This document shows positions 1 to 64,000 of a stretch of DNA of 64,000 nucleotides, in pieces (the first letter of the stretch is position 1; every line of letters starts with the position of its first letter). Source of the DNA: Xanthostigma xanthostigma (lineage: Eukaryota > Arthropoda > Insecta > Raphidioptera > Raphidiidae). The DNA lies in contig OY754465.1 in the NCBI GenBank assembly GCA_963575645.1, forward strand, positions 33,863,501 to 33,927,500, written 5' to 3'. Position numbers and translations under genes: made by a program. The notes under the pieces are model-generated. The model ran no database searches, was not told the origin of the DNA, and saw nothing but the letters and a program-made list of their open reading frames with translations.

Positions 1-231
1 ATGAACAAATAATGCGTGACACGGTCTAGTTGCGCAAATGAAACAAATACGCCCGCAGCGTTGCTACCGCACGCTTCGTAATAGGACAAGTTGTAACCTG
101 TCACCCGCGAAATGTACAAATAATTAGCCGAACATTCGGCCGCCGAATATTCGGAGCTTCGGCCGAGAACATGGCCGAATATTCGGTATTCGGTATTCGG
201 CAAAATCACTATTCGTGGCATCACTAATTTT
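1..231. repeat. ATTCGG-rich palindromic repeat, probable MITE fragment
   Basis: Positions 125-215 hold several overlapping copies of GAATATTCGG and its reverse complement, able to fold on itself, and the stretch ends with a motif of the type ATTCGTGGCATCACT. This looks like one end of a small inverted-repeat transposon whose other end lies outside the window or is lost. A loosely similar TAGTGATGTAACGAATA motif occurs at about 35706. No coding potential is visible. Confidence 0.4.
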
Positions 232-660
232 TATGCATAGAGGACATCTTAAACTTCAGTTGTTTTTTTTTTTTTACGAGGTGTTCCTAAATGCCTGTGA
301 TTGGTCTTGATGCATTGTTGCTGTGCATTCAAAATAAAGTCTGGCACATTAATTAACAAAAATTGTCAGCCAGACCAGTTGTATTAGATAGAAGAGATCT
401 TAAACTTTATTTAAAAAAAAATTCAAGGAGGTGTTATGAAATGTATTTTCATAAAAAAAAATAGTTTATAACAAATGAAGTCTGGCTAGCTTATTAACAA
501 AAATTGTCAGCCAGACCAATTTTTTCAAAAATGGTACATTATTTACTACAAATTGTATAAATTTCAAGCAGGTGTTTTGGAAAGTAAAATCATGTTTTTT
601 TTTTAAATTTCAAAAATTCATAAAAAATAACAATTAACAAATTTTTACTTGTCTGGCGGG
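232..660. repeat. Diverged tandem repeat, about 145-bp period
   Basis: Three diverged units share the phrases TTGTCAGCCAGACCA (about 363 and 507), 'ATCTTAAACTT' followed by an A- or T-run, and 'GAGGTGTT' (about 280, 428 and, diverged, 568). The unit is intergenic and non-coding. Confidence 0.5.
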
Positions 661-744
661 CGTAACATGTTTCTGACATGTTTTTCAGCCATTTTCACTT
701 TATAATTTTGAGGTGTTCTTTGGGGTAACTTTTTGTGTCATGGG

Positions 745-842
745 AGCTTAAACTATTAGGAACGTTACACTTTTTCGTGCATGCGGCCAGTTTTTTATTT
801 TGACGTGATTCATCAATTTATAAGACGTTATCACGTCAAAAA
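745..842 (-). mobile_element. Fragment of the T-MITE family
   Basis: The block contains 'AACGTTACACTTTTTCGTGC', 'TCATCAATTTATAAGACG' and 'TTATCACGTCAAAAAAT', the same landmarks in the same order as the complete family member at 8592-8808. Only one half of the element is present here. The family is called T-MITE in this annotation because it ends in T-rich sequence. Confidence 0.65.
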
Positions 843-1691
843 ATTTCATCCTCGAAAAGGGGTGGCGTCCACCCCCAGGGTAAAAGCAACCCTCGGCACA
901 TTTTTGAAGTAGAGGGTAAGTAGAACCTACAGCCTAGTTGGTGATAATCGGTGCTAGAGACGAAAACGTGCATTGACTGGGCAACTGGGCTATCTGAATA
1001 GTGAATATTGTCATATTGTGTAAACGGCTGTAAGTATATCTGTCATCTATGATTCAAGCGGCTGTATTAGTGTATTATTGCGTGGCTGTAAAGTTGTAAA
1101 CTACTCATATGAGCATGTACTTTAGCATACAATATTGTTAAAATTGTATTATAGATATACTTTACATAAATTGTCATGACTCATGTTTACTCTCAAATTA
1201 TTCCAAAATATAGTGATAATAAATCTTAAATTCGATATTAAATTAATATACCGCAGACAACAACCGCTATCGTACAGTTATCTTTCTCCTTATTTATTTT
1301 TTACTTATTGAAAAAGTGCATAAGATGTGAAGTGGCTAAAATTGACGTATAACCTAAATTGCGGTTAAAAATAAATTAAAACACTAATTAATTAGCACAT
1401 TGTTATTTAAAAAGGAAGATTGGTTGACAACAGTTCAAATTTGCATTTATTTATCTTTCCTGATGAGTTGATGATTGTTGCCAAGGCCATTTAAGAAAAA
1501 AGCTTAACCAATGTAAGAATAGCTGTTTTAAATATTTAAAACATTTTTTTTATTTACTATTTACATCATAATTTGATCGTAGACTATCTAATATCGATAA
1601 ATAAATATTAAATATCTTTATATTACAAAGCAAATTTATCATGTGCTAAATCTAACCTAACTTTTTAATTATTTATAAAATAACGACTGAA
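843..1691 (+). promoter_or_regulatory. Upstream region of Ciao1
   Basis: This AT-rich stretch directly precedes the Ciao1 start codon and should hold its promoter and 5' UTR. No TATA box or initiator can be assigned with confidence. Positions 850-900 are GC-richer (GGGGTGGCGTCCACCCCC, a short palindrome). No ORF of note. Confidence 0.3.
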
Positions 1692-4018
1692 ATGGCAAAA
1701 TTAGAATTATTACAAACTTTAACGGGACATTTGGGAAGGGTTTGGAATGTCAGTTGGCATCCTAAAGGTACGGCTTTGGCATCTTGTGGAGAAGACAAAA
1801 CAATAAGAATTTGGGCAAAAGATAGCGCAAAATGGATAAATAAAACAATACTTGCCGACGGTCATCAGCGAACTATTCGTTCAGTTTCGTGGTCTCCTTG
1901 CGGTAACTATTTAGCATCGGCTAGTTTTGATGCAACAACCGCTATTTGGGATAACAAATCGGGAGAATTTGAGTGTAATGCTACACTTGAGGGTCACGAT
2001 AACGAAGTAAAATGTGTCTCATGGTCACAATCGGGACGCTTCCTTGCTACTTGTAGTCGCGATAAGTCAGTGTGGATTTGGGACATTGTCGAGGATGATG
2101 AATACGAATGCGCTGCTGTGTTAAATGCACACACGCAAGACGTCAAAAAGGTATGCATTTATTTTCGGGTACAGTTTTTCGTAGTGATAACTTCTTATGC
2201 ACATTGTGTCCCACGATGCACGGATGGCATAATTAAGGAATACATTTTAGTCTATATTAAAAATGTAAGCGAACACTACTGTAAAACTGCGAACACATTT
2301 CTCTGTTGTAACGAAAACCTTCGAGTAACATTGGTCTTATGGCAAAGTGATGGATCCGCGACATGTTTTAGTAATTTTCACTCAAATTTATCCAAGAAAA
2401 AAATATCTAATAAAAAGTTAAGACCTTAATAAAGAAATTAAAAAATTAGAAACCGTAGTGCCCGACTAGATTAAAAAATATTTAATAAAAAATATCAGCT
2501 TTTCAGGAAAATTAGCTTGCGTTTGGTCTGCAGTATTGCCGGTTCGTTTCAGAGATAATAAACGCAAGCTAATTTTCCTGAAAAACTTATCTTTTTTATT
2601 AAATATCTTTTAATCAAGTCGGGCACTACGGTTTTTTATTTTTTTAATTTCTTTATTAAGGTCTAACTTTTGGTTAGATAGTTTTTTTTTTTTCGTTTTC
2701 TTCGACAAATTTGGGTGAAAATTATTGAAACATGTCGCGGATCCGTCGCTTTGCCATAAGACCAATGTTAAATATGCTTACTTTTAAAGTCAATTATTTA
2801 TTTAAATAGTCGGTTAACCCCTCTCAAATTTTCAGAATTTGTTTAGACGTATTTAAACTTCATATAAAAAAAGAATCAAGTCTTTTTTTAGTACCGTGCT
2901 CGTACTTCCTTAAATGATTCATTCGCGAATGAACTAACTTAGATAAGTTTATATATTATAATAAAATTGGCTCTGTACGCAAAAGTATGGCGACTCTGTG
3001 CGCAGTATTATATTGTACGTTTATAAAGCCCCTCTGATTGACTAATTGAAATAAACACCAATTCAGTTGATTGTGCGCCAATGAGATCGTTGATCACACC
3101 TGTATGATATTTCAATTTTACTACTTCAAGTGATTGCAGCGTTGCGCGGAATTGCAAAGTGATGTATCGCGGTTTTGCAGTATGATCAACAATATGTTTT
3201 TAATGACAGAAGTCAAATTTTTATGTAGATAAATTTTATATTCAACGAATAAAACTGATTTAAAAAAATAATCGGTTTTATTCGTTGAATATTGGTTAAT
3301 TTCCCAGTCTAGTGAGATGCTGTTCAAGTGGTTTATGATGTAATTTTGCAAAAACCTTAACACATCACCAATTACTCTATGCTCTTTTAATGCGAAATGT
3401 TACTTTAAATAGAACTTTGAAACTTTTACAGCATTTATTAATTCTTATTATTTTTTAATCCAGGTAATTTGGCATCCACATCTAGACATCGTTGCGTCAG
3501 CAAGTTATGATAACACTGTAAAATTGTTTAAAGAAGATTTAACGGACAACGACTGGTGTTGTTTCGCAACATTATCATCACATGAATCTACAGTTTGGGG
3601 CCTGGCGTTCGATCAAAGCGGAACTCTATTAGCAACTTGTAGTGACGATCGTACAGTGAAAATATGGAAGGAATATTTACCAAACAATGCAGAAGGTATT
3701 CCGACGCCAGACAACGAACCGATATGGAAATGTGTTTGTACGATATCCGGTTATCATATGAGAACTGTTTATGATATTTCGTGGAGTCACAAAACTGGTC
3801 TTATTGCAACCGCCTGCGGGGATGATACTATTAGAATATTCAAAGAATCATTGAACTCGAATCCGAATGAACCGACTTATGAATTGATATATTCTATAAA
3901 TGGAGCGCACACACAGGACGTTAACAGTGTCGTTTGGAATCCAACTGTCGCAGGACTTCTGGCCTCGTGTAGTGATGACGGTGAAGTTAAAATGTGGATG
4001 TTTAATGAATTATTATAA
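1692..4018 (+). CDS. Ciao1: Ciao1: cytosolic iron-sulfur assembly WD40 protein
   Basis: Two exons are inferred: 1692-2150 and 3464-4018. The donor is AAAAAG|GTATGC, the acceptor TTTAATCCAG|GTAATT, and the junction is in phase 0. The joined protein is 337 aa, the usual length for CIAO1. WD40 repeats run along the whole chain: exon 1 shows '[15 protein letters not shown]', '[14 protein letters not shown]', '[14 protein letters not shown]' and 'NAHTQDVKK'; exon 2 begins '[14 protein letters not shown]' and ends with repeats around '[11 protein letters not shown]', '[11 protein letters not shown]' and '[13 protein letters not shown]'. CIAO1 is a seven-bladed propeller of the CIA targeting complex (with MMS19 and FAM96B/CIAO2B) that delivers Fe-S clusters to cytosolic and nuclear apoproteins. 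The start ATG opens the family's N-terminus ([13 protein letters not shown]). An AATAAA overlaps the stop (4017-4022). The intron carries a palindromic MITE. Identification is by recognised family sequence; the splice sites are inferred. Confidence 0.95.
2328..2768. mobile_element. Palindromic MITE, TA target site, in the Ciao1 intron
   Basis: Two long arms are reverse complements: 2328-2526 and about 2555-2768, starting ACATTGGTCTTATGGCAAAG and ending in its complement. TA dinucleotides flank both ends (2326-2327, 2769-2770), as expected for the Tc1/mariner superfamily. The arms hold matching landmarks such as GTCGCGGATCC and GTCGGGCACTACGG. The loop is only about 30 bp. No transposase. Confidence 0.8.
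2771..3463 (+). other. Remainder of the Ciao1 intron
   Basis: AT-rich and without a supported gene. A short hairpin lies at 3241-3292 (TTCAACGAATAAAACTGATT and a near complement). The - strand ORF across 3121-3363 shows no family features. Confidence 0.4.
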
Positions 4019-4333
4019 TAAAACGTTTAATCAATATATTTCTTAAAAAGTTGTATGTTTAAAGTTTTGTAAAGGCGTTTTTAGTAGGAAAATATATCAT
4101 CGTTGGGCTTTTATACACAAAACTTTCGTTTGTTTTTTTTTTTTCAAATCTTTTTGCGTCAACTGTAAACGTGCATTTTTCAAAAACTATCCTTTCGCAG
4201 ACAAATTGAGGCAACTACAGAATAACGAGAACGTACGCGGCGCGGGATCAAATTCTATGACGTGATATCACTTGAATATAAATGCTAACATATTCCGCCA
4301 TATAATGTAATGCTGTGTTGATCCGTGAGAGTA

Positions 4334-4675
4334 TGGAGGGTAGAGGTAAGGAAATTGGAGAACCATCTTATATAGGGGTAAAACTGAAAAACAGAATGAC
4401 GCTAGTGTAGAAAAAGTGTTTAATATCAACTTGGCAGTTGTAGATGAAGTAAAATGTGCTGAAAGGAAATATTTAATAGTTTTGGCAACTAGAGGAGTTA
4501 ATATATTCACTTCACAGTAAATAAAACCTCAATCACTTACGTAGTCAAACATTATTTGGTAAATATAACCTATAGAATTATCAAAGATAAATTGACACTC
4601 TTCCTACGGTACCGTCATCTTAGTTTCACGGACACTTCATACACAGAGACGGTTCTCCGTAACCTCTACCCTCCA
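4334..4675. mobile_element. MITE with GGAGGGTAGAGG inverted ends
   Basis: The left end TGGAGGGTAGAGGTAAGGA and the right end, the complement of TGGAGGGTAGAGGTTACGGA, face each other about 340 bp apart and are flanked by TA (4332-4333, 4676-4677). Related inverted pairs lie at 51451-53843 and 61477-63517. Interior motifs such as TGGCAGTT and GAAGTAAAATGTGCT recur near 51525-51600. Confidence 0.65.
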
Positions 4676-4732
4676 TATGTAAGAGCCTATAATGTTTGTA
4701 AACTTAACCCATGAATATAGTCACAAATTGAA

Positions 4733-5152
4733 CGAATTTCAAAAAAAAAATTTCGAACAAAACTTGCCTAATTTTGCTCTCTGAACCCGTATTTGTACAA
4801 AACTTTTTTTTGAAATTCGTTCAAGACGGTTCTTGAGGGAAAAATGCATGAAATTGCGAATAAAAGCGAATTGTCTGGAGGGTGGGGGATGATCCGGTTA
4901 AAAAAAATTTTCGAACAAAAGTTGCCTAATTTTGCTCTCTGAATACGAATCCGCGAAAAAAAATTGGGGTTGCGATTTGAAATTTCAAAGTCACCCTCAC
5001 CCCCACGTGGGGGGTGAGGGGTTGGAGGATGATTCAGTGACCAAACGATTGCAAACTAAAAACCAATCAACTTTTGTACCAAACTTTTTTTTCGCAAACC
5101 TCCGGAAATATCTGACCGTTTCCAAACTTTTGCCGCACCCCGTATATTGATA
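4733..5152 (+). repeat. Dispersed repeat shared with ABCF3 intron 10
   Basis: About 4915-5150 is nearly identical to 54311-54556: both read 'TTGCCTAATTTTGCT', 'GATTTGAAATTTCAAAGTCA', 'CCCCCACGTGGGGGGTGAGG', 'GTACCAAACTTTTTTTTCGC' and end near 'TTTTGCCGCACCC'. The upstream part (4733-4830) has a weak inverted repeat around TTTTTGAAATTCGTTC. The 72-residue ORF inside is a by-product, as the same ORF appears in the intronic copy. Confidence 0.75.
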
Positions 5153-5710
5153 CGTTAAGGTTAAAGTTGTTTGCCTCCCTTTTTAGAAAAAACCACACAA
5201 TTTCTCCACATAAATTAAATATCATTTTACAGACCATTGCTTGCTCTACTGACATCGACAACTAAAAAATTTATTAGGTATTGCTTTTGTTTTTGTAAAT
5301 TAATTAATTATTAAAATTACGTAAGACACAATACAGCAACGCTGAACAACGTCTGCCATCTGACGGCTGACGGCTTTAATTTTGAAACAGCGAGCAACGC
5401 TGAACAACGTCACAGCAATGCTGCATGATGCCATCTGAGGGCGTAGCTCAACGCTTTTGCTACTTACGCCTCTATATGACAATTTTAGTAAAATATTTCT
5501 TCGATCTGTCATCTGAGCTTCATATTGTAATACAACAAAAAGAAGAACGTTATAAGCAGTGTGCAAAATTAGAAACGAATTGAATACCTGCAATCATATT
5601 TAAAAAATAATTTTGTAAAGTGATAATTATTATACTTATTTAGTGCGAATAATTCGCACAGGTCACTCTAGTTATAATTAATTTAACAACTTTTTTGCAG
5701 CTATTGGACT
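5153..5710 (+). promoter_or_regulatory. Upstream region of the NIF3-like gene
   Basis: The stretch before the NIF3-like start contains a short duplicated phrase, AACGCTGAACAACGTC (about 5339 and 5397). A possible splice acceptor, TTTTTTGCAG, ends at 5700, so a non-coding first exon upstream is possible. No core promoter element can be named. Confidence 0.35.
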
Positions 5711-8700
5711 ATGCTTTTGAATCTACTGCGAAGAAGAAATTTCATTAATAATTCAATTGCAACAATTCAATTATCTCATTCGTGTAAAAATTCTCACCAA
5801 ATTCAACCAGAAATTATGGGCGATTCAACACTAGTTATAACAGGGGTGCCACTAAATACAGTTATTGAAAAATTAACTAATTTTGCGCCTCTTTCTCTCG
5901 CACAATCGTGGGATAATGTTGGTTTACTCGTTGAACCTTTTAAACCAAAAATAATTTCTCACGTTTTACTGACAAACGATTTGACGGAAGATGTAATGCA
6001 GGAAGCCGTCGATGTAAACGCGGACCTTATTATATCGTATCATCCACCAATATTTTCACCATTAAAAAGCGTTACTATGAGGTTTGTGCATTACATTAAC
6101 ATTAAAACTATGTTTATAGAGTAGCTACTGTTTGCTACAATTGTTAAGAAACACCCATTGTTACAATGCTATCAACATAGAAAAATTAGTTTATTTATTC
6201 AAACAATGTCACCGTCGGGATACGAACCCCGAATCTTTCCACTCTCTGTAACAATGGGTGTTTCTTAACAATTGTAGCAAACAGTAGCTACTCTATAAAC
6301 AATATATTATAATAATTACTAACTGTAACTAAACTTATCTAAATATTAAAACTATGATTGACGTCATGATGCTTTATTTGTGGAGCAGTCTATGTACGAA
6401 ATATATGAATGTGATTTTTATAAAAAATTGATGTAAACAATTCAATCATCATCTCACTTTATACCGCTGCACTAAAAAAATTTCATATAAATATACCTTA
6501 AAAAAAGTATTTTTTATAAACCGAACAAGTAGTACTATACTGCGCAACAAATGTCAGAAAGTCCCTTTTTAAAATGAGTGCGATAATTTTTAAATGAGTT
6601 TCAAAATCATCGCATGATATTTAAAAAGCAGGCACCCTCTCATACTTGTCACGCACAATATTTTTTATAATGATACATGTAAACGGGTAAGAATATTAAT
6701 TATAAAAAGTGGCAGCCAAAAATTGTTTTCATAAAAAAGCCGTTTTTTATACACAGGTTTTCTATTTTGTTCCACTGTTTATACAAGGCTGATACTTTTT
6801 AATCATATCGTTTTACATGTTCTCATTGTGCAAAACAATGGGAAGGTTCCTACTTGTGTAATGTTTCTGAAACCCGTTGTTGTATTTACATGCGTTATTT
6901 GTTGTAATAAAAAATTGCGATATGACTATGTATAAATTATTATTTCTTATTTAAATTAAAATTTCATTTAATATGTTAAAAAACAATAATTAAACATTTG
7001 ACATAATTTAACTACTGCAGCATATTGCGTATAATGTCTTTGACAGAGACAGAAAAAGGTCGAAACTTTCAATAATAATCAATTTTTTTAAAATTTTTCG
7101 AGAGCTAATTTGGTTTAATTTTATTTTTATGTACACTCATTTTTCATTGTGTTACAATTTTACAAATCACATTTTTAATATTTAAAAACTTAAAAACCAA
7201 ACGTGCAAAATGTTTTTTGTTTATTTAGTTGAGTGTATGAGATATCCATAAATAACATACATAACGCTTTTCTGCAATATAAAATATTGTTTTTTAGAAC
7301 ATGGAAAGAGCGTATAATTGGACAATGTTTAGAGAAAGGAATTGCGGTTTTTTCGCCTCACACAACATGGGACAGTACCAGTAACGGTATGGCCGATTGG
7401 CTCATTTCTTGTTTACCTTTGAAATCGAGTACACCGATAATACCCGGACCAGAACCGGAAACAGGTGTGGGAAGAACTGGATCTCTCACGGAACCAGTTA
7501 CTATAAAACATGCTGTCGAATGTATCAAAGCACACACCGGTCTTAGTTTCTTGAAGTTAGCCCTAGCTAAAGGAAAAACTATCGGTATGTTTTTTCATTA
7601 TACCAATTTAATTTTTTTTTACACTAGTCTACTGATACTATTATTTTTTTTAAATATGACCGTTTGTTGTAACATGGTGGAAATATTACATGGTGTGCTC
7701 ATTAGGCAGATTTCTCTCTCTAAAAATCATTCAAAGTGCAAATTAGAGTTGTGTAGATCGTGTACGAACTAGTTCGCAGCCAATCAAGAAATCAGTTTGC
7801 TAGTTCAATTATCTACCACGCAATGAAGATGGCGGACGACAGAAAATTTATAGTATAAAAAAAGCATGATAATACTCTTCCAAAAATAAACTAAGAAATT
7901 TTCTATTTCTTAATTGACATTTTTGTCCGCTACTATGAAAGTTCCACTATTTTATTCCACTTTTTCTCCTCTTTCTTCAAACATGAAGCGCCTTAACAGC
8001 AAACTAACAAACTATAAGAGCGGTCTCTTGGACTAGTTCAAGGTCAAAATTTAGATTTTAGTTTTTCACTGGAAGCTTATGGTGTTGCTGCTGTTCTACC
8101 AGTGCCATGGCTCTGTTAGACTATTACAAGCCCCCTATTCCCAGGTACTAATCTAAAAATTGATAAAAGTATCAATAGAATTTTCAATTCATTATAAAAA
8201 ATAAATTTAAAATGTTATTAAACTGGTGCTAAACCCAAGTAACCTTAGCTGTAGAAGTACTTAAAAATAAATAATTGGTCGACAATTTTATTTATTTGAA
8301 TTAATAAATAATTTAATTAACTGCTAGTATCGGAATTTTCAAATTAGTTTATGTAGATTATACACCTGAAAGGATAGTAGGCTTAAAATGATTTAAATTG
8401 TCACTTCTTTTCAAAATTAGAGGATTTATTTAGACTAATTTATCATTTACATCTAGTTTCTTTTTTAAGAAAGTTTTCTTAATTTTTCACTTTATCAGTG
8501 GCAAATATTTCATCCAATCCTTTTAAAATATTAGTTACGGAAATCTATTTATAAAAAAAGAAATATTTGAACTTAAACACACGAAAAAAATTGGTTGGCT
8601 GTAAAGTCGGTTTACGGACGATAGTTTCACGTGATAACGTATTCCGTAATACATAACCTAAATTTTAGTAGCTGTCAAACTTGGGCCGAAGCATACTGCG

Positions 8701-10564
8701 CTCTCGCTTGCACGCACAGGGTCAGGCGGAACGTTAGGAACGTTACACTTTTTCGTGCGTGCAGCTGGTGTTTCATCAATTTATAAGACGTTATCGCGTC
8801 AAAAATTATCCTGTGATTTAAATTTCTCGAACATATAAAATACAAAACCTCGAATAGTCGTGAACCAATCTTTCACCGATTTTAAGTGTCTGCTCAGAAT
8901 CGGTTCCATCTACAGCTATTGCATGTTCTAATATTCATAACGTGAACCTACTAGAAAGTCAATCAAAGATTAAAGCAAATAATGAAAAAAAATCTTTTCT
9001 GTAAATATTAGCATAAAATAATTTATTGGTTTCAAGTCATTATGATTTTATACCAATTATTTATTTTTGTAAATATTAAATGTCTTATTTGTTTAGATAT
9101 TAAATTTATATAAAATACTCGGAATGTTACTTCAAAATATTGTACTTGTATGAATATTTACTGAAGGAAATATTAAATTATTAAAAATAGACTGCTTACC
9201 TTGGGATTATCAGTAAGAAAATGTAAAAGCATCTTACTACATTTTTCCACAGAAAATCAAAAAACATTTCGATATAAAAAAAAAAATAAAAATAATAAAA
9301 AATCCTTATCTTTTGGCGTTTTTGACATCGAGAACTGCCCCAGGGCGCAGGACAGGCTGAATGGATAACTATTTGTTAAATAATTATATGTAAACAATAA
9401 ACAAATTTCTTTAACCAATAGTGACCCATTCAGCCTGCCCTGCCCCGGGGCATTTCTCGAAGCCAAAAACGCCATATGCAAAAAAAATACGATAGGAAAA
9501 CAAAAATGAACTTTTACAATGACAATCAGTGATCAATTAAAAAATGCAATATTTAGTGACCATAGCCGGCTAGAACCCAAACCACTGGATCGATTTTGCT
9601 CAAATTTTGCATGCGTGTTTAGGCAAAATCGGTCTTAGCTCAACTGTGAGCGTAATGGTCTAAAAACAGGTTGAAATTGGAAAATGTTTTTTTTTTTTGA
9701 CGTGATAACGTCTTATAAATTGATGAATCACCAATCTTATAAATTGATGAAACACCGGCTGCATGCACGAAAAAGTGTAACGTTCCGCCTGACCCTGTGC
9801 GTGCTTTTCTCGAAAACGGCCCTAACGATTTGGATGAAATTTACTGAAAAGGGATTTTGGGGGGCAAAAAATCGTTTTAGCTAGGTCTCATCTCTCGAAA
9901 AAATCGTTTTCATACAAATTTTATCGTTATAAAAATCAATTTTTTGACGTATGAAAATACTTAAATATTGTAAGTAGGTTTTGGAATTTTATATAAACAG
10001 TGAAACAATTGTTTTCAAAATATTATGACAATTAATCTTTGAGACTTAAAATAAATACGAAAGAAAGAAAGTTAAAAAAAACAATTACGTATTATTATAG
10101 GTGGTGAGTATTTTAATACATAAAATTAACCTAAATTTGAAGCGAAAGATGCAATATCATAGATTTGAATTATTATAATTATTATATGTAGAATTTAGGT
10201 TATGTATTACGGAATACGTTATCACGTAAAACTATCGTCCATAAACCGACTTTACAGACAACCAATTTTTTTTTTTAAATAATCGTATTTTCTTTTAGAA
10301 AGTTTGGTTGGTTCAGCAGCTGTATGTCCAGGTAGTGGGACGTCCGTACTGAAAGGAGTTCCGGCCGATTTATACATTACAGGTGAAATGTTACATCACG
10401 ACTTACTAGAAGCTACCCATTGTGGGACAACTGTTGTGCTTTGCAATCATAGCGATTCAGAACGTGGATTCTTAAAAGAATTAGCTTCACGCCCTGTTCT
10501 TAAATCATTAAATATTTCCATCAGCATATCGCAAAAAGATCACGATCCAATAATTACTGTATAA
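5711..10564 (+). CDS. NIF3L1: NIF3-like protein (NGG1-interacting factor 3-like 1)
   Basis: Three exons are inferred: 5711-6081, 7298-7584 and 10299-10564. Junctions are ATGAG|GTTTGT to TTTTTTAG|AACATGG, and ATCG|GTATGT to TTCTTTTAG|AAAGTT; the joined frame is open for 307 aa, close to the metazoan family. Family motifs: 'LAQSWDNVGLLVEP' (about residues 58-71), 'LTNDLTEDVMQEA', 'ADLIISYHPPIF' (metal-binding His region), 'SPHTTWDSTSNGMADWL', 'CPGSGTSVL', 'ADLYITGEMLHHD' and 'VVLCNHSDSERGFL'. These hold the conserved His/Asp/Glu residues that bind a two-metal centre in NIF3/DUF34 proteins; the substrate is not settled. The first 35 residues are basic and Ser/Asn-rich ('LLNLLRRRNFINN'), suggesting a mitochondrial presequence; a second ATG at 5816 would give a form without it. 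AATAAA lies at 10616-10621. Introns hold several MITEs. Confidence 0.93.
6111..6301. mobile_element. Palindromic MITE with an internal tRNA-like B box
   Basis: The arms TGTTTATAGAGTAGCTACTG... (from 6111) and its complement (to 6301) pair over about 55 bp. The loop includes GTCGGGATACGAACCCCGA, which on the - strand reads GGTTCGTATCC, matching the pol III B box (GGTTCGANTCC) with one base variant. It lies about 30 bp inside NIF3-like intron 1. Confidence 0.7.
6302..7297 (+). other. Remainder of NIF3-like intron 1
   Basis: AT-rich intronic sequence with no supported gene or clear repeat. The open frame from 7233 into exon 2 has intronic codons before the acceptor at 7297 and should not be taken as coding. 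Confidence 0.4.
7585..8591 (+). other. NIF3-like intron 2, first part
   Basis: Starts at the GTATGT donor. The open frame to 7772 is read-through of the donor into the intron. No further feature recognised up to the T-MITE at 8592. Confidence 0.4.
8592..8808 (-). mobile_element. Complete T-MITE, NIF3-like intron 2
   Basis: Reads from TTGGTTGGCTGTAAAGTCGG through GTGATAACGTATTCCG, AACGTTACACTTTTTCG and GACGTTATCGCGTCAAAAAT. It is the complement of the copy at 15197-15382 and has subterminal inverted GTGATAACG/CGTTATCAC motifs but unlike ends. Further family members: 745-842, 9692-10265, 22174-22827. Confidence 0.75.
9315..9473. mobile_element. Palindromic MITE with GC-rich arms
   Basis: The arms GGCGTTTTTGACATCGAGAA...CAGGCTGAATGG (left) and the complement ending AAAAACGCC (right) pair over about 50 bp around an AT-rich 55-bp loop. 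It lies in NIF3-like intron 2. The - strand ORF covering it is not supported. Confidence 0.7.
9692..10265 (+). mobile_element. Long T-MITE copy, NIF3-like intron 2
   Basis: Begins 'TTTTTTTTGACGTGATAACG' and ends 'GACTTTACAGACAACCAATT'. Between the family ends lies about 350 bp of extra sequence (from about 9800). A partial duplication, ATCTTATAAATTGATGAA, sits near the left end, also seen in the copy at 22174. It lies opposite in orientation to the copy at 8592-8808, so the two could pair. Confidence 0.7.
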
Positions 10565-11028
10565 ATTGTAATATAAACTGAATGTCATTTTAAATATCTA
10601 CTAAAATGCATCTAAAATAAACAATTTTCGTATACTTAAGATCCTTTTGTTTCATTATGCACTATATATTGAAATTTTACTTACTACTGAGTATTTCAGT
10701 GAACCATCCTACGCGAGGCGTTTCATGTTACACACGTCATTGAAAAATCAAAGAAAAAGTATTATACGTGTACCTAATTGTGTTAGTATCAATCAATGAA
10801 TACTGTATTTTAAGAAAAAAATCTTTTTTACAGGATATTACAAATATGGTATACACAAATTTCGGTTGCGTTACTTCTCGCACAATTATAAATAAAACAT
10901 GTTATACAAACAAACAAAACAAAAAGAAAAAATATATATAATATATAGATAAGATAAAGAGAAAATTACAATGACAGTATAATATGTATTTTAATTAATA
11001 ATTAATAATAATTATTTAAATGCTATCC
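10565..11028. other. Intergenic, 3' of the NIF3-like gene
   Basis: Contains the poly(A) signal AATAAA at 10616-10621 and otherwise AT-rich sequence with no recognised gene. Confidence 0.4.
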
Positions 11029-11945
11029 TTAGTAAGTGTCAGCCCGATGTTGAAACACCGCAGAAACGAAACTGTAAAATTTTTTAAGTACATATTTATT
11101 GTCCGAATTCAGCAATAGCAAGATATTTTCCCAATCATTTGTTTCTTTTATTAAATCTTTTAGGATGCGTACCCTTATTGGACTGTATAGAGGACACTCC
11201 ATTAGTATATGGATCAAATTTTCGTTTTTTCCCATGTCACAGAATACACAAACCTGTGTCTGATTTACTTTATGAACTGCATTGTTAATTATAATTCTGA
11301 TTTCATGTGCTCCTACTGTGCGGCACTGTGCTAACACTCTGGTAACATCTGAGGGGAATTGGAGTTTTAGGTATGATTGGGGACCATTAATGATTTCTAT
11401 ATATTTATAAAACTGACAGAAACCTGAAAGATTTACCCTATTTAGGTCTTGCTGCCGTAGGAAATTTTCATAAGTTTCAATTATATAATCGAATTCATCG
11501 GATATAGCGACAGGGTTGTATAAAATTCGCTCTAAGCCCAAGACAGATAGAAAATCTTCAATTTGAGTAAATAAATTATATTTTTGTATATTATTTAGTT
11601 CTTTTGTGTACAATTTTTTTAGTCTTTCAAAGCAAATTTTTGGAAGACGATTTACATCCATATTACCAATTTTTTGTAGCCACCGTAAAAGAAGTTTAAG
11701 TACCTGTAGAGATAACTTAAATGTCCCAGTCTCCAGTCGGATCACATAATTTGGGGTGTTAAATGATAATCATAATAGCCTTTTAAAAAATGACACTTGC
11801 GCTTTTTCAACCCGGTCTAAATATCTCCAGCTCCAAATTTGAGCATTGTACAATAGGGTATTTAAAATAATTGTATCATAGAGTTGTATTCTACAATCCC
11901 ACGAGTTTGTTTTAGAATTTGTTAGCATAGACATAATATTGTGTT
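11029..11945 (-). pseudogene. Non-LTR retrotransposon reverse transcriptase, C-terminal relic
   Basis: The frame from 11745 to 11029 encodes 238 residues ending in the zinc-knuckle-like motif 'VCVFCDMGKNENLIHILMEC' (CxxC-H-C) found after the RT domain in jockey/I-type elements. Upstream to about 11945 the same strand still reads 'LYDTIILNTLLYNAQIWSW' and 'VEKAQVSFFKRLL' but is interrupted by a stop. The catalytic RT core and endonuclease are absent: a 5'-truncated dead copy. It is not the same subfamily as the relic at 61988-63309. Confidence 0.8.
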
Positions 11946-12374
11946 AGTAGATAAAGAGTAGATGTTGATAACAAATTATTAAATTGAAAAGTGGCAGCTG
12001 TCAGCTGATTATACACCGTTGATTTCGTGTGGTTTCTCTTTCAGACTAGACGTTTGCATGCAGAAAGCAACAAAGCCTAATCACAACGTAACATGCATCA
12101 ATGATTCTGCATTTTACGATGTGATCAGCACTCACGATTTTTTCTCTTCAATATAATTACGTTTTGAAGGATCAGTATCACCCTGACGACAAATTTCTTC
12201 CTCAGAAATATACATTTTAAATATAACATCGAAACCTCATATACTGCCAATGCAAACGTTTCGCATCAACGGCGTAGCACTAGTGCGTAATGGATCATTT
12301 TGCATGTATGGGCTATCTGCAAGGAGGCAGAGTTACAAATTTATCAATGCGAGTGTTTGTGGCGAGCACTAGGG
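11946..12374. other. Unassigned intergenic stretch
   Basis: No ORF with family features and no clear repeat. It is the left flank of the composite region that starts with the 190-bp repeat at 12375. Confidence 0.35.
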
Positions 12375-12564
12375 GAAACTTCAAACTAAAATTTTACGTG
12401 TGTTAATTACAAAGAAAACATGGGCAAAACTAGCCGATCTGAAAATGCTTGTGTGTTCCGGGCTGTTACGTTGATGGCGATTTAAGTAAAATAAAGATCA
12501 TTAGCGCCAAAATTTGACATTATGCTGTCAGTTTCAGCAGTTTTCCTTATTACATTTTTTGACA
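12375..12564 (+). repeat. 190-bp direct repeat, left copy
   Basis: From GAAACTTCAAACTAAAATTT to TTACATTTTTTGACA, this matches 23167-23356 in the same orientation with one visible difference (TTAGCGCC here, TTAGTGCC there). It directly precedes the left piece of repeat R. Confidence 0.85.
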
Positions 12565-12618
12565 ACTTTCATAGCAATCAGGAACTGAACAACACTATTT
12601 CACACAATATTTGTTTTT
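12565..12618 (+). repeat. Repeat R, left end of copy 1
   Basis: ACTTTCATAGCAATCAGGAA...ATATTTGTTTTT matches 39496-39550 of the intact copy 2. R resumes at about 21230, so everything in between is inserted or rearranged relative to copy 2. Confidence 0.85.
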
Positions 12619-13410
12619 AGGCGCGAATAGCGTAAGCTAAAGCGCCTATATGTACTCGCTTTGTCTGTGAATCTGTGAGTCACGCTTTTTGTATCCAGCG
12701 TACAGCCCAAACGACCTAACCGATTTTAAAAAACTTTTTTTTGTTCGATTTGTCTCCGGGTAACTTAGATCCTAACGGCGCCCGATTTTTGAATTTTTGC
12801 TCCAGAGGGGAGCAATTTAGAAAAAACGAAGTTTTTCGCTTATAACTCGCTCAATTTAAATCAGATCGGTTCGAAACCTGTCTTAAACGAAAGAGGAGAA
12901 AATTTTACATAAATTTCGTACAACAGAATTCGCCCAATCAGTTTTTTTATACACATTTATATAGAAATAAATTCAATCTGATATAACCGATAGCAAACAT
13001 CTTTCGGTTATCTCTCTCTGTTGCACGGTATAACATGGTAATATAATTATTGCGTATGTTCAGTCTTAAAATAAAATTGGTCGATAATTTTATTTATGAC
13101 AATAATGAAATTAAAAGATAGCATTTGTTCAAAAACGGATGCCGTTTCGAATATTTCTGAAATGCAACGCCTTCTAAGTTAAGTATTGGAATAACTAATT
13201 ATTATTAGAACATAATACTTTGTAAGTTGCAAACGTCACTTTTGACATTTCTTATCATTCCGACACCAAGGATGAGCGGATTGAAAACAAATTTTGGGAG
13301 GATGTTTGATATGCAAATATGAAGTGGCCTATTGGTTTTGGGGAACATCGGCGCATGCGTAAAAGAATATATCTCTTATAATGTTGTTTTATATAATAAT
13401 AATATAGTTT
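12619..13410 (+). mobile_element. S unit, left copy: unique end of a satellite-bearing element
   Basis: Starts AGGCGCGAATAGCGTAAGCT after a T-run and runs to the satellite at 13411. It is the reverse complement of about 32285-33074. Shared landmarks are TACTCGCTTTGTCTGTGAATC, 'AACGAAAGAGGAGAA', 'ATGCAACGCCTTCTAAGTTA', 'CATTCCGACACCA' and 'GGCGCATGCGTAAAAGAATA'. No ORF. It behaves as one terminus of a non-autonomous element whose other end is the satellite array. Confidence 0.75.
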
Positions 13411-15190
13411 CCTACAATATGGGTATCAAATGAAAAGGCTTGCTGAGAATAACTCGAAAAATAAAGTGACGTCAGTCTAAAACCAATATGGCGGACTTTA
13501 AAAGATGGCGGACTTATTTTGTTATGCTTTCCTACAATATGGGTATCAAAGGAAAGGGCTTGCTGAGAATAACTCGAAAAATAAAGTGACGTCACTCTAA
13601 ATCCAATATGGCGGACTTCTAAAGATGGCGGACTAATGTTATTATGCTTTCCTACAATATGGGTATCAAATGAAAGGGCTTGCTGAGAATAACTGGAATC
13701 ATAAAGTGACGTCACTCTAAATCCAATATGGCGAACTTCTAAAGATGGCGGACTAATTTTATTATGCTTTCCAACAATATGGGTATCAAATGAAAGGGCT
13801 TGCTGAGAATAACTCGAAAAATAAAGTTACGTCACTCTAAATCCAATATGGCGGACTTCTAAAGATGGCGGACTAATGTTATTATGCTTTCCTACAATAT
13901 GGGTATCAAATGAAAGGGCTTGCTGAGATTAACTCGAAAAATAAAGTGACGTCAGTCTAAAACCAATATGGCGGACTTTAAAAGATGGCGGACTTATTTT
14001 GTTATGATTTCCTACAATATGGGTATCAAAGGAAAGGGCTTGCTGAAAATAACTTGAAAAATAAAGTGACGTCACTCTAAATCCAATATGGCGGACTTCT
14101 AAAGATGGCGGACTAATTTTATTATGCTTTCCTACAATATGGGTATCAAATGAAAGGGCTTGCTGAGAATAAATCGAAAAATAAAGTGACGTCACTCTAA
14201 ATCCAATATGGCGGACTTCTAAAGATGGCGGACTAATTTTATTATGCTTTCCCACAATATGGGTATCAAATGAAAGGGCTTGCTGAGAATAACTCGAAAA
14301 ATAAAGTGACGTCACTTTAAATCCAATATGGCGGACTTCTAAAGATGGCGGACTTATTTTGTTATGCTTTCCAACAATATGGGTATCAAATGAAAGGGCT
14401 TGCTGAGAATAACTCGAAAAATAAAGTTACGTCACTCTAAATCCAATATGGCGGACTTCTAAAGATGGCGGACTAATGTTATTATGCTTTCCTACAATAT
14501 GGGTATCAAATGAAAGGGCTTGCTGAGATTAACTCGAAAAATAAAGTGACGTCAGTCTAAATCCAATATGGCGGACTTCTAAAGATGGCGGACTAATGTT
14601 ATTATGCTTTCCTACAATATGGGTATCAAATGAAAGGGCTTGCTGAGATTAACTCGAAAAATAAAGTGACGTCAGTCTAAAACCAATATGGCGGACTTTT
14701 AAAGATGGCGGACTAATTTTATTATGCTTTCCTACAATATGGGTATCAAATGAAAGGGCTTACTGAGAATAACTCGAAACATAAAGTGACGTCACTCTAA
14801 ATCCAATATGGCGGACTTCTAAAGATGGCGGACTAATTTTATTATGCTTTCCTACAATATGGGTATCAAATGAAAGAGCTTGCTGAGAATAACTCGAAAA
14901 ATAAAGTAACGTCACTTTAAATCCAATATGGCCGACTTCTAAAGATGGCGGACTTATTTTGTTATGCTTTCCTACAATATGGGTATCAAATGAAAGGGCT
15001 TGCTGAGAATAACTCGAAAAATATAGTGACGTCACTCTAAATCCAATATGGCGGACTTCTAAAGATGGCGGACTAATTTATTATGCTTTCCTACAATATG
15101 GGTATCAAATGAAAGGGCTTGCTGAGAATAACTCGAAAAATAAAGTGACGTCACTCTAAATCCAATATGGCGGACTTCTAAAGATGGTGG
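13411..15190 (-). repeat. 120-bp satellite array, left (about 15 units)
   Basis: Units repeat every 120 bp with few changes. Each holds 'CAATATGGGTATCAAATGAA', 'GCTTGCTGAGAATAACTCG', TGACGTCA, 'CCAATATGGCGGACTT' and 'AAAGATGGCGGACT'. The period is a multiple of three and one - strand frame lacks stops, which yields long artefactual repeat ORFs (40 residues per unit). The array is inverted relative to 29106-32048. It ends at AAGATGGTGGACTAAG, where a T-MITE follows. Confidence 0.95.
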
Positions 15191-15196
15191 ACTAAG

Positions 15197-15382
15197 TTTT
15201 TGACGTGATAACGTCTTATAAATTGATGAAACACCAGCTGCACGCACGAAAAAGTGTAACGTTCCGCCTGACCCTGTGCGCGCAAGCGAGAGCGCAGTAA
15301 TGTATTATTAAATATGATATTCGAGCGGAATACGTTATCACGTAAAACTATCGTCCGTAAACCGACTTTACAGACATCCAAT
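15197..15382 (+). mobile_element. Short complete T-MITE
   Basis: Reads TTTTTGACGTGATAACGTCT, ACACCAGCTGCACGCACG, AACGTTCCGCCTGACCCTG, ...CGTTATCACGTAAAACTATC, ...ACTTTACAGACATCCAA. At about 186 bp it is the most compact family member. It lies just after the left satellite array. Confidence 0.8.
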
Positions 15383-15385
15383 TTT

Positions 15386-15553
15386 TAACTTCCCGCTTTA
15401 AAAAAAAAAAAAAAAATTTTTTTTTTTTTCAAAATTCGGGAAGTTATTGGTTTCACCCCGATTTTCTAAAATCGAGTTTTCGCCAGATCTCGACGTTTTG
15501 AGGTCCTAGGAAGCTATTGAAACTATTTTGGCGATGATGTCCGTAGGGCTGTA

Positions 15554-15584
<31 letters not shown>

Positions 15585-15600
15585 TCATGTAGCACATTTC
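15386..15600 (+). repeat. Dispersed repeat with homopolymer hairpin and (TG)n tract
   Basis: Landmarks are ACTTCCCG with A- and T-runs, GGGAAGTTATTGGTTTC, ATCTCGACGTTTTGAGGTCC, TAGGAAGCTATT, then (TG)n at about 15553-15583. The same series occurs at 47030-47190 and, without the microsatellite, at 54650-54750. No transposase; family unknown. Confidence 0.7.
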
Positions 15601-16445
15601 CTGTGGCATTTTGTGCGTGCATTATAGCGTACTCTGGCCACTGTTTTTGTTGTGGCATCATACACCCCGATGTCACAGCAAAATGTCCTCTAAAATTATC
15701 AAAAACTAGACAGTATCAATACTTTTAAATCTACTGCCCAAAAAAACGCCAATTTGATGGTTCCGTGCATAGTCCATCGTTTGTTTTTGTTAAGACTCCA
15801 TTTATAAAAATTTAACCTCAATGTGTATGTGAAGCCAGAAGTGATGATGTGGCTCGCGGGAATATGACGAGCTTATGACATCATTCAACGCTTTCATACG
15901 GTGGCGCCTCTACAGTATACACATTTAACGAAAGTGTAAGTAAATTTTAAGTTTCAATTCTCAGATTCTCAATCTCGCCAGCGAGTGTGTGGTTTATTAA
16001 CCTAACGTGGCAAGTTGTGGCATCACATATTAATATATATTTTGAAATAATTAAATAAATTAGTGTTATTATTATTGATGCGAACTGGTAAGTAAAATTT
16101 TGTTATTTTAACACATGCAAATATTTTTTTATGACATTCTGGCCTATTTATTCTAATCTTTTTTCTAAACCTGCATTCGACGGGACAGTCCCGCAAAATA
16201 ACCTCATGTCCCGACTTGTAAATTTTTTATTTTTTCTGACTGAAAAAAGGTGGAATGTTGACGTTTTCCATATTAATAGAGGAATGTTAAAGGTATTGTT
16301 GACTCTTTCGAGACAACAATAGTACTCTTAATTGTCGACCACAACATTCTTTTGTTTTGAGTTTCTCTAAGTCATCTCTAGCTACGCGGAAGAAACAAAC
16401 AAATATAATATAATACAATTATAATACAATCAGACGTAATAAATT
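15601..16445. other. Unassigned stretch
   Basis: No gene recognised. Short ORFs here have no family features. The stretch may continue the repeat beginning at 15386. Confidence 0.3.
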
Positions 16446-16640
16446 TAACCTCGTCTTGATAAAATCAAATTTTATTGTGTTTTATTTATTTTATTTTTTT
16501 TATATAAAGATTAAATCATGATCTTTATAATAATTGGCGACCCCGAGGTGATAATTATAAAGATCATAATTTAATCTTTAAAGAAACATTAAAAATAAAA
16601 TAAGTAAAACACAATTTTAGATTTAATCAAGACAAGGTTA
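16446..16640. mobile_element. Palindromic MITE
   Basis: Arms from TAACCTCGTCTTGATAAAAT and its near complement ending ATCAAGACAAGGTTA pair over about 85 bp around GGCGACCCCGAGG. Some arm positions have diverged. Confidence 0.65.
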
Positions 16641-17224
16641 AACTGCGTCTGTGGTTTTTTTGATATTTTCGGGGCCCAAAAATATCAAAAAAATCTCAGA
16701 ATCATTTCAAAATTGAAAATTAATCCTTTAATAAAAATAAAATTGTGCTGTCAAACTTCTAATTAAATCAGCCCGACACGACCGGACTTACAAATTTTTT
16801 GAAAACACTGGTAATTTCAGAAATGGTGATTTGCAGGGAAAAAGTATTAGAACAATTTTTAAGAAAATTGCATGATTTATAACTTTTGTCTGATCTATTT
16901 TTTGATAACACTTACCGTCAGGGCCGTAACTAGCTTTTTGTCGGCCCTGGGCAAAACATTCAAATTGGGCCCCCTTTAATAAAAAAAAAAAAACTTCATA
17001 CCATGCATAATGCATATATACGATAATTCTAATGCTCCTGTTCTTTCATTTTTTTAAGTTTGCTAACAGTCTAAATAAATAAACACAAAATAATGATACT
17101 TTCAATTTTTCTGCCCGTAATTTTAATTTCATTTTATATATTTAGCGGAAATATCTATAAAAAAGCTACTTTCTAAAACACATTTGCTAAGTAGCTTGCT
17201 TATGATTTTTTTTTTAATTATTGT
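16641..17224. other. Unassigned, repeat-derived
   Basis: Positions 16700-16790 resemble, on the opposite strand, part of the foldback loop (about 35460-35530): 'CAGCCCGAC', 'TAATCCTTTAATAAA' and 'GTGCTGTCAAA' have counterparts there. No supported gene. Confidence 0.35.
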
Positions 17225-17600
17225 TATAGAATTAGAAGGAATAGAAGAAGAAAATACGGAAGAAAAAGACAGTGACGCAGAAGATCAGAATTATAGTAAT
17301 ATAGTTGAAGATTCGTTGGTAGAAGGTAATAATTAAGTATTTACGTAATAAAAAAAAACACTCTTTAAATTCACTTTTTCAATTGCAGATAACCAATCGA
17401 CGAGTAAGACTAAGATAGTCAAAAAAAGGTAGAAAATGTGAAAAAAGCCGTGGTCGACTGAAGAAAAAGAAATTATTTTTAAAAAATTTAAACTTCAAAT
17501 AAAAAGAGGCGCGCTACCTGGGAAAGAACAGTGCACCACCAAATTATTAGAGGACCACATAATTTTCAAGGGACGAAAATGGACGGACTTATAATTTTTC
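17225..17600 (+). pseudogene. Relic of a SANT/Myb-like protein, two exons
   Basis: Two segments with preserved splice sites (donor near 17325, acceptor TTTCAATTGCAG ending about 17388) read an acidic region, 'ELEGIEEENTEEKDSDAED', then a lysine-rich part and 'PWSTEEKEIIFKKFKLQIK', 'GALPGKEQC' and 'GRKWTDL'. The PWS-EEK...PGK..C...GR.W pattern matches a short helical domain often found at the C-terminus of large eukaryotic, often transposon-related, proteins. Several in-frame stops (after 'KKR', before 'KKPWS', after 'WTDL') mark it as dead. Its parent is not identified. Confidence 0.5.
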
Positions 17601-17649
17601 GTGAAAAATCATCTATTCAGATTAAAGAAAGGAGTAAACAAAACTTAAT

Positions 17650-18165
17650 TTTTAAAGGGGAATTCCCTGGGTTTTTGAATGAATTTTTCTTTTTTTTTTA
17701 TTAATGGAGAGCTCCTATACCTACGAGTTTTATTATAAAAGTATTATTTTTTCTTATTTAAAAATGAATTGAGACAAAGAAGTTCAATTTATTTAAAATT
17801 CAATTTTCCAATTTGTCTTTATTATACCTACTTCATTTTTTTTAAATACCGAGATGAATTTTCTATTTAATTTTTCTTTCTCACAATTCTCGGATATAAA
17901 CGATTTTTAAAGGGGAGTTCCCTGGGTTTTTGAATGACATTTTTTCTTTTTTTGAAATAAATGGAAAGCTCACATAGGTACGAATATTATAATAAATGTT
18001 TTGTTATTTTTTCTTATTTACAAATGAATTGAGACTAAGAAGTTATATTTATTTAAAATTCAATTTTCCGATTTGTCTTTATTATACTTCATTTTTTTTA
18101 AGTACAGATCTGAATTTTCTATTTTATTTTTTCTTTCACACAATTAAGAAAGTTTCAAATTTTAA
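17650..18165 (+). repeat. Tandem duplication, about 257-bp period
   Basis: Two units start AAAGGGGA(A/G)TTCCCTGGG (about 17655 and 17910) and continue TTTTTGAATGA, 'ATTGAGAC(A/T)AAGAAGTT' and 'ATTTGTCTTTATTATAC'. Non-coding. Confidence 0.75.
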
Positions 18166-19199
18166 CTTTCTGTATAAAATTAATAATTTTCGAAAAATGT
18201 CAGTTGTATGTATATATTGTATGCATTTAAAATAAACTTTAAAAAATGCAAACTTTTTTCTATTAAGCCACCCTTAAGCTGTACAAATAGATAACAAAGA
18301 TATCAATACATAGTACGAACTCTGATGCATCCTGTAGTTGAGGTTTAATTTCTTATTTAATTTAGATTTTTTTGGCAAAGATTCAAACGTCTTTTTCTTC
18401 AAAAATTGGAAATATTAGCATTTTATTTTTCATTTGCAATTTATAATCATTTTTGTCTACTAGTGGTAACATCAGAAATCGCCATTATTTACTTCATTTC
18501 TCATGAGAAGTGAAATTTTTCTACCTAGGGAAATAACGAAAATAAATAATCAACTCTAAATAATGACAAGCTTTCTGTATAATGTTTTGAACCTTAACCA
18601 ATGACTGATCATTTTATGAAGAATTTCTGGAAAATAGTATCAAATTTTATTAAAACAACTGTTTGTTTAAAGTTCTGAGATGGTCTTTTAAACAGATACC
18701 GAAAGAATTTTATTATTATCTAAATTTTCTAGAGGCTGCGTTTAAGGTCCGTGCAAACTATAATATACCTAATATTTGCTGAGAAAAATTAAAAATATTT
18801 TCGGCTCAATAAGAAAAATCGAATAAATTTTATCTATCCGGTTCAATTCAAAAGACTCTTGACTGATTTTAGATCAATTTAACCCAGAAAATTAATAATT
18901 TTATTCAAGTATGCAATTGAATACATAAACACCCTCGGTATATGACGTATATTTATTAATTTAATGTGACATCAATATTCGTTGTGGCATCATTCATACA
19001 CACCTGGTGATTTATATTTACTCTGGCATCGATGCCACAAATCGTGTTGTTGCATACGTTCATAACATTTAAACGAGCAAGTGTATCTGTTCCTGAGTTA
19101 GTGCGCAGGACTGTTCGTTTTTCCGTCTTTCTCATAGCATGTCCCTTTTCAATGTGTCCACAAGTGATGATTATGCACAGATGCCACAAGATATAGGCG
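18166..19199. other. Unassigned AT-rich stretch
   Basis: No recognised gene or clear repeat. The 77-residue - strand ORF at 18956-19189 has no visible family features. Confidence 0.3.
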
Positions 19200-19207
19200 A
19201 ACAGGTA

Positions 19208-19239
<32 letters not shown>

Positions 19240-20310
19240 AACCTTTTATATCTTTTGAACGGAGTGTCCGACTGAAACGCGGTTTGCGGCATCTGACGTG
19301 ATCTTGGTGAACTTAGACTTCCTGAAAATTTGAAACGATTCGGCCCAAAAAATTTTGAGAAATCTTAAAAAACAAGTTTCAAAAATTTTTAAAAATTTGT
19401 TTTTGTAAAAAATTTTCTAAACTACTAAACCGATTAATTCCAAAAACTAATCAGCTCTTCTCCTTAACAAACTGCCTCGATTTCCGCAAACTGCATCAAA
19501 ATCGGTTCATTTGTTCACGAGAAACCGTGAACGAAAAAATCGTAAAAAAGTGTTTTTTTAAAATGACTCTTAACATTGTTATCAGATTGATTTTTTTGTA
19601 ATAAATTACTTTCTTAAGCTAAAAAAACTGCGTCGATCGCCGCAAACCATATCAAAATTGGTTCATTTGTTCATGAGATAACGTGAACGAAAAATTAGGA
19701 AAAAAGTAATTTTTTAAAATTACTCGTAAAATTCTTATCAAATCGATTTTTTTGTAATAATTTACTTTCTTAGGTTAAAAAAACTGCGTCGATTGCAGCA
19801 AACCGCATCAAAATCGGTTCATTTGTTCACGAGAAACCGTGAACGAAAAAATCGTAAAAAAGAGTTTTTTTAAAATGATTCTTAAAATTGTTATCAGATT
19901 GATTTTTTTGTAATAAATTACTTTCTTAAGCTAAAAAAACTGCGTCGATCGCCGCAAACCATATCAAAATTGGTTCATTTGTTCATCAGATAACGTGAAC
20001 GAAAAATTAGGAAAAAAGTAATTTTTTAAAATTACTCGTAAAATTCTTATCAAATCGATTTTTTTGTAATAATTTACTTTCTTAGGTTAAAAAAACTGCG
20101 TCGATTGCAGCAAACCGCATCAAAATCGGCTCATTTGTTCACGAGATATCGTGAACGAAAAGTTTGTAAAAAAGTGTTTTTTTTAAATTGCTCGTAAAAC
20201 TCCTATGAGATCGATTTTTCTGTATTAAATTACTTTTTAAGGTTAAAAAATTGCGTCGAATGCCGCAAATCGCATCAAAATCGGTTCATTTGTTCATGAA
20301 ATAGCGTGAA
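19200..20310 (+). repeat. (GT)n microsatellite followed by a tandem repeat, about 155-bp period
   Basis: (GT)n at about 19206-19226 leads into GAACGGAGTGTCCGACTG and then at least five units with 'AAAAAACTGCGTCGAT', 'CAAAATCGGTTCATTTGTTC', 'GTGAACGAAAAA' and 'TCGATTTTTTTGTAATAA'. Alternate units are more alike (a 310-bp dimer: 19500-19800 versus 19810-20110), showing higher-order duplication. Confidence 0.8.
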
Positions 20311-20319
20311 CGAAAATTT

Positions 20320-20900
20320 CGTAACAAAGTGTTTTTTTTTGAGCTCGAAGAGCTAAAAAATAAACTTCTTGCTATATTTGATATATTTTTGAGCGTTTTG
20401 AGCTCGAAAATAGCGGGAAGTTACAGGGATGGCCTGCAGGGTCAAACTACTTTTCAAATTTTTTTATATAATAATGGTGTACTTTTTATAATGTTTTATT
20501 ATTCTACTTTACAAGAAAGTTTTGTAAAATGTTTTTTGAGGGAAAGTCGGCGCATGCGCAGAAGAGGTATAAGTTATAAAGTTGTTTGTATATAACAATG
20601 GTATACTTTTCATAACTGTTTATTATTCGATCTATTTTTACAAGAGTTTTGTATAATTTTTGGGAAAAATCGGCGCATGCGCAAAAGAGATACATGCCAT
20701 CGTTGTTTTTTATATAATAATGGTGTACTTTTTATAATGTTTTATTATTTTATTTTAAAGAAAGTTTTGTAAAAAATTCTTTGAGCTAAAGTCGGCGCAT
20801 ATATGTTATAAAGTTGTTTTTATATAATAATTGGGTACTTTTCATAACGGTTTATTTTTCTATCTGTTTTTACAAGAAAGTTATGAAATTTTTTTTCTAA
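20320..20900 (+). repeat. Tandem repeat, about 140-bp period, related to the S unit
   Basis: Four units contain 'ATATAATAATGGTGTACTTT', 'ACAAGAAAGTTTTGTA' and 'GTCGGCGCATGCGCA(G/A)AAGAG'. The phrase CGGCGCATGCG followed by an A-rich run and TTGTTTTATATAATAAT is also found beside the satellite in the S unit (13350-13405), so the tandem probably grew from S-unit sequence. Confidence 0.7.
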
Positions 20901-21134
20901 ACTCATAATTTCAGAAATATTTTGAAAAAAAATCTGTTGTTCTTTTGTTCTGAAGATGTTAGTTAGGTTTAATTTTTGCATGACACAATAACATATTACA
21001 TAGAGAACCATGAAATTATTAAAATTATATTTTCCTTTCTGTGTTTCATTATTTTCAACTGTTATTTTTTTCTTAGAATAAGTAAATTAAGTTATACTAT
21101 ATTATTCTGCAAGTGTCGTTAAATATAATTATAT

Positions 21135-21229
21135 ATACACCGATTTTCAAACAAAACACCGGGGTATATGACGTAAAATTTCGCGCCTTGTAATTCTTGA
21201 ATTACTTGGGCATATACTCCCACTGGTTA
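21135..21229 (-). pseudogene. 3' fragment of the pogo-like transposase gene
   Basis: On the - strand this matches 28718-28812 of the pogo-like ORF almost base for base (coding 'GVYAQVIQELQ', 'YPGVLFENR'). It ends exactly where repeat R resumes (about 21230). In the large copy the same segment lies next to the tandem repeat and satellite array. Confidence 0.8.
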
Positions 21230-21264
21230 TTGTTGTTTTGACAATTATTATTAGACGTTACAGT

Positions 21265-21861
21265 TAGGGATGTGAAAAAATAATCGATTTTTCTTTTAAT
21301 CGATTATTTTTTTCTTATAATCGATTTCTTGTAATCGATTTTATTTATGACAATAATCGATTTTTAATGAATCGATTATAAATATTACACATTTTAATCA
21401 ATTTTTGTAAATGGTGCCATCTGTGCGACAGACGATTCTTTTTAGGTTTTTGATTCTTTAAATTCAAAGTTTAAAGCATGATTTGTTTTGTATTTTAGTT
21501 TTCATACCAAAATTGTCGGTTTATTTTTGATTCTTATCGTTTGGTTTTATTTTTCTTGTAAATTACAATTTGTAATAAAATGTCAATTTGTACTAGAAAT
21601 TGTTTCAACAATTCTAATCTGTATCAATAACCATAAGGTTGGCATTTTGGTTATTATTATTATACTTTACCATTTTAAATGATTTTCATTCTAATAAATT
21701 TTTAATATTATTCTCTTAGTTCTGTTATATAGAAAAAATCGATTTTTTTACAAAAATCGATTATTTCTTTTAAAATCGATTTTTTAAAAATCGATTTATA
21801 TTCAAACTAAAAAAATCGATTATTAATTAATCGATTTTTTTCATTCAATGTCACATCCCTA
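21265..21861. mobile_element. hAT-type MITE, TAGGGATG family, copy A
   Basis: Terminal repeats TAGGGATGTG and CACATCCCTA, flanked by a perfect 8-bp duplication GTTACAGT (21257-21264, 21862-21869). The unoccupied site is present once in R copy 2 (39579-39586). The interior is dominated by ATCGATT motifs forming nested hairpins. No transposase. Confidence 0.92.
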
Positions 21862-22173
21862 GTTACAGTAGCAAAGAATAGCGCAGCCATTTTACTCTTC
21901 CTTTGTAGGATCTGCATAGGATGATTTCCAATTCGAACACTAGATGTCAAACTATGATTGACAATCATTGTAAAAGGACTTTCCATATAAGCATAGCCTG
22001 CTGCCCGTTTTGAAGCGTTTCTTGCATATTCCTAATATATCCATCGTTTCAGAAGAATTTTGTTAGATTATGGATTGGTTTGAAAGTTTGGGCAGATCAT
22101 ATACTTTTATTCTATACTGAGCATAGGAATAAAATCGCAATCAAACTATTACGGTGCAAACATATACTTCTGT

Positions 22174-22827
22174 TTTTGACGTGATAACGTCTTATAAATT
22201 GATGAATCACCAATCTTATAAATTGATAAAACACCGGCTGCATGCACGAAAAAGTGTAACGTTCCTAAAATCCTAACGTTCGTAACGCGTAACGTTCCGC
22301 CTGACCCTGTGCGTGCTTTTTGCTAATTTCTCGCTCAATTTAAATCAGATCGGTTTGAAACCAGTCTTAAACGAAAGAGGAGAACATTTTACATAGATTT
22401 CGTATAACAGAATTTGCCTAAACAGTTTTTTTATACAAATTTATATAGAAAAATAGCTGTATAAATGCCATGTTGTCTAATGCATGGCGCGACGCGGTCG
22501 GTCGTCTTTGTTTGCCGTACATGGAAATTAGAAAATAACGTATGTCTTGTCTTAACATGAAAACGGCTGCATTTCTAATGTTTAATTCAATTTTTTGACA
22601 TTAGTATTTTGTGAAATGCAACGCCTTCTAAGTTAAGTATTGGAATAACTAATTATTATTAGAACATAATACTTTGACAGTTGCAAACGTCACTTTTGAC
22701 ATTTCTTATCATTCCGACACCAAGGATAAGCGGATTGAAACCAAATTTTGGGAGGTTTAGGTTATGTATTACGGAATACGTTATCACGTAAAACTATCGT
22801 CCGTAAACCGACTTTACAGACAACCAA
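22174..22827 (+). mobile_element. T-MITE carrying an S-unit fragment
   Basis: The family ends are TTTTTGACGTGATAACGTCT and CTTTACAGACAACCAA, inserted into the T-run of R (empty site about 39890-39901). Between them, about 22320-22756 matches S-unit sequence: 'CTCGCTCAATTTAAATCAGA', 'TTAAACGAAAGAGGAGAA', 'AACGCCTTCTAAGTTAAGTA' and 'CATTCCGACACCAAGGAT', with internal deletions relative to 12840-13310. Confidence 0.8.
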
Positions 22828-23166
22828 TTTTTTTTTTACGCCGTAAGCACTGGCGTATCCAAGAGGGCAAAACAAGCACGGGGCATCCGGCTTAAGAAAT
22901 TTTTAATTTGTCCCCTCCTGGGCCAAAAGCTGGGTACGCCTATGTTAACGTCATAGAAAAAAACAAAGTTTTTGAAACAGAGATACTTTATTCAGATTGA
23001 ATGCAAGTACATCAACCAATCCTATCATCGGAGAAATCAGGGAATTACATCGAAAAAAGAGACGCAGATATATTTTCGATACGCTTTGTAGCGTTCACTC
23101 ACTGCACATTGAGTAGATAGGCAATGATTCATATAGTTAATTAATAGATATATGAGGCAGATATTT

Positions 23167-23356
23167 GAAACTTCAAACTAAAATTTTACGTGTGTTAATT
23201 ACAAAGAAAACATGGGCAAAACTAGCCGATCTGAAAATGCTTGTGTGTTCCGGGCTGTTACGTTGATGGCGATTTAAGTAAAATAAAGATCATTAGTGCC
23301 AAAATTTGACATTATGCTGTCAGTTTCAGCAGTTTTCCTTATTACATTTTTTGACA
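23167..23356 (+). repeat. 190-bp direct repeat, right copy
   Basis: Direct copy of 12375-12564 with one visible difference. Here it follows the right end of R copy 1, so the two copies bracket the R-plus-insertions block. Confidence 0.85.
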
Positions 23357-23581
23357 CATCGTGGCCAACTAAAGTTTTTGACTTAACACCATAGAAACGT
23401 CGCGATTTCCATAAAGAGTGAGTTAAATAATTCTCTATTACCCACTAGCGGCGCTAGTAGGCTTCGTGCACACAGCCTATACACGCATGAAAGAAGCTAT
23501 TTTATAGGAGGCAGTGCAAAAATATGTTTACAATCTTTACCACTCCCTTCCTAAAAAAGAGCAATATATCACAGGCTAGAC

Positions 23582-25261
23582 CAGGGGTCGGCAATCTGCG
23601 GCTCTTTCGATGTAAAGTTGCGGCTCTCCAGTTCCATACACAAAAATTAATTACTTTATTATAAAAACCCTTAAAAGTCGTGCAATCGATCTATAATTGA
23701 GTACCATGTCTACCTTTCAGCCACTTCCACTCGCGTCTCACCCGCACCGCCCCCGTCGAGAGATATACAGGGTGTTTGGCACATGAACCGACACAATTTT
23801 TTGGGGGGTTCTCGTGGTCATTGTGATCATTTTAACTCCAATGACTATTGCCCTAAGTGTCATGGCTATCGAGATACGATTTTTTTTAGTTATTTTCGAA
23901 AATTGGCCTAAAAATTGCCTTCAAAAAATCGTAACCTGTTTGTTTTTGGTACTAGAGACTCGAAAATACATTTATTGAGTTCTCCAATGACTCCTTGTTC
24001 TAAATGAATCATAATTTTATGCAAATAGTATCAGGAAAAAGACCCTATGGACTTTTAAAGTGCCTGTATTAATAAAAACCAGTAGAAAAAAATAATTTAA
24101 AAATTATTTAAAAAAAAATTAACGGGTATTTAGAAATTAGTTTTGTTTAGAAAAATACTTCACTTTATCCTCTTTTCAACGATATGCCACATGTCATATT
24201 TATCATTCAGAATGTAGCCAAATTAAACATTACCAGTTTGCAAGAGTCAACTCGTGCGCTAAAAAATATCAAGTTAGATAGCCAGCCGTTATTGATCTAG
24301 GATGTAAATAACAAGTCTTGTTTCACTTTTCATTAAACGATATTGACTGTTAAACAGGTAGACAATGATTACAAAATTTGCTCAAATTGTGCCCCTCCAA
24401 ATCGGATACAAGCACGACACCTATTACTAATTTCAACAGTTGTTGTTCTCAAAAGCATTTCCCTTTTCATTATTTCAAATGCAGCATCTATTCTTTCTAT
24501 TAAATTTTCTCTGCTGGGTACCTCCGTAAAGTTAGGCATTGTAAGACAACAACGAAAAACTTAACAACACCCAAAAATGACACAACAAATAACAACAGAT
24601 AATCAAAGCCTGCTCTTTATCACTGTATTGTTCCAACCGATAACGGCTGACTACCTGACTTGATATTTTTTGGCGCACGAGTTGACTCCTGCAAACTGGT
24701 AATGTTTAATTTGGCTACATTCTGAATGATAAATATGACATGTGGCATATCATTGAAAAGAGGATAAAGTGGAGTATTTTTCTAAACAAAACTAATTTCT
24801 AAATACCCGTTAATTTTTTTTAATGATTTTTAAATTATTATTTTCTACTGGTTTTTATTAATACAGGCACTTTAAAAGTCCATAGGGTCTTTTTCCTGAT
24901 ACTCTTTGCATAAAATTATGATTCATTTAGAACAAGGAGTCATTTGAGAACTTAATAAATGTATTTTCGTGTCTCTAGTACCAAAAACAAACAGGTTACG
25001 ATTTTTGGAAGGCAATTTTTAGGGCAATTTTCGAAAATAACTTAAAAAAAATCGTATCTCGATAACCATAACACTTAGGGCAAAAGTCATTGGGGTTAAA
25101 ATGATCACAATGACCACGAGAACCCCCCAAAAAATTGTGTCGGTTCATGTGCCAAACACCCTATATAATATTGAAACAAGAAGTAGTGGCTCTTTAAAAA
25201 CTGGAAAATTTTGTAAATTGTAACTTTTGGCTCTTCCGTCTCAAAAGGTTGCCGACCCCTG
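23582..25261. mobile_element. hAT-type element, CAGGGGTCGGC ends
   Basis: Terminal repeats CAGGGGTCGGCAA and (near) TTGCCGACCCCTG, with 8-bp flanks GGCTAGAC and AGCTAGAC (7 of 8 match). Subterminal 'GCGGCTCT' and 'TGGCTCTT' motifs are typical of this MITE type. Most of its length is a second element inserted at about 23769-25163. No hAT transposase. Confidence 0.85.
23769..25163. mobile_element. Long-inverted-repeat element nested in the hAT element
   Basis: Arms of more than 500 bp start CAGGGTGTTTGGCACATGAA and end in the complement; they run about 23769-24310 and 24655-25163 and differ at few positions. TATA flanks suggest a TA target. The central 340 bp encodes only a 73-residue open frame (24343-24564) without recognisable features. 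Confidence 0.8.
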
Positions 25262-26710
25262 AGCTAGACTAAATTCGTAAAATTTTGCGTGCGAACACGA
25301 GGGACATTGATTTTGTTGCAGCACTTGAGTCTTGGAGAAGTTGTTTTATATAGCAAAGAAAGCAACAGTTATAATTAAATGATCGGGCATTAAGGCCGCT
25401 TCACACGAGGCTAGAAACGTTGCTAGATTTACCTTTTAGTTTTCTAGCGCTGGTTTTCTTAATTGCTGTTATGTGCTCGCTTCACACGAGACATCTTTTC
25501 AAGCTAGTTTTGTGAATAAATCTGGTGCGCGCAGTAATAGTTCAAATGTAAACACAGAGCAAAACGTGTCTTGTCTGACTCTGAGCAGAATGACGCCATG
25601 TTGGTTTGTGGGCGTTTGTTCATGTCGCCCACGTGACAAGATACTGCTTCCTGATTGGTTCTTGCTCATACCTAGCAGCGTACCTAGCAAGAAAAATAGC
25701 CCATGTTCTAGTTTTAAAACCAATCTTGTGAACTAGCAGGCAAGCTCGCAGTAGGGATGTTGAAAAAGTATCGATATATCAATGTATCGATATTTTTAAT
25801 TCAAAACATCGATATTTTGATCCGATATATAGATACAAAATATCCAATATCGAAAATTGTATCAAAAACGATATATTTTTTTATTTATGTAACTAAAGTC
25901 ACTAGAATCCAAAACCGTAAAGGATACTTTCGCTACCGGACAAATACTGGTTTGCTTAATACAATAAATAGGTTTAAAAATATTAGTTAGAAGATAGCTT
26001 TTTAGTTTTTGATATTTTTGTAATTATTATATTGCCTAAGAAAAAGAAATACTGGTAAAAATACCTTCATTTTTATTGAGATTTTTGTACATTAAAATAA
26101 TGTACATTTTGTATAAAAATTACTATTGATAATATTAAGCTAAATACACTATTATTTTAAAAACGCAAAATATTTTGAAAATTTGACCGATATATTGATA
26201 TTTTTTTCTCGATATATCGACGTCGATATTGATATTTTTATAAATATCGATAGGGTGAAGTGGGGCAATTGTAATACCGGGGCAAAAGTAATAGTTGTGA
26301 TTTATTTAATAAAAATAGAATTATAGTATACTGCCATCTATGGACAGTATAGTGTACTTACTCAGCTGTGTGGGAACAACTCACAAGTCACAATTTGACC
26401 GACGAACAGTCAATGACAGTTTATTTTCTGCGTGGTCTTCAAAGCATCAAGAGGAGTAATTTGTACTTGGAAATTAAATCCGAATTCATCGTAACTGACA
26501 ATGTAAGTTTTTTAAATATTTTTGATTAATTGCATTTGTTGTAGTGTAATAATGTGTTTTATGGCTGTTATTTAAAAAAACGTGATTTCCTTTAGTCAGA
26601 CGATGCTATTACATTTGCCCCTAAAAACATCATGACTGGGGTTTTTGCAATAGTTATGACTGGGGTAAATGTAAAAACCATTGCATTTACCCCATTTTAA
26701 TTTTTTTTAG

Positions 26711-28930
26711 ATGGTGAGAAACTACGTTAAAAAAAAACCAGAAGGCACATATTCTCAGGAAAAGTTACAAAGCGCCTTGAATGACATCAACTCTAAGCGG
26801 ATGACAGTTCATAGGGCTTCCAAATTATATAATATTCCATTTTCAACGTTGTACTGTCGACATAAAGGTTTGCGAGGAGCAATAAAAAAGACGAAAGGCA
26901 GAAGAACCGCTATTGCTGAAGATGTCGAAAATGTCCTCGCAGTTTCGATTAAAACTCTGGCAAAATGGGGGTTCGGACTCACCCGTAAGGAGATTTTGGA
27001 AATGGTTGGTCAATACACAAAGGCCAATTCATTAGAAACACCATTTCGTGATGGAGTCCCCGGAGAAGATTGGTTTCTGAATTTTAAAAAGCGGCACAAC
27101 CTATCTATTCGTAAACCAGAAACTCTTGAAATATCTCGAAAAAAAGCAGCCACCGATCCGTTCATTGTGCTTGGATATTTTGACCTTCTGGATAAAACAC
27201 TCACAGATTTGGAACTAAAAGACAAACCAAACCGCATTTGGAATTTAGACGAAAGTAGTTTGTGTTTTGATCCGTCAAGAACTAAAGTCGTTGGAGAAAA
27301 GGGCCAAAGTGTATCATGAGTAACAAGTACTTCTGGTAGAGAAAATACCACATTCGTTTTGGCCGCAAATGCCGAAGGTCACCGAATTCCACCTTTAATA
27401 ATATTTAAAGGTAAAAATGTCTGGGACTCATGGCGAGCTCCTTCTGAGCATGAATTTCCTGGTACATCATACGCCGCTAGTCCAAACGGGTGGATGGAAA
27501 CAGAATTATTCCAAAATTATTTTGTGAAAACACTAACACCTGCGCTGGGCGAAGAGCGACCAGTCCTAATTCTCTATGACGGGCATAGCACACATGTCTC
27601 TCTAAAACTCGTAGAAACTGATTCAGCCAATGGCATAACAATTATGAAACTTCCAGCACATACAAGCGATAAGCTACAACCCTTAGATGTTTCGGTGTTC
27701 AGGTCGTTTAAGCAGAAGTGGGATGAAAAAATTACAAAGTGGCAGAGGCAGCACATCGGAAAAAAATTACCGAAATCGCTATTCTCCCAATTTTTGGGAG
27801 AAACGCGGACAAACGTTGAAAGTAATGTTATCCAAAGTGGCTTTCGTAAAACTGGTATATTTCCATTCGACCCAACTGTGATACCACCAAGTAATTTTTC
27901 AAAAGAGTCCTTAGAACGTTGGGAAGCATTTAAAGCGCAGAAGACAAAACATAGTGAAGAAAATAATAGCGATAATTTGTCAAATACAACAGAAAATCCA
28001 AAAAGAGAGCAAGAACAACTTCCAAATAGTTCTCCATCAAGAACGTTATCTCAACCTCCTTCTTTATTGCAAATTCCACGAACATCTACCGACAACATTG
28101 AACAATTTAAATCACTAGAAGACATAATACTATCAACTATACACCAAAAAGCCACTCCTTCCCAACAAAAACGACGCAAAGTTGCAAGCGGAGCAGAAGT
28201 GATCACATCAGCAGAAATGATAGAATTACTGAAAAAGAAGGATATGAATAAAAAGAATAAAGATAAAAAGAAAACTACTGAAACTAAAACAAAAAAGAAA
28301 AAGTTTAAGAGAGATTCAGTACGTAACAGTTCAGAGAGTGAAACGGAAGAAGAAATACAATATGCTGAATCTGATGATAGTGTAGGTCTTGAAACTGAAT
28401 TCAGTGAAAATGACAATAAGGAAGACGAAGAATGTGAAAATTTTACACCGATTATGGATCTAGACCAACAGAAAAACGAAGGAGATGAGAATCGTAACAT
28501 ACAGAATTTAGATTTGGCCATCAATACGTGGATAATAGCTAAATATTCACTAAAAAAGTCAGTGAAATATTTTGTTGGTTTGATTCAGAACAGAGTAAAA
28601 GATCGCTGGGAAGTAAAGTTCACGAGACGTAAAGAAAGTCATTTTGTATGGCCACAACGCGAGGATGTTGATCTAATTACTAATGAGTCGGTAGTACAAA
28701 TATTACCTAATCCAGATATAAAACCAGTGGGAGTATATGCCCAAGTAATTCAAGAATTACAAGGCGCGAAATTTTACATCATATACCCCGGTGTTTTGTT
28801 TGAAAATCGGTGTATATTTATCGATCAGCCCGGAATTGTTTTTTTAAAAACTCCACATTTGCCCCTTCCCGTTTCACTGCGAGACAATTCGCATACCCGT
28901 TTATCGTTCACTCCGGAATTGTTTTTTTAA
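26711..28930 (+). pseudogene. pogo-like transposase with one in-frame TGA
   Basis: One frame from ATG 26711 to 28930 is interrupted only by TGA at 27317-27319. Residues about 10-55 form a psq-type helix-turn-helix ('YSQEKLQSALNDINS', 'ASKLYNIPFSTLYCR'). Residues 60-150 resemble a CENP-B-type DNA-binding region. The DDE_1 catalytic domain shows 'RIWNLDESSLCFD', 'VLILYDGHSTH' and 'KLQPLDVSVF', which hold the three acidic residues. The C-terminal third has a Ser/Thr-rich linker, a lysine-rich stretch (about 28222-28305, probable nuclear localisation), an acidic segment and a tail beginning 'WIIAKYSLKKSVKYFVG'. The last 35 or so residues run into a tandem repeat, so the natural C-terminus is displaced. 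The gene mediates cut-and-paste transposition at TA sites in related elements; this copy is presumed inactive. Confidence 0.9.
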
Positions 28931-29105
28931 AAACTCCACATTTGCCCCTTCCCGTTTCACTGCGAGACAATTCTCATACCCCTTTATCGTTCACCCCGGA
29001 ATTACAATTCGCATACCCGTTTATCGTTCACCCGGAATTATTTTTTTAAAAACTCCACCTCTGCCCCATCGTGTTTCACTGCGTGACAATTCGCATACCC
29101 CTTTA
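28818..29105 (+). repeat. Tandem repeat, about 90-bp period, at the pogo/S-unit junction
   Basis: About three units contain 'CCGGAATT', 'TTTTTTAAAAACTCCAC', 'TTTCACTGCGAGACAATTC' and 'CATACCC(G/C)TTTATCGTTCA'. They lie between the pogo-like coding sequence and the right satellite array, and part is read as an artificial extension of the transposase ORF. Confidence 0.8.
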
Positions 29106-32048
29106 TTAAAAAAAGCTTAGTCCGCCTTCTTTAGAAGTCCGCCATATTGAATTAAAAGTGACGTCACTTTATTTTTCGAGTTATTCTCAGCAAGCCCTTT
29201 CATTTGATACCCATATTGTAGGAAAGCATAATAAAATTAATCCGCCATCTTTAGAAGTCCGCCATATTGGACTTAGAGTAAATTCACTTTATTTTTCGAG
29301 TTATTTACAGCAAGCCCTTTCATTTGATACCCATATTGTAGGAAAGCATAAAAAACTTAGTCCGCCATCTTTAGAACTCCGCCATATTTGTTTGAGAGTT
29401 ACGTCAATTTTATTTTTCGAGTTATTCTCAGCACGCCCTTTCATTTGATACCTATATTGTAGGAAAGCATAATAAAATTAGTCCGCCATCTTTAGACGTC
29501 CGCCATATTGGATTTAGAGTGACGTCACTTTATTTTTCGAGTTGTTTTCAGCAAGCCCTTTCATTTGATATCCATATTGTAGGAAATCATAAAAAACTTG
29601 TCCGCCATCTTTAGAAGTCCGCCATATTGGTTTTAAAGTGACGTCACTTTATTTTTCGAGTTATTCTCAGCAAGCCCTTTCATTTGATACCCATATTGTA
29701 GGAAAGCATAATAAAATTAGTCCGCCATATTTAGACGTCCGCCATATTGGATTTAGAGTGACGTCACTTTATTTTTCGAGTTATTCTCAGCAAGCCCTTT
29801 CATTTGATACCCATATTGTAGGAAAGCATAAAAAACTTAGTCCGCCATCTTTAGAACTCCGCCATATTTGTTTGAGAGTTACGTCACTTTATTTTTCGAG
29901 TTATTCTCAGCACGCCCTTTCATTTGATACCTATATTGTAGGAAAGCATAATAAAATTAGTCCGCCATCTTTAGACGTCCGCCATATTGGATTTAGAGTG
30001 ACGTCACTTTATTTTTCGAGTTATTTTCAGCAAGCCCTTTCATTTGATACCCATATTGTAGGAAATCATAAAAAACTTGTCCGCCATCTTTAGAAGTCCG
30101 CCATATTGGTTTTAGAGTGACGTCACTTTATTTTTCAAGTTATTCTCAGCAAGCCCTTTCATTTGATACCCATATTGTAGGAAAGCATAATAAAATTAGT
30201 CCGCCATCTTTAGACGTCCGCCATATTGGATTTAGAGTGACGTCACTTTATTTTTCGAGTTATTCTCAGCAAGCCCTTTCATTTGATACCCATATTGTAG
30301 GAAAGCATAATAAAATTAAATCGCCATCTTTAGAAGTCCGCCATATTGGATTTAGAGTAAATTCACTTTATTTTTCGAGTTATTTACAGCAAGCCCTTTC
30401 ATTTGATACCCATATTGTAGGAAAGCATAAAAAACTTAGTCCGCCATCTTTAGACGTCCGCCATATTGGATTTAGAGTGACGTCACTTTATTTTTCGAGC
30501 TATTCTCAGCAAGCCCTTTCATTTGATACCCATATTGTAGGAAAGCATAATAAAATTAGTCCGCCATCTTTAGAGGTCCGCCATATTGGTTTTAGAGTGA
30601 CGTCACTTTATTTTTCGAGTTATTCTCAGCACGCCCTTTCATTTGATACCTATATTGTAGGAAAGCATAATAAAATTAGTCCGCCATCTTTAGACGTCCG
30701 CCATATTGGATTTAGAGTGACGTCACTTTATTTTTCGAGCTATTCTCAGCAAGCCCTTTCATTTTGATACCCATATTGTAGGAAAGCATAATAAAATTAG
30801 TCCGCCATCTTTAGAAGTCCGCCATATTGGTTTTAGAGTGACGTCACTTTATTTTTCGAGTTATTCTCAGCAAGCCCTTTCATTTGATACCCATATTGCA
30901 GGAAAGCATAATAAAATTAGTCCGCCATCTTTAGACGTCCGCCATATTGGATTTAGAATGACGTCACTTTCTTTTTTGAGTTTTTTTCAGCAAGCCCTTT
31001 CATTTGATACCCATATTGTAGGAAAGCATAAAAAACTTAGTCCGCCATCTTTAGACGTCCGCCATATTGGATTTAGAGTGACGTCACTTTATTTTTCGAG
31101 CTATTCTCAGCAAGCCCTTTCATTTGATACCCATATTGTAGGAAAGCATAATAAAATTAGTCCGCCATCTTTAGAGGTCCGCCATATTGGTTTTAGAGTG
31201 ACGTCACTTTATTTTTCGAGTTATTCTCAGCACGCCCTTTCATTTGATACCTATATTGTAGGAAAGCATAATAAAATTAGTCCGCCATCTTTAGACGTCC
31301 GCCATATTGGATTTAGAGTGACGTCACTTTATTTTTCGAGCTATTCTCAGCAAGCCCTTTCATTTTGATACCCATATTGTAGGAAAGCATAATAAAATTA
31401 GTCCGCCATCTTCAGAAGTCCGCCATATTGGATTTAGAGTGACGTCACTTTATTTTTCGAGTTATTCTTAGCAAGCCTTTTCATTTGATACCCATATTGT
31501 AGGAAAGCATTATAAAATTAGTCCGCCATCTTTAGACGTCCGCCATATTGGATTTAGAGTGACGTCACTTTCTTTTTTCGAGTTATTTTCAGCAAGCCCT
31601 TTCATTTGATACCCATATTGTAGGAAAGCATAATAAACTTAGTCCGCCATCTTTAGACGTCCGCCATATTGGATTTAGAGTGACGTCACTTTATTTTTCG
31701 AGCTATTCTCAGCAAGCCCTTTCATTTGATACCCATATTGTAGGAAAGCATAATAAAATTAGTCCGCCATCTTTAGAAGTCCGCCATATTGGATTTAGAG
31801 TGACGTCACTTTATTTTTCGAGTTATTTTCAGCAAGCCCTTTCATTTGATACCCATATTGTAGGAAAGCATAAAAAACTTAGTCCGCCATCTTTAGAAGT
31901 CCGCCATATTGGTTTTTGAGTGACGTCACTTTATTTTTCGAGTTATTCTCAGCAAGCCCTTTCATTTGATACCCATATTGTAGGAAAGCATAATAAAATT
32001 AGTCCACCATATATAGAAGTCCGCCATATTGGATTTAGAGTGACGTCA
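29106..32048 (+). repeat. 120-bp satellite array, right (about 24 units)
   Basis: Reverse complement of the left array. Each unit reads 'GTCCGCCATCTTTAGA', 'GTCCGCCATATTGG', 'TGACGTCACTTTATTTTTCG', 'CAGCAAGCCCTTTCATTTGA', 'CATATTGTAGGAAAGCATAA'. Variants are arranged in blocks: about 30421-30770 recurs at 31021-31370 with the same one-base insertion (CATTTTGATAC), a 600-bp period of five units, and GGAAATCATAAAAAACTTG recurs 480 bp apart. Open frames of up to 216 residues are artefacts of the 120-bp period. Confidence 0.95.
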
Positions 32049-33079
32049 CACAGCTAACCATGCATTGTCATCCAAACTAAACGTGTATACAAATTTTCAT
32101 CTCAATCGGTTGAAGATATCTGCTTCAAAATTATCGAAGGCATTCTAGTCGCTCACTTAGTAATTTAGTCGCTCACTTATTAATTTAGTCACCCAAATAT
32201 TATTTTAATATCTCAAGTTATTAAAACAGGATTTCATCATCAGTCACCAAGTTTTTTTTTATTCGTCCGTTTTATAATTCCCCTATTATTATTATATAAA
32301 ACAACATTATAAGAGATATATTCTTTTACGCATGCGCCGATGTTCCCCAAAAACAATAGGCCAATTCATATTTGCATATCAAACATCCTCCCAAAATTTG
32401 GTTTCAATCCGCTCATCCGTGGTGTCGGAATGGTAAGAAATGTCTAAAGTGACGTTTGCATCTGTCAAAGTATTATGTTCTGATAATTAGTTATTCAAAT
32501 TGTTAACTCAGAAGGCGTTGCATTTTACAAATATTGAAACGGCATCCGTTTTTGAACAAATGCTACCTTTTTATTTCATTATTGTAATAAATAATATTAT
32601 CGACCAATTTTATTTTAAGACAGAACATACGCAATTTTGAAATTGCCATGTTAAACCATGCAACAGAGAGAGATAACCGAAAGATGTTTTCCATCGGTTA
32701 TATCAAATTGAATTTATTTCTATATAAATGTGTATAAAAAAACTGTTTGGGCATTTTCTGTTGTACGATTCTTATGTAAAATTTTCTCCTCTTTCGTTTA
32801 AGACAGGTTTCGAACCGATCTGATTTAAATTGAGCGAGTTATAAGCGAAAAACTTCGTTTTTTCCTTATTGCTCCCCTCTGGGGTCAAAATTCAAAAATC
32901 GGCCGACGTTACGAGCTAAGTTACGCGGAGACGAATCGAACAAAAAAAAGTTTTTTAAAATCGGTTAAGGCGTTTGGGCTGTACGCGTGACACAAAAAAA
33001 CGTGACACACAGATTCACAGATTCACAGACAAAGCGAGTACATATAGGCGCTTTAGCTTACGCTATTCGCGCCTAAAAA
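32049..33079 (-). mobile_element. S unit, right copy
   Basis: About 32285-33074 is the reverse complement of 12619-13405 and ends CGCTATTCGCGCCT followed by an A-run. Between the satellite and that homology lie about 235 bp not found in the left copy (32049-32284), including three diverged TTTAGTC(G/A)CTCAC(T/A)T motifs. A short hairpin (AGGCGC...GCGCCT) lies at the very end. No ORF. Confidence 0.75.
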
Positions 33080-33430
33080 GAGGCATTATGTACTTCGATT
33101 ACAAATTTAGAAACATGATTATTTCATAGATAGATTATTTATATTATAATTTTGTCTGTTTTGTATTAGGTACCCTATATCAGGACCGCAAGGAAAAAGT
33201 TGATTTTTTGTTATATTTGTATGGGCAGTTGTCTACTAATTTGTTTTTAAGTGTTTACGTTTCTAATCATTATTATTTAAGGCTAAACTACATTAGTTCC
33301 TAAGATTTCATTTCATGAGACATGTTTCAATTTCATAAAAAAGTTAATATCTCTTACAAAATTTGGTTGATTTAATTGAAATAAAAACTAAAGTACTTGA
33401 CGATTTGAGCATTTTATTGCATTTACCTCG
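33080..33430 (+). other. Probable 3' portion of the pogo-like element
   Basis: AT-rich sequence between the S-unit end and the foldback element. By position it should be non-coding 3' sequence of the pogo-like element; it continues after the foldback at 37884-38134, which has 'ATTACATTTGCCCCGTTTTA' and 'GGGTAAATGTAATAATGGG'. No gene. Confidence 0.5.
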
Positions 33431-33439
33431 TATTCTCCC

Positions 33440-36400
33440 ATGTGCGTCAAGTTGGATGGGACACCCCTTAAAAACAAATTTTTTTTTACGCCAATCGTTA
33501 GTGCTACGTTAGTGCCGCGCACTGTTAAAATTTCAGCGTTAGTGCCGGAAAATTGTGGAAAATATAGAGGGTTGTTGGTGTCCCATCCAACTTGACGTCA
33601 AGTTGGATGGGACACCCCTTAAAAAAGCGACTTTTGAAATTTTTTTTTGCGCCAATCGTTAGTGCTGCGTTAGTGCCGTATACTGTCAAAAGTGCTCGGT
33701 TACTGCCAAAAAATTGTGGAAAATATAGAGGGTTACTTTTCTTCCCTTTTAGGTTGACGTGAAGCTAGATGAGACACCCCTTAAAAAAAACGATTTTTGA
33801 AATATTTTTTTGTGCAAATCGTTAGTGCTACGTTAGTGCCGCATACTGTCAAAATTTCAGCGTTAGTGCCGGAAAATTGTGGAAAATATAGAGGGATTTC
33901 GAAAAAGTCAACTTAGATGGGACACCCCTTAAAAAAGCGACTTTTCAAAAAAATTTCTACGCCGATCGTTAGTGCTACGTTAGTGCCGTATACTGTTAAA
34001 GTTTCAGTGTTAGTGCTGGAAAATTGTGGAAAATATAGAGGATTTAAAAACGTCAAGTTGGATGGGACACCCCTTAAAAAAACGACTTTTCAAAAATTTT
34101 TCTACGCCATTCGTTAGTGCTACGTTAGTGCCGTATACTTTCAAAAGTGCTCGGTTACTGCCAAAAAATTGTGGAAAATATAGAGGGTTACTTTTCTTCC
34201 CTTGTAGGTTGACGTGAAGCTAAATTAGACACCCCTTAAAAAACGATTTTTGAAATATTTTTTTTGCAAATCGTTATTGCTACGTTAGTGCCGCATACTG
34301 TCAAAATTTCAGCGTTAGTGCCGGAAAATTGTGGAAAATATAGAGGGATTTCGAAAAAGTCAACTTAGTTGGGACACCCCATAAAAAAGCGACTTTTCAA
34401 AAAAAATTTTACGCCGATCGTTAGTGCTACGTTAGTGCCGTATACTGTTAAAATTTCAGTGTTAGTGCTGGAAAATTGTGGAAAATATAGAGGATTTCAA
34501 AACGTCAAGTTGGATGGGACACCCCTTAAAAAAACGACTTTTCAAAAATTTTTCTACGCCATTCGTTAGTGCTGCGTTAGTGCCGTATACTGTCAAATGT
34601 GCCGCGTTAGTGCCGGGAAATTGTGGAAAATATTCACTATTTTTATATATCTATATAGTCAAATGAGACAAGTATATCTAATAAACTAAACATAACTATG
34701 TCCAAATTGTACAAATCGATATAAATTAAATTTTTACTTCGTGACAGAAAATAAATACGTAAGTGGTAGCTGTTAGGATTTACAATGTTTTTCTAGGAAA
34801 ATTTCATATTTTTCTGGTAAAAATGGATCATTAATATTTAATAATTTCTGAAAAAAATAAATAGTTAAGATAATGTGTAATACTGTACAAACAATACTTA
34901 CCATTATTATCAATTAATTAAATTAATTAAAAAAATATGTATCCACGTAGACAGAAAATGGAGAATTATGGCTGCAGGAAGGATTTCTAAAATTAAATAA
35001 AAAAATAGTTTTTTTTTCTAAATAGGTACTTACATATGACTAATTGTAGCGTTGCTCTAAATATATCAGACCATTGATTTTATAATTCTAAAAAAAATCA
35101 ATATACTTTCTGAAATATTGATAAAAATATGAAAAATACACATTAAAAGTACAAATTTTGATAAAAATCATCAAGTGACACGCAATTAAGAAAACATATG
35201 AGATTTTCTACGAAAATAAAAAAAAAATCGGGTCACAGTACGAAACCCTGCCGACAATATAGTGTATTTACCAAAACAGACAGTGTGGCTTTATTATGTG
35301 AACGTAACTCCTTTGTTTTTGGACAAAATAAAGAATTAAACCCTTAATACATCCCTTAAAATAATATATTTCTTCTTAATTTCAATATATTACTGTCAAT
35401 TTAAAAATTAAATTTACCCTTCACTAAGTAAATCCATATTTACAAACTAACGGTTTCATAAAATTTTTAAGTTCGATCCTGTCGGGCTAATTTTATTAAA
35501 ATTTTGGCGGCACATTTTTATCTTTACTAATGGATTAAATTTAAATTTTGAAACGACCGACACCAATAATGTAAGTGCCATATGGCAAATACACTAATAA
35601 CAAAAATTTTCTCACGATTTATAACTTAAAAAATTGTTGGATTACTTATTTCTTTCTAATAATTATTTTGGTACTCCTTTCTGAAATGTTTTTAGTGATA
35701 CAAATTAGTGATGTAACGAATATTTGCACACATTCGCGAATATTCGCATATGTCTGTTTTAGTAAATACACTATATTGTCGGCAGGGTTTCGTACTGTGA
35801 CCCGATTTTCTTTTATTTTTGTAGAAAATCTCATGTTTTCTTAATTGCGTGTCACTTGAAGATTTTTATCAAAATTTGTACTTTTAATGTGTATTTTTCA
35901 TATTTTTATCAATATTTCAGAAAGTATATTGATTTTTTTTAGAATTATAAAATCAATGGTCTGATATATTTAGAGCAACGCTACAATTAGTCATGATGTA
36001 AGTACCTATTTAGAAAAAAAAAACTATTTTTTTATTTAATTTTAGAAATCCTTCCTGCAGCCATAATTCTCCATTTTCTGTCTACGTGGATACATATTTT
36101 TTTAATTAATTTAATTAATTGATAATAATGGAAATGGTAAGTATTGTTTGTACAGTATTACACATTATCTTAACTATTTATTTTTTTCGGAAATTATTAA
36201 ATATTAATGATCCATTTTTACCAGAAAAATATGAAATTTTCCTAGAAAAACATTATAAATCCTAACAGCTACAACTTACGTATTTATTTTCTGTCACGAA
36301 GTAAAAATTAAATTTATATCGATTTGTCAATTTGGACATAGTTATGTTTAGTTTATTAGATATACTTGTCTCATTTGACTATATAGATATATAAAAATCG

Positions 36401-37874
36401 TGAATATTTTCCACAATTTCCCGGCACTAACGCAGCACTAACGAATGGCGTAGAAATTTTTTTGAAAAGTCGTTTTTTTAAGGGGTGTCCCATCCAACTT
36501 GACGTTTTGAAATCCTCTATATTTTCCACAATTTTCCAGCACTAACACTGAAATTTTAACAGTATACGGCACTAACGTAGCACTAACGATCGGCGTAGAA
36601 ATTTTTTTGAAAGGTCGCTTTTTTAAGGGGTGTCCCATCTAACTTGACTTTTTCGAAATCCCTCTATATTTTCCACAATTTTCCGGCACTAACGCTGAAA
36701 TTTTGACAGTATGCGGCACTAACGTAGCAATAACGATTTGCAAAAAAAATATTTCAAAAATCGTTTTTTAAGGGGTGTCTAATTTAGCTTCACGTCAACC
36801 TACAAGGGAAGAAAAGTAACCCTCTATATTTTCCACAATTTTTTGGCAGTAACCGAGCACTTTTGACAGTATACGGCACTAACGTAGCACTAACGATTGG
36901 CGTAGAAAAATTTTTGAAAAGTCGTTTTTTTAAGGGGTGTCCCATCCAACTTGACGTTTTTAAATCCTCTATATTTTCCACAATTTTCCAGCACTAACAC
37001 TGAAACTTTAACAGTATACGGCACTAACGTAGCACTAACGATCGGCGTAGAAATTTTTTTGTAAGGTCGCTTTTTTAAGGGGTGTCCCATCTAACTTGAC
37101 TTTTTCGAAATCCCTCTATATTTTCCACAATTTTCCGGCACTAACGCTGAAATTTTGACAGTATGCGGCACTAACGTAGCAATAACGATTTGCAAAAAAA
37201 ATATTTCAAAAATCGTTTTTTAAGGGGTGTCTAATTTAGCTTCACGTCAACCTACAAGGGAAGAAAAGTAACCCTCTATATTTTCCACAATTTTTTGGCA
37301 GTAACCGAGCACTTTTGAAAGTATACGGCACTAACGTAGCACTAACGAATGGCGTAGAAAAATTTTTGAAAAGTCGTTTTTTTAAGGGGTGTCTCATCTA
37401 AGTTGACTTTTTCGAAATCCCTCTATATTTTCCACAATTTTCCGGCACTAACGCTGAAATTTTGACAGTATGCGGCACTAACGTAGCACTAACGATTTGC
37501 ACAAAAAAATATTTCAAAAATCGTTTTTTTTAAGGGGTGTCTCATCTAGCTTCACGTCAACCTAAAAGGGAAGAAAAGTAACCCTCTATATTTTCCACAA
37601 TTTTTTGGCAGTAACCGAGCACTTTTGACAGTATACGGCACTAACGCAGCACTAACGATTGGCGCAAAAAAAAATTTCAAAAGTCGCTTTTTTAAGGGGT
37701 GTCCCATCCAACTTGACGTCAAGTTGGATGGGACACCAACAACCCTCTATATTTTCCACAATTTTCCGGCACTAACGCTGAAATTTTAACAGTGCGCGGC
37801 ACTAACGTAGCACTAACGATTGGCGTAAAAAAAAATTTGTTTTTAAGGGGTGTCCCATCCAACTTGACGCACAT
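33440..37874. mobile_element. Foldback-type element with 9-bp target duplication
   Basis: Starts ATGTGCGTCAAGTTGGATGG and ends in its complement; flanked by a perfect 9-bp duplication TATTCTCCC (33431-33439, 37875-37883). The arms are about 1.8 kb each (to about 35285, and from about 35740). The outer 1.2 kb of each arm is itself tandemly repeated (GGGACACCCCTTAAAAAA, CGTTAGTGCTACGTTAGTGC, TTGTGGAAAATATAGAGG). A loop of about 455 bp has no transposase. Long internally repetitive inverted repeats plus a 9-bp duplication match Foldback-type (MULE-related) elements. Short ORFs in the arms are repeat artefacts. Confidence 0.9.
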
Positions 37875-38261
37875 TATTCTCCCAGTAGTCATTTATTAAA
37901 GATTAATGGTCGATTATTACATTTGCCCCGTTTTACAGGGTAAATGTAATAATGGGTTCACATTACATAGTAAATTTAATTTAGATTTATCTATAAGAAG
38001 TTGCGGGGTTGTAAATACAGTTTTCAAAACTTGACGTATGTGTGTCATCTAGTAAAAATATTTAAACAAATAGGGCTGACATCTTGCAAATGGCGGCATG
38101 TTAATTTTCAATTCTCAATTGCCCCACTTCACCCTACATCAATATTTTTTTTCACTTTCGACATCCCTAGCTCGCAGTGACGTCATTTCCAGCGTCGTAC
38201 CCAGTCTACCGGCCAGCAGAACTCCTAGCAGTGTTTCTAGCCTCATGTGCAGCGGCCTTAA

Positions 38262-39493
38262 GGTATGAAACAGAGAACATACAGGTATGAAACCTGTCCG
38301 GAATGACGTTTAAGGGATGCGCCATTGAGCAGTTTCTATTAACCCGGTATGGCCCATTTTAATTTTAACATTACAGCAAAATAAATACAATAATTATACC
38401 TACTAAAATTTTTCTCAAAAAATACATTATATACTTACATTTAGCAAGGTAATAACCGTGTTCGTTTGTTTCTCCTTTTCATCAACACATTGGGAGGCGC
38501 ACACGCAGTTTATTTTTAGACTGCGCATGTATCCATAGAGAAGAGAGGAAATCTTCAAAAAGAAGACACCAACGAACACTATATTAAAACACACATTATG
38601 ATCTTGAAAAAAACATTTATTTGGTAATACAAATAATTAAAAAAAAACTTCCCAATTAAATCATAACAATAAAAATAGCTGTTCAAATCGTAATAAGGAA
38701 AATATTTGAATTTCGAAAGCATTGCTTACCGAAAACCAAAAATGAACATTTTTGTTATAAGTAAATTTAATAAAATATAAAATAGCGCAAATTTCTTCAC
38801 ACTGTTGAATTTAAAATTATTTTCGCACTATTTAAGTTGTTCAATAAGTACAACGGTACAAAAATGTTCACACATTATTATTTCAGTATTCATTACTAAG
38901 TTCATAATATTATTTTACTTTACACAAATTTATAATAGAACTTTTTTATCACACTTAACAATTTCAGCCTTCAAAATCTGACTTTTAAATACAGATTTGT
39001 AAATACTCAATGGTAATTCAATAACTGATATTTAAATTTCAGTAACCTGACAAAAATAATTGCAGACACCATAACTGCATTAAAGTTTATCATTTTAAAT
39101 AATAATATAAACTATAGCGGCACACACACAGTCAGATATACGCTAGATAGATGAGGATTATAGACGTTCGAGAATAAAGGTCAAAGTCATTCAGACACTT
39201 AGGACCAAATCAGAATCTAGAAACAACAGCAGCTTCACTCGAGTGCAGGCACTTTGATGTTTATCAGCGAATTTCCGTGATTTTGAGCACAGTTGTGTTA
39301 AACCCCGCCCATAATTTTACTAATCATTGATACGATAGTATGCGCGAATTAGATTATGGTATGAGATAGAATTTAGACATACAGGATTTTGGCGAACCTA
39401 ATGTTCGCAATTAAAAACTAATAAAATGATGGCACTTGGAATGTCTATGTGGGGTCTAATCGGTCATATTACAATGAGGTTAAATTTTTTTCT
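38262..39493. other. Unassigned intergenic stretch
   Basis: AT-rich with no supported ORF or clear repeat. A motif of the TAGACG(T/C)TCGAG type at about 39160 recalls the small inverted-repeat family at 41366-41540. Confidence 0.35.
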
Positions 39494-40217
39494 ACAACTT
39501 TCATAGCAATCAGGAACTGAACAACACTATTTCACACAATATTTGTTTTTACTGTTGTTTTGACAATTATTATTAGACGTTACAGTAGCAAAGAATAGCG
39601 CAGCCATTTTACTCTTCCTTTGTAGGATCCGCATAGGATGATTTCCAATTCGAACACTAGATGTCAAACTATGATTGACAATCATTGTAAAAGGACTTTT
39701 CATATAAGCATAGCCTGCTGCCCGTTTTGAAGCGTTTCTTGCATATTCCTAATATATCCATCGATTCAGAAGAACTTTGTTAGATTATGGATTTGTTTGA
39801 AAGTTTGAGCAGATCATATACTTTTATTCTATACTGAGCATAGGAATAAAATCGCAATCGAACTATTAGGGTGCAAACATATTATACTTCTGTTTTTTTT
39901 TACGCCGTAAGCACTGGCATATCCAGCACGGGGGACCCGGCTTAAGAAATTTCTAATTTGTCCTCTCCTGGGCCAAAAGCTGGGTACACCCATGTTAACG
40001 TCATAGAAAAAAACAAAGTTTTTGAAACAGAGATACTTTATTCAGATTGAATGCAAGTACATCAACCAATCCTATCATCAGAGAAATCAGGGAATTACAT
40101 CGAAGAAAGAGACGCAGATATATTTTCGATACGCTTTGTTGCGTTCACTCACTGCACATTGAGTAGATAGGCAATGATTCATATAGTTAATTAATAGATA
40201 TATGAGGCAGATACTTG
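39494..40217 (+). repeat. Repeat R, copy 2 (uninterrupted)
   Basis: From ACAACTTTCATAGCAATCAGG to TATATGAGGCAGATA this is collinear with R copy 1 (12565-12618 plus 21230-23166) but has none of its three insertions. It serves as the empty-site reference. A third, partial, inverted copy is at 49602-49763. Confidence 0.88.
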
Positions 40218-40504
40218 ACAAACATCAAACTACGTTTGATATTTCGTCGTCACATGTTTGCACATATGAAATCTACTACTAGCAGCCACTACGTCCATCA
40301 AAAACAAAACTAGCAGCTTCAGTCATCTGACAGGTTGACTCACAGGCTATCAAGAGCATACTTGAATGTGTATGGGCCGCTTAATAAATTCATATTTTTA
40401 CATAACAATCTACTCAGAAAACGAGTTTTATTTTGTGATGCAAATAACTCAAGGTTAAAATCGATTTATGTTACGATCCAATATGTGATGTCTTTGCTAA
40501 ATAA

Positions 40505-40665
40505 GTTTTGTTGATATGATATAAAAATCGTTAATGCATTACAGAAAATCGTTCCACATAAAATGCACACGAACGTCCCTCGGGCGCGCGGTCTATTTTG
40601 CATTTTATATGGAACGATTTTCTGTAATGCATTAACGATTTCCATAATAACCATATCAACAAAAC
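40505..40665. mobile_element. Palindromic MITE with GC-rich loop
   Basis: Arms GTTTTGTTGATATG...TTAATGCATTACAGAAAATCG and the complement pair over about 60 bp. The loop contains CCCTCGGGCGCGCGG, a local GC peak in AT-rich DNA. Confidence 0.75.
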
Positions 40666-42314
40666 TCATGTAATTTACACATTTCTTTTTCTCTAGTAAA
40701 ATGCCTTTTAATTTTAATTTAACCAAAACTCGACATTGTAGTGTTTATTATCGTGCAATTTTATTACTTTATCAGACTTTGGTAACTGAAACAGAGATTT
40801 AATAATAAGAGATTTACATTGTTTAAGTTGCTCGACAACAGAGATTATCAGTATCTATAGTATCAACAAGAGAAAGATTTAACAGTACCATAAAATAATA
40901 TCTGCTAACTCTTAAGAGATTCATAATATATAGATCAAAATTATTTCCATTTTTTTTTACGAATATAAAATAGTTTTTGAAGTAAATCTTCTTTAATCGC
41001 AACGTGTGAGTAACTCAGATCTATTTTCGGATTAGAGTATTCGAACAGAAGTAAAGTGTTTGCGCAGTTTATTCTATTTAAAGGCATCAACTGACAGATG
41101 GCGGAACATAACTATGGACGCAAGCCAATAAGCATAGCCAACGTAATTTAATTTACGAACGATTTAATTTTTGAGTGAATATTTTCCAAAATGCGAGAGT
41201 GGTGAAAACGAATTAAAAGAAGTTTTACTTCAACCGCGCGTAAAGGTTACACGCATTTTTTTCCTATGAGTTAAATTTTAGCTTATAAAATAACATATCT
41301 TATAAAAATCTTCACTGTTTTCTATAATGCACATTTTCAAATTTAAATTTATTATTGATAGATTGTAGATTATAGACGCTCAACGGTGAGATAATCAGCA
41401 TCTATATTTGTTATATTATTTATATATGTTATAAATATAAATACTTTTATAATATGCATAACATGTCAAAACAAAACAAGATTTAAAATCGTTTAATAGT
41501 TGCTGATGATCTCAGATGTTGAGCGTCTATAATTTGTAATTTATTCTGTTCAAATTGTTTAAAAAATTGATAAAGTATTCGTGATTTTTAATAAAGGGAT
41601 GCACTGGAAAGTAATTGCGCCTGCGCAGATTACAAAACCTACATCGACTCTTCCATGCACTCGGAGTTTCGTGTAACTTTTGGTTTAAGGCAAAAACGCC
41701 TGTGTAAATGTAAAAAAAGATGACTAGTACTATTTTAACTAACACAATTCTTACTATTACTAAATGTGCATTTTCACAAACAATTTAGAATTACAATTAC
41801 AAAGATGGATGACCCAGAAATATAAAAATATTCATTCAACAAATAGGGTATTAGGCATGAATTTTTTATGCTATATTAATAGAGGAGTAAATTCCAAACA
41901 AAATCAGAAAGAAATTCCTTCATTCTGTTTTGAAATAAGCTCAGAATTAATTTCTGAAACAATGTTTGTAAGCCTCGTCTGTTAAAAAGCATATTTAATC
42001 GTGACGTCACAGGTTTATGAACATAGGCGTAGCAACGATTTTATCCTGAGGGGGGGGGGGGGCAATTTTCAACTCTACCTACCATTGCCACAGCTGTCAC
42101 TTACACATAATTTGAAAACTGTTCATAAAAGCGAAATCGATCAACACAACTCTGGAGAAATTTCACCATAAAGAAAATATGTAGATTATTGCAGATTTAT
42201 CTTGTTATTTGTACGTGAACAATGAATATTCTAGAGTGGTTCAGACCCACCTGCCCCCCCCTCTTGCTAGGCCAATGGTTATGAACACACAGAGGTAGTG
42301 CGTATCTACTATAT
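40666..42314. other. Intergenic stretch with small repeats
   Basis: Apart from the MITE at 41366-41540 there is no supported gene. A G-run lies at about 42050-42062. The short ORFs at 41527-41745 (-) and 41764-41985 (+) show no family features. Confidence 0.35.
41366..41540. mobile_element. Small inverted-repeat MITE, TAGACGCTCAAC family
   Basis: Left TATAGACGCTCAACGGTGAG...ATCAGCATCTATA and right GTTGCTGATGATCTCAG...TTGAGCGTCTATA face each other. Related single arms lie at about 48296-48335 and 40828-40865. Confidence 0.6.
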
Positions 42315-42671
42315 CAGTGTTTTTCAACCTGTGGGTCGCGACCCCCTGGGGGGTCGCGAAGCTTTTGTAGGGGGGTCGCCGGAGGTCGAGAGAATTTTAG
42401 TAATACCTGTGTACGTAAATTGCGTTAGTTAGTTATCAATTGGCGGCGTATTCGATGTATGTAGTTGTAAAATAATGTGTTTTACGTACTATATTATGTA
42501 CTTATATCCGAATCCTAATTATGGAGACGTATAAAAACGTCGTATGGAATGAATATTTGTAACACTGTAAAATACACATACATACATAATAAAAAAGCGA
42601 AGGGTCGGGGGGTCGCGAAATATTTTTTCATACCAGGGGGGTCGCATTATGAAAAAGGTTGAAAAACACTG
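42315..42671. mobile_element. hAT-type MITE, CAGTGTTTTTCAACC ends
   Basis: Ends CAGTGTTTTTCAACCTGTGG and GGTTGAAAAACACTG, with a perfect 8-bp duplication TACTATAT (42307-42314, 42672-42679). The interior carries repeated GGGGGGTCGCG motifs at both ends. About 357 bp, no ORF. Confidence 0.93.
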
Positions 42672-43072
42672 TACTATATAATCGAGAAAAAGGCGGTTGA
42701 AAAATATAGCCGAGTAAACTGTGTAAGCTATGTATACATGTGGAAATACTCAAGAGGTACAGTAACGTCATAAGCTGTTTTTGATTTTAAAAGTTTTTTC
42801 TTATTTGATTAAATGATTGCACTTCCAATGAATCATGCAATATTTCTCAGATTATAGAGTTTGATTCAAAATGACTTGTTTTCATGCAACATAATTTGTG
42901 ATAAAAAATTCCACACATGTACCCTGTTGTTCTATATTGCGGTTCTGAAATAGTAGAGAGTAACTCATAATTATAGTACGGTTCGCTAAATGGAACAGTG
43001 AAGCAATGAAACAATGTAAAGAATATCCATCCCACGTATAAAACGTGTGCTGCTTATATTGTGAAGTATAAT

Positions 43073-44475
43073 ACTGGGTTGCAGAGAGTATTGTCAAAAA
43101 TTTTGATTTGACAATGACTAGATTGTGGTAATATAATTATAGTTTTTATACATTCAGAGTAGCGTCAGTCTGGCTTCAAGAAATACCGGGACTTTTCCTG
43201 GTGGGCCGCCGTTCTTCCATGGGCCGGTCCAGTCCGGTCCGGATTTTTTTTTTCTTAGTTACACGATCTCGTAGAGGCTTTTGTTAATCTTCCCGGTAAT
43301 TTTTAAACGCTTTTATTTAGCTTGACTCTGTATATTTCTTTATATCTTGTTTAAAATCTTGGGACAGCTTTTTCAACTACTTACCATTATCTGATTGAGT
43401 TGAAATTTGGGATATATGTAAATAGTTCCGGTGACAATACAATATTATAATAACTAATTGACCGTCACAGTTTTCGTCCGGTTACAAATCGCATTTTTAA
43501 TAAAGCATGCACAGCTTTTTTAACTACTTCCCGTTATCCGACTGAGTTGAAATTTTGCATAGGTATGTAATTCCGATGATAATATAATATTATAATATCT
43601 AACTGACCGTTCCGGCTTTCGTCCGTTTGCAAATCGCACTTTTAATAAAGCACATCAAAAACTCAAAAATGAAATAGGTAAGAAAGCTTTTTAAGTTAAA
43701 CGGTTTTGAGTTCCGATGACAATACAATATTTTATAATAACTAACTGACTGGTCCGATTTTCGTCCGAATGCAAATACCACTTTCAATAAAGCATACCAA
43801 AGACTTAAAAATAAAAAGAGGTCAAAAAATTTTAAGTTGAACGCTTTTATTGTACAATCGATAATGTACTAAAAACTAGAAAAAAATATGAGTCACCATT
43901 GGGAGCTTTGATTAAACTAAAATAAAATCGCGGGGGGCATTTATAGTTACATTATGGTCGAAGAAGATAGTCGAAAGCTAAATATGATTTCCAATCAGTT
44001 CCAATTAGTTTAATCAAAGCCCGCTATTCTAGTTTTTAGTACATTATCGATTGTACAATAAAAGCGTTTAACTTAAAAGTTTTTTTACCTCTTTTTATTT
44101 AAATACCAGGCCGACCCTGATTCAGAGCAGTATAATATTGTTGTGATACTCCCTGTCATGTAGATTGTAGACTATTAGATTGTACTCACACAAAAACAAA
44201 TTATCAATCTTCACAGAAAAATGTCGCTTTTCAAGCAAAATATTGATTAAAATACGCAGAAAAAGTTGTTTCAGGTGGCAATTGTACGAAAAACAATGTT
44301 ATATACAAGTATACACAGTTTAGAAAAAATACCGTTTTCATTGATCAATTGTTTTCGAACAAGATCGAATTAAAATTCTACAATGCTCTTCTTATCAAGA
44401 AATATATAATATGACCACCATCTAGGTCTTTGTCAAATCAAATTTTTTGCTTTGCTTTCTGCAACCCAGAATACG
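43073..44475. mobile_element. TIR element, TGGGTTGCA family, copy A (interrupted)
   Basis: The left end, TGGGTTGCAGAGAGTATTGT, and right end (complement of TGGGTTGCAGAAAGCAAAGC) are inverted. A paralogue without the internal insertion is at 57580-57908, with matching TGGTAATATAATTATAGTTT, 'GATACTCCCTGTCA' and 'GTCGCTTTTCAAGC'. About 43160-44105 is extra sequence here. Confidence 0.7.
43160..44105. repeat. Insertion with three tandem units and a terminal palindrome
   Basis: Units of about 130-160 bp repeat 'TGAGTTGAAATTT', 'TTCCG(G/A)TGA(C/T)AAT', 'TTTTCGTCCG' and 'TTTTAATAAAGCA' (from about 43365). Next comes a palindrome from about 43812 to 44100 with arms AAAAAGAGGTCAAAAAA...ATTGTACAATCGATAATGTA. 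The 'CTGATTGAGTTGAAATTT' phrase links it to the elements at 50355-50834 and 58050-58790. Confidence 0.65.
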
Positions 44476-44828
44476 TGTATTTAGTTATTATCTAGAATAA
44501 ACAAATCGTACTTGGGTAACCAGCGCTTGAATAAGTTAACTAGCGCCAATTGATTAATTATTATCGCAACAGATCGCAACCACATAAACAAAAGTAATAT
44601 TTTAGAAAATATATTATTATGTATTATTTTATAAATAGTTAAAAAAATCTAAAAACTATATTTTAAACTGGTAAAGTGATGCAAATATTCTTTTCAATAT
44701 TTCATATAAATACAAATATTTACACGAATTTATTTACAAATCAAAGACGGCTTCGTTGATTTAAAAAAAAAAAATTACTATAATATATGGAATGTACACT
44801 AAAGCATTGTTATCACATTTTAAAATAA

Positions 44829-45081
44829 TGAGGGCTAGAATTTCTTATTCGTCAGATGGCGCTAGAGGCAAGTAAAGTATATGTCAAATGTTTATTAAGT
44901 CATTCTGCTATTCAATAAAGTAATTTGTTATTGCATCTTTTTAGTGGCTATTTCTATTTATAAAAATAATAATAATTTGGTCGTTAAATTATGTACATAA
45001 ACAGTACTGACAATTGAATGACAGATACCTCGTTCGCTAGTGGTGCCATCAGGTGGTGAAAAAAAGTCTGGTAGCCCTCAT
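44829..45081. mobile_element. MITE, TGAGGGCTA ends
   Basis: Short inverted ends TGAGGGCTAGAATTT and (complement) TGAGGGCTACCAGA, about 250 bp apart, with a second inner pair around GATGGCGCTAGAGG and TGGTGCCATCAGG. No ORF. Confidence 0.5.
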
Positions 45082-45603
45082 TGTACCAAAATTGTACGTT
45101 TAAAAAATTGACATTATATTTTATTGCATCGCCAATAATTTATCATCAGCCAAATATGTACTTTTTTTCCTTAACTCTAAACAGAATTGTATCGAAAGGT
45201 TGATTTTAAAATAAATGAAACGTTAAACTCAAAAAAACTGAAACATTAATTAAAAACAAATGACACATTTAACTTAAAACAAATGAGAGATTAAACAATG
45301 ATTAATTTTCTTCACCTGCTTGAACTATTTCAATGGAATCAGCAGAGCGTGAAATTCTTTATATTAATCGACTTTATAAATACAAAAGTCAGTTTGATCT
45401 CAATAACACTCATTTGTTTTATCTTTACATAAAATCGAAATCCTACTGGCTAACAAAACTAGCCAATACGATGAGTGGTAAAACAAACACAGCAAATTAT
45501 TAAAAAAAAAACGTAATTTTTAAAATTGTCAGTTGGCATCGATGAGATTTTAAACAAAATAAAAATAATATAACACCAAATAAAAAAATACTGGCAACTT
45601 GAC
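45082..45603 (-). other. 3' flank of the membrane-protein gene
   Basis: Lies downstream of the stop at 45604 on the - strand and probably contains its 3' UTR. On the - strand an AATAAA-type signal can be read at several points in AT-rich sequence; none is decisive. Confidence 0.35.
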
Positions 45604-48600
45604 CTACTTATTGGGAGTAACAGGAAATAAGCTGTCGTATGCCGGTGGCAAATCCTTAACGTCATGCACAGAAGGAGCGCTGGGAGCGTGGGCTTCTGTT
45701 GTATCAGTCCTTTGATCAATTACCACAGACATATCTATTTGTTGAGGAGTAGTCTAAAAGAAAAATACAACACATTTAACATTGGAATTTTAAGGGGGTC
45801 ATCTAGTATAATTCCCGTATTTCTACGTTGTTTTTAAGATTTTTGGGGGAAATGGTGAAGACACATGGTTGGAATTTTTTGGAGATATTTATTCATTTTC
45901 AAAGAGTTCTAATGAATTCTTTGACGTCGATGTATTCACCAAAATCGATATTGCAGCGTCTTTATGACAAGATGAAAAAAAGCAGATAGATGGTGACCAT
46001 GATTGTCACAATTTCGCTTTTTTTCATCTTTTTGATCTTGTAAAAATAAACTTAATAAAAATTCCTTCATAAAAGGTCACTAAAAGGCGTTAAATAACAC
46101 AGTTTTGAGGTTGGCGCCTATTTAATTAACTATCACGTTTTCTGCACTACTATTAAATTGGTACTGACCTCAAAAATTTGTTATTTTACGCTTTTTAGTG
46201 ACATTTTTATAGTCCAAGAACGATCTTCATGAAATACCTAAAATCTCAAACGGCAAAAAATTTGAGTGATCGTTCTTGGGGTTACGAGAAACTATTCTGA
46301 CTATGAAAAAGTGGGCTCCGATTTGCAGTTAGGGTAGAAACCACCCCTATAAACTTTGTTTTCTAATTATCTCACAAACTATGAGATATATGAAAAAAGG
46401 TTTCATTAAAAAATTGTAGATTTTTATATTTGCTACAAAAAAGTGCTTTACCGTTTAGGTGACTAGATGAACCCCTTAATTAATAAATAATTTACACGTC
46501 ATTTTTACTTCCCAATATATGGAATCTTGTGATCATGCAAAAAAACAATTTTGAGTTTTTGGTAAATTTACACAAGTACTTTACAAAAAATGTCTGTCCG
46601 TCATCAGCAGTATGTGCACAGAGTACCCGGGAAATTACTAAAATAATAGTATTTGTAACTTACTTGTGCGTTTGCTGGTTGGTTGTCATAACTGGACCAA
46701 CACAACATATCGTGTTTTTTGCACATCCAAAGGCATACAAGGAAAAACAAAAATCCCAGAAGAATCGTAGCTGTAGCCCCAATAGTGACTTTTGTCCCCA
46801 CTTCAGAACTATGTTTAACAGGCGTACAGCCTTCTTCATCCACGCAATTCTCAAATGGACAATTGACATATCCATCATTAAAGAATTCTTTATAAATGCA
46901 TAAGTCGTATGAGCCGCATGGGGAATACATACTGTCTTTGCAAGCTGTAAAAAGATGTCAGTTTTTATATAAAATGAAGCTGGTATTGAAATCTAAATTA
47001 GTCATAGTCACTCTTTGTTTTTTAACTCCCCGTTATTGAAAATTAAAAAAAAAAAAAGTTATTCGTTTCGGTTTGATTTTCAAAAATCGAGTTTTCATCA
47101 GATCTCGACGTTTTGGGATCCTAGGAATCTATTCTGATTATTTTTGGACAGACGTCCGCCCGTGTGTGTGTGTGTGTGTGTAAAAAATATCTTTAGAGCG
47201 AATCAACTGGTTGCAGCATTCGAAAGTGTTTATTGAGACTTAGATCTGATTACATTTTGGAGACAATCAATTCATGTTAAGGATTGAAAAATGTTTTGGT
47301 GCTCAAGAAAATCGAAAAAATTCTGAGAATCGTTTTAAAATTGAAATTTTGCCATTTACACATTTTATGAAAACACTATTTTGCAAATAATGAATTACTT
47401 ACTGAAAGGTGTATTTAATTTGGTGCAAATATTGGATTGTTAAAAATATTGAAATTAAGAAAAAATATTATTTTAAGGGATGTATTAAGGGGTTAAATTT
47501 TTCATTTTGTCCAAAAACAAACATAAGGAGGTTTGAGCGAATCTTATGTAAAATAGATTTTTGAAGTTTAAGCTTTGACACTTAGTCCACATATAAATGA
47601 ATACTTTATTGACGTATTCTCGAAATTTGAAAACGGTCCACCATTTAGTTTCGTGGAAAAAATAGTCTCAAAAATGACGTTTTTCAAGTTCTCATAATGG
47701 CTGACAAGTTTCCGTCACGTTTTTTTTTTTATTTTTCTTTTCAATATTATGGCAATAGTGACTAATGTTACAGTATTGAAGTTTGTTGTCAACAGTGTTA
47801 ATAATTAAAACATCATAATCACGGATGTGATTCATAATTTAACCTCCGGATGATCCTACAGAACACCAATTTAAAATGTTCACGCGCCGCCACTATATTA
47901 GAGCATATAAAACAATGTTAAATGAATGTAAAATTGAACGCATTGCAGCAATCGAATTAATCTAAGCGCAAAACCAAACTTACCCTAAATTTTTTAAAAT
48001 GCAATATATTTATCATGTAAGATCGGCGAAATATCACAAAATCGTGTGAATATAAATTTCTCCAATTTTTTCCGTTTTAAAAAATTGAACACAAGAAATG
48101 TTTTTTTATGAAAATATAGTAGGTACTACGCACAACTTCACATGTTTCAAGTTTTTATATATTCGGAATTATTTCATTATTACTTAAATTTAATTAAGTA
48201 CGTTTTGAATATAAACTTATAAAAAATCGACAAATTTTAGCTATCTATCAAAAATCAACATGCAATCAACATTATCAGTAGATCACGATCAACGTTGTAG
48301 ACGCTGATGATCTCAGTTGTCGAGCGTCTAAAATCTATCGTGACCATTGTTATTAACACTAATGCTATATTTATTAGCGCTATGCCTATGTTGATACTAT
48401 CCAAAACTTGAACAGAATGATTACTGAATAAGAATTTCTAATAGATGTTTAATTAAAATACTGTTTTGTAATACATGCATTGAAAGTGTAACATTACATA
48501 GTTGTTTTCGGGAACAAAAATTGACTTCTGCATGCCAACGAGGTAAAATAAAAGTCGCGCAAGTGTTTTCGTCCCTTGAGAAACTCTATTCGGATCAAAA

Positions 48601-49397
48601 ACCATATCTGACAGTTTGCCTAACCTATAATATCCATGTAGTGTTTTATACGTATTTAATGTTGTTCTTTCAATGCATTTATTAAAAAAGTAACGTGCGT
48701 TACTCGGGCAAAAATCTGGCGATAGCAACTCATTCAAAAAGCCAAATTTCTACCCTAGCTAGTAACAAAATGTAGTATTAATACTTACGAGCGTATTTAA
48801 ATGCAGTAAAAACAATGCTTATATCCATTCTCTCATCGGGAGCTAATTTTTGTTTATCAACGTAAACAAGTACGTCCAATTGGCCATCAAAATCTATAAT
48901 CCCATTGTTCGCAACATCATCATCAAATCGAAATGAAAACTGTTGATTCACTGATTCTATATCACAAATTCTTTCAGTCTGTTTTTTATCATATTTAAAT
49001 TGAATAAAGTCTATGCATTCACCCGTAGTTTCATTTTTTCGGAAAGACAAACGCTGTATTACAGCAAATATTCCTCGGTCACGAAAAATACGTTTAGCAG
49101 TTAATTGAAATTTACAGTACAAATTATATTCCCAGTCAATTGAATGGTCTTTTAGTCTTGACTGTGTAACAATCATTCCTGACTGATCTTCAGCACCCAA
49201 AAATATTTTGCGTTTGCCAATTAATGAACATAAATCATCATCTTCTAATGAATCTAAAAATAAATTATGCAAGTTAAAAATATATAACCGATGAAAAAAT
49301 ATGTATAAATGTACTTACAAATTTTATAGCAAACAATATTTTTTACAATAAACACAACTAGAACTAAAATAAAATTAGTATATTTAATTTTAAGCAT
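45604..49397 (-). CDS. Single-pass membrane protein: Cys-rich ectodomain and PPAY tail
   Basis: Four exons are inferred on the - strand: 49397-49319, 49253-48789, 46944-46664 and 45753-45604. All have GT/AG borders, and the total is 975 bp (324 aa). Residues 1-23 form a signal peptide ('NFILVLVVFIVKNIVC'). Exon 2 encodes an extracellular beta-rich domain of CUB-like appearance ('GRKIFLGAEDQSGMI', 'DWEYNLYCKFQLTAK', 'ISIVFTAFKYA'). Exon 3 has a Cys-rich LDLa-like module ('PCGSYDLCIYKEFF', 'NCPFENCVDEEGC'), then one membrane segment ('IGATATILLGFLFFLVCLWM') and a cytosolic start. Exon 4 gives a short tail with 'LPPAYDSLF', a PPxY motif that binds WW-domain E3 ligases of the NEDD4 type. Such architecture suggests a type I receptor or adaptor. 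No name is recognised. Introns hold a TTAA-type MITE and dispersed repeats. Confidence 0.8.
45794..46475. mobile_element. MITE with TTAA flanks in the membrane-protein intron
   Basis: Inverted ends GGGGGTCATCTAGT and (complement) GGGGTTCATCTAGT, with TTAA at 45790-45793 and 46476-46479. Inner inverted pieces include TTTTTAGTGAC and its complement. A piggyBac-type target is likely; TA cannot be excluded because TTAA contains TA. No transposase. Confidence 0.65.
47030..47190 (+). repeat. Dispersed repeat with (GT)n tract
   Basis: CTCCCCGTTATTG with an A-run, 'AAATCGAGTTTTCATCAGAT', CTCGACGTTTTGGGATCCTA and (GT)n to about 47181 parallel 15386-15590. Confidence 0.7.
47191..48788 (-). other. Membrane-protein intron 2, remainder
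   Basis: About 47430-47530 matches the foldback loop on the opposite strand (TTTTAAGGGATGTATTAAGG and TTGTCCAAAAACAAA). A single arm of the TAGACGC family lies at about 48296-48335. The ORF at 48453-48737 is not supported. Confidence 0.45.
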
Positions 49398-49601
49398 GAT
49401 TTGATAAATTAAATAGCTGCTTAAGTAACGTCAAAAATTAAAGCAAACAAGGTCAAATGACATGAAAGTAGCCTATGGTTTTTAGTTTTTACAGTTTTGT
49501 AAACTTAGAAATACCATAACAAAAAAACCCAAACCGAAAAGGATATATATTATAGAGTTCTCATGAAAGTGAAACGCATATATATTATAAATAACCTATA
49601 T

Positions 49602-49763
49602 TAATCATTGCCTATCTACTCAATGTGCGGTGAGTGTACGCAACAAAGCTTATCGAAAATATATCTGCGTCTCTTTCTTCGATGTAATTCCCTGATTTTT
49701 CCGATGATAGGATTGGTTGATGTACTTGCATTCAATCTGAATAAAGTATCTGTTTCAAAAACT
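49602..49763 (-). repeat. Repeat R, partial inverted copy 3
   Basis: Reverse complement of about 22978-23125 of R: 'ATCATTGCCTATCTACTCAA', 'TATATCTGCGTCTCTTTCTT', 'TGATGTACTTGCATTCAATC'. It stops where the palindrome at 49765 begins. Confidence 0.8.
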
Positions 49764-49764
49764 A

Positions 49765-49928
49765 TGTTCGTTCCAAGCAGCCGTGAACGGTAATAAAACC
49801 GTACACAGTCTTGTCACTGCGCAAGACTGTCTTGCGCAGTATCGATTTTTGAGCTAATGCGCAAATTAGTCTTGCGCGGTGACAAGACTGTACGGTTTTA
49901 TTACCGTTCACGGCTGCTTGGAACGAAC
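49765..49928. mobile_element. Palindromic MITE, GTTCGTTCCAAGCAG ends
   Basis: Arms GTTCGTTCCAAGCAGCCGTG...ACCGTACA and the exact complement pair over about 55 bp, with an inner inverted pair around AGTCTTGCGC. It abuts the R fragment and so interrupts R. No clear target duplication. Confidence 0.75.
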
Positions 49929-50354
49929 CTTGTCTTTTTCGCCGTATCCAAAACTATTACTTTCTAGCTGCCAGGTGTACATTCTATGTATACATTATAA
50001 TAAGTACGTTCAGCATGAGACATTATTTCTGACACAAAACAACAATAATTATACTTTCTTACACATACTACAGCAGAATTCTCACCTTGTAAATCTATAA
50101 TGTACATACTTTGTATACATCAAAATTTGAAAGAATACCAAATGCGTCAGCGTAATTTGAATGAGTCAGTTCTGAATTTTTGTTACTGACAAATTTAATC
50201 TTTGGTTCCATGATATTTCTCAGTATTATGTAAATGTTAAAAAGTTGATTTACACAAATTAAGTTTTCTTTTCAAGGCCATCATTACCAGTCCTCCAAGT
50301 CTAGCACCAATCCATATACTGTCAATTTATCATTATTAATATTTAATATTGCCC

Positions 50355-50834
50355 ATGGGTGGCAAGATTAGGGAAGAAAACGTTTTTTATACGCTTTATA
50401 TTAGTTTGGGTTGTAACTAAGTATGTATGTCCGTAACGGAATCTTTGAGCATAATTTTCACCAATTTCCCGAAGTCTGATTAATTTGAAACTTTGCATAC
50501 GTATCAAGGACCGATGACAATGCAATAATTTGATAACAGTTTCCCATTATCCTTATTAGGACCCCCAGGATTAATAAATTCTTTTATAGATCCTCAAACT
50601 AAAAAGTGAAAAATAAAATATAGTTTAAAAAAAACTAAAAAACACGCTTTATATCGGACTAAAAAGTAAAAAATAATTGTTTTAAAATAAGCTTAAAAAG
50701 CGTGGGGCGCTTTGTTCCACATTTTCGTACATCGAGCGCCCAACGCTTTTTAAGCTTATTTTAAAACAATTATTTTTTACTTTTTAGTCCGATATAAAGC
50801 GTGTTTTTTAGTTTTTTTTAAACTATATTTTTTT
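50355..50834. mobile_element. Repeat with terminal palindrome, copy A
   Basis: The first part reads 'GTATGTATGTCCGTAACGGA', 'ATTTTCACCAATTTC' and 'AAGTCTGATTAATTTGAAA'. It is followed by a palindrome (50612-50834) with arms TATAGTTTAAAAAAAACTAA...AAGCTTAAAAAGCGTGG. The same order occurs at 58050-58790 in an ABCF3 intron. No ORF. Confidence 0.7.
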
Positions 50835-50994
50835 GATTATAAATTTAAATCTAATTAAAACCTGGGAACTTTTTAAGAGTGCAATTACACAATTATTTAA
50901 ATGCAAATTATAAGGTATTTTATTATTTATAATATAAAATCAGTTTTAATGCAATATACATTGATATTTATATACATAAAAATTGAAATTATTA

Positions 50995-53900
50995 CTATTT
51001 ATTTTGAGCTTCTAGCTCGCGTTCCACAATTTTTCTGTATTCATCAAAACCGCCTTCGATGCTTTGGACAGTGCCATTACCACACACCCAAAGCTCTTTA
51101 CAAACCATTCGAATCAGCCGTTCGTCGTGAGATACTAGAATCACTCCACCCTGTTAAAAACAAACGCACATTATTTTAACTGTAGCACTTTGCAAACCAC
51201 TCGTCTGCCTGATTTCTGAACGAATTTTTCTCCTGAGACAACCAAGGCGCTTATTACTGTTCTTGAGTGAACTATCTCGCACTTCACATTTATTGCAGTT
51301 TCTCGATTTAGCATATCATGTAACAATTTAAATGCGGTAATTTATTTCACGGCGCCACTATTATTTTTCTCTCTAGCAGCAAGATTTCTTGATTACTCTA
51401 AATATTGCATTGCATTACCTCACACGAGTAATTTCTTATGAGGTGAAACTATGGAGGATAGAGACAAGGAGAACAATTTCTTATGGACGTTATACTGAAA
51501 AAGTGGTCATTTAAAAACATCAAATGGCAGTTTAATAACTACTAAGACTATGAACCTAGCCGCTGTCGACAAAGTGAAGTATGCTACTGGCCAAAGACGA
51601 GTGAAGGCCATAAACAATTAAAAAAAAAGTGAAATATCTGACATGAGACGTGAAAGTATATTTAGTGCAGGTCATAATAGCGCATTCATAAGAAAAATTG
51701 TCACCAGTCTTAATTTTTTTTATCATGTAGAGATTAAGTAAAGCGAGCGTCTACACACTCGGCGTGGCTCGGCTTCACTGTCCATTTAAACGGCGCAGTT
51801 AAATGGATTTGGACTTTGTTTGTGTTGCTACTGTTGCAGCTTATTGTTTATATAGCTATTACAATTATATTTATTTATATAATAAAAAATAGAGAATAGT
51901 TACTTCTTACCACAACAAGTTTATTAGTGGATGTACATTTCGAAAGCTATGCTCTCATCTTTAGTGTATTGCTGAAGATGAGAGCATAGCTCTCGAAATG
52001 TACATCCACTAATAAACTTGTTGTGGTAAGAAGTAACTATTCTCTATTTTTTATTAGATTCAAACCACAGTGCTCCTAATATTTTTGTTATTTATTTATA
52101 TAATAAAAAAAAATCAAAAAGTCCTGGAAGCCAAGAAGATGGTGGATGGCTCATTTTGGTAATGTTCTAAGAAATAAATTACTGTGTCATTAGTCCAGTC
52201 CGCCATTTTTTTTTATCATTAAAAGTTACACTTTAACCAACAAAAATGATGACTTAAGTACATTTAGATTCGCACGAGGTGAAGAGTGTCTACTGACTGT
52301 ACTCGTACTCGCCGCTCGGTTTCTTTGACTCGCGGTAGAAAACCCGACTTTATACGGAGCGCTGGCGAGGCGAGACAGTGCGCTACGAGATCAAGCGAGC
52401 GTTCCCAGTACACATTCGCGTTTGCTTAGTTTCAGTATCCCTCAGCGAATGTGTACTGCAGGCATAAGATGACAATCGATATCTATTGTCGTTCTTGTTT
52501 AAACAAGGAAAAACTAAACAAACGGCAAAAAAACGTTTTTTTAATTAATTTTTTTCATAATCTTTAAATAATTTTGATCACCATATTTTTACGCGTTTAA
52601 TTGTTATAAATTTTTTTAAGTTGAAAATACCTCAAAATCGAGTTTTTTCCCAATTAAATAGCATACCTTAAAAATAGTTATATCATAATTTTTAATTTTT
52701 TATGGAATGTTTAAACAAATGTTAACAATATAGCCTATTCAAATTTTGACTAATTTCGTTAGTAAAACAGCAAAAAATTTTTTTTTCTTCAGTCACCAAT
52801 AGCTTCAGGGTTTGACCCATGTGCCAACTAAAAATTTATGAAGTGCGACATAATATGGCTCTCTTACTTATATCATACACTAAGATGTGAGTGGAAGGTC
52901 ATACCTCTCCCTTGAAAATTTATGCGCGTGGAGAGCGTGGGCTGAAATTTGGCATACAGATAGTTACTAAGATGTAGGCATCCGCTAAGAACAGATTTTT
53001 GAAAACCTCAAAAAACGGTGTAACGGGGGTTAAAAATTTGCATGGAGAAATCATATAAATGTATCAATTCGAAGAAAATGCGCAGGATTGCTCCTGTCAA
53101 AAACAACCCCTTCACAGGGTGAAAAGAGGTAAATGGTGTAAAAATCAACATGGGTATCATTTTATAGGTTTGTCAGGACGTCGATCACGTGAATGTGATG
53201 AATTTTGAAATTTATGAAATAATGGGAATGCATCCGTCTTTCATCTCAATCGCGTGCGAAGCCGCGGGTAAGGACTAGTATTATTATAAAGCATAAAAAC
53301 AATACTAATGAAGAAATTATTCAAAATTTGAATAAGTATATTGTCAACAATTGTTTAAACATCCCATAAAAAAAAATTAATATAAAGGACCTTTTTTAAT
53401 CAAAATAACAAGATTATAAAAAAAATATACTGCAAAAAAAACAGTTTTTGCAGTTTATTTAGTTTTTTCTTGTTTAAACAATAACGTCAATAGATATTGT
53501 TATCTTACACTTTTATAATCAGGAGAACTCCCCTGACATGAAAAAAAATTAGGACTGGAGACATTTTTTCTCGCGAATGCGCCACTATGCCCTGCTATAA
53601 TTTAATTTCGTCATTTTTTTATGATTAATTTAGGTCTGCTACATTTATGGCCATTGTATATTTATTATTTAAAAAAGACAGATGTATATCTTTCTTTGTT
53701 TGATATTTTCCTGCTCTAACAACGTCGGCGCTTTTATTATTTCACACAATAGTCCTTTTGGAACAGCAGTGCCATTTTACTTTGATGCTATTGAAGAACA
53801 TTTTTCTAGCATTGAGACGGTTCTCTTTATCTCCATACTCCATGGGTGAAACCAAACGCAATTGGATGTTTTGTTCTTAACTTCACTTAATTCAAAAATG

Positions 53901-56900
53901 GTAATAAGCTCCAAGAAATGAAAAGTATTTTAATAGTGGTCTGTGTTTCTTTAATACATTATTTACTTACATTGTATTTATTGATGGCTTTTCCAAGCGC
54001 TTCTATCGTCTCGATATCTAAATGATTAGTCGGTTCATCAAGAACAAGAAAATTCGGGCAGCCCATACACATGCGGGCAAATGCTACTCGCGATTTCTGT
54101 CCTCCGGATAAACTACCGACTGTCTGTAATGCTAAATCACCCGAAATACCGAAACTACCCAACTGTCTCCTGTATTCTTCTATAGATTTGCCTAAAATAA
54201 ATATGTTTGTTAATTTTTGAAGTAAAACTTATTTACTCACGCTTGACTTGGAGAATAAGCTGGTGAATGCATTTTCAAATCGCTACCCCAATTTTCTTTC
54301 GCGGATTCGGGTTCAGAGAGCAAAAGTTGCCTAATTTTGCTATCTGAACCCGAATCCGCGAAAGAAAATTGGGGTCGCGATTTGAAATTTCAAAGTCACC
54401 CTCACCCCCACGTGGGGGGTGAGGGGTTGGGGGATGATTCAGTGACCAAACGATTGCAAACTGAAAACCAATCAACTTTTGTACCAAACTTTTTTTTCGC
54501 AAACCTAACCCTCCGGAAATATCGGACCGTTTCCAAACTTTTGCCGCACCCAGTATATATATATACATACATATAGATTGAGCTAAAGAAGTTTTACTTC
54601 AGTCGTGTGGTCTAAAACACACTCGTTTTTTTTTAATTTCGCAATTGAAAATTTTCAACAGTTATTGGTTTCGGTCCCATTTTAAAAAAGCGAGTTTTCA
54701 TCAAACCTCGACGTTTTGGGGTCCTAGGACGCTATTTTGACTATTTGTAGATGGACGAATTCGTACTTTCTACTTATTATTTTCTAATAATAAATTGAAA
54801 ATCCAATTCCCAGAATAGAAATTGCGAGCTTGTAATAAAGGAGCCATGAGACATCATATAAACAAAAGAAATAGTAACTTGCTCGGATATTCTCAAGCCC
54901 TTTCCACTGCTGACAAAAACTATTGATAATTAGCAAAAAATTCACGTAAAGCCCACCTCTACTGAGAAATATGTCAAAAAGAAACAAAAATGTATTACCT
55001 GGATAACTGGCCTGAAGAAGTTCAACTGAACTAACAGTCATGTCGAGTTGGTCAACGTGATGTTGGCTAAAATATCCAAACTTCAGATTTCTATGCACAT
55101 GCCTTGTACCAGCTGTGGGTGTTAAAATTCCCATTATAATTTTCAGTAGTGTCGTTTTACCTGCACCATTATCTCCTACCTAAAAATGTTTAAGACATGA
55201 ATGTTAAAAAAAAAAAACGAAAGAAAAATCTGGTACAAAATCAACATACAATACAAATCCTCGATTCAAGAGTAGCACCTAAATTAACTGTAGTAAAAAT
55301 AATTTTTTCCAGAGAATATCGGAATGCAACTTCGTTCAACTGAAGTATTGGAGGTGACAGCGCTTCAGTTTCAGGAAACCTCAAAACAACATCGACCTCT
55401 TTTTCAATTGGTTTTAATTCCGGCCTAAAAAAAGAATTAACATTACCCTAAAGTCTCAGAGGTAAATTACAGTGTAACCTCTTTATAACGTCCTTTGTTA
55501 TAACGAAAAACTCCCTATAACGTAGAAAATTTTACAGTTTGGTTGGTTTACCTTAAAACCCATACATTAATACCCTCTTTATAGCGTAACAACCATTCTC
55601 TATTACGATGAAATATGTTCATATTTAGGCGTATTTAACAGTGTAATTGTTTTTATACAACAAAATGAAGATGAAGAAGATGATAAAGAGGATGATTTTT
55701 AACCATCATCAACTATTCAACAAGCACTTGATGCCGCTAAACTTATTGAAACATTCCTATTGTTTAATGAAGGTGATTCCACCACATCCCAAGAGTCGAC
55801 ATGCATAATACTTAATAAAATACAAAACAAATATTGGCATAGCAAAAACGCCAAGCAAAGTTAACAGACTACATGGAATAAATTAATTAGGTGGGTTATT
55901 TTTCTTTCTTCCCTCCATATAACGAAAACTCTTTATAACGAAAAAAAATGCTCGGTCCCTTGAGATTCGTTATAAAGAGGTTACACTGTATTTTTAAATT
56001 ATTATTGCATTACAAAATAAACTACTTTGATAATTCAACTGTTAAAACTCACAATTTCTCCAACATTTTGATCTTTGATTGAACTGATGCAGCGCGGTTA
56101 GCATTGTAACGGAATCGATCTATAAATTCTTGAACGTGAGCTCGATGTTGTTGCTGCGCTTCAAATTCTCTTTGTTGATTGCGATGTTTTTCGGTCTTTG
56201 TCTTTTCAAATTGTTCATAGTTACCTCTGAAAAAGAACACATAAAAATGAAACAAATTGTGTAATACTGTTCATTAAAATCTTTCAGTTACTCTAATACC
56301 GAGAAGCATAACACATTGTAAGAAAAGTTTATGCTCTTTCGTATGAAATAAAAAAAAAAAAACAGATATCAGATTATTCCTATTCTGTAAAAACTGTAAC
56401 CTATTACATGTGTTTGTTAGTAAGTTCTGAACTCCCAAAGCGCCTGTTGGAAATACAGAACTCTTCGAACATAACTGCGCGTTTTTTTTGTCAAATTCTC
56501 GGATTCTTCGGACAGCTTAAACCTGGCTGTAGAAATTATAGGCTTCTGGCAGTTCTAGAAGCCCATGACGAACTGTTCGAGAATTAAATATGCAGTTATA
56601 TCTGAAGAGTTCTGTATTGCCGACAGACGCTTTGAGAGTTCATAATTTATCAACCCATTTGCCTGTTATGGTTATAACTTAAGGTCATTATGAACCTTAA
56701 ATTTTCCGATGATGCGTTGAGTAGCCCCGTATAATTGTATTAATGTGTTAATATAAAAAAAGTAAAAAAAAAAAAAAAACAGTAACTACCTATAAGTTTC
56801 GATTCTTTGTGAATGTAAATGCAATATATCTGTCGGAACAGTATCCAAAAAGTGTCTATCGTGAGACACAACTAGAAGCGTTGTAGGCCAGTTTTGTAAA

Positions 56901-59900
56901 TAATTTTCCAGCCAAATAATGGCTTTAATGTCTAACATATTAGTAGGTTCATCAAGAAGTAGTAAGTCGGGTTTAGAAAACAGAGCCCTCGCCAATGCTA
57001 AACGCATTCTCCAACCACCTGAAAACTTTTTCGTCGGTTGACTTTGCATAGCGTTGGAAAAACCGAGACCATTTAATATTATAGAAGCTTTCGCAGTAGC
57101 TTTATCTGCTTCCATATTTTGTAACTGGGCATAAACTTCTGATAATTCGTTAGACAACTCCACATCTGTAGAACTACAAAAAAAAAAAAAAAAATTATAC
57201 ACACAACCGAAGCCACGGAAAAATTTGCAGATAATACAAACACAAACCCGGAATTAAGGGCGGCACTGATTTCCCGTTCTCGTGCCAAAAGACGTTCTCG
57301 TTCAAGGTCGCATTCGAGTACACTTTGTATCGCAGTTGTATCGTCGCCAACAACTTCCTGTTCAACATGAAGTACAGATACGTGTGATGGGATTCGCAAC
57401 TGGCCACCTGATATCATTCGTAAAAGAGTAGTTTTTCCTAAGCCGTTGCGCCCCACTAATCCATATCTTCGACCAAAAGCTAACACGAGATCTGCTGCTT
57501 GAAGCAAAACTCTACAAGAAGAAATATCAACTATCATTTCGTTCTTTTATAACATGTTATATTGAACTAATGCTGGATTGCACAAAGCATTGCTAAAAAA
57601 TTTGATTGGATACTGGTCTTAGATTGTGATAATATAATTACAGTTTTTATACATGTAGGAGTAGTCTAATGTTGTTGTGAAACTCTCTGTCACACAGAAC
57701 ATTAGATCGTACCCACACAAAAAGATCGCTTTTCAAGCTAAATTTTTATCGAAATGCGTGGAAAGATGTTGTTATAATCAATCAAATATTTTTCGAGCAG
57801 AATCGATTTGAATTCTACTATGCTTTTCTTATGGAGAAATATGTGTGGTCACAATCGAAGGTCATCATCAAATAAAATTTCCTGACAATGCTGTTTGCAA
57901 CCCAGCATAAGATTACAACAAAGTCATTATTTCTTCAAGCAGTGACTATTTCTTTTCAGGTGCAAAACAAATTATTGTTGTCACCATATATATTGGCTAT
58001 CATATATATTATCAACAAAAAAATATAATTTAACGAATATCAAAAACAGAATTAATAAAAAATGAATATATATGTATGTATGTATGTGAAGGAATCTTTC
58101 AGCACTATTTTCACCAATTTCAAGAAGTCTGATTAACTTGAAAATTTGCACAATTTTAAACATTAATGAAATAACTTTGGATTTATTGTCAGACACAAAA
58201 TATACTAAAAATCGAGGCTTTTGATTATAATTACTTTTGATGTCGTTTTGAGACTAAAAATTAAGATATTAAATTATAGTTTAAAAAAACTAAAAAAGCG
58301 CGCCTTAAAAGCAAACCGTGCTAAAAAGTAAAAATATTATTTAAGTATGAAAAGTTTGTGTTACAGCAATAGAAAGTCCAACAACCATTTATGATTAATT
58401 AATATGGAATAAGATTAAAATAGAAATTAAGTTATTAACAAAATAATTCAAGTATAGTAAAAAAGCGTGGGGTGCTTGATATTAAATGTTACAATTATTT
58501 CATTGGTAGCTATTTATAAAATTAGAGTTATAATGAAAATATAGTTATTGGCACCCCATGCTTTTTTACTATAATTTAATTATTTTGTTAAAAACTAAAT
58601 TTTTATTTTAATCTTTTTTCAAATTAATAAGTCGTAATTGATTGTTGGACTTTCTATTGCTAAACACAAACTCTTCATACATAAAAATAATTTTCTACTT
58701 TTTAGTTTGGTTTGCTATCAAAGCGTGTTTTTTTTTTAGTTTTATTAAACTATAATTATTATTTTGAAATTCCACATCTATTAATTTAACAAAGACATTT
58801 TTTTAATTAAATGCTTTCTAATTTATTTGATGCTGTTTGCAATAAAAAAAATTCTACACAGCAAAAAAAATGTCCTATTATACCTATCGCCATATGCAAC
58901 GTCGAAATTCTCAATACGAATATCTTGAGCTCGATTATTGCCCTTAGCCTCCATCTTACTTTCTTTTTTACTAGTGACTTGCGAAGCTGTGGCCGTTTCT
59001 AGCTTAACTACAGGAGGTGGCGCTCGTATTATTTCATTTGACCTTTTTTCCTGTTTTTGTTGTAATTTAGCCTCTGCTTTTTCTAATTTTTTCGCATCGA
59101 CTTTCTACAAAAATAAATTGCGTAAATACATAAAAAAATAATATTTTTCATGAAGACTAGACGTCAAGACTCTCCATTCATAAATTCTTTTTCAGTACAC
59201 TTTTTATAGGTATAAAACTGACTCAACTTAACATTCAGGATTAACAAATCAGACAATTTTCCAAAGTGCTGATAAAGGGGTTCCGGAGGAAACGACGCTA
59301 TTTTAACTGACCCCGCGCATTACAAAAAATACAGTAGGTTCATAGGTAACAAAAAAATAAAATAAACAAATTAAAAATCCAGTTGATACTCTCACTAGTT
59401 CTTAAATTAGAATTTGTGAACCTGTAATAGAGGAACTATGAATCTTTGACACGTTTTATTGTAGAGCTACAAATGCTATGTTAATTTATTATGTAATTTA
59501 AGTGCAAGTACATACCAACGAATCATCTCGTGACATCACCCAAATACTTTTAATATCATCAATATTATTTTCTGAATTAGCTACCATTGATCCTAGATGA
59601 ACCGGTGCGTTCAAAACTTTAGCTTCTCCATTACCTATTCTCGTTGTCTTATCAGGTTTAAGCATGTCTAATAATTTTTCACATATATTTCTGAAAACAA
59701 AGTCGTAAGTATAAAACATATTTATAATTAAAGATGATTTTAATACGGCTGTCCATTCATTTTATGTTCAACAATGTCAAACAAATATAAATTCTAATTT
59801 GTCCTACTTTTATTATCGAAAATGCATTAATAAAAATTTTTATTACTTGATATCATCTTCGGATTTATTTGTAGCCACTTCATGTAATACTTCGCCGATT

Positions 59901-60099
59901 GCTTCATAAATTTCCTCGCTATCTTCAAAATCTTCGGCTCCATTTTCCAAAACACCTTAAAATAATAATTTGTTAATAACTGGACGATTTTAGTAAATAA
60001 AATAGGTTAGAAAAGGTTTCACTTACTTTCAACGTATTGTTTAAGGTCATCATCAATTAATGGAAATTCTTTTTTTATATATTCACTACAAGCAGCCAT
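50995..60099 (-). CDS. ABCF3: ABCF3: ABC-F family ATPase (GCN20-like)
   Basis: Eleven exons are inferred on the - strand: 60099-60027, 59955-59847, 59690-59516, 59104-58884, 57511-57248, 57173-56790, 56226-56053, 55424-55250, 55179-54999, 54191-53971 and 50997 stop-containing 51150-50995. All borders are GT/AG, and the sum is 2133 bp, or 710 aa, essentially the animal ABCF3 length. The N-terminus 'SEYIKKEFPLIDDD' matches ABCF3 rather than ABCF1/2. NBD1 has Walker A 'GRNGLGKTT', signature 'FSGGWRMR' and Walker B 'LLLLDEPTNMLD'. The linker is helical and charged ('YEQFEKTKTEKHRNQQ'). NBD2 has Walker A 'GDNGAGKTT', 'SLSGGQKSR', 'FLVLDEPTNHLD' and the switch region 'VILVSHDERLIR'. ABC-F proteins have no membrane domain; they act in the cytosol on ribosomes, and yeast GCN20 works with GCN1 in eIF2alpha-kinase signalling. 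Introns hold many MITEs; intron 10 is the largest (2.8 kb). Confidence 0.96.
51881..52055. mobile_element. Palindromic MITE (ABCF3 intron 10)
   Basis: Arms AATAAAAAATAGAGAATAGT...GATGAGAGCATAGCT and the complement pair over about 80 bp with a 15-bp loop. One mismatch region (CTTTCGAAAT versus CTCTCGAAAT) is visible. Confidence 0.8.
52830..53278 (+). mobile_element. Helitron-like non-autonomous element, 3' end
   Basis: Ends GCGAAGCCGCGGGTAAGGACTAG followed by TA, i.e. a short GC-rich palindrome (CCGCGG) about ten bases before CTAG, fitting the Helitron CTRR rule. Upstream landmarks TTGGCATACAGATAGTTAC and 'AGATGTAGGCATCCGCTAAG' belong to the same block. The 5' boundary is uncertain. Confidence 0.6.
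54271..54557 (+). repeat. Dispersed repeat shared with 4915-5150 (ABCF3 intron 9)
   Basis: Here the 5' part forms a hairpin (54271-54325 with 54340-54392: 'CCCCAATTTTCTTTCGCGGA' and complement). The rest matches the copy upstream of the NIF3-like gene, including CCCCCACGTGGGGGGTGAGG. Confidence 0.75.
54650..54760 (+). repeat. Dispersed repeat fragment, CGACGTTTTGGGGTCC family
   Basis: 'AACAGTTATTGGTTTCGGTC', 'GCGAGTTTTCATCA' and 'CTCGACGTTTTGGGGTCCTA' match 15440-15515 and 47060-47135. Confidence 0.65.
55470..55988 (+). mobile_element. Tigger-like relic with degraded transposase tail (ABCF3 intron 7)
   Basis: Terminal repeats CAGTGTAACCTCTTTATAAC and complement, flanked by TA (55468-55469, 55989-55990). 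The interior at about 55660-55860 still reads an acidic run and 'ALDAAKLIETFLLFNEGDST', reminiscent of the C-terminal helical tail of Tigger/pogo transposases, but with a stop and no DDE domain. Confidence 0.78.
57580..57908. mobile_element. TIR element, TGGGTTGCA family, copy B (ABCF3 intron 4)
   Basis: Ends TGCTGGATTGCACAAAGCAT and (complement) TGCTGGGTTGCAAACAGCAT, about 330 bp apart. Paralogous to 43073-44475 without the 0.95-kb insertion. Confidence 0.72.
58050..58790. mobile_element. Repeat with terminal palindrome, copy B (ABCF3 intron 4)
   Basis: 'TATGTATGTGAAGGAATCTT', 'TTTTCACCAATTTCAAGAAG' and 'TCTGATTAACTTGAAA' precede a long palindrome whose arms read TTATAGTTTAAAAAAACTAA, 'GCTAAAAAGTAAAA', 'ATAGAAAGTCCAACAA' and 'AAAAAAGCGTGGGGTGC' with complements at 58545-58765. 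Same family as 50355-50834. Confidence 0.7.
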
Positions 60100-60505
60100 T
60101 ATTCTATTAAAATTATTGGATTAAAAACTTTTATTTTCAATTTTATTAAACATTCACTCGGTTTTCCTGACAGAAAAAACTCCCAGACAGGTCGAAATGA
60201 TTGACAAATGTGACGTTTGTAATTCTGTGTTGTGGCAATAGTCAGGAGAACCAGAGCGACACCGTGTAAAAAATAAAAAAACACATGAGTCATGAACAGA
60301 GAACAGATCTGAGGTAGAGGTTATGAACACGAGGTGATTTTAACCTTAAACATATAACAGCTCTGACAGAATATTTTTATATAATTTTAAAATTTTAAGA
60401 AGGTATAAGGTTTTTTACGTATTTTTTATTAAGTATTAAAAAAAGTAGATATAAACACAAATGTATTTTAAGGTTAAATACATTTCCAAAAGTATTTCCT
60501 CGAAT
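60100..60505. promoter_or_regulatory. Bidirectional promoter region, ABCF3/TRMT10A
   Basis: Only 406 bp separate the divergent start codons (60099 - and 60506 +), so both promoters must lie here. No TATA box can be assigned on either strand. An in-frame ATG at 60461 would add 15 residues to TRMT10A, but the ATG at 60506 gives the more usual acidic, Ser/Asn-rich N-terminus. Confidence 0.5.
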
Positions 60506-61200
60506 ATGGAGGTAACAGAAAATATGTCTAAGTGTTCGAATGAAAATAAGCTAAATAGTGAATTGAACACGAACATTAACACTACAGAAACCTCCACTTT
60601 ATCAAAAAGGGCACTGAAACGTTTAATAAAAAGACAAAATTGGGAATCAAAGAAATCAGAAAAACGAAAAAAAGAACGAGAACGCAGGAAACAAAAGCGT
60701 ACCGAAGCACTCAAAAACAATGTGGATTTAGGTCCAAGTAGAAAACAATTGAAAGAGTCGAAAATGGCTACTAGCAGTTGCAAAACAAGTGTGATAATTG
60801 ACATGAGTTTTGACCATTTAATGATACCCAAGGTACAATTAATATAAAAAAGTGCAGATCATAGAGTTTAACGACAATTACAGAAGCTTGATAATGTTGA
60901 ATTTTGTAGGATATCGCAAAAACAATAAAACAGTTGCTAAGAGTATACACTTTGAATCGAAGATCGCTTACTCCAATGCAATTACATGTGACAAATTTGA
61001 GCGGTGCAGCAGAAACAGAATTGTCAAAACACACCGGCTATCGAAATTGGGACGTTAATTTCCACAGCGAGAGCCACATCGATTTGTTTCCTAAAGATAA
61101 ACTTGTGTACCTAACTAGCGAAAGTGATAATATTGTAACAGATTTAAAACCAGATAAGGCATACATAATTGGAGGTTTAGTTGATCACAACGCACACAAA
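60506..61200 (+). CDS. TRMT10A: TRMT10A (5' part): tRNA guanine-9 N1-methyltransferase
   Basis: Two exons are seen: 60506-60832 and 60910-61200. The donor is CCCAAG|GTACAA, the acceptor TTTTGTAG|GATATC, and a second donor follows, CACAAA|GTAAGT. Exon 1 encodes a poorly conserved start, then a basic region ('KRALKRLIKRQNWESKK', 'KRKKERERRKQKR') and 'VIIDMSFDHLM'. Exon 2 encodes 'DIAKTIKQLLRVYTLNRR', 'LVYLTSESDNIVTDLKPDK' and 'AYIIGGLVDHNAHK', the SPOUT-domain signatures of the Trm10 family, which methylate N1 of G9 in tRNAs using SAM. The rest of the SPOUT knot (the remaining exons) lies beyond the right edge or was not found. The intron after 61200 is at least 2.8 kb and full of transposon relics. 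The basic stretch fits a nuclear or cytosolic enzyme rather than mitochondrial TRMT10C. Confidence 0.92.
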
Positions 61201-61837
61201 GTAAGTAATACCGCATCCATATTAATGGTCAATGATCTATTCATTCAATCTATTCTGCCATAACGCGTTTGTATTGCGTGAATGAGTCCATATGCGACTA
61301 GATAATAACAGAAATAAAATCATGGATGACTTCCGTGATTTTATTCCAGTTGTAATAACTGAACAAAAATCAGTAGGTAATACCATTGATTAAAATATTA
61401 TAAAGATTAGTTACCCAATGAACCAAAGTGAGGCCACATTTGATTCCCAAGCTATATTGTTTTAATCTGTGAATTAAGGAGGGTAGAGGTTAAGGAGAAC
61501 CATCTTTGTGTACGAAATTTAGGTTAATAACTATAAAAGCGTGAGCTCGAAAAGCTATGATCGTTTGTAAGTCACAACCTTCCATAATAATATTATGAAC
61601 CTAAATGATTAAAAATTATTTTTTTCTTCTTAATACATTTTAATAAAAGCTTATCTATAAAAAAAAATTCACTAATAGGTATTTTATTTTGTTCTTTATG
61701 ATTTTTCACTATTTTTACTATTAACAATTTTTTTTTTTAAATGAATTGATTATTATTTAATTCTAAAAACGATTGAATCATGTATTGTTACCGGGAATAC
61801 ATATGTGTACAAAAATTCAAATCGGTAGGATATGTGT

Positions 61838-61980
61838 CGTCCGCCATATTGGCTTTAAATGACGTCACACAGCTCATCGTATTCCACTCGTCAAACTCTT
61901 TCATTTAATATACATGTCAAGAGGGTTGTGAAGAAAAACTTAATATGCCGTCTTGGGGCGTCCGTCATATTGGATTTATG
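61838..61980 (+). repeat. Isolated, diverged satellite-like unit
   Basis: Reads GTCCGCCATATTGGCTTTAA, 'TGACGTCACACAGCT', 'TCAAACTCTTTCATTTAATA' and 'GGGCGTCCGTCATATTGGAT'. The order is the same as in the 120-bp satellite, and the CRE-type site is intact. TGACGTCACACAGCTAACC also occurs at the end of the right array (32041), so this copy resembles the array edge. Confidence 0.65.
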
Positions 61981-61987
61981 CATTGTT

Positions 61988-63482
61988 ACCGAACATGGTT
62001 TTTGTAAGTCTAGATCAGCGGTTCTCAAACTTTTTTGGTGACGGAACCCTCAATAAAACAAAAATGTTTTTATATGCATTCTTTATTGATAAGCATAATA
62101 CGAGGACAATGTAACAGTTACTTATTAATAGTATTAATTCTTGCGGAGCCCCCACAGGGGTTTCGCGGAACCCTAGGGTTCCACGGAGCACACTTTGAGT
62201 ATGGCTGGTCTAGATCAATCGAAACAGCGATATATCGATTTATAAATAGAATTTCAGAGCAGTTAAATAAAAAACTTCACTGCGCAGCAATATTTTGCGA
62301 CTTTTCAAAAGCGTTTGATCTTGTGGATCATGAAATATTAGACAAATTAGAAAAGTATGGTTTCAGAGGAGAGAGTCATTCATGGATTGCGTCATATTTA
62401 AGTGATAGGTCACAAAGAGTATAATATGTATGTGATCATTACTCTGATTCTAAAGCAGTATACGCGGGTGTACCTCAAGGATCGGTATTGGGACCAGTTT
62501 TATTTCTGCTTCACATAAATGATATTCCAAATTGCATTAAATCAGCTACTGAAGTAATAATCTATGCTGACGATACTACTATCTTACTTACAGCCCCCAC
62601 TGTGGAAAAACTTCACCAAAATGCATCTTTCGCTTTAGCAGACATAAAAATGTGGTGCGAAAATAACAAGTTAATTTTAAATGAAGGAAAAACCAAATGC
62701 ATGTGTTTTAAAACTACGCAATCCAGAAATGACTCTGCCGTCGGAATCTCTATAAACGGTCACCTAATAAAAAATATCGATGTTAGTAAATTTCTAGGAA
62801 TTACTATCCAGTACTCTTTAAAATGGAATTGTCATAATGCAGGTATATGCAAAAAACTGTCTCGATATGTGTATGTCATTAGAAAAGCTCAACATTCATT
62901 TTCCAATAAAGATATTTTAAAGTCGATTTATTATGGTCATGTGTATCCTCTGTTAAGGTATGGTATTGTTGTATGGGGATATAACGCTTCTTCTACACGG
63001 GTTTTTATTAAACAGAAGGCCATTATACGTGCAATGTTCAAAATAAAAAAATGTGACTCTTGTAAACAATTTTTTGTCAGAGAAAAAATTATGACAATAC
63101 CTTGCATCTTCATTTTTCATGCGTTAATTTATGCACATCATAACAAATCCAATTATTCTTTAGCAGAGGATGGTCATGATCATGATAATACTCGTTTTAA
63201 AAATTACATAAAATTACCTATGGCAAACATTGATATCTTCAAGTTTTGCTCGCTGAATTTCGCAGCAGCTCTTTATAATAAACTACCTGTGAGTTTTAAA
63301 ATTAATTAAATAAAGGTTCTCAAAAAAAAAGATAAAGAATTTTTTACTGGAAAATGCATTTTATAATGTAAATGAATTCATAGATTATTTTAAATAATAT
63401 TTTTGGTATCCGAAATTTTTTGACGTGTCACATAGATCATTTGTATCTCTACTGACAATAAATGCTTTCTATCTATCTATCT
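61988..63482 (+). pseudogene. Non-LTR retrotransposon RT relic (TRMT10A intron)
   Basis: Reads in one frame: 'EHGFCKSRS' (before a hAT insertion at 62016-62207), 'CAAIFCDFSKAFDLVDHEIL' (motif A), 'GVPQGSVLGPVLF' (motif B), 'IIYADDTTILL' (YADD active site, motif C), 'KFLGITIQ' (motif D/E) and a C-terminal part to 63309. An in-frame TAA lies at 62422-62424. Endonuclease and 5' ORF are absent. The 3' flank ends in AATAAATGCTTTCTATCTAT, a short tetranucleotide tail typical of some jockey-clade elements. Truncated and dead. Confidence 0.88.
62016..62207. mobile_element. hAT-type MITE inside the RT relic
   Basis: Ends CAGCGGTTCTCAAACTTT and (near complement) ACTTTGAGTATGGCTG, with a perfect 8-bp duplication GTCTAGAT (62008-62015, 62208-62215). 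Inner GGAACCCT/AGGGTTCC motifs are inverted. 192 bp. Confidence 0.92.
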
Positions 63483-63517
63483 CTCATATAAGATAGTCCT
63501 CCTTACCTCTACCCTCC

Positions 63518-64000
63518 GTAGTTACCTGGTTAACACTCTTTACATACCTTACTCAATGGTATTACCAATTACCTAATTTAAATAACAAAAATGTAACGTA
63601 GGTATTTCTAGGGTTTGTCAATAAATAAAATTATCGACCAATTTTTAAGACAATTATATTGTAAAAGAACTGTTCTAGTTCGTGGTGGAAAATATTTATT
63701 CACAATAGTAAAACGTTACCGAAACAATTAAACACACAAACAAAGAAGTACTTCTCATAAACTTAACAGAAACAAAAATAGTTCTAACTAATAAAAGAAT
63801 AAGTAATGAAGAATTCAAAGTCACTATATATCTATACATACAAGATTATTTACAACACAAGAGCACACCAAAATTTATCTAGCACAGTTATTTATTAACT
63901 ATATACAGTTCTGTTTATTTCGTACACTTTTATTTACACAGTTCATTTATTTATCTACAGGAGATTATTTATGTTAAACTATTTATTTTAGCAGTTACCT
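63518..64000 (+). other. TRMT10A intron or flank up to the window edge
   Basis: AT-rich with no recognised exon. A phrase TAAAATTATCGACCAATTTT near 63626 also occurs in the S unit (13071-13095 and 32598-32612), hinting at one more S-derived fragment. Confidence 0.4.

Follow-up and report, generated by a model that had tools for sequence, protein, structure and literature searches.

A nest of five transposon insertions in four levels, including a probable Helentron-type element with a satellite array

The locus considered here raises the question of how several mobile elements came to lie inside one another within the window, that is, the whole 64 kb stretch of DNA that was analyzed. The nest consists of five insertions in four levels and one passenger, an internally deleted HINE-like fragment in the loop of a foldback element (Table 1). 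There are four levels because two of the elements, the satellite-bearing S unit and the foldback, sit side by side in a pogo-type element, and the HINE-like fragment, having been carried in by the foldback, is counted as a passenger. The heading of the earlier note gave each of at least five nested layers a duplication of its own; the nest is real, but this heading goes too far, since S, as the text of that note itself says, has no duplication and lies beside the foldback. All parts of the nest match known kinds of element. A search of the window against Rfam (gathering thresholds) and a tRNA scan found nothing. The nest is documented by the positions of its parts, their duplications, four empty sites, and family copies elsewhere, and we infer the enzymes that moved each of the non-coding layers. 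Taken together, the data make it highly probable that the nest was built by successive independent insertions, S being a HINE of the Helentron type and the outer MITE an element of the PIF/Harbinger type.

Table 1. Features of the nest (window coordinates).
Feature	Position	Strand	Remarks
Left target duplication TTA of the outer MITE	25390..25392	.	Right partner TAA, 38259-38261, one mismatch
Putative PIF/Harbinger-type MITE, left part, ending with left GCTCGCAG	25393..25751	+	Alignment spans the hAT junction in 7/7 relatives fetched
hAT MITE, left part, ending with left TA	25752..26252	+	37/39 full-size rows outside the window cross the pogo junction
Pogo-type element, left part	26253..28723	+	
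Pogo-type transposase frame (HTH_psq, HTH_Tnp_Tc5, DDE_1)	26711..28720	+	One in-frame stop, 27317-27319
S unit, probable Helentron-type HINE	28721..33079	-	5' end 33079, 3' end 28721; bounds uncertain by A-runs
120-bp array at the center of S (24.4 units)	29117..32049	.	
Pogo-type element, middle part, ending with left TATTCTCCC	33076..33439	+	
Foldback, termini ATGTGCGTCAAG	33440..37874	.	Arm units 145 bp, higher order 452 bp
HINE-like fragment, internally deleted, in foldback loop	35227..35597	-	Arrived with the foldback
Inverted copy of the first ~60 bp of the fragment, right arm	35751..35815	+	
Right TATTCTCCC (37875-37883) and right part of pogo-type element	37875..38134	+	
Right TA (38135-38136) and right end of hAT MITE	38135..38169	+	
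Right GCTCGCAG (38170-38177), right end of outer MITE (to 38258), TAA (38259-38261)	38170..38261	+	

The four duplications that had been read in the window are present at the coordinates claimed for them, each pair lying exactly at matching inverted termini. The outermost pair, TTAA, is at 25390-25393 and 38258-38261. The hAT MITE is flanked by GCTCGCAG at 25744-25751 and 38170-38177, the only two places within the 64 kb where it occurs; this 8-bp duplication is exact in the window, and among the relatives, scored as the best of offsets 0-4, it was exact in 4/10, with 7 of 8 bp matching in five and 6 of 8 bp in one. The pogo-type element lies between TA at 26251-26252 and 38135-38136, and the foldback between TATTCTCCC at 33431-33439 and 37875-37883, a sequence found elsewhere in the 64 kb only at 27780. 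The transposase domains of the pogo-type element were recognized with E = 7.8e-24 for DDE_1 and E = 4.1e-10 for HTH_psq, and TA stands beside its termini in the window copy and, in each of six fetched loci, beside whichever ends were seen, the combination of TA duplication and DDE_1 transposase characterizing pogo elements. The 3' part of this open frame is where S sits. The readings of the hAT, pogo, and foldback layers stand.

The empty-site check proposed in the earlier note was carried out, and an uninterrupted site was seen for four of the five insertions among relatives in the same 623-Mb genome: the outer MITE occurs without the hAT MITE, the hAT MITE without the pogo-type element, and the latter without S and the foldback. 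The alignment spans the hAT junction in all seven relatives fetched for the outer MITE, in one of them by just 13 bp; 37 of the 39 full-size rows of the hAT MITE (window copy excluded) are continuous across the pogo junction; and both fetched pogo copies containing the region concerned lack S and the foldback (identity 98.6% and 99.4%). A search of the 623-Mb genome for an empty site of the outermost insertion found none. The order that had been read, from outer MITE through hAT and pogo to S and the foldback in either sequence, is borne out by these empty sites.

The S unit had also been placed inside the pogo layer beside the foldback with no duplication read, which is confirmed, although its Helentron-type (HINE) anatomy was missing from that reading. 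This anatomy comprises T-runs at both termini, a subterminal inverted repeat that is short, the central 120-bp array, and a palindrome on the 3' side, and with it no target duplication is expected, HINEs being of the rolling-circle kind; replication of S itself by a rolling circle we infer. The 9-bp subterminal repeat AGGCGCGAA lies at the places expected of a HINE, but it is short, and 15 of 1,000 shuffles reach it. The palindrome GTAATTC-TT-GAATTAC near the 28721 end folds as the 3' palindrome of a HINE does. Copies of S begin with AAACC in 14/15 starts and close with CCTAAAAA in all 19 ends found; the end had 1,803 genomic matches, versus 0 for the control. Empty sites were crossed at three of six tested loci and could be read to the base at two, where they consist of a single A-run (6-9 A) with no duplication; the two pogo copies have 7 and 8 A at this place. 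Thus, S combines a T-rich target and terminal T strings with the absence of a target duplication, as HINEs do. Between two copies that are 99.6% alike, the array differs in length (~24 versus 19 units), which suggests that array length in the S family may change faster than the flanks diverge.

According to the part of PMC4067079 describing DINE-1/HINE families, subterminal repeats lie close to the 5' end and at a distance of ~38-60 bp from the 3' end. In these families, as in S, the 5' subterminal repeat has an inverted repeat nested within it, a stem loop is found on the 3' side, strings of T form the ends, and microsatellite or tandem repeats lie inside. Their subterminal repeats are 12-15 bp long; that of S measures 9 bp and that of the loop fragment's family 12 bp. 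Cg_HINE of the Pacific oyster, as characterized in the relevant sections of PMC7492417, likewise has satellite-like central repeats flanked by two modules, which bear subterminal inverted repeats and a 3' palindrome; its target sites are rich in T and not duplicated, and its empty sites were recovered via joined flanks; S differs from it in sequence, in lineage, in its 9-bp subterminal repeat, and in being nested in a pogo element.

The foldback arms (33445-35282 and 35751-37556) are identical at 1,735 of 1,787 aligned positions, with 70 additional gap positions; because of the tandem repeats, this alignment does not reach the outer end of the right arm (37557-37874), and the match of the termini was established separately. 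All six other foldback copies fetched as pairs have 9-bp duplications of their own, as does the window copy; Mutator-type foldbacks are recognized by such a duplication together with long arms of tandem repeats. MULE matches in the genome numbered 53, the nearest lying 162 kb from a foldback end, so that around all 28 foldback ends a distance of 160 kb is free of MULE domains. Long inverted arms of tandem repeats are also reported in the corresponding parts of the descriptions of Tm1 (PMC3169594), together with mostly 9-bp duplications, and of Tetris (PMC4079207). As described there, these elements differ from the present foldback, with its 145-bp units grouped into a higher order of 452 bp, its HINE-like loop fragment, and no linked transposase. 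The loop repeat, which the earlier note does not mention, was at one point considered a MITE with terminal inverted repeats, a view dropped since its ends show a HINE-like layout. The first ~60 bp of the fragment are present in both arms, and the apparent second end at 35751-35815 is the arm copy of this segment.

The outer layer had been assigned to piggyBac on the basis of its TTAA at both ends of the window copy, the target site given for piggyBac in the part of PMC9033116 on target sites, where TWA is listed for PIF/Harbinger. This assignment fails on the 15 relatives read at both ends: TTAA on both sides was found in none, whereas 11/15 have an exact 3-bp duplication, TTA or TAA, beside AGGCC...GGCCT termini. 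Therefore, the outer MITE is most probably of the PIF/Harbinger type, and TTA/TAA with a single mismatch is the better reading of the duplication in the window; a piggyBac origin is very improbable. It should be noted that four of the 15 relatives have no exact 3-bp duplication and that the window copy is likewise inexact, which counts against the preferred assignment. PIF/Harbinger MITEs of Helicoverpa, in the portion of PMC9033116 describing them, have TWA duplications around short inverted termini, as in the outer MITE. Every layer of the nest being a repeat, the nest could also be imagined as partly an assembly join of unrelated copies; the matching of the 8-bp and 9-bp duplications at the ends, the resumption of each host element in register beyond its insert, and the 69-Mb length of the contig containing the window make this the least probable of the alternatives.

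That S is a canonical Helitron or another duplication-free element and not a relative of Helentrons is unlikely, albeit less so than the preceding alternatives. Its plus-strand right end is CTAA behind a hairpin, similar to a Helitron 3' end, its subterminal repeat is short, and no autonomous partner was found: of the 89 Rep-domain matches in the genome, three groups were sampled with two Rep frames apiece, and the six stretches lying upstream share no end with S. A canonical Helitron is made unlikely by the missing 5' TC and by the location of copies in A/T-runs, not between A and T, and on the minus strand the T-run ends and the 3' palindrome fit the HINE layout, while the repeat is nested in the 5' hairpin and occurs again ~40 bp from the 3' end, as in the HINEs outlined in PMC4067079. 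Two of the six Rep-upstream stretches, both on C10, have a 149-column match (82%) to an inner part of S. The HINE-like fragment, lying as a whole within the foldback loop, might have inserted into the foldback here, adding one more layer in situ. This is improbable: C1 and C6 have foldbacks that occupy different sites, with duplications of their own, and contain the first ~16 bases of the fragment where a deletion was joined; the variant letters in these bases are those of the window copy, and it follows that the fragment was carried in.

With S taken as a Helentron-type HINE and the fragment as a passenger, the nest would have begun when a PIF/Harbinger-type MITE was inserted at a TWA site in single-copy DNA. 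Into this MITE a hAT MITE would then have jumped with an 8-bp duplication, and into the hAT MITE a pogo-type transposon, with duplication of TA. Finally, in either order, the Helentron-type HINE with its 120-bp satellite array would have been inserted into an A/T run of the pogo element without duplication, and the foldback, probably already containing the HINE-like fragment in its loop, with a 9-bp duplication. A broader joint reading is tentative and somewhat less than evenly probable: five in-situ jumps and a captured Helentron-type fragment borne by the foldback, the arms of which look as if they grew inward by copying bordering DNA, with one Helentron-type family, that of S, which may seed most of the 120-bp satellite of the genome.

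The case of the outer MITE indicates that the duplication of a single old copy can mislead, here between TTAA and TWA. The S unit adds a probable case of a Helentron-type element carrying a satellite array, with ~1,800 matching ends. The nest as a whole provides a relative order for five element families of one genome, namely, PIF/Harbinger MITE, hAT MITE, and pogo, followed by S and the foldback.

The nest consists of five insertions on four levels plus one captured fragment (the table below), and relatives of its parts were sought throughout the source genome (623 Mb, 28 contigs), in which the window occupies C2:33,863,501–33,927,500. The four target-duplication pairs reported in the earlier note were all found where it had placed them, and its insertion order, from an outer MITE through a hAT MITE and a pogo element to the S unit and a foldback, was borne out; its family assignments stood in part, since that of the outermost layer was corrected and that of the S unit was newly supplied. 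The 8-bp duplication around the hAT MITE, GCTCGCAG, occurred twice in the whole window, at its two duplication sites, and the 9-bp duplication around the foldback, TATTCTCCC, occurred three times, at its two duplication sites and at one further position. WD40 and NIF3 frames, like the mobile-element types, point to a eukaryotic source.

Window positions of the nest, its parts and neighbouring repeats
Feature	Position	Strand	Remark
Second S copy	12614–15200	opposite to S unit	end module matches at 91%
120-bp array	13408–15200		14.9 units; adjoins end module of second S copy
S-like pieces	19469–22755		21130–21228 (98%), 22317–22755 (73%)
High-copy repeat	25200–25268		ends ~120 bp left of nest
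Nest	25390–38261
Outer duplication, left	25390–25392		TTA
Stop in pogo frame	27317–27319		single, in frame
Third TATTCTCCC	27780
S unit	28721–33079	minus	probable Helentron-type HINE
Central 120-bp array of S	29117–32049
Inner S stretch	32276–32420		82% to L083 1545–1692 and L084 1783–1930
Foldback	33440–37874
Passenger	35227–35597		in foldback loop
Outer duplication, right	38259–38261		TAA

With the inner layers removed, the outer MITE aligned across the hAT junction at 88–91% with all seven relatives fetched, extending more than 60 bp past it in six and only 13 bp in L005. This layer had previously been taken for a piggyBac-type element with TTAA on both sides. With the termini defined as AGGCC...GGCCT, both ends were read in 15 relatives (L002, L003, L006, L007, L008 and ten pairs, L118–L137; L004 and L005, with one end absent, were excluded), and the duplication was scored by eye from the sequence letters in L118, L126, L130, L136, L006 and L007. 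An exact 3-bp duplication (TTA or TAA) was present in 11 of the 15, the remaining four being L006, L122, L130 and L134, whereas TTAA on both sides was found in none; piggyBac was rejected in favour of a PIF/Harbinger-type MITE. PMC9033116 gives TWA as the target duplication of PIF/Harbinger elements and TTAA as that of piggyBac. The window's own pair differs by one mismatch, and its apparent double TTAA happens to be a chance look of this mismatched pair. A flank search (40 scored rows) revealed no empty site of the outer MITE in the genome, and the flanks matched themselves only, except for a repeat ending near 25268. This distinct high-copy repeat presumably resembles a hAT end.

For the hAT MITE, 40 of 290 candidates were scored, including 39 full-size rows from outside the window, of which 37 crossed the pogo insertion point (three extending just 9–14 bases past it). 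The 8-bp duplication, taken as the best match over offsets 0–4, was 8/8 in four, 7/8 in five and 6/8 in one of the ten relatives with both ends fetched, two of which needed a non-zero offset (2 and 4). TA duplications flank the pogo element, whose open frame encodes HTH_psq, HTH_Tnp_Tc5 and DDE_1 domains; the S unit is inserted within the 3′ part of this frame. The five other pogo matches longer than 1 kb were all on contig C10. Two loci covering the pogo 3′ part (L013 and L014; 98.6% and 99.4% to the window element) lacked the S unit and the foldback: the foldback site contained one TATTCTCCC only, and the S site contained 7 and 8 A, versus 4+5 A in the window. The C10 region of about 8.8–16.3 Mb, which holds all five long pogo relatives together with 31 of 53 MULE-domain matches, looks like a transposon reservoir. 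Two pogo copies there (L011–L014; 11.63 and 11.69 Mb) had different outer flanks and a common split point (gap of ~3.1 kb, 10-bp overlap), such as might result if a pogo insertion were carried along with its cargo.

The 30-bp S end had 1,803 genomic matches (≤2 mismatches) versus 0 for the reversed control. AAACC starts were found at 14 of 15 loci (exception L018), and CCTAAAAA formed the right end at 19 of 20 loci searched (the probe did not find L035). The minus strand starts with TTTTT-AGGCGCGAA, followed a little further in by its hairpin partner; on this reading, AGGCGCGAA recurs inverted ~40 bp from the 3′ end, near which lies the palindrome GTAATTC-TT-GAATTAC. These parts match those listed for Helentron HINEs, namely, a T-run end, a subterminal inverted repeat and a 3′ palindrome, in PMC4067079 and PMC7492417. 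The shortness of the subterminal repeat (9 bp), equalled by 15 of 1,000 shuffles, counts against the HINE reading. In a combined search with the joined flanks of six S copies (40 candidates scored), relatives crossed the junction at three loci, and the other three gave self-matches only; two of the crossed loci, read to the base, had 9, 6, 7 A and 6, 6, 6 A, and their filled sites 3+5 A. Twenty copies, whose ends we paired from the genomic match lists, spanned 1.9–7.6 kb, which corresponds to roughly 4–51 units. The closest, L030, contained about 19 array units versus 24 in the window, despite 99.6% identity over the 1,030-bp module. The S-like pieces elsewhere in the window have other tandem arrays, of 156/312 bp and 122 bp, next to them and perhaps represent another HINE family. 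Two Rep frames on C10 have the S-matching stretches of L083 and L084 upstream of them. Across the genome, open Rep frames of about 1,555 codons are numerous and nearly identical, which suggests recent Helitron activity.

The foldback arms (1,735 identical of 1,787 aligned positions, plus 70 gap positions) are built of 145-bp units arranged in a higher-order repeat of 452 bp. The 28 genomic matches to the 30-bp terminus (≤3 mismatches) pair into eight elements, including that of the window, with both ends within 10 kb; six of the other seven were fetched (the C2:35.7 Mb pair was left out), and all six had their own 9-bp duplications. A terminus pair on C22 was dropped as not one element. The foldback resembles Mutator-type foldbacks such as Tm1, as described in PMC3169594; the nearest of the 53 MULE-domain matches in the genome was 162 kb from any foldback end. 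The passenger, a second HINE-like element, was 87–90% similar to about 40 genomic places, some of which contain a TA microsatellite at their centre (for example L060, whose 12-bp inverted repeat was equalled by 1 of 1,000 shuffles), and ~60 bp of it is repeated in the right arm. The first ~16 bases of the passenger are retained, at the junction of a deletion, in foldbacks that occupy other sites on C1 and C6 and have their own duplications; the passenger had therefore joined the foldback family before insertion of the window copy. It constitutes a layer of the foldback element rather than of the locus.

Similarity to the nearest relative, which is not equivalent to age and does not settle the order of the S unit and the foldback, was 88–91% for the outer MITE, up to 94% for the hAT MITE, 98.6–99.4% for pogo, 99.6% for S and about 98.5% (over the longest match) for the foldback; this inward rise agrees with the insertion order. 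All parts of the nest are of known kinds.
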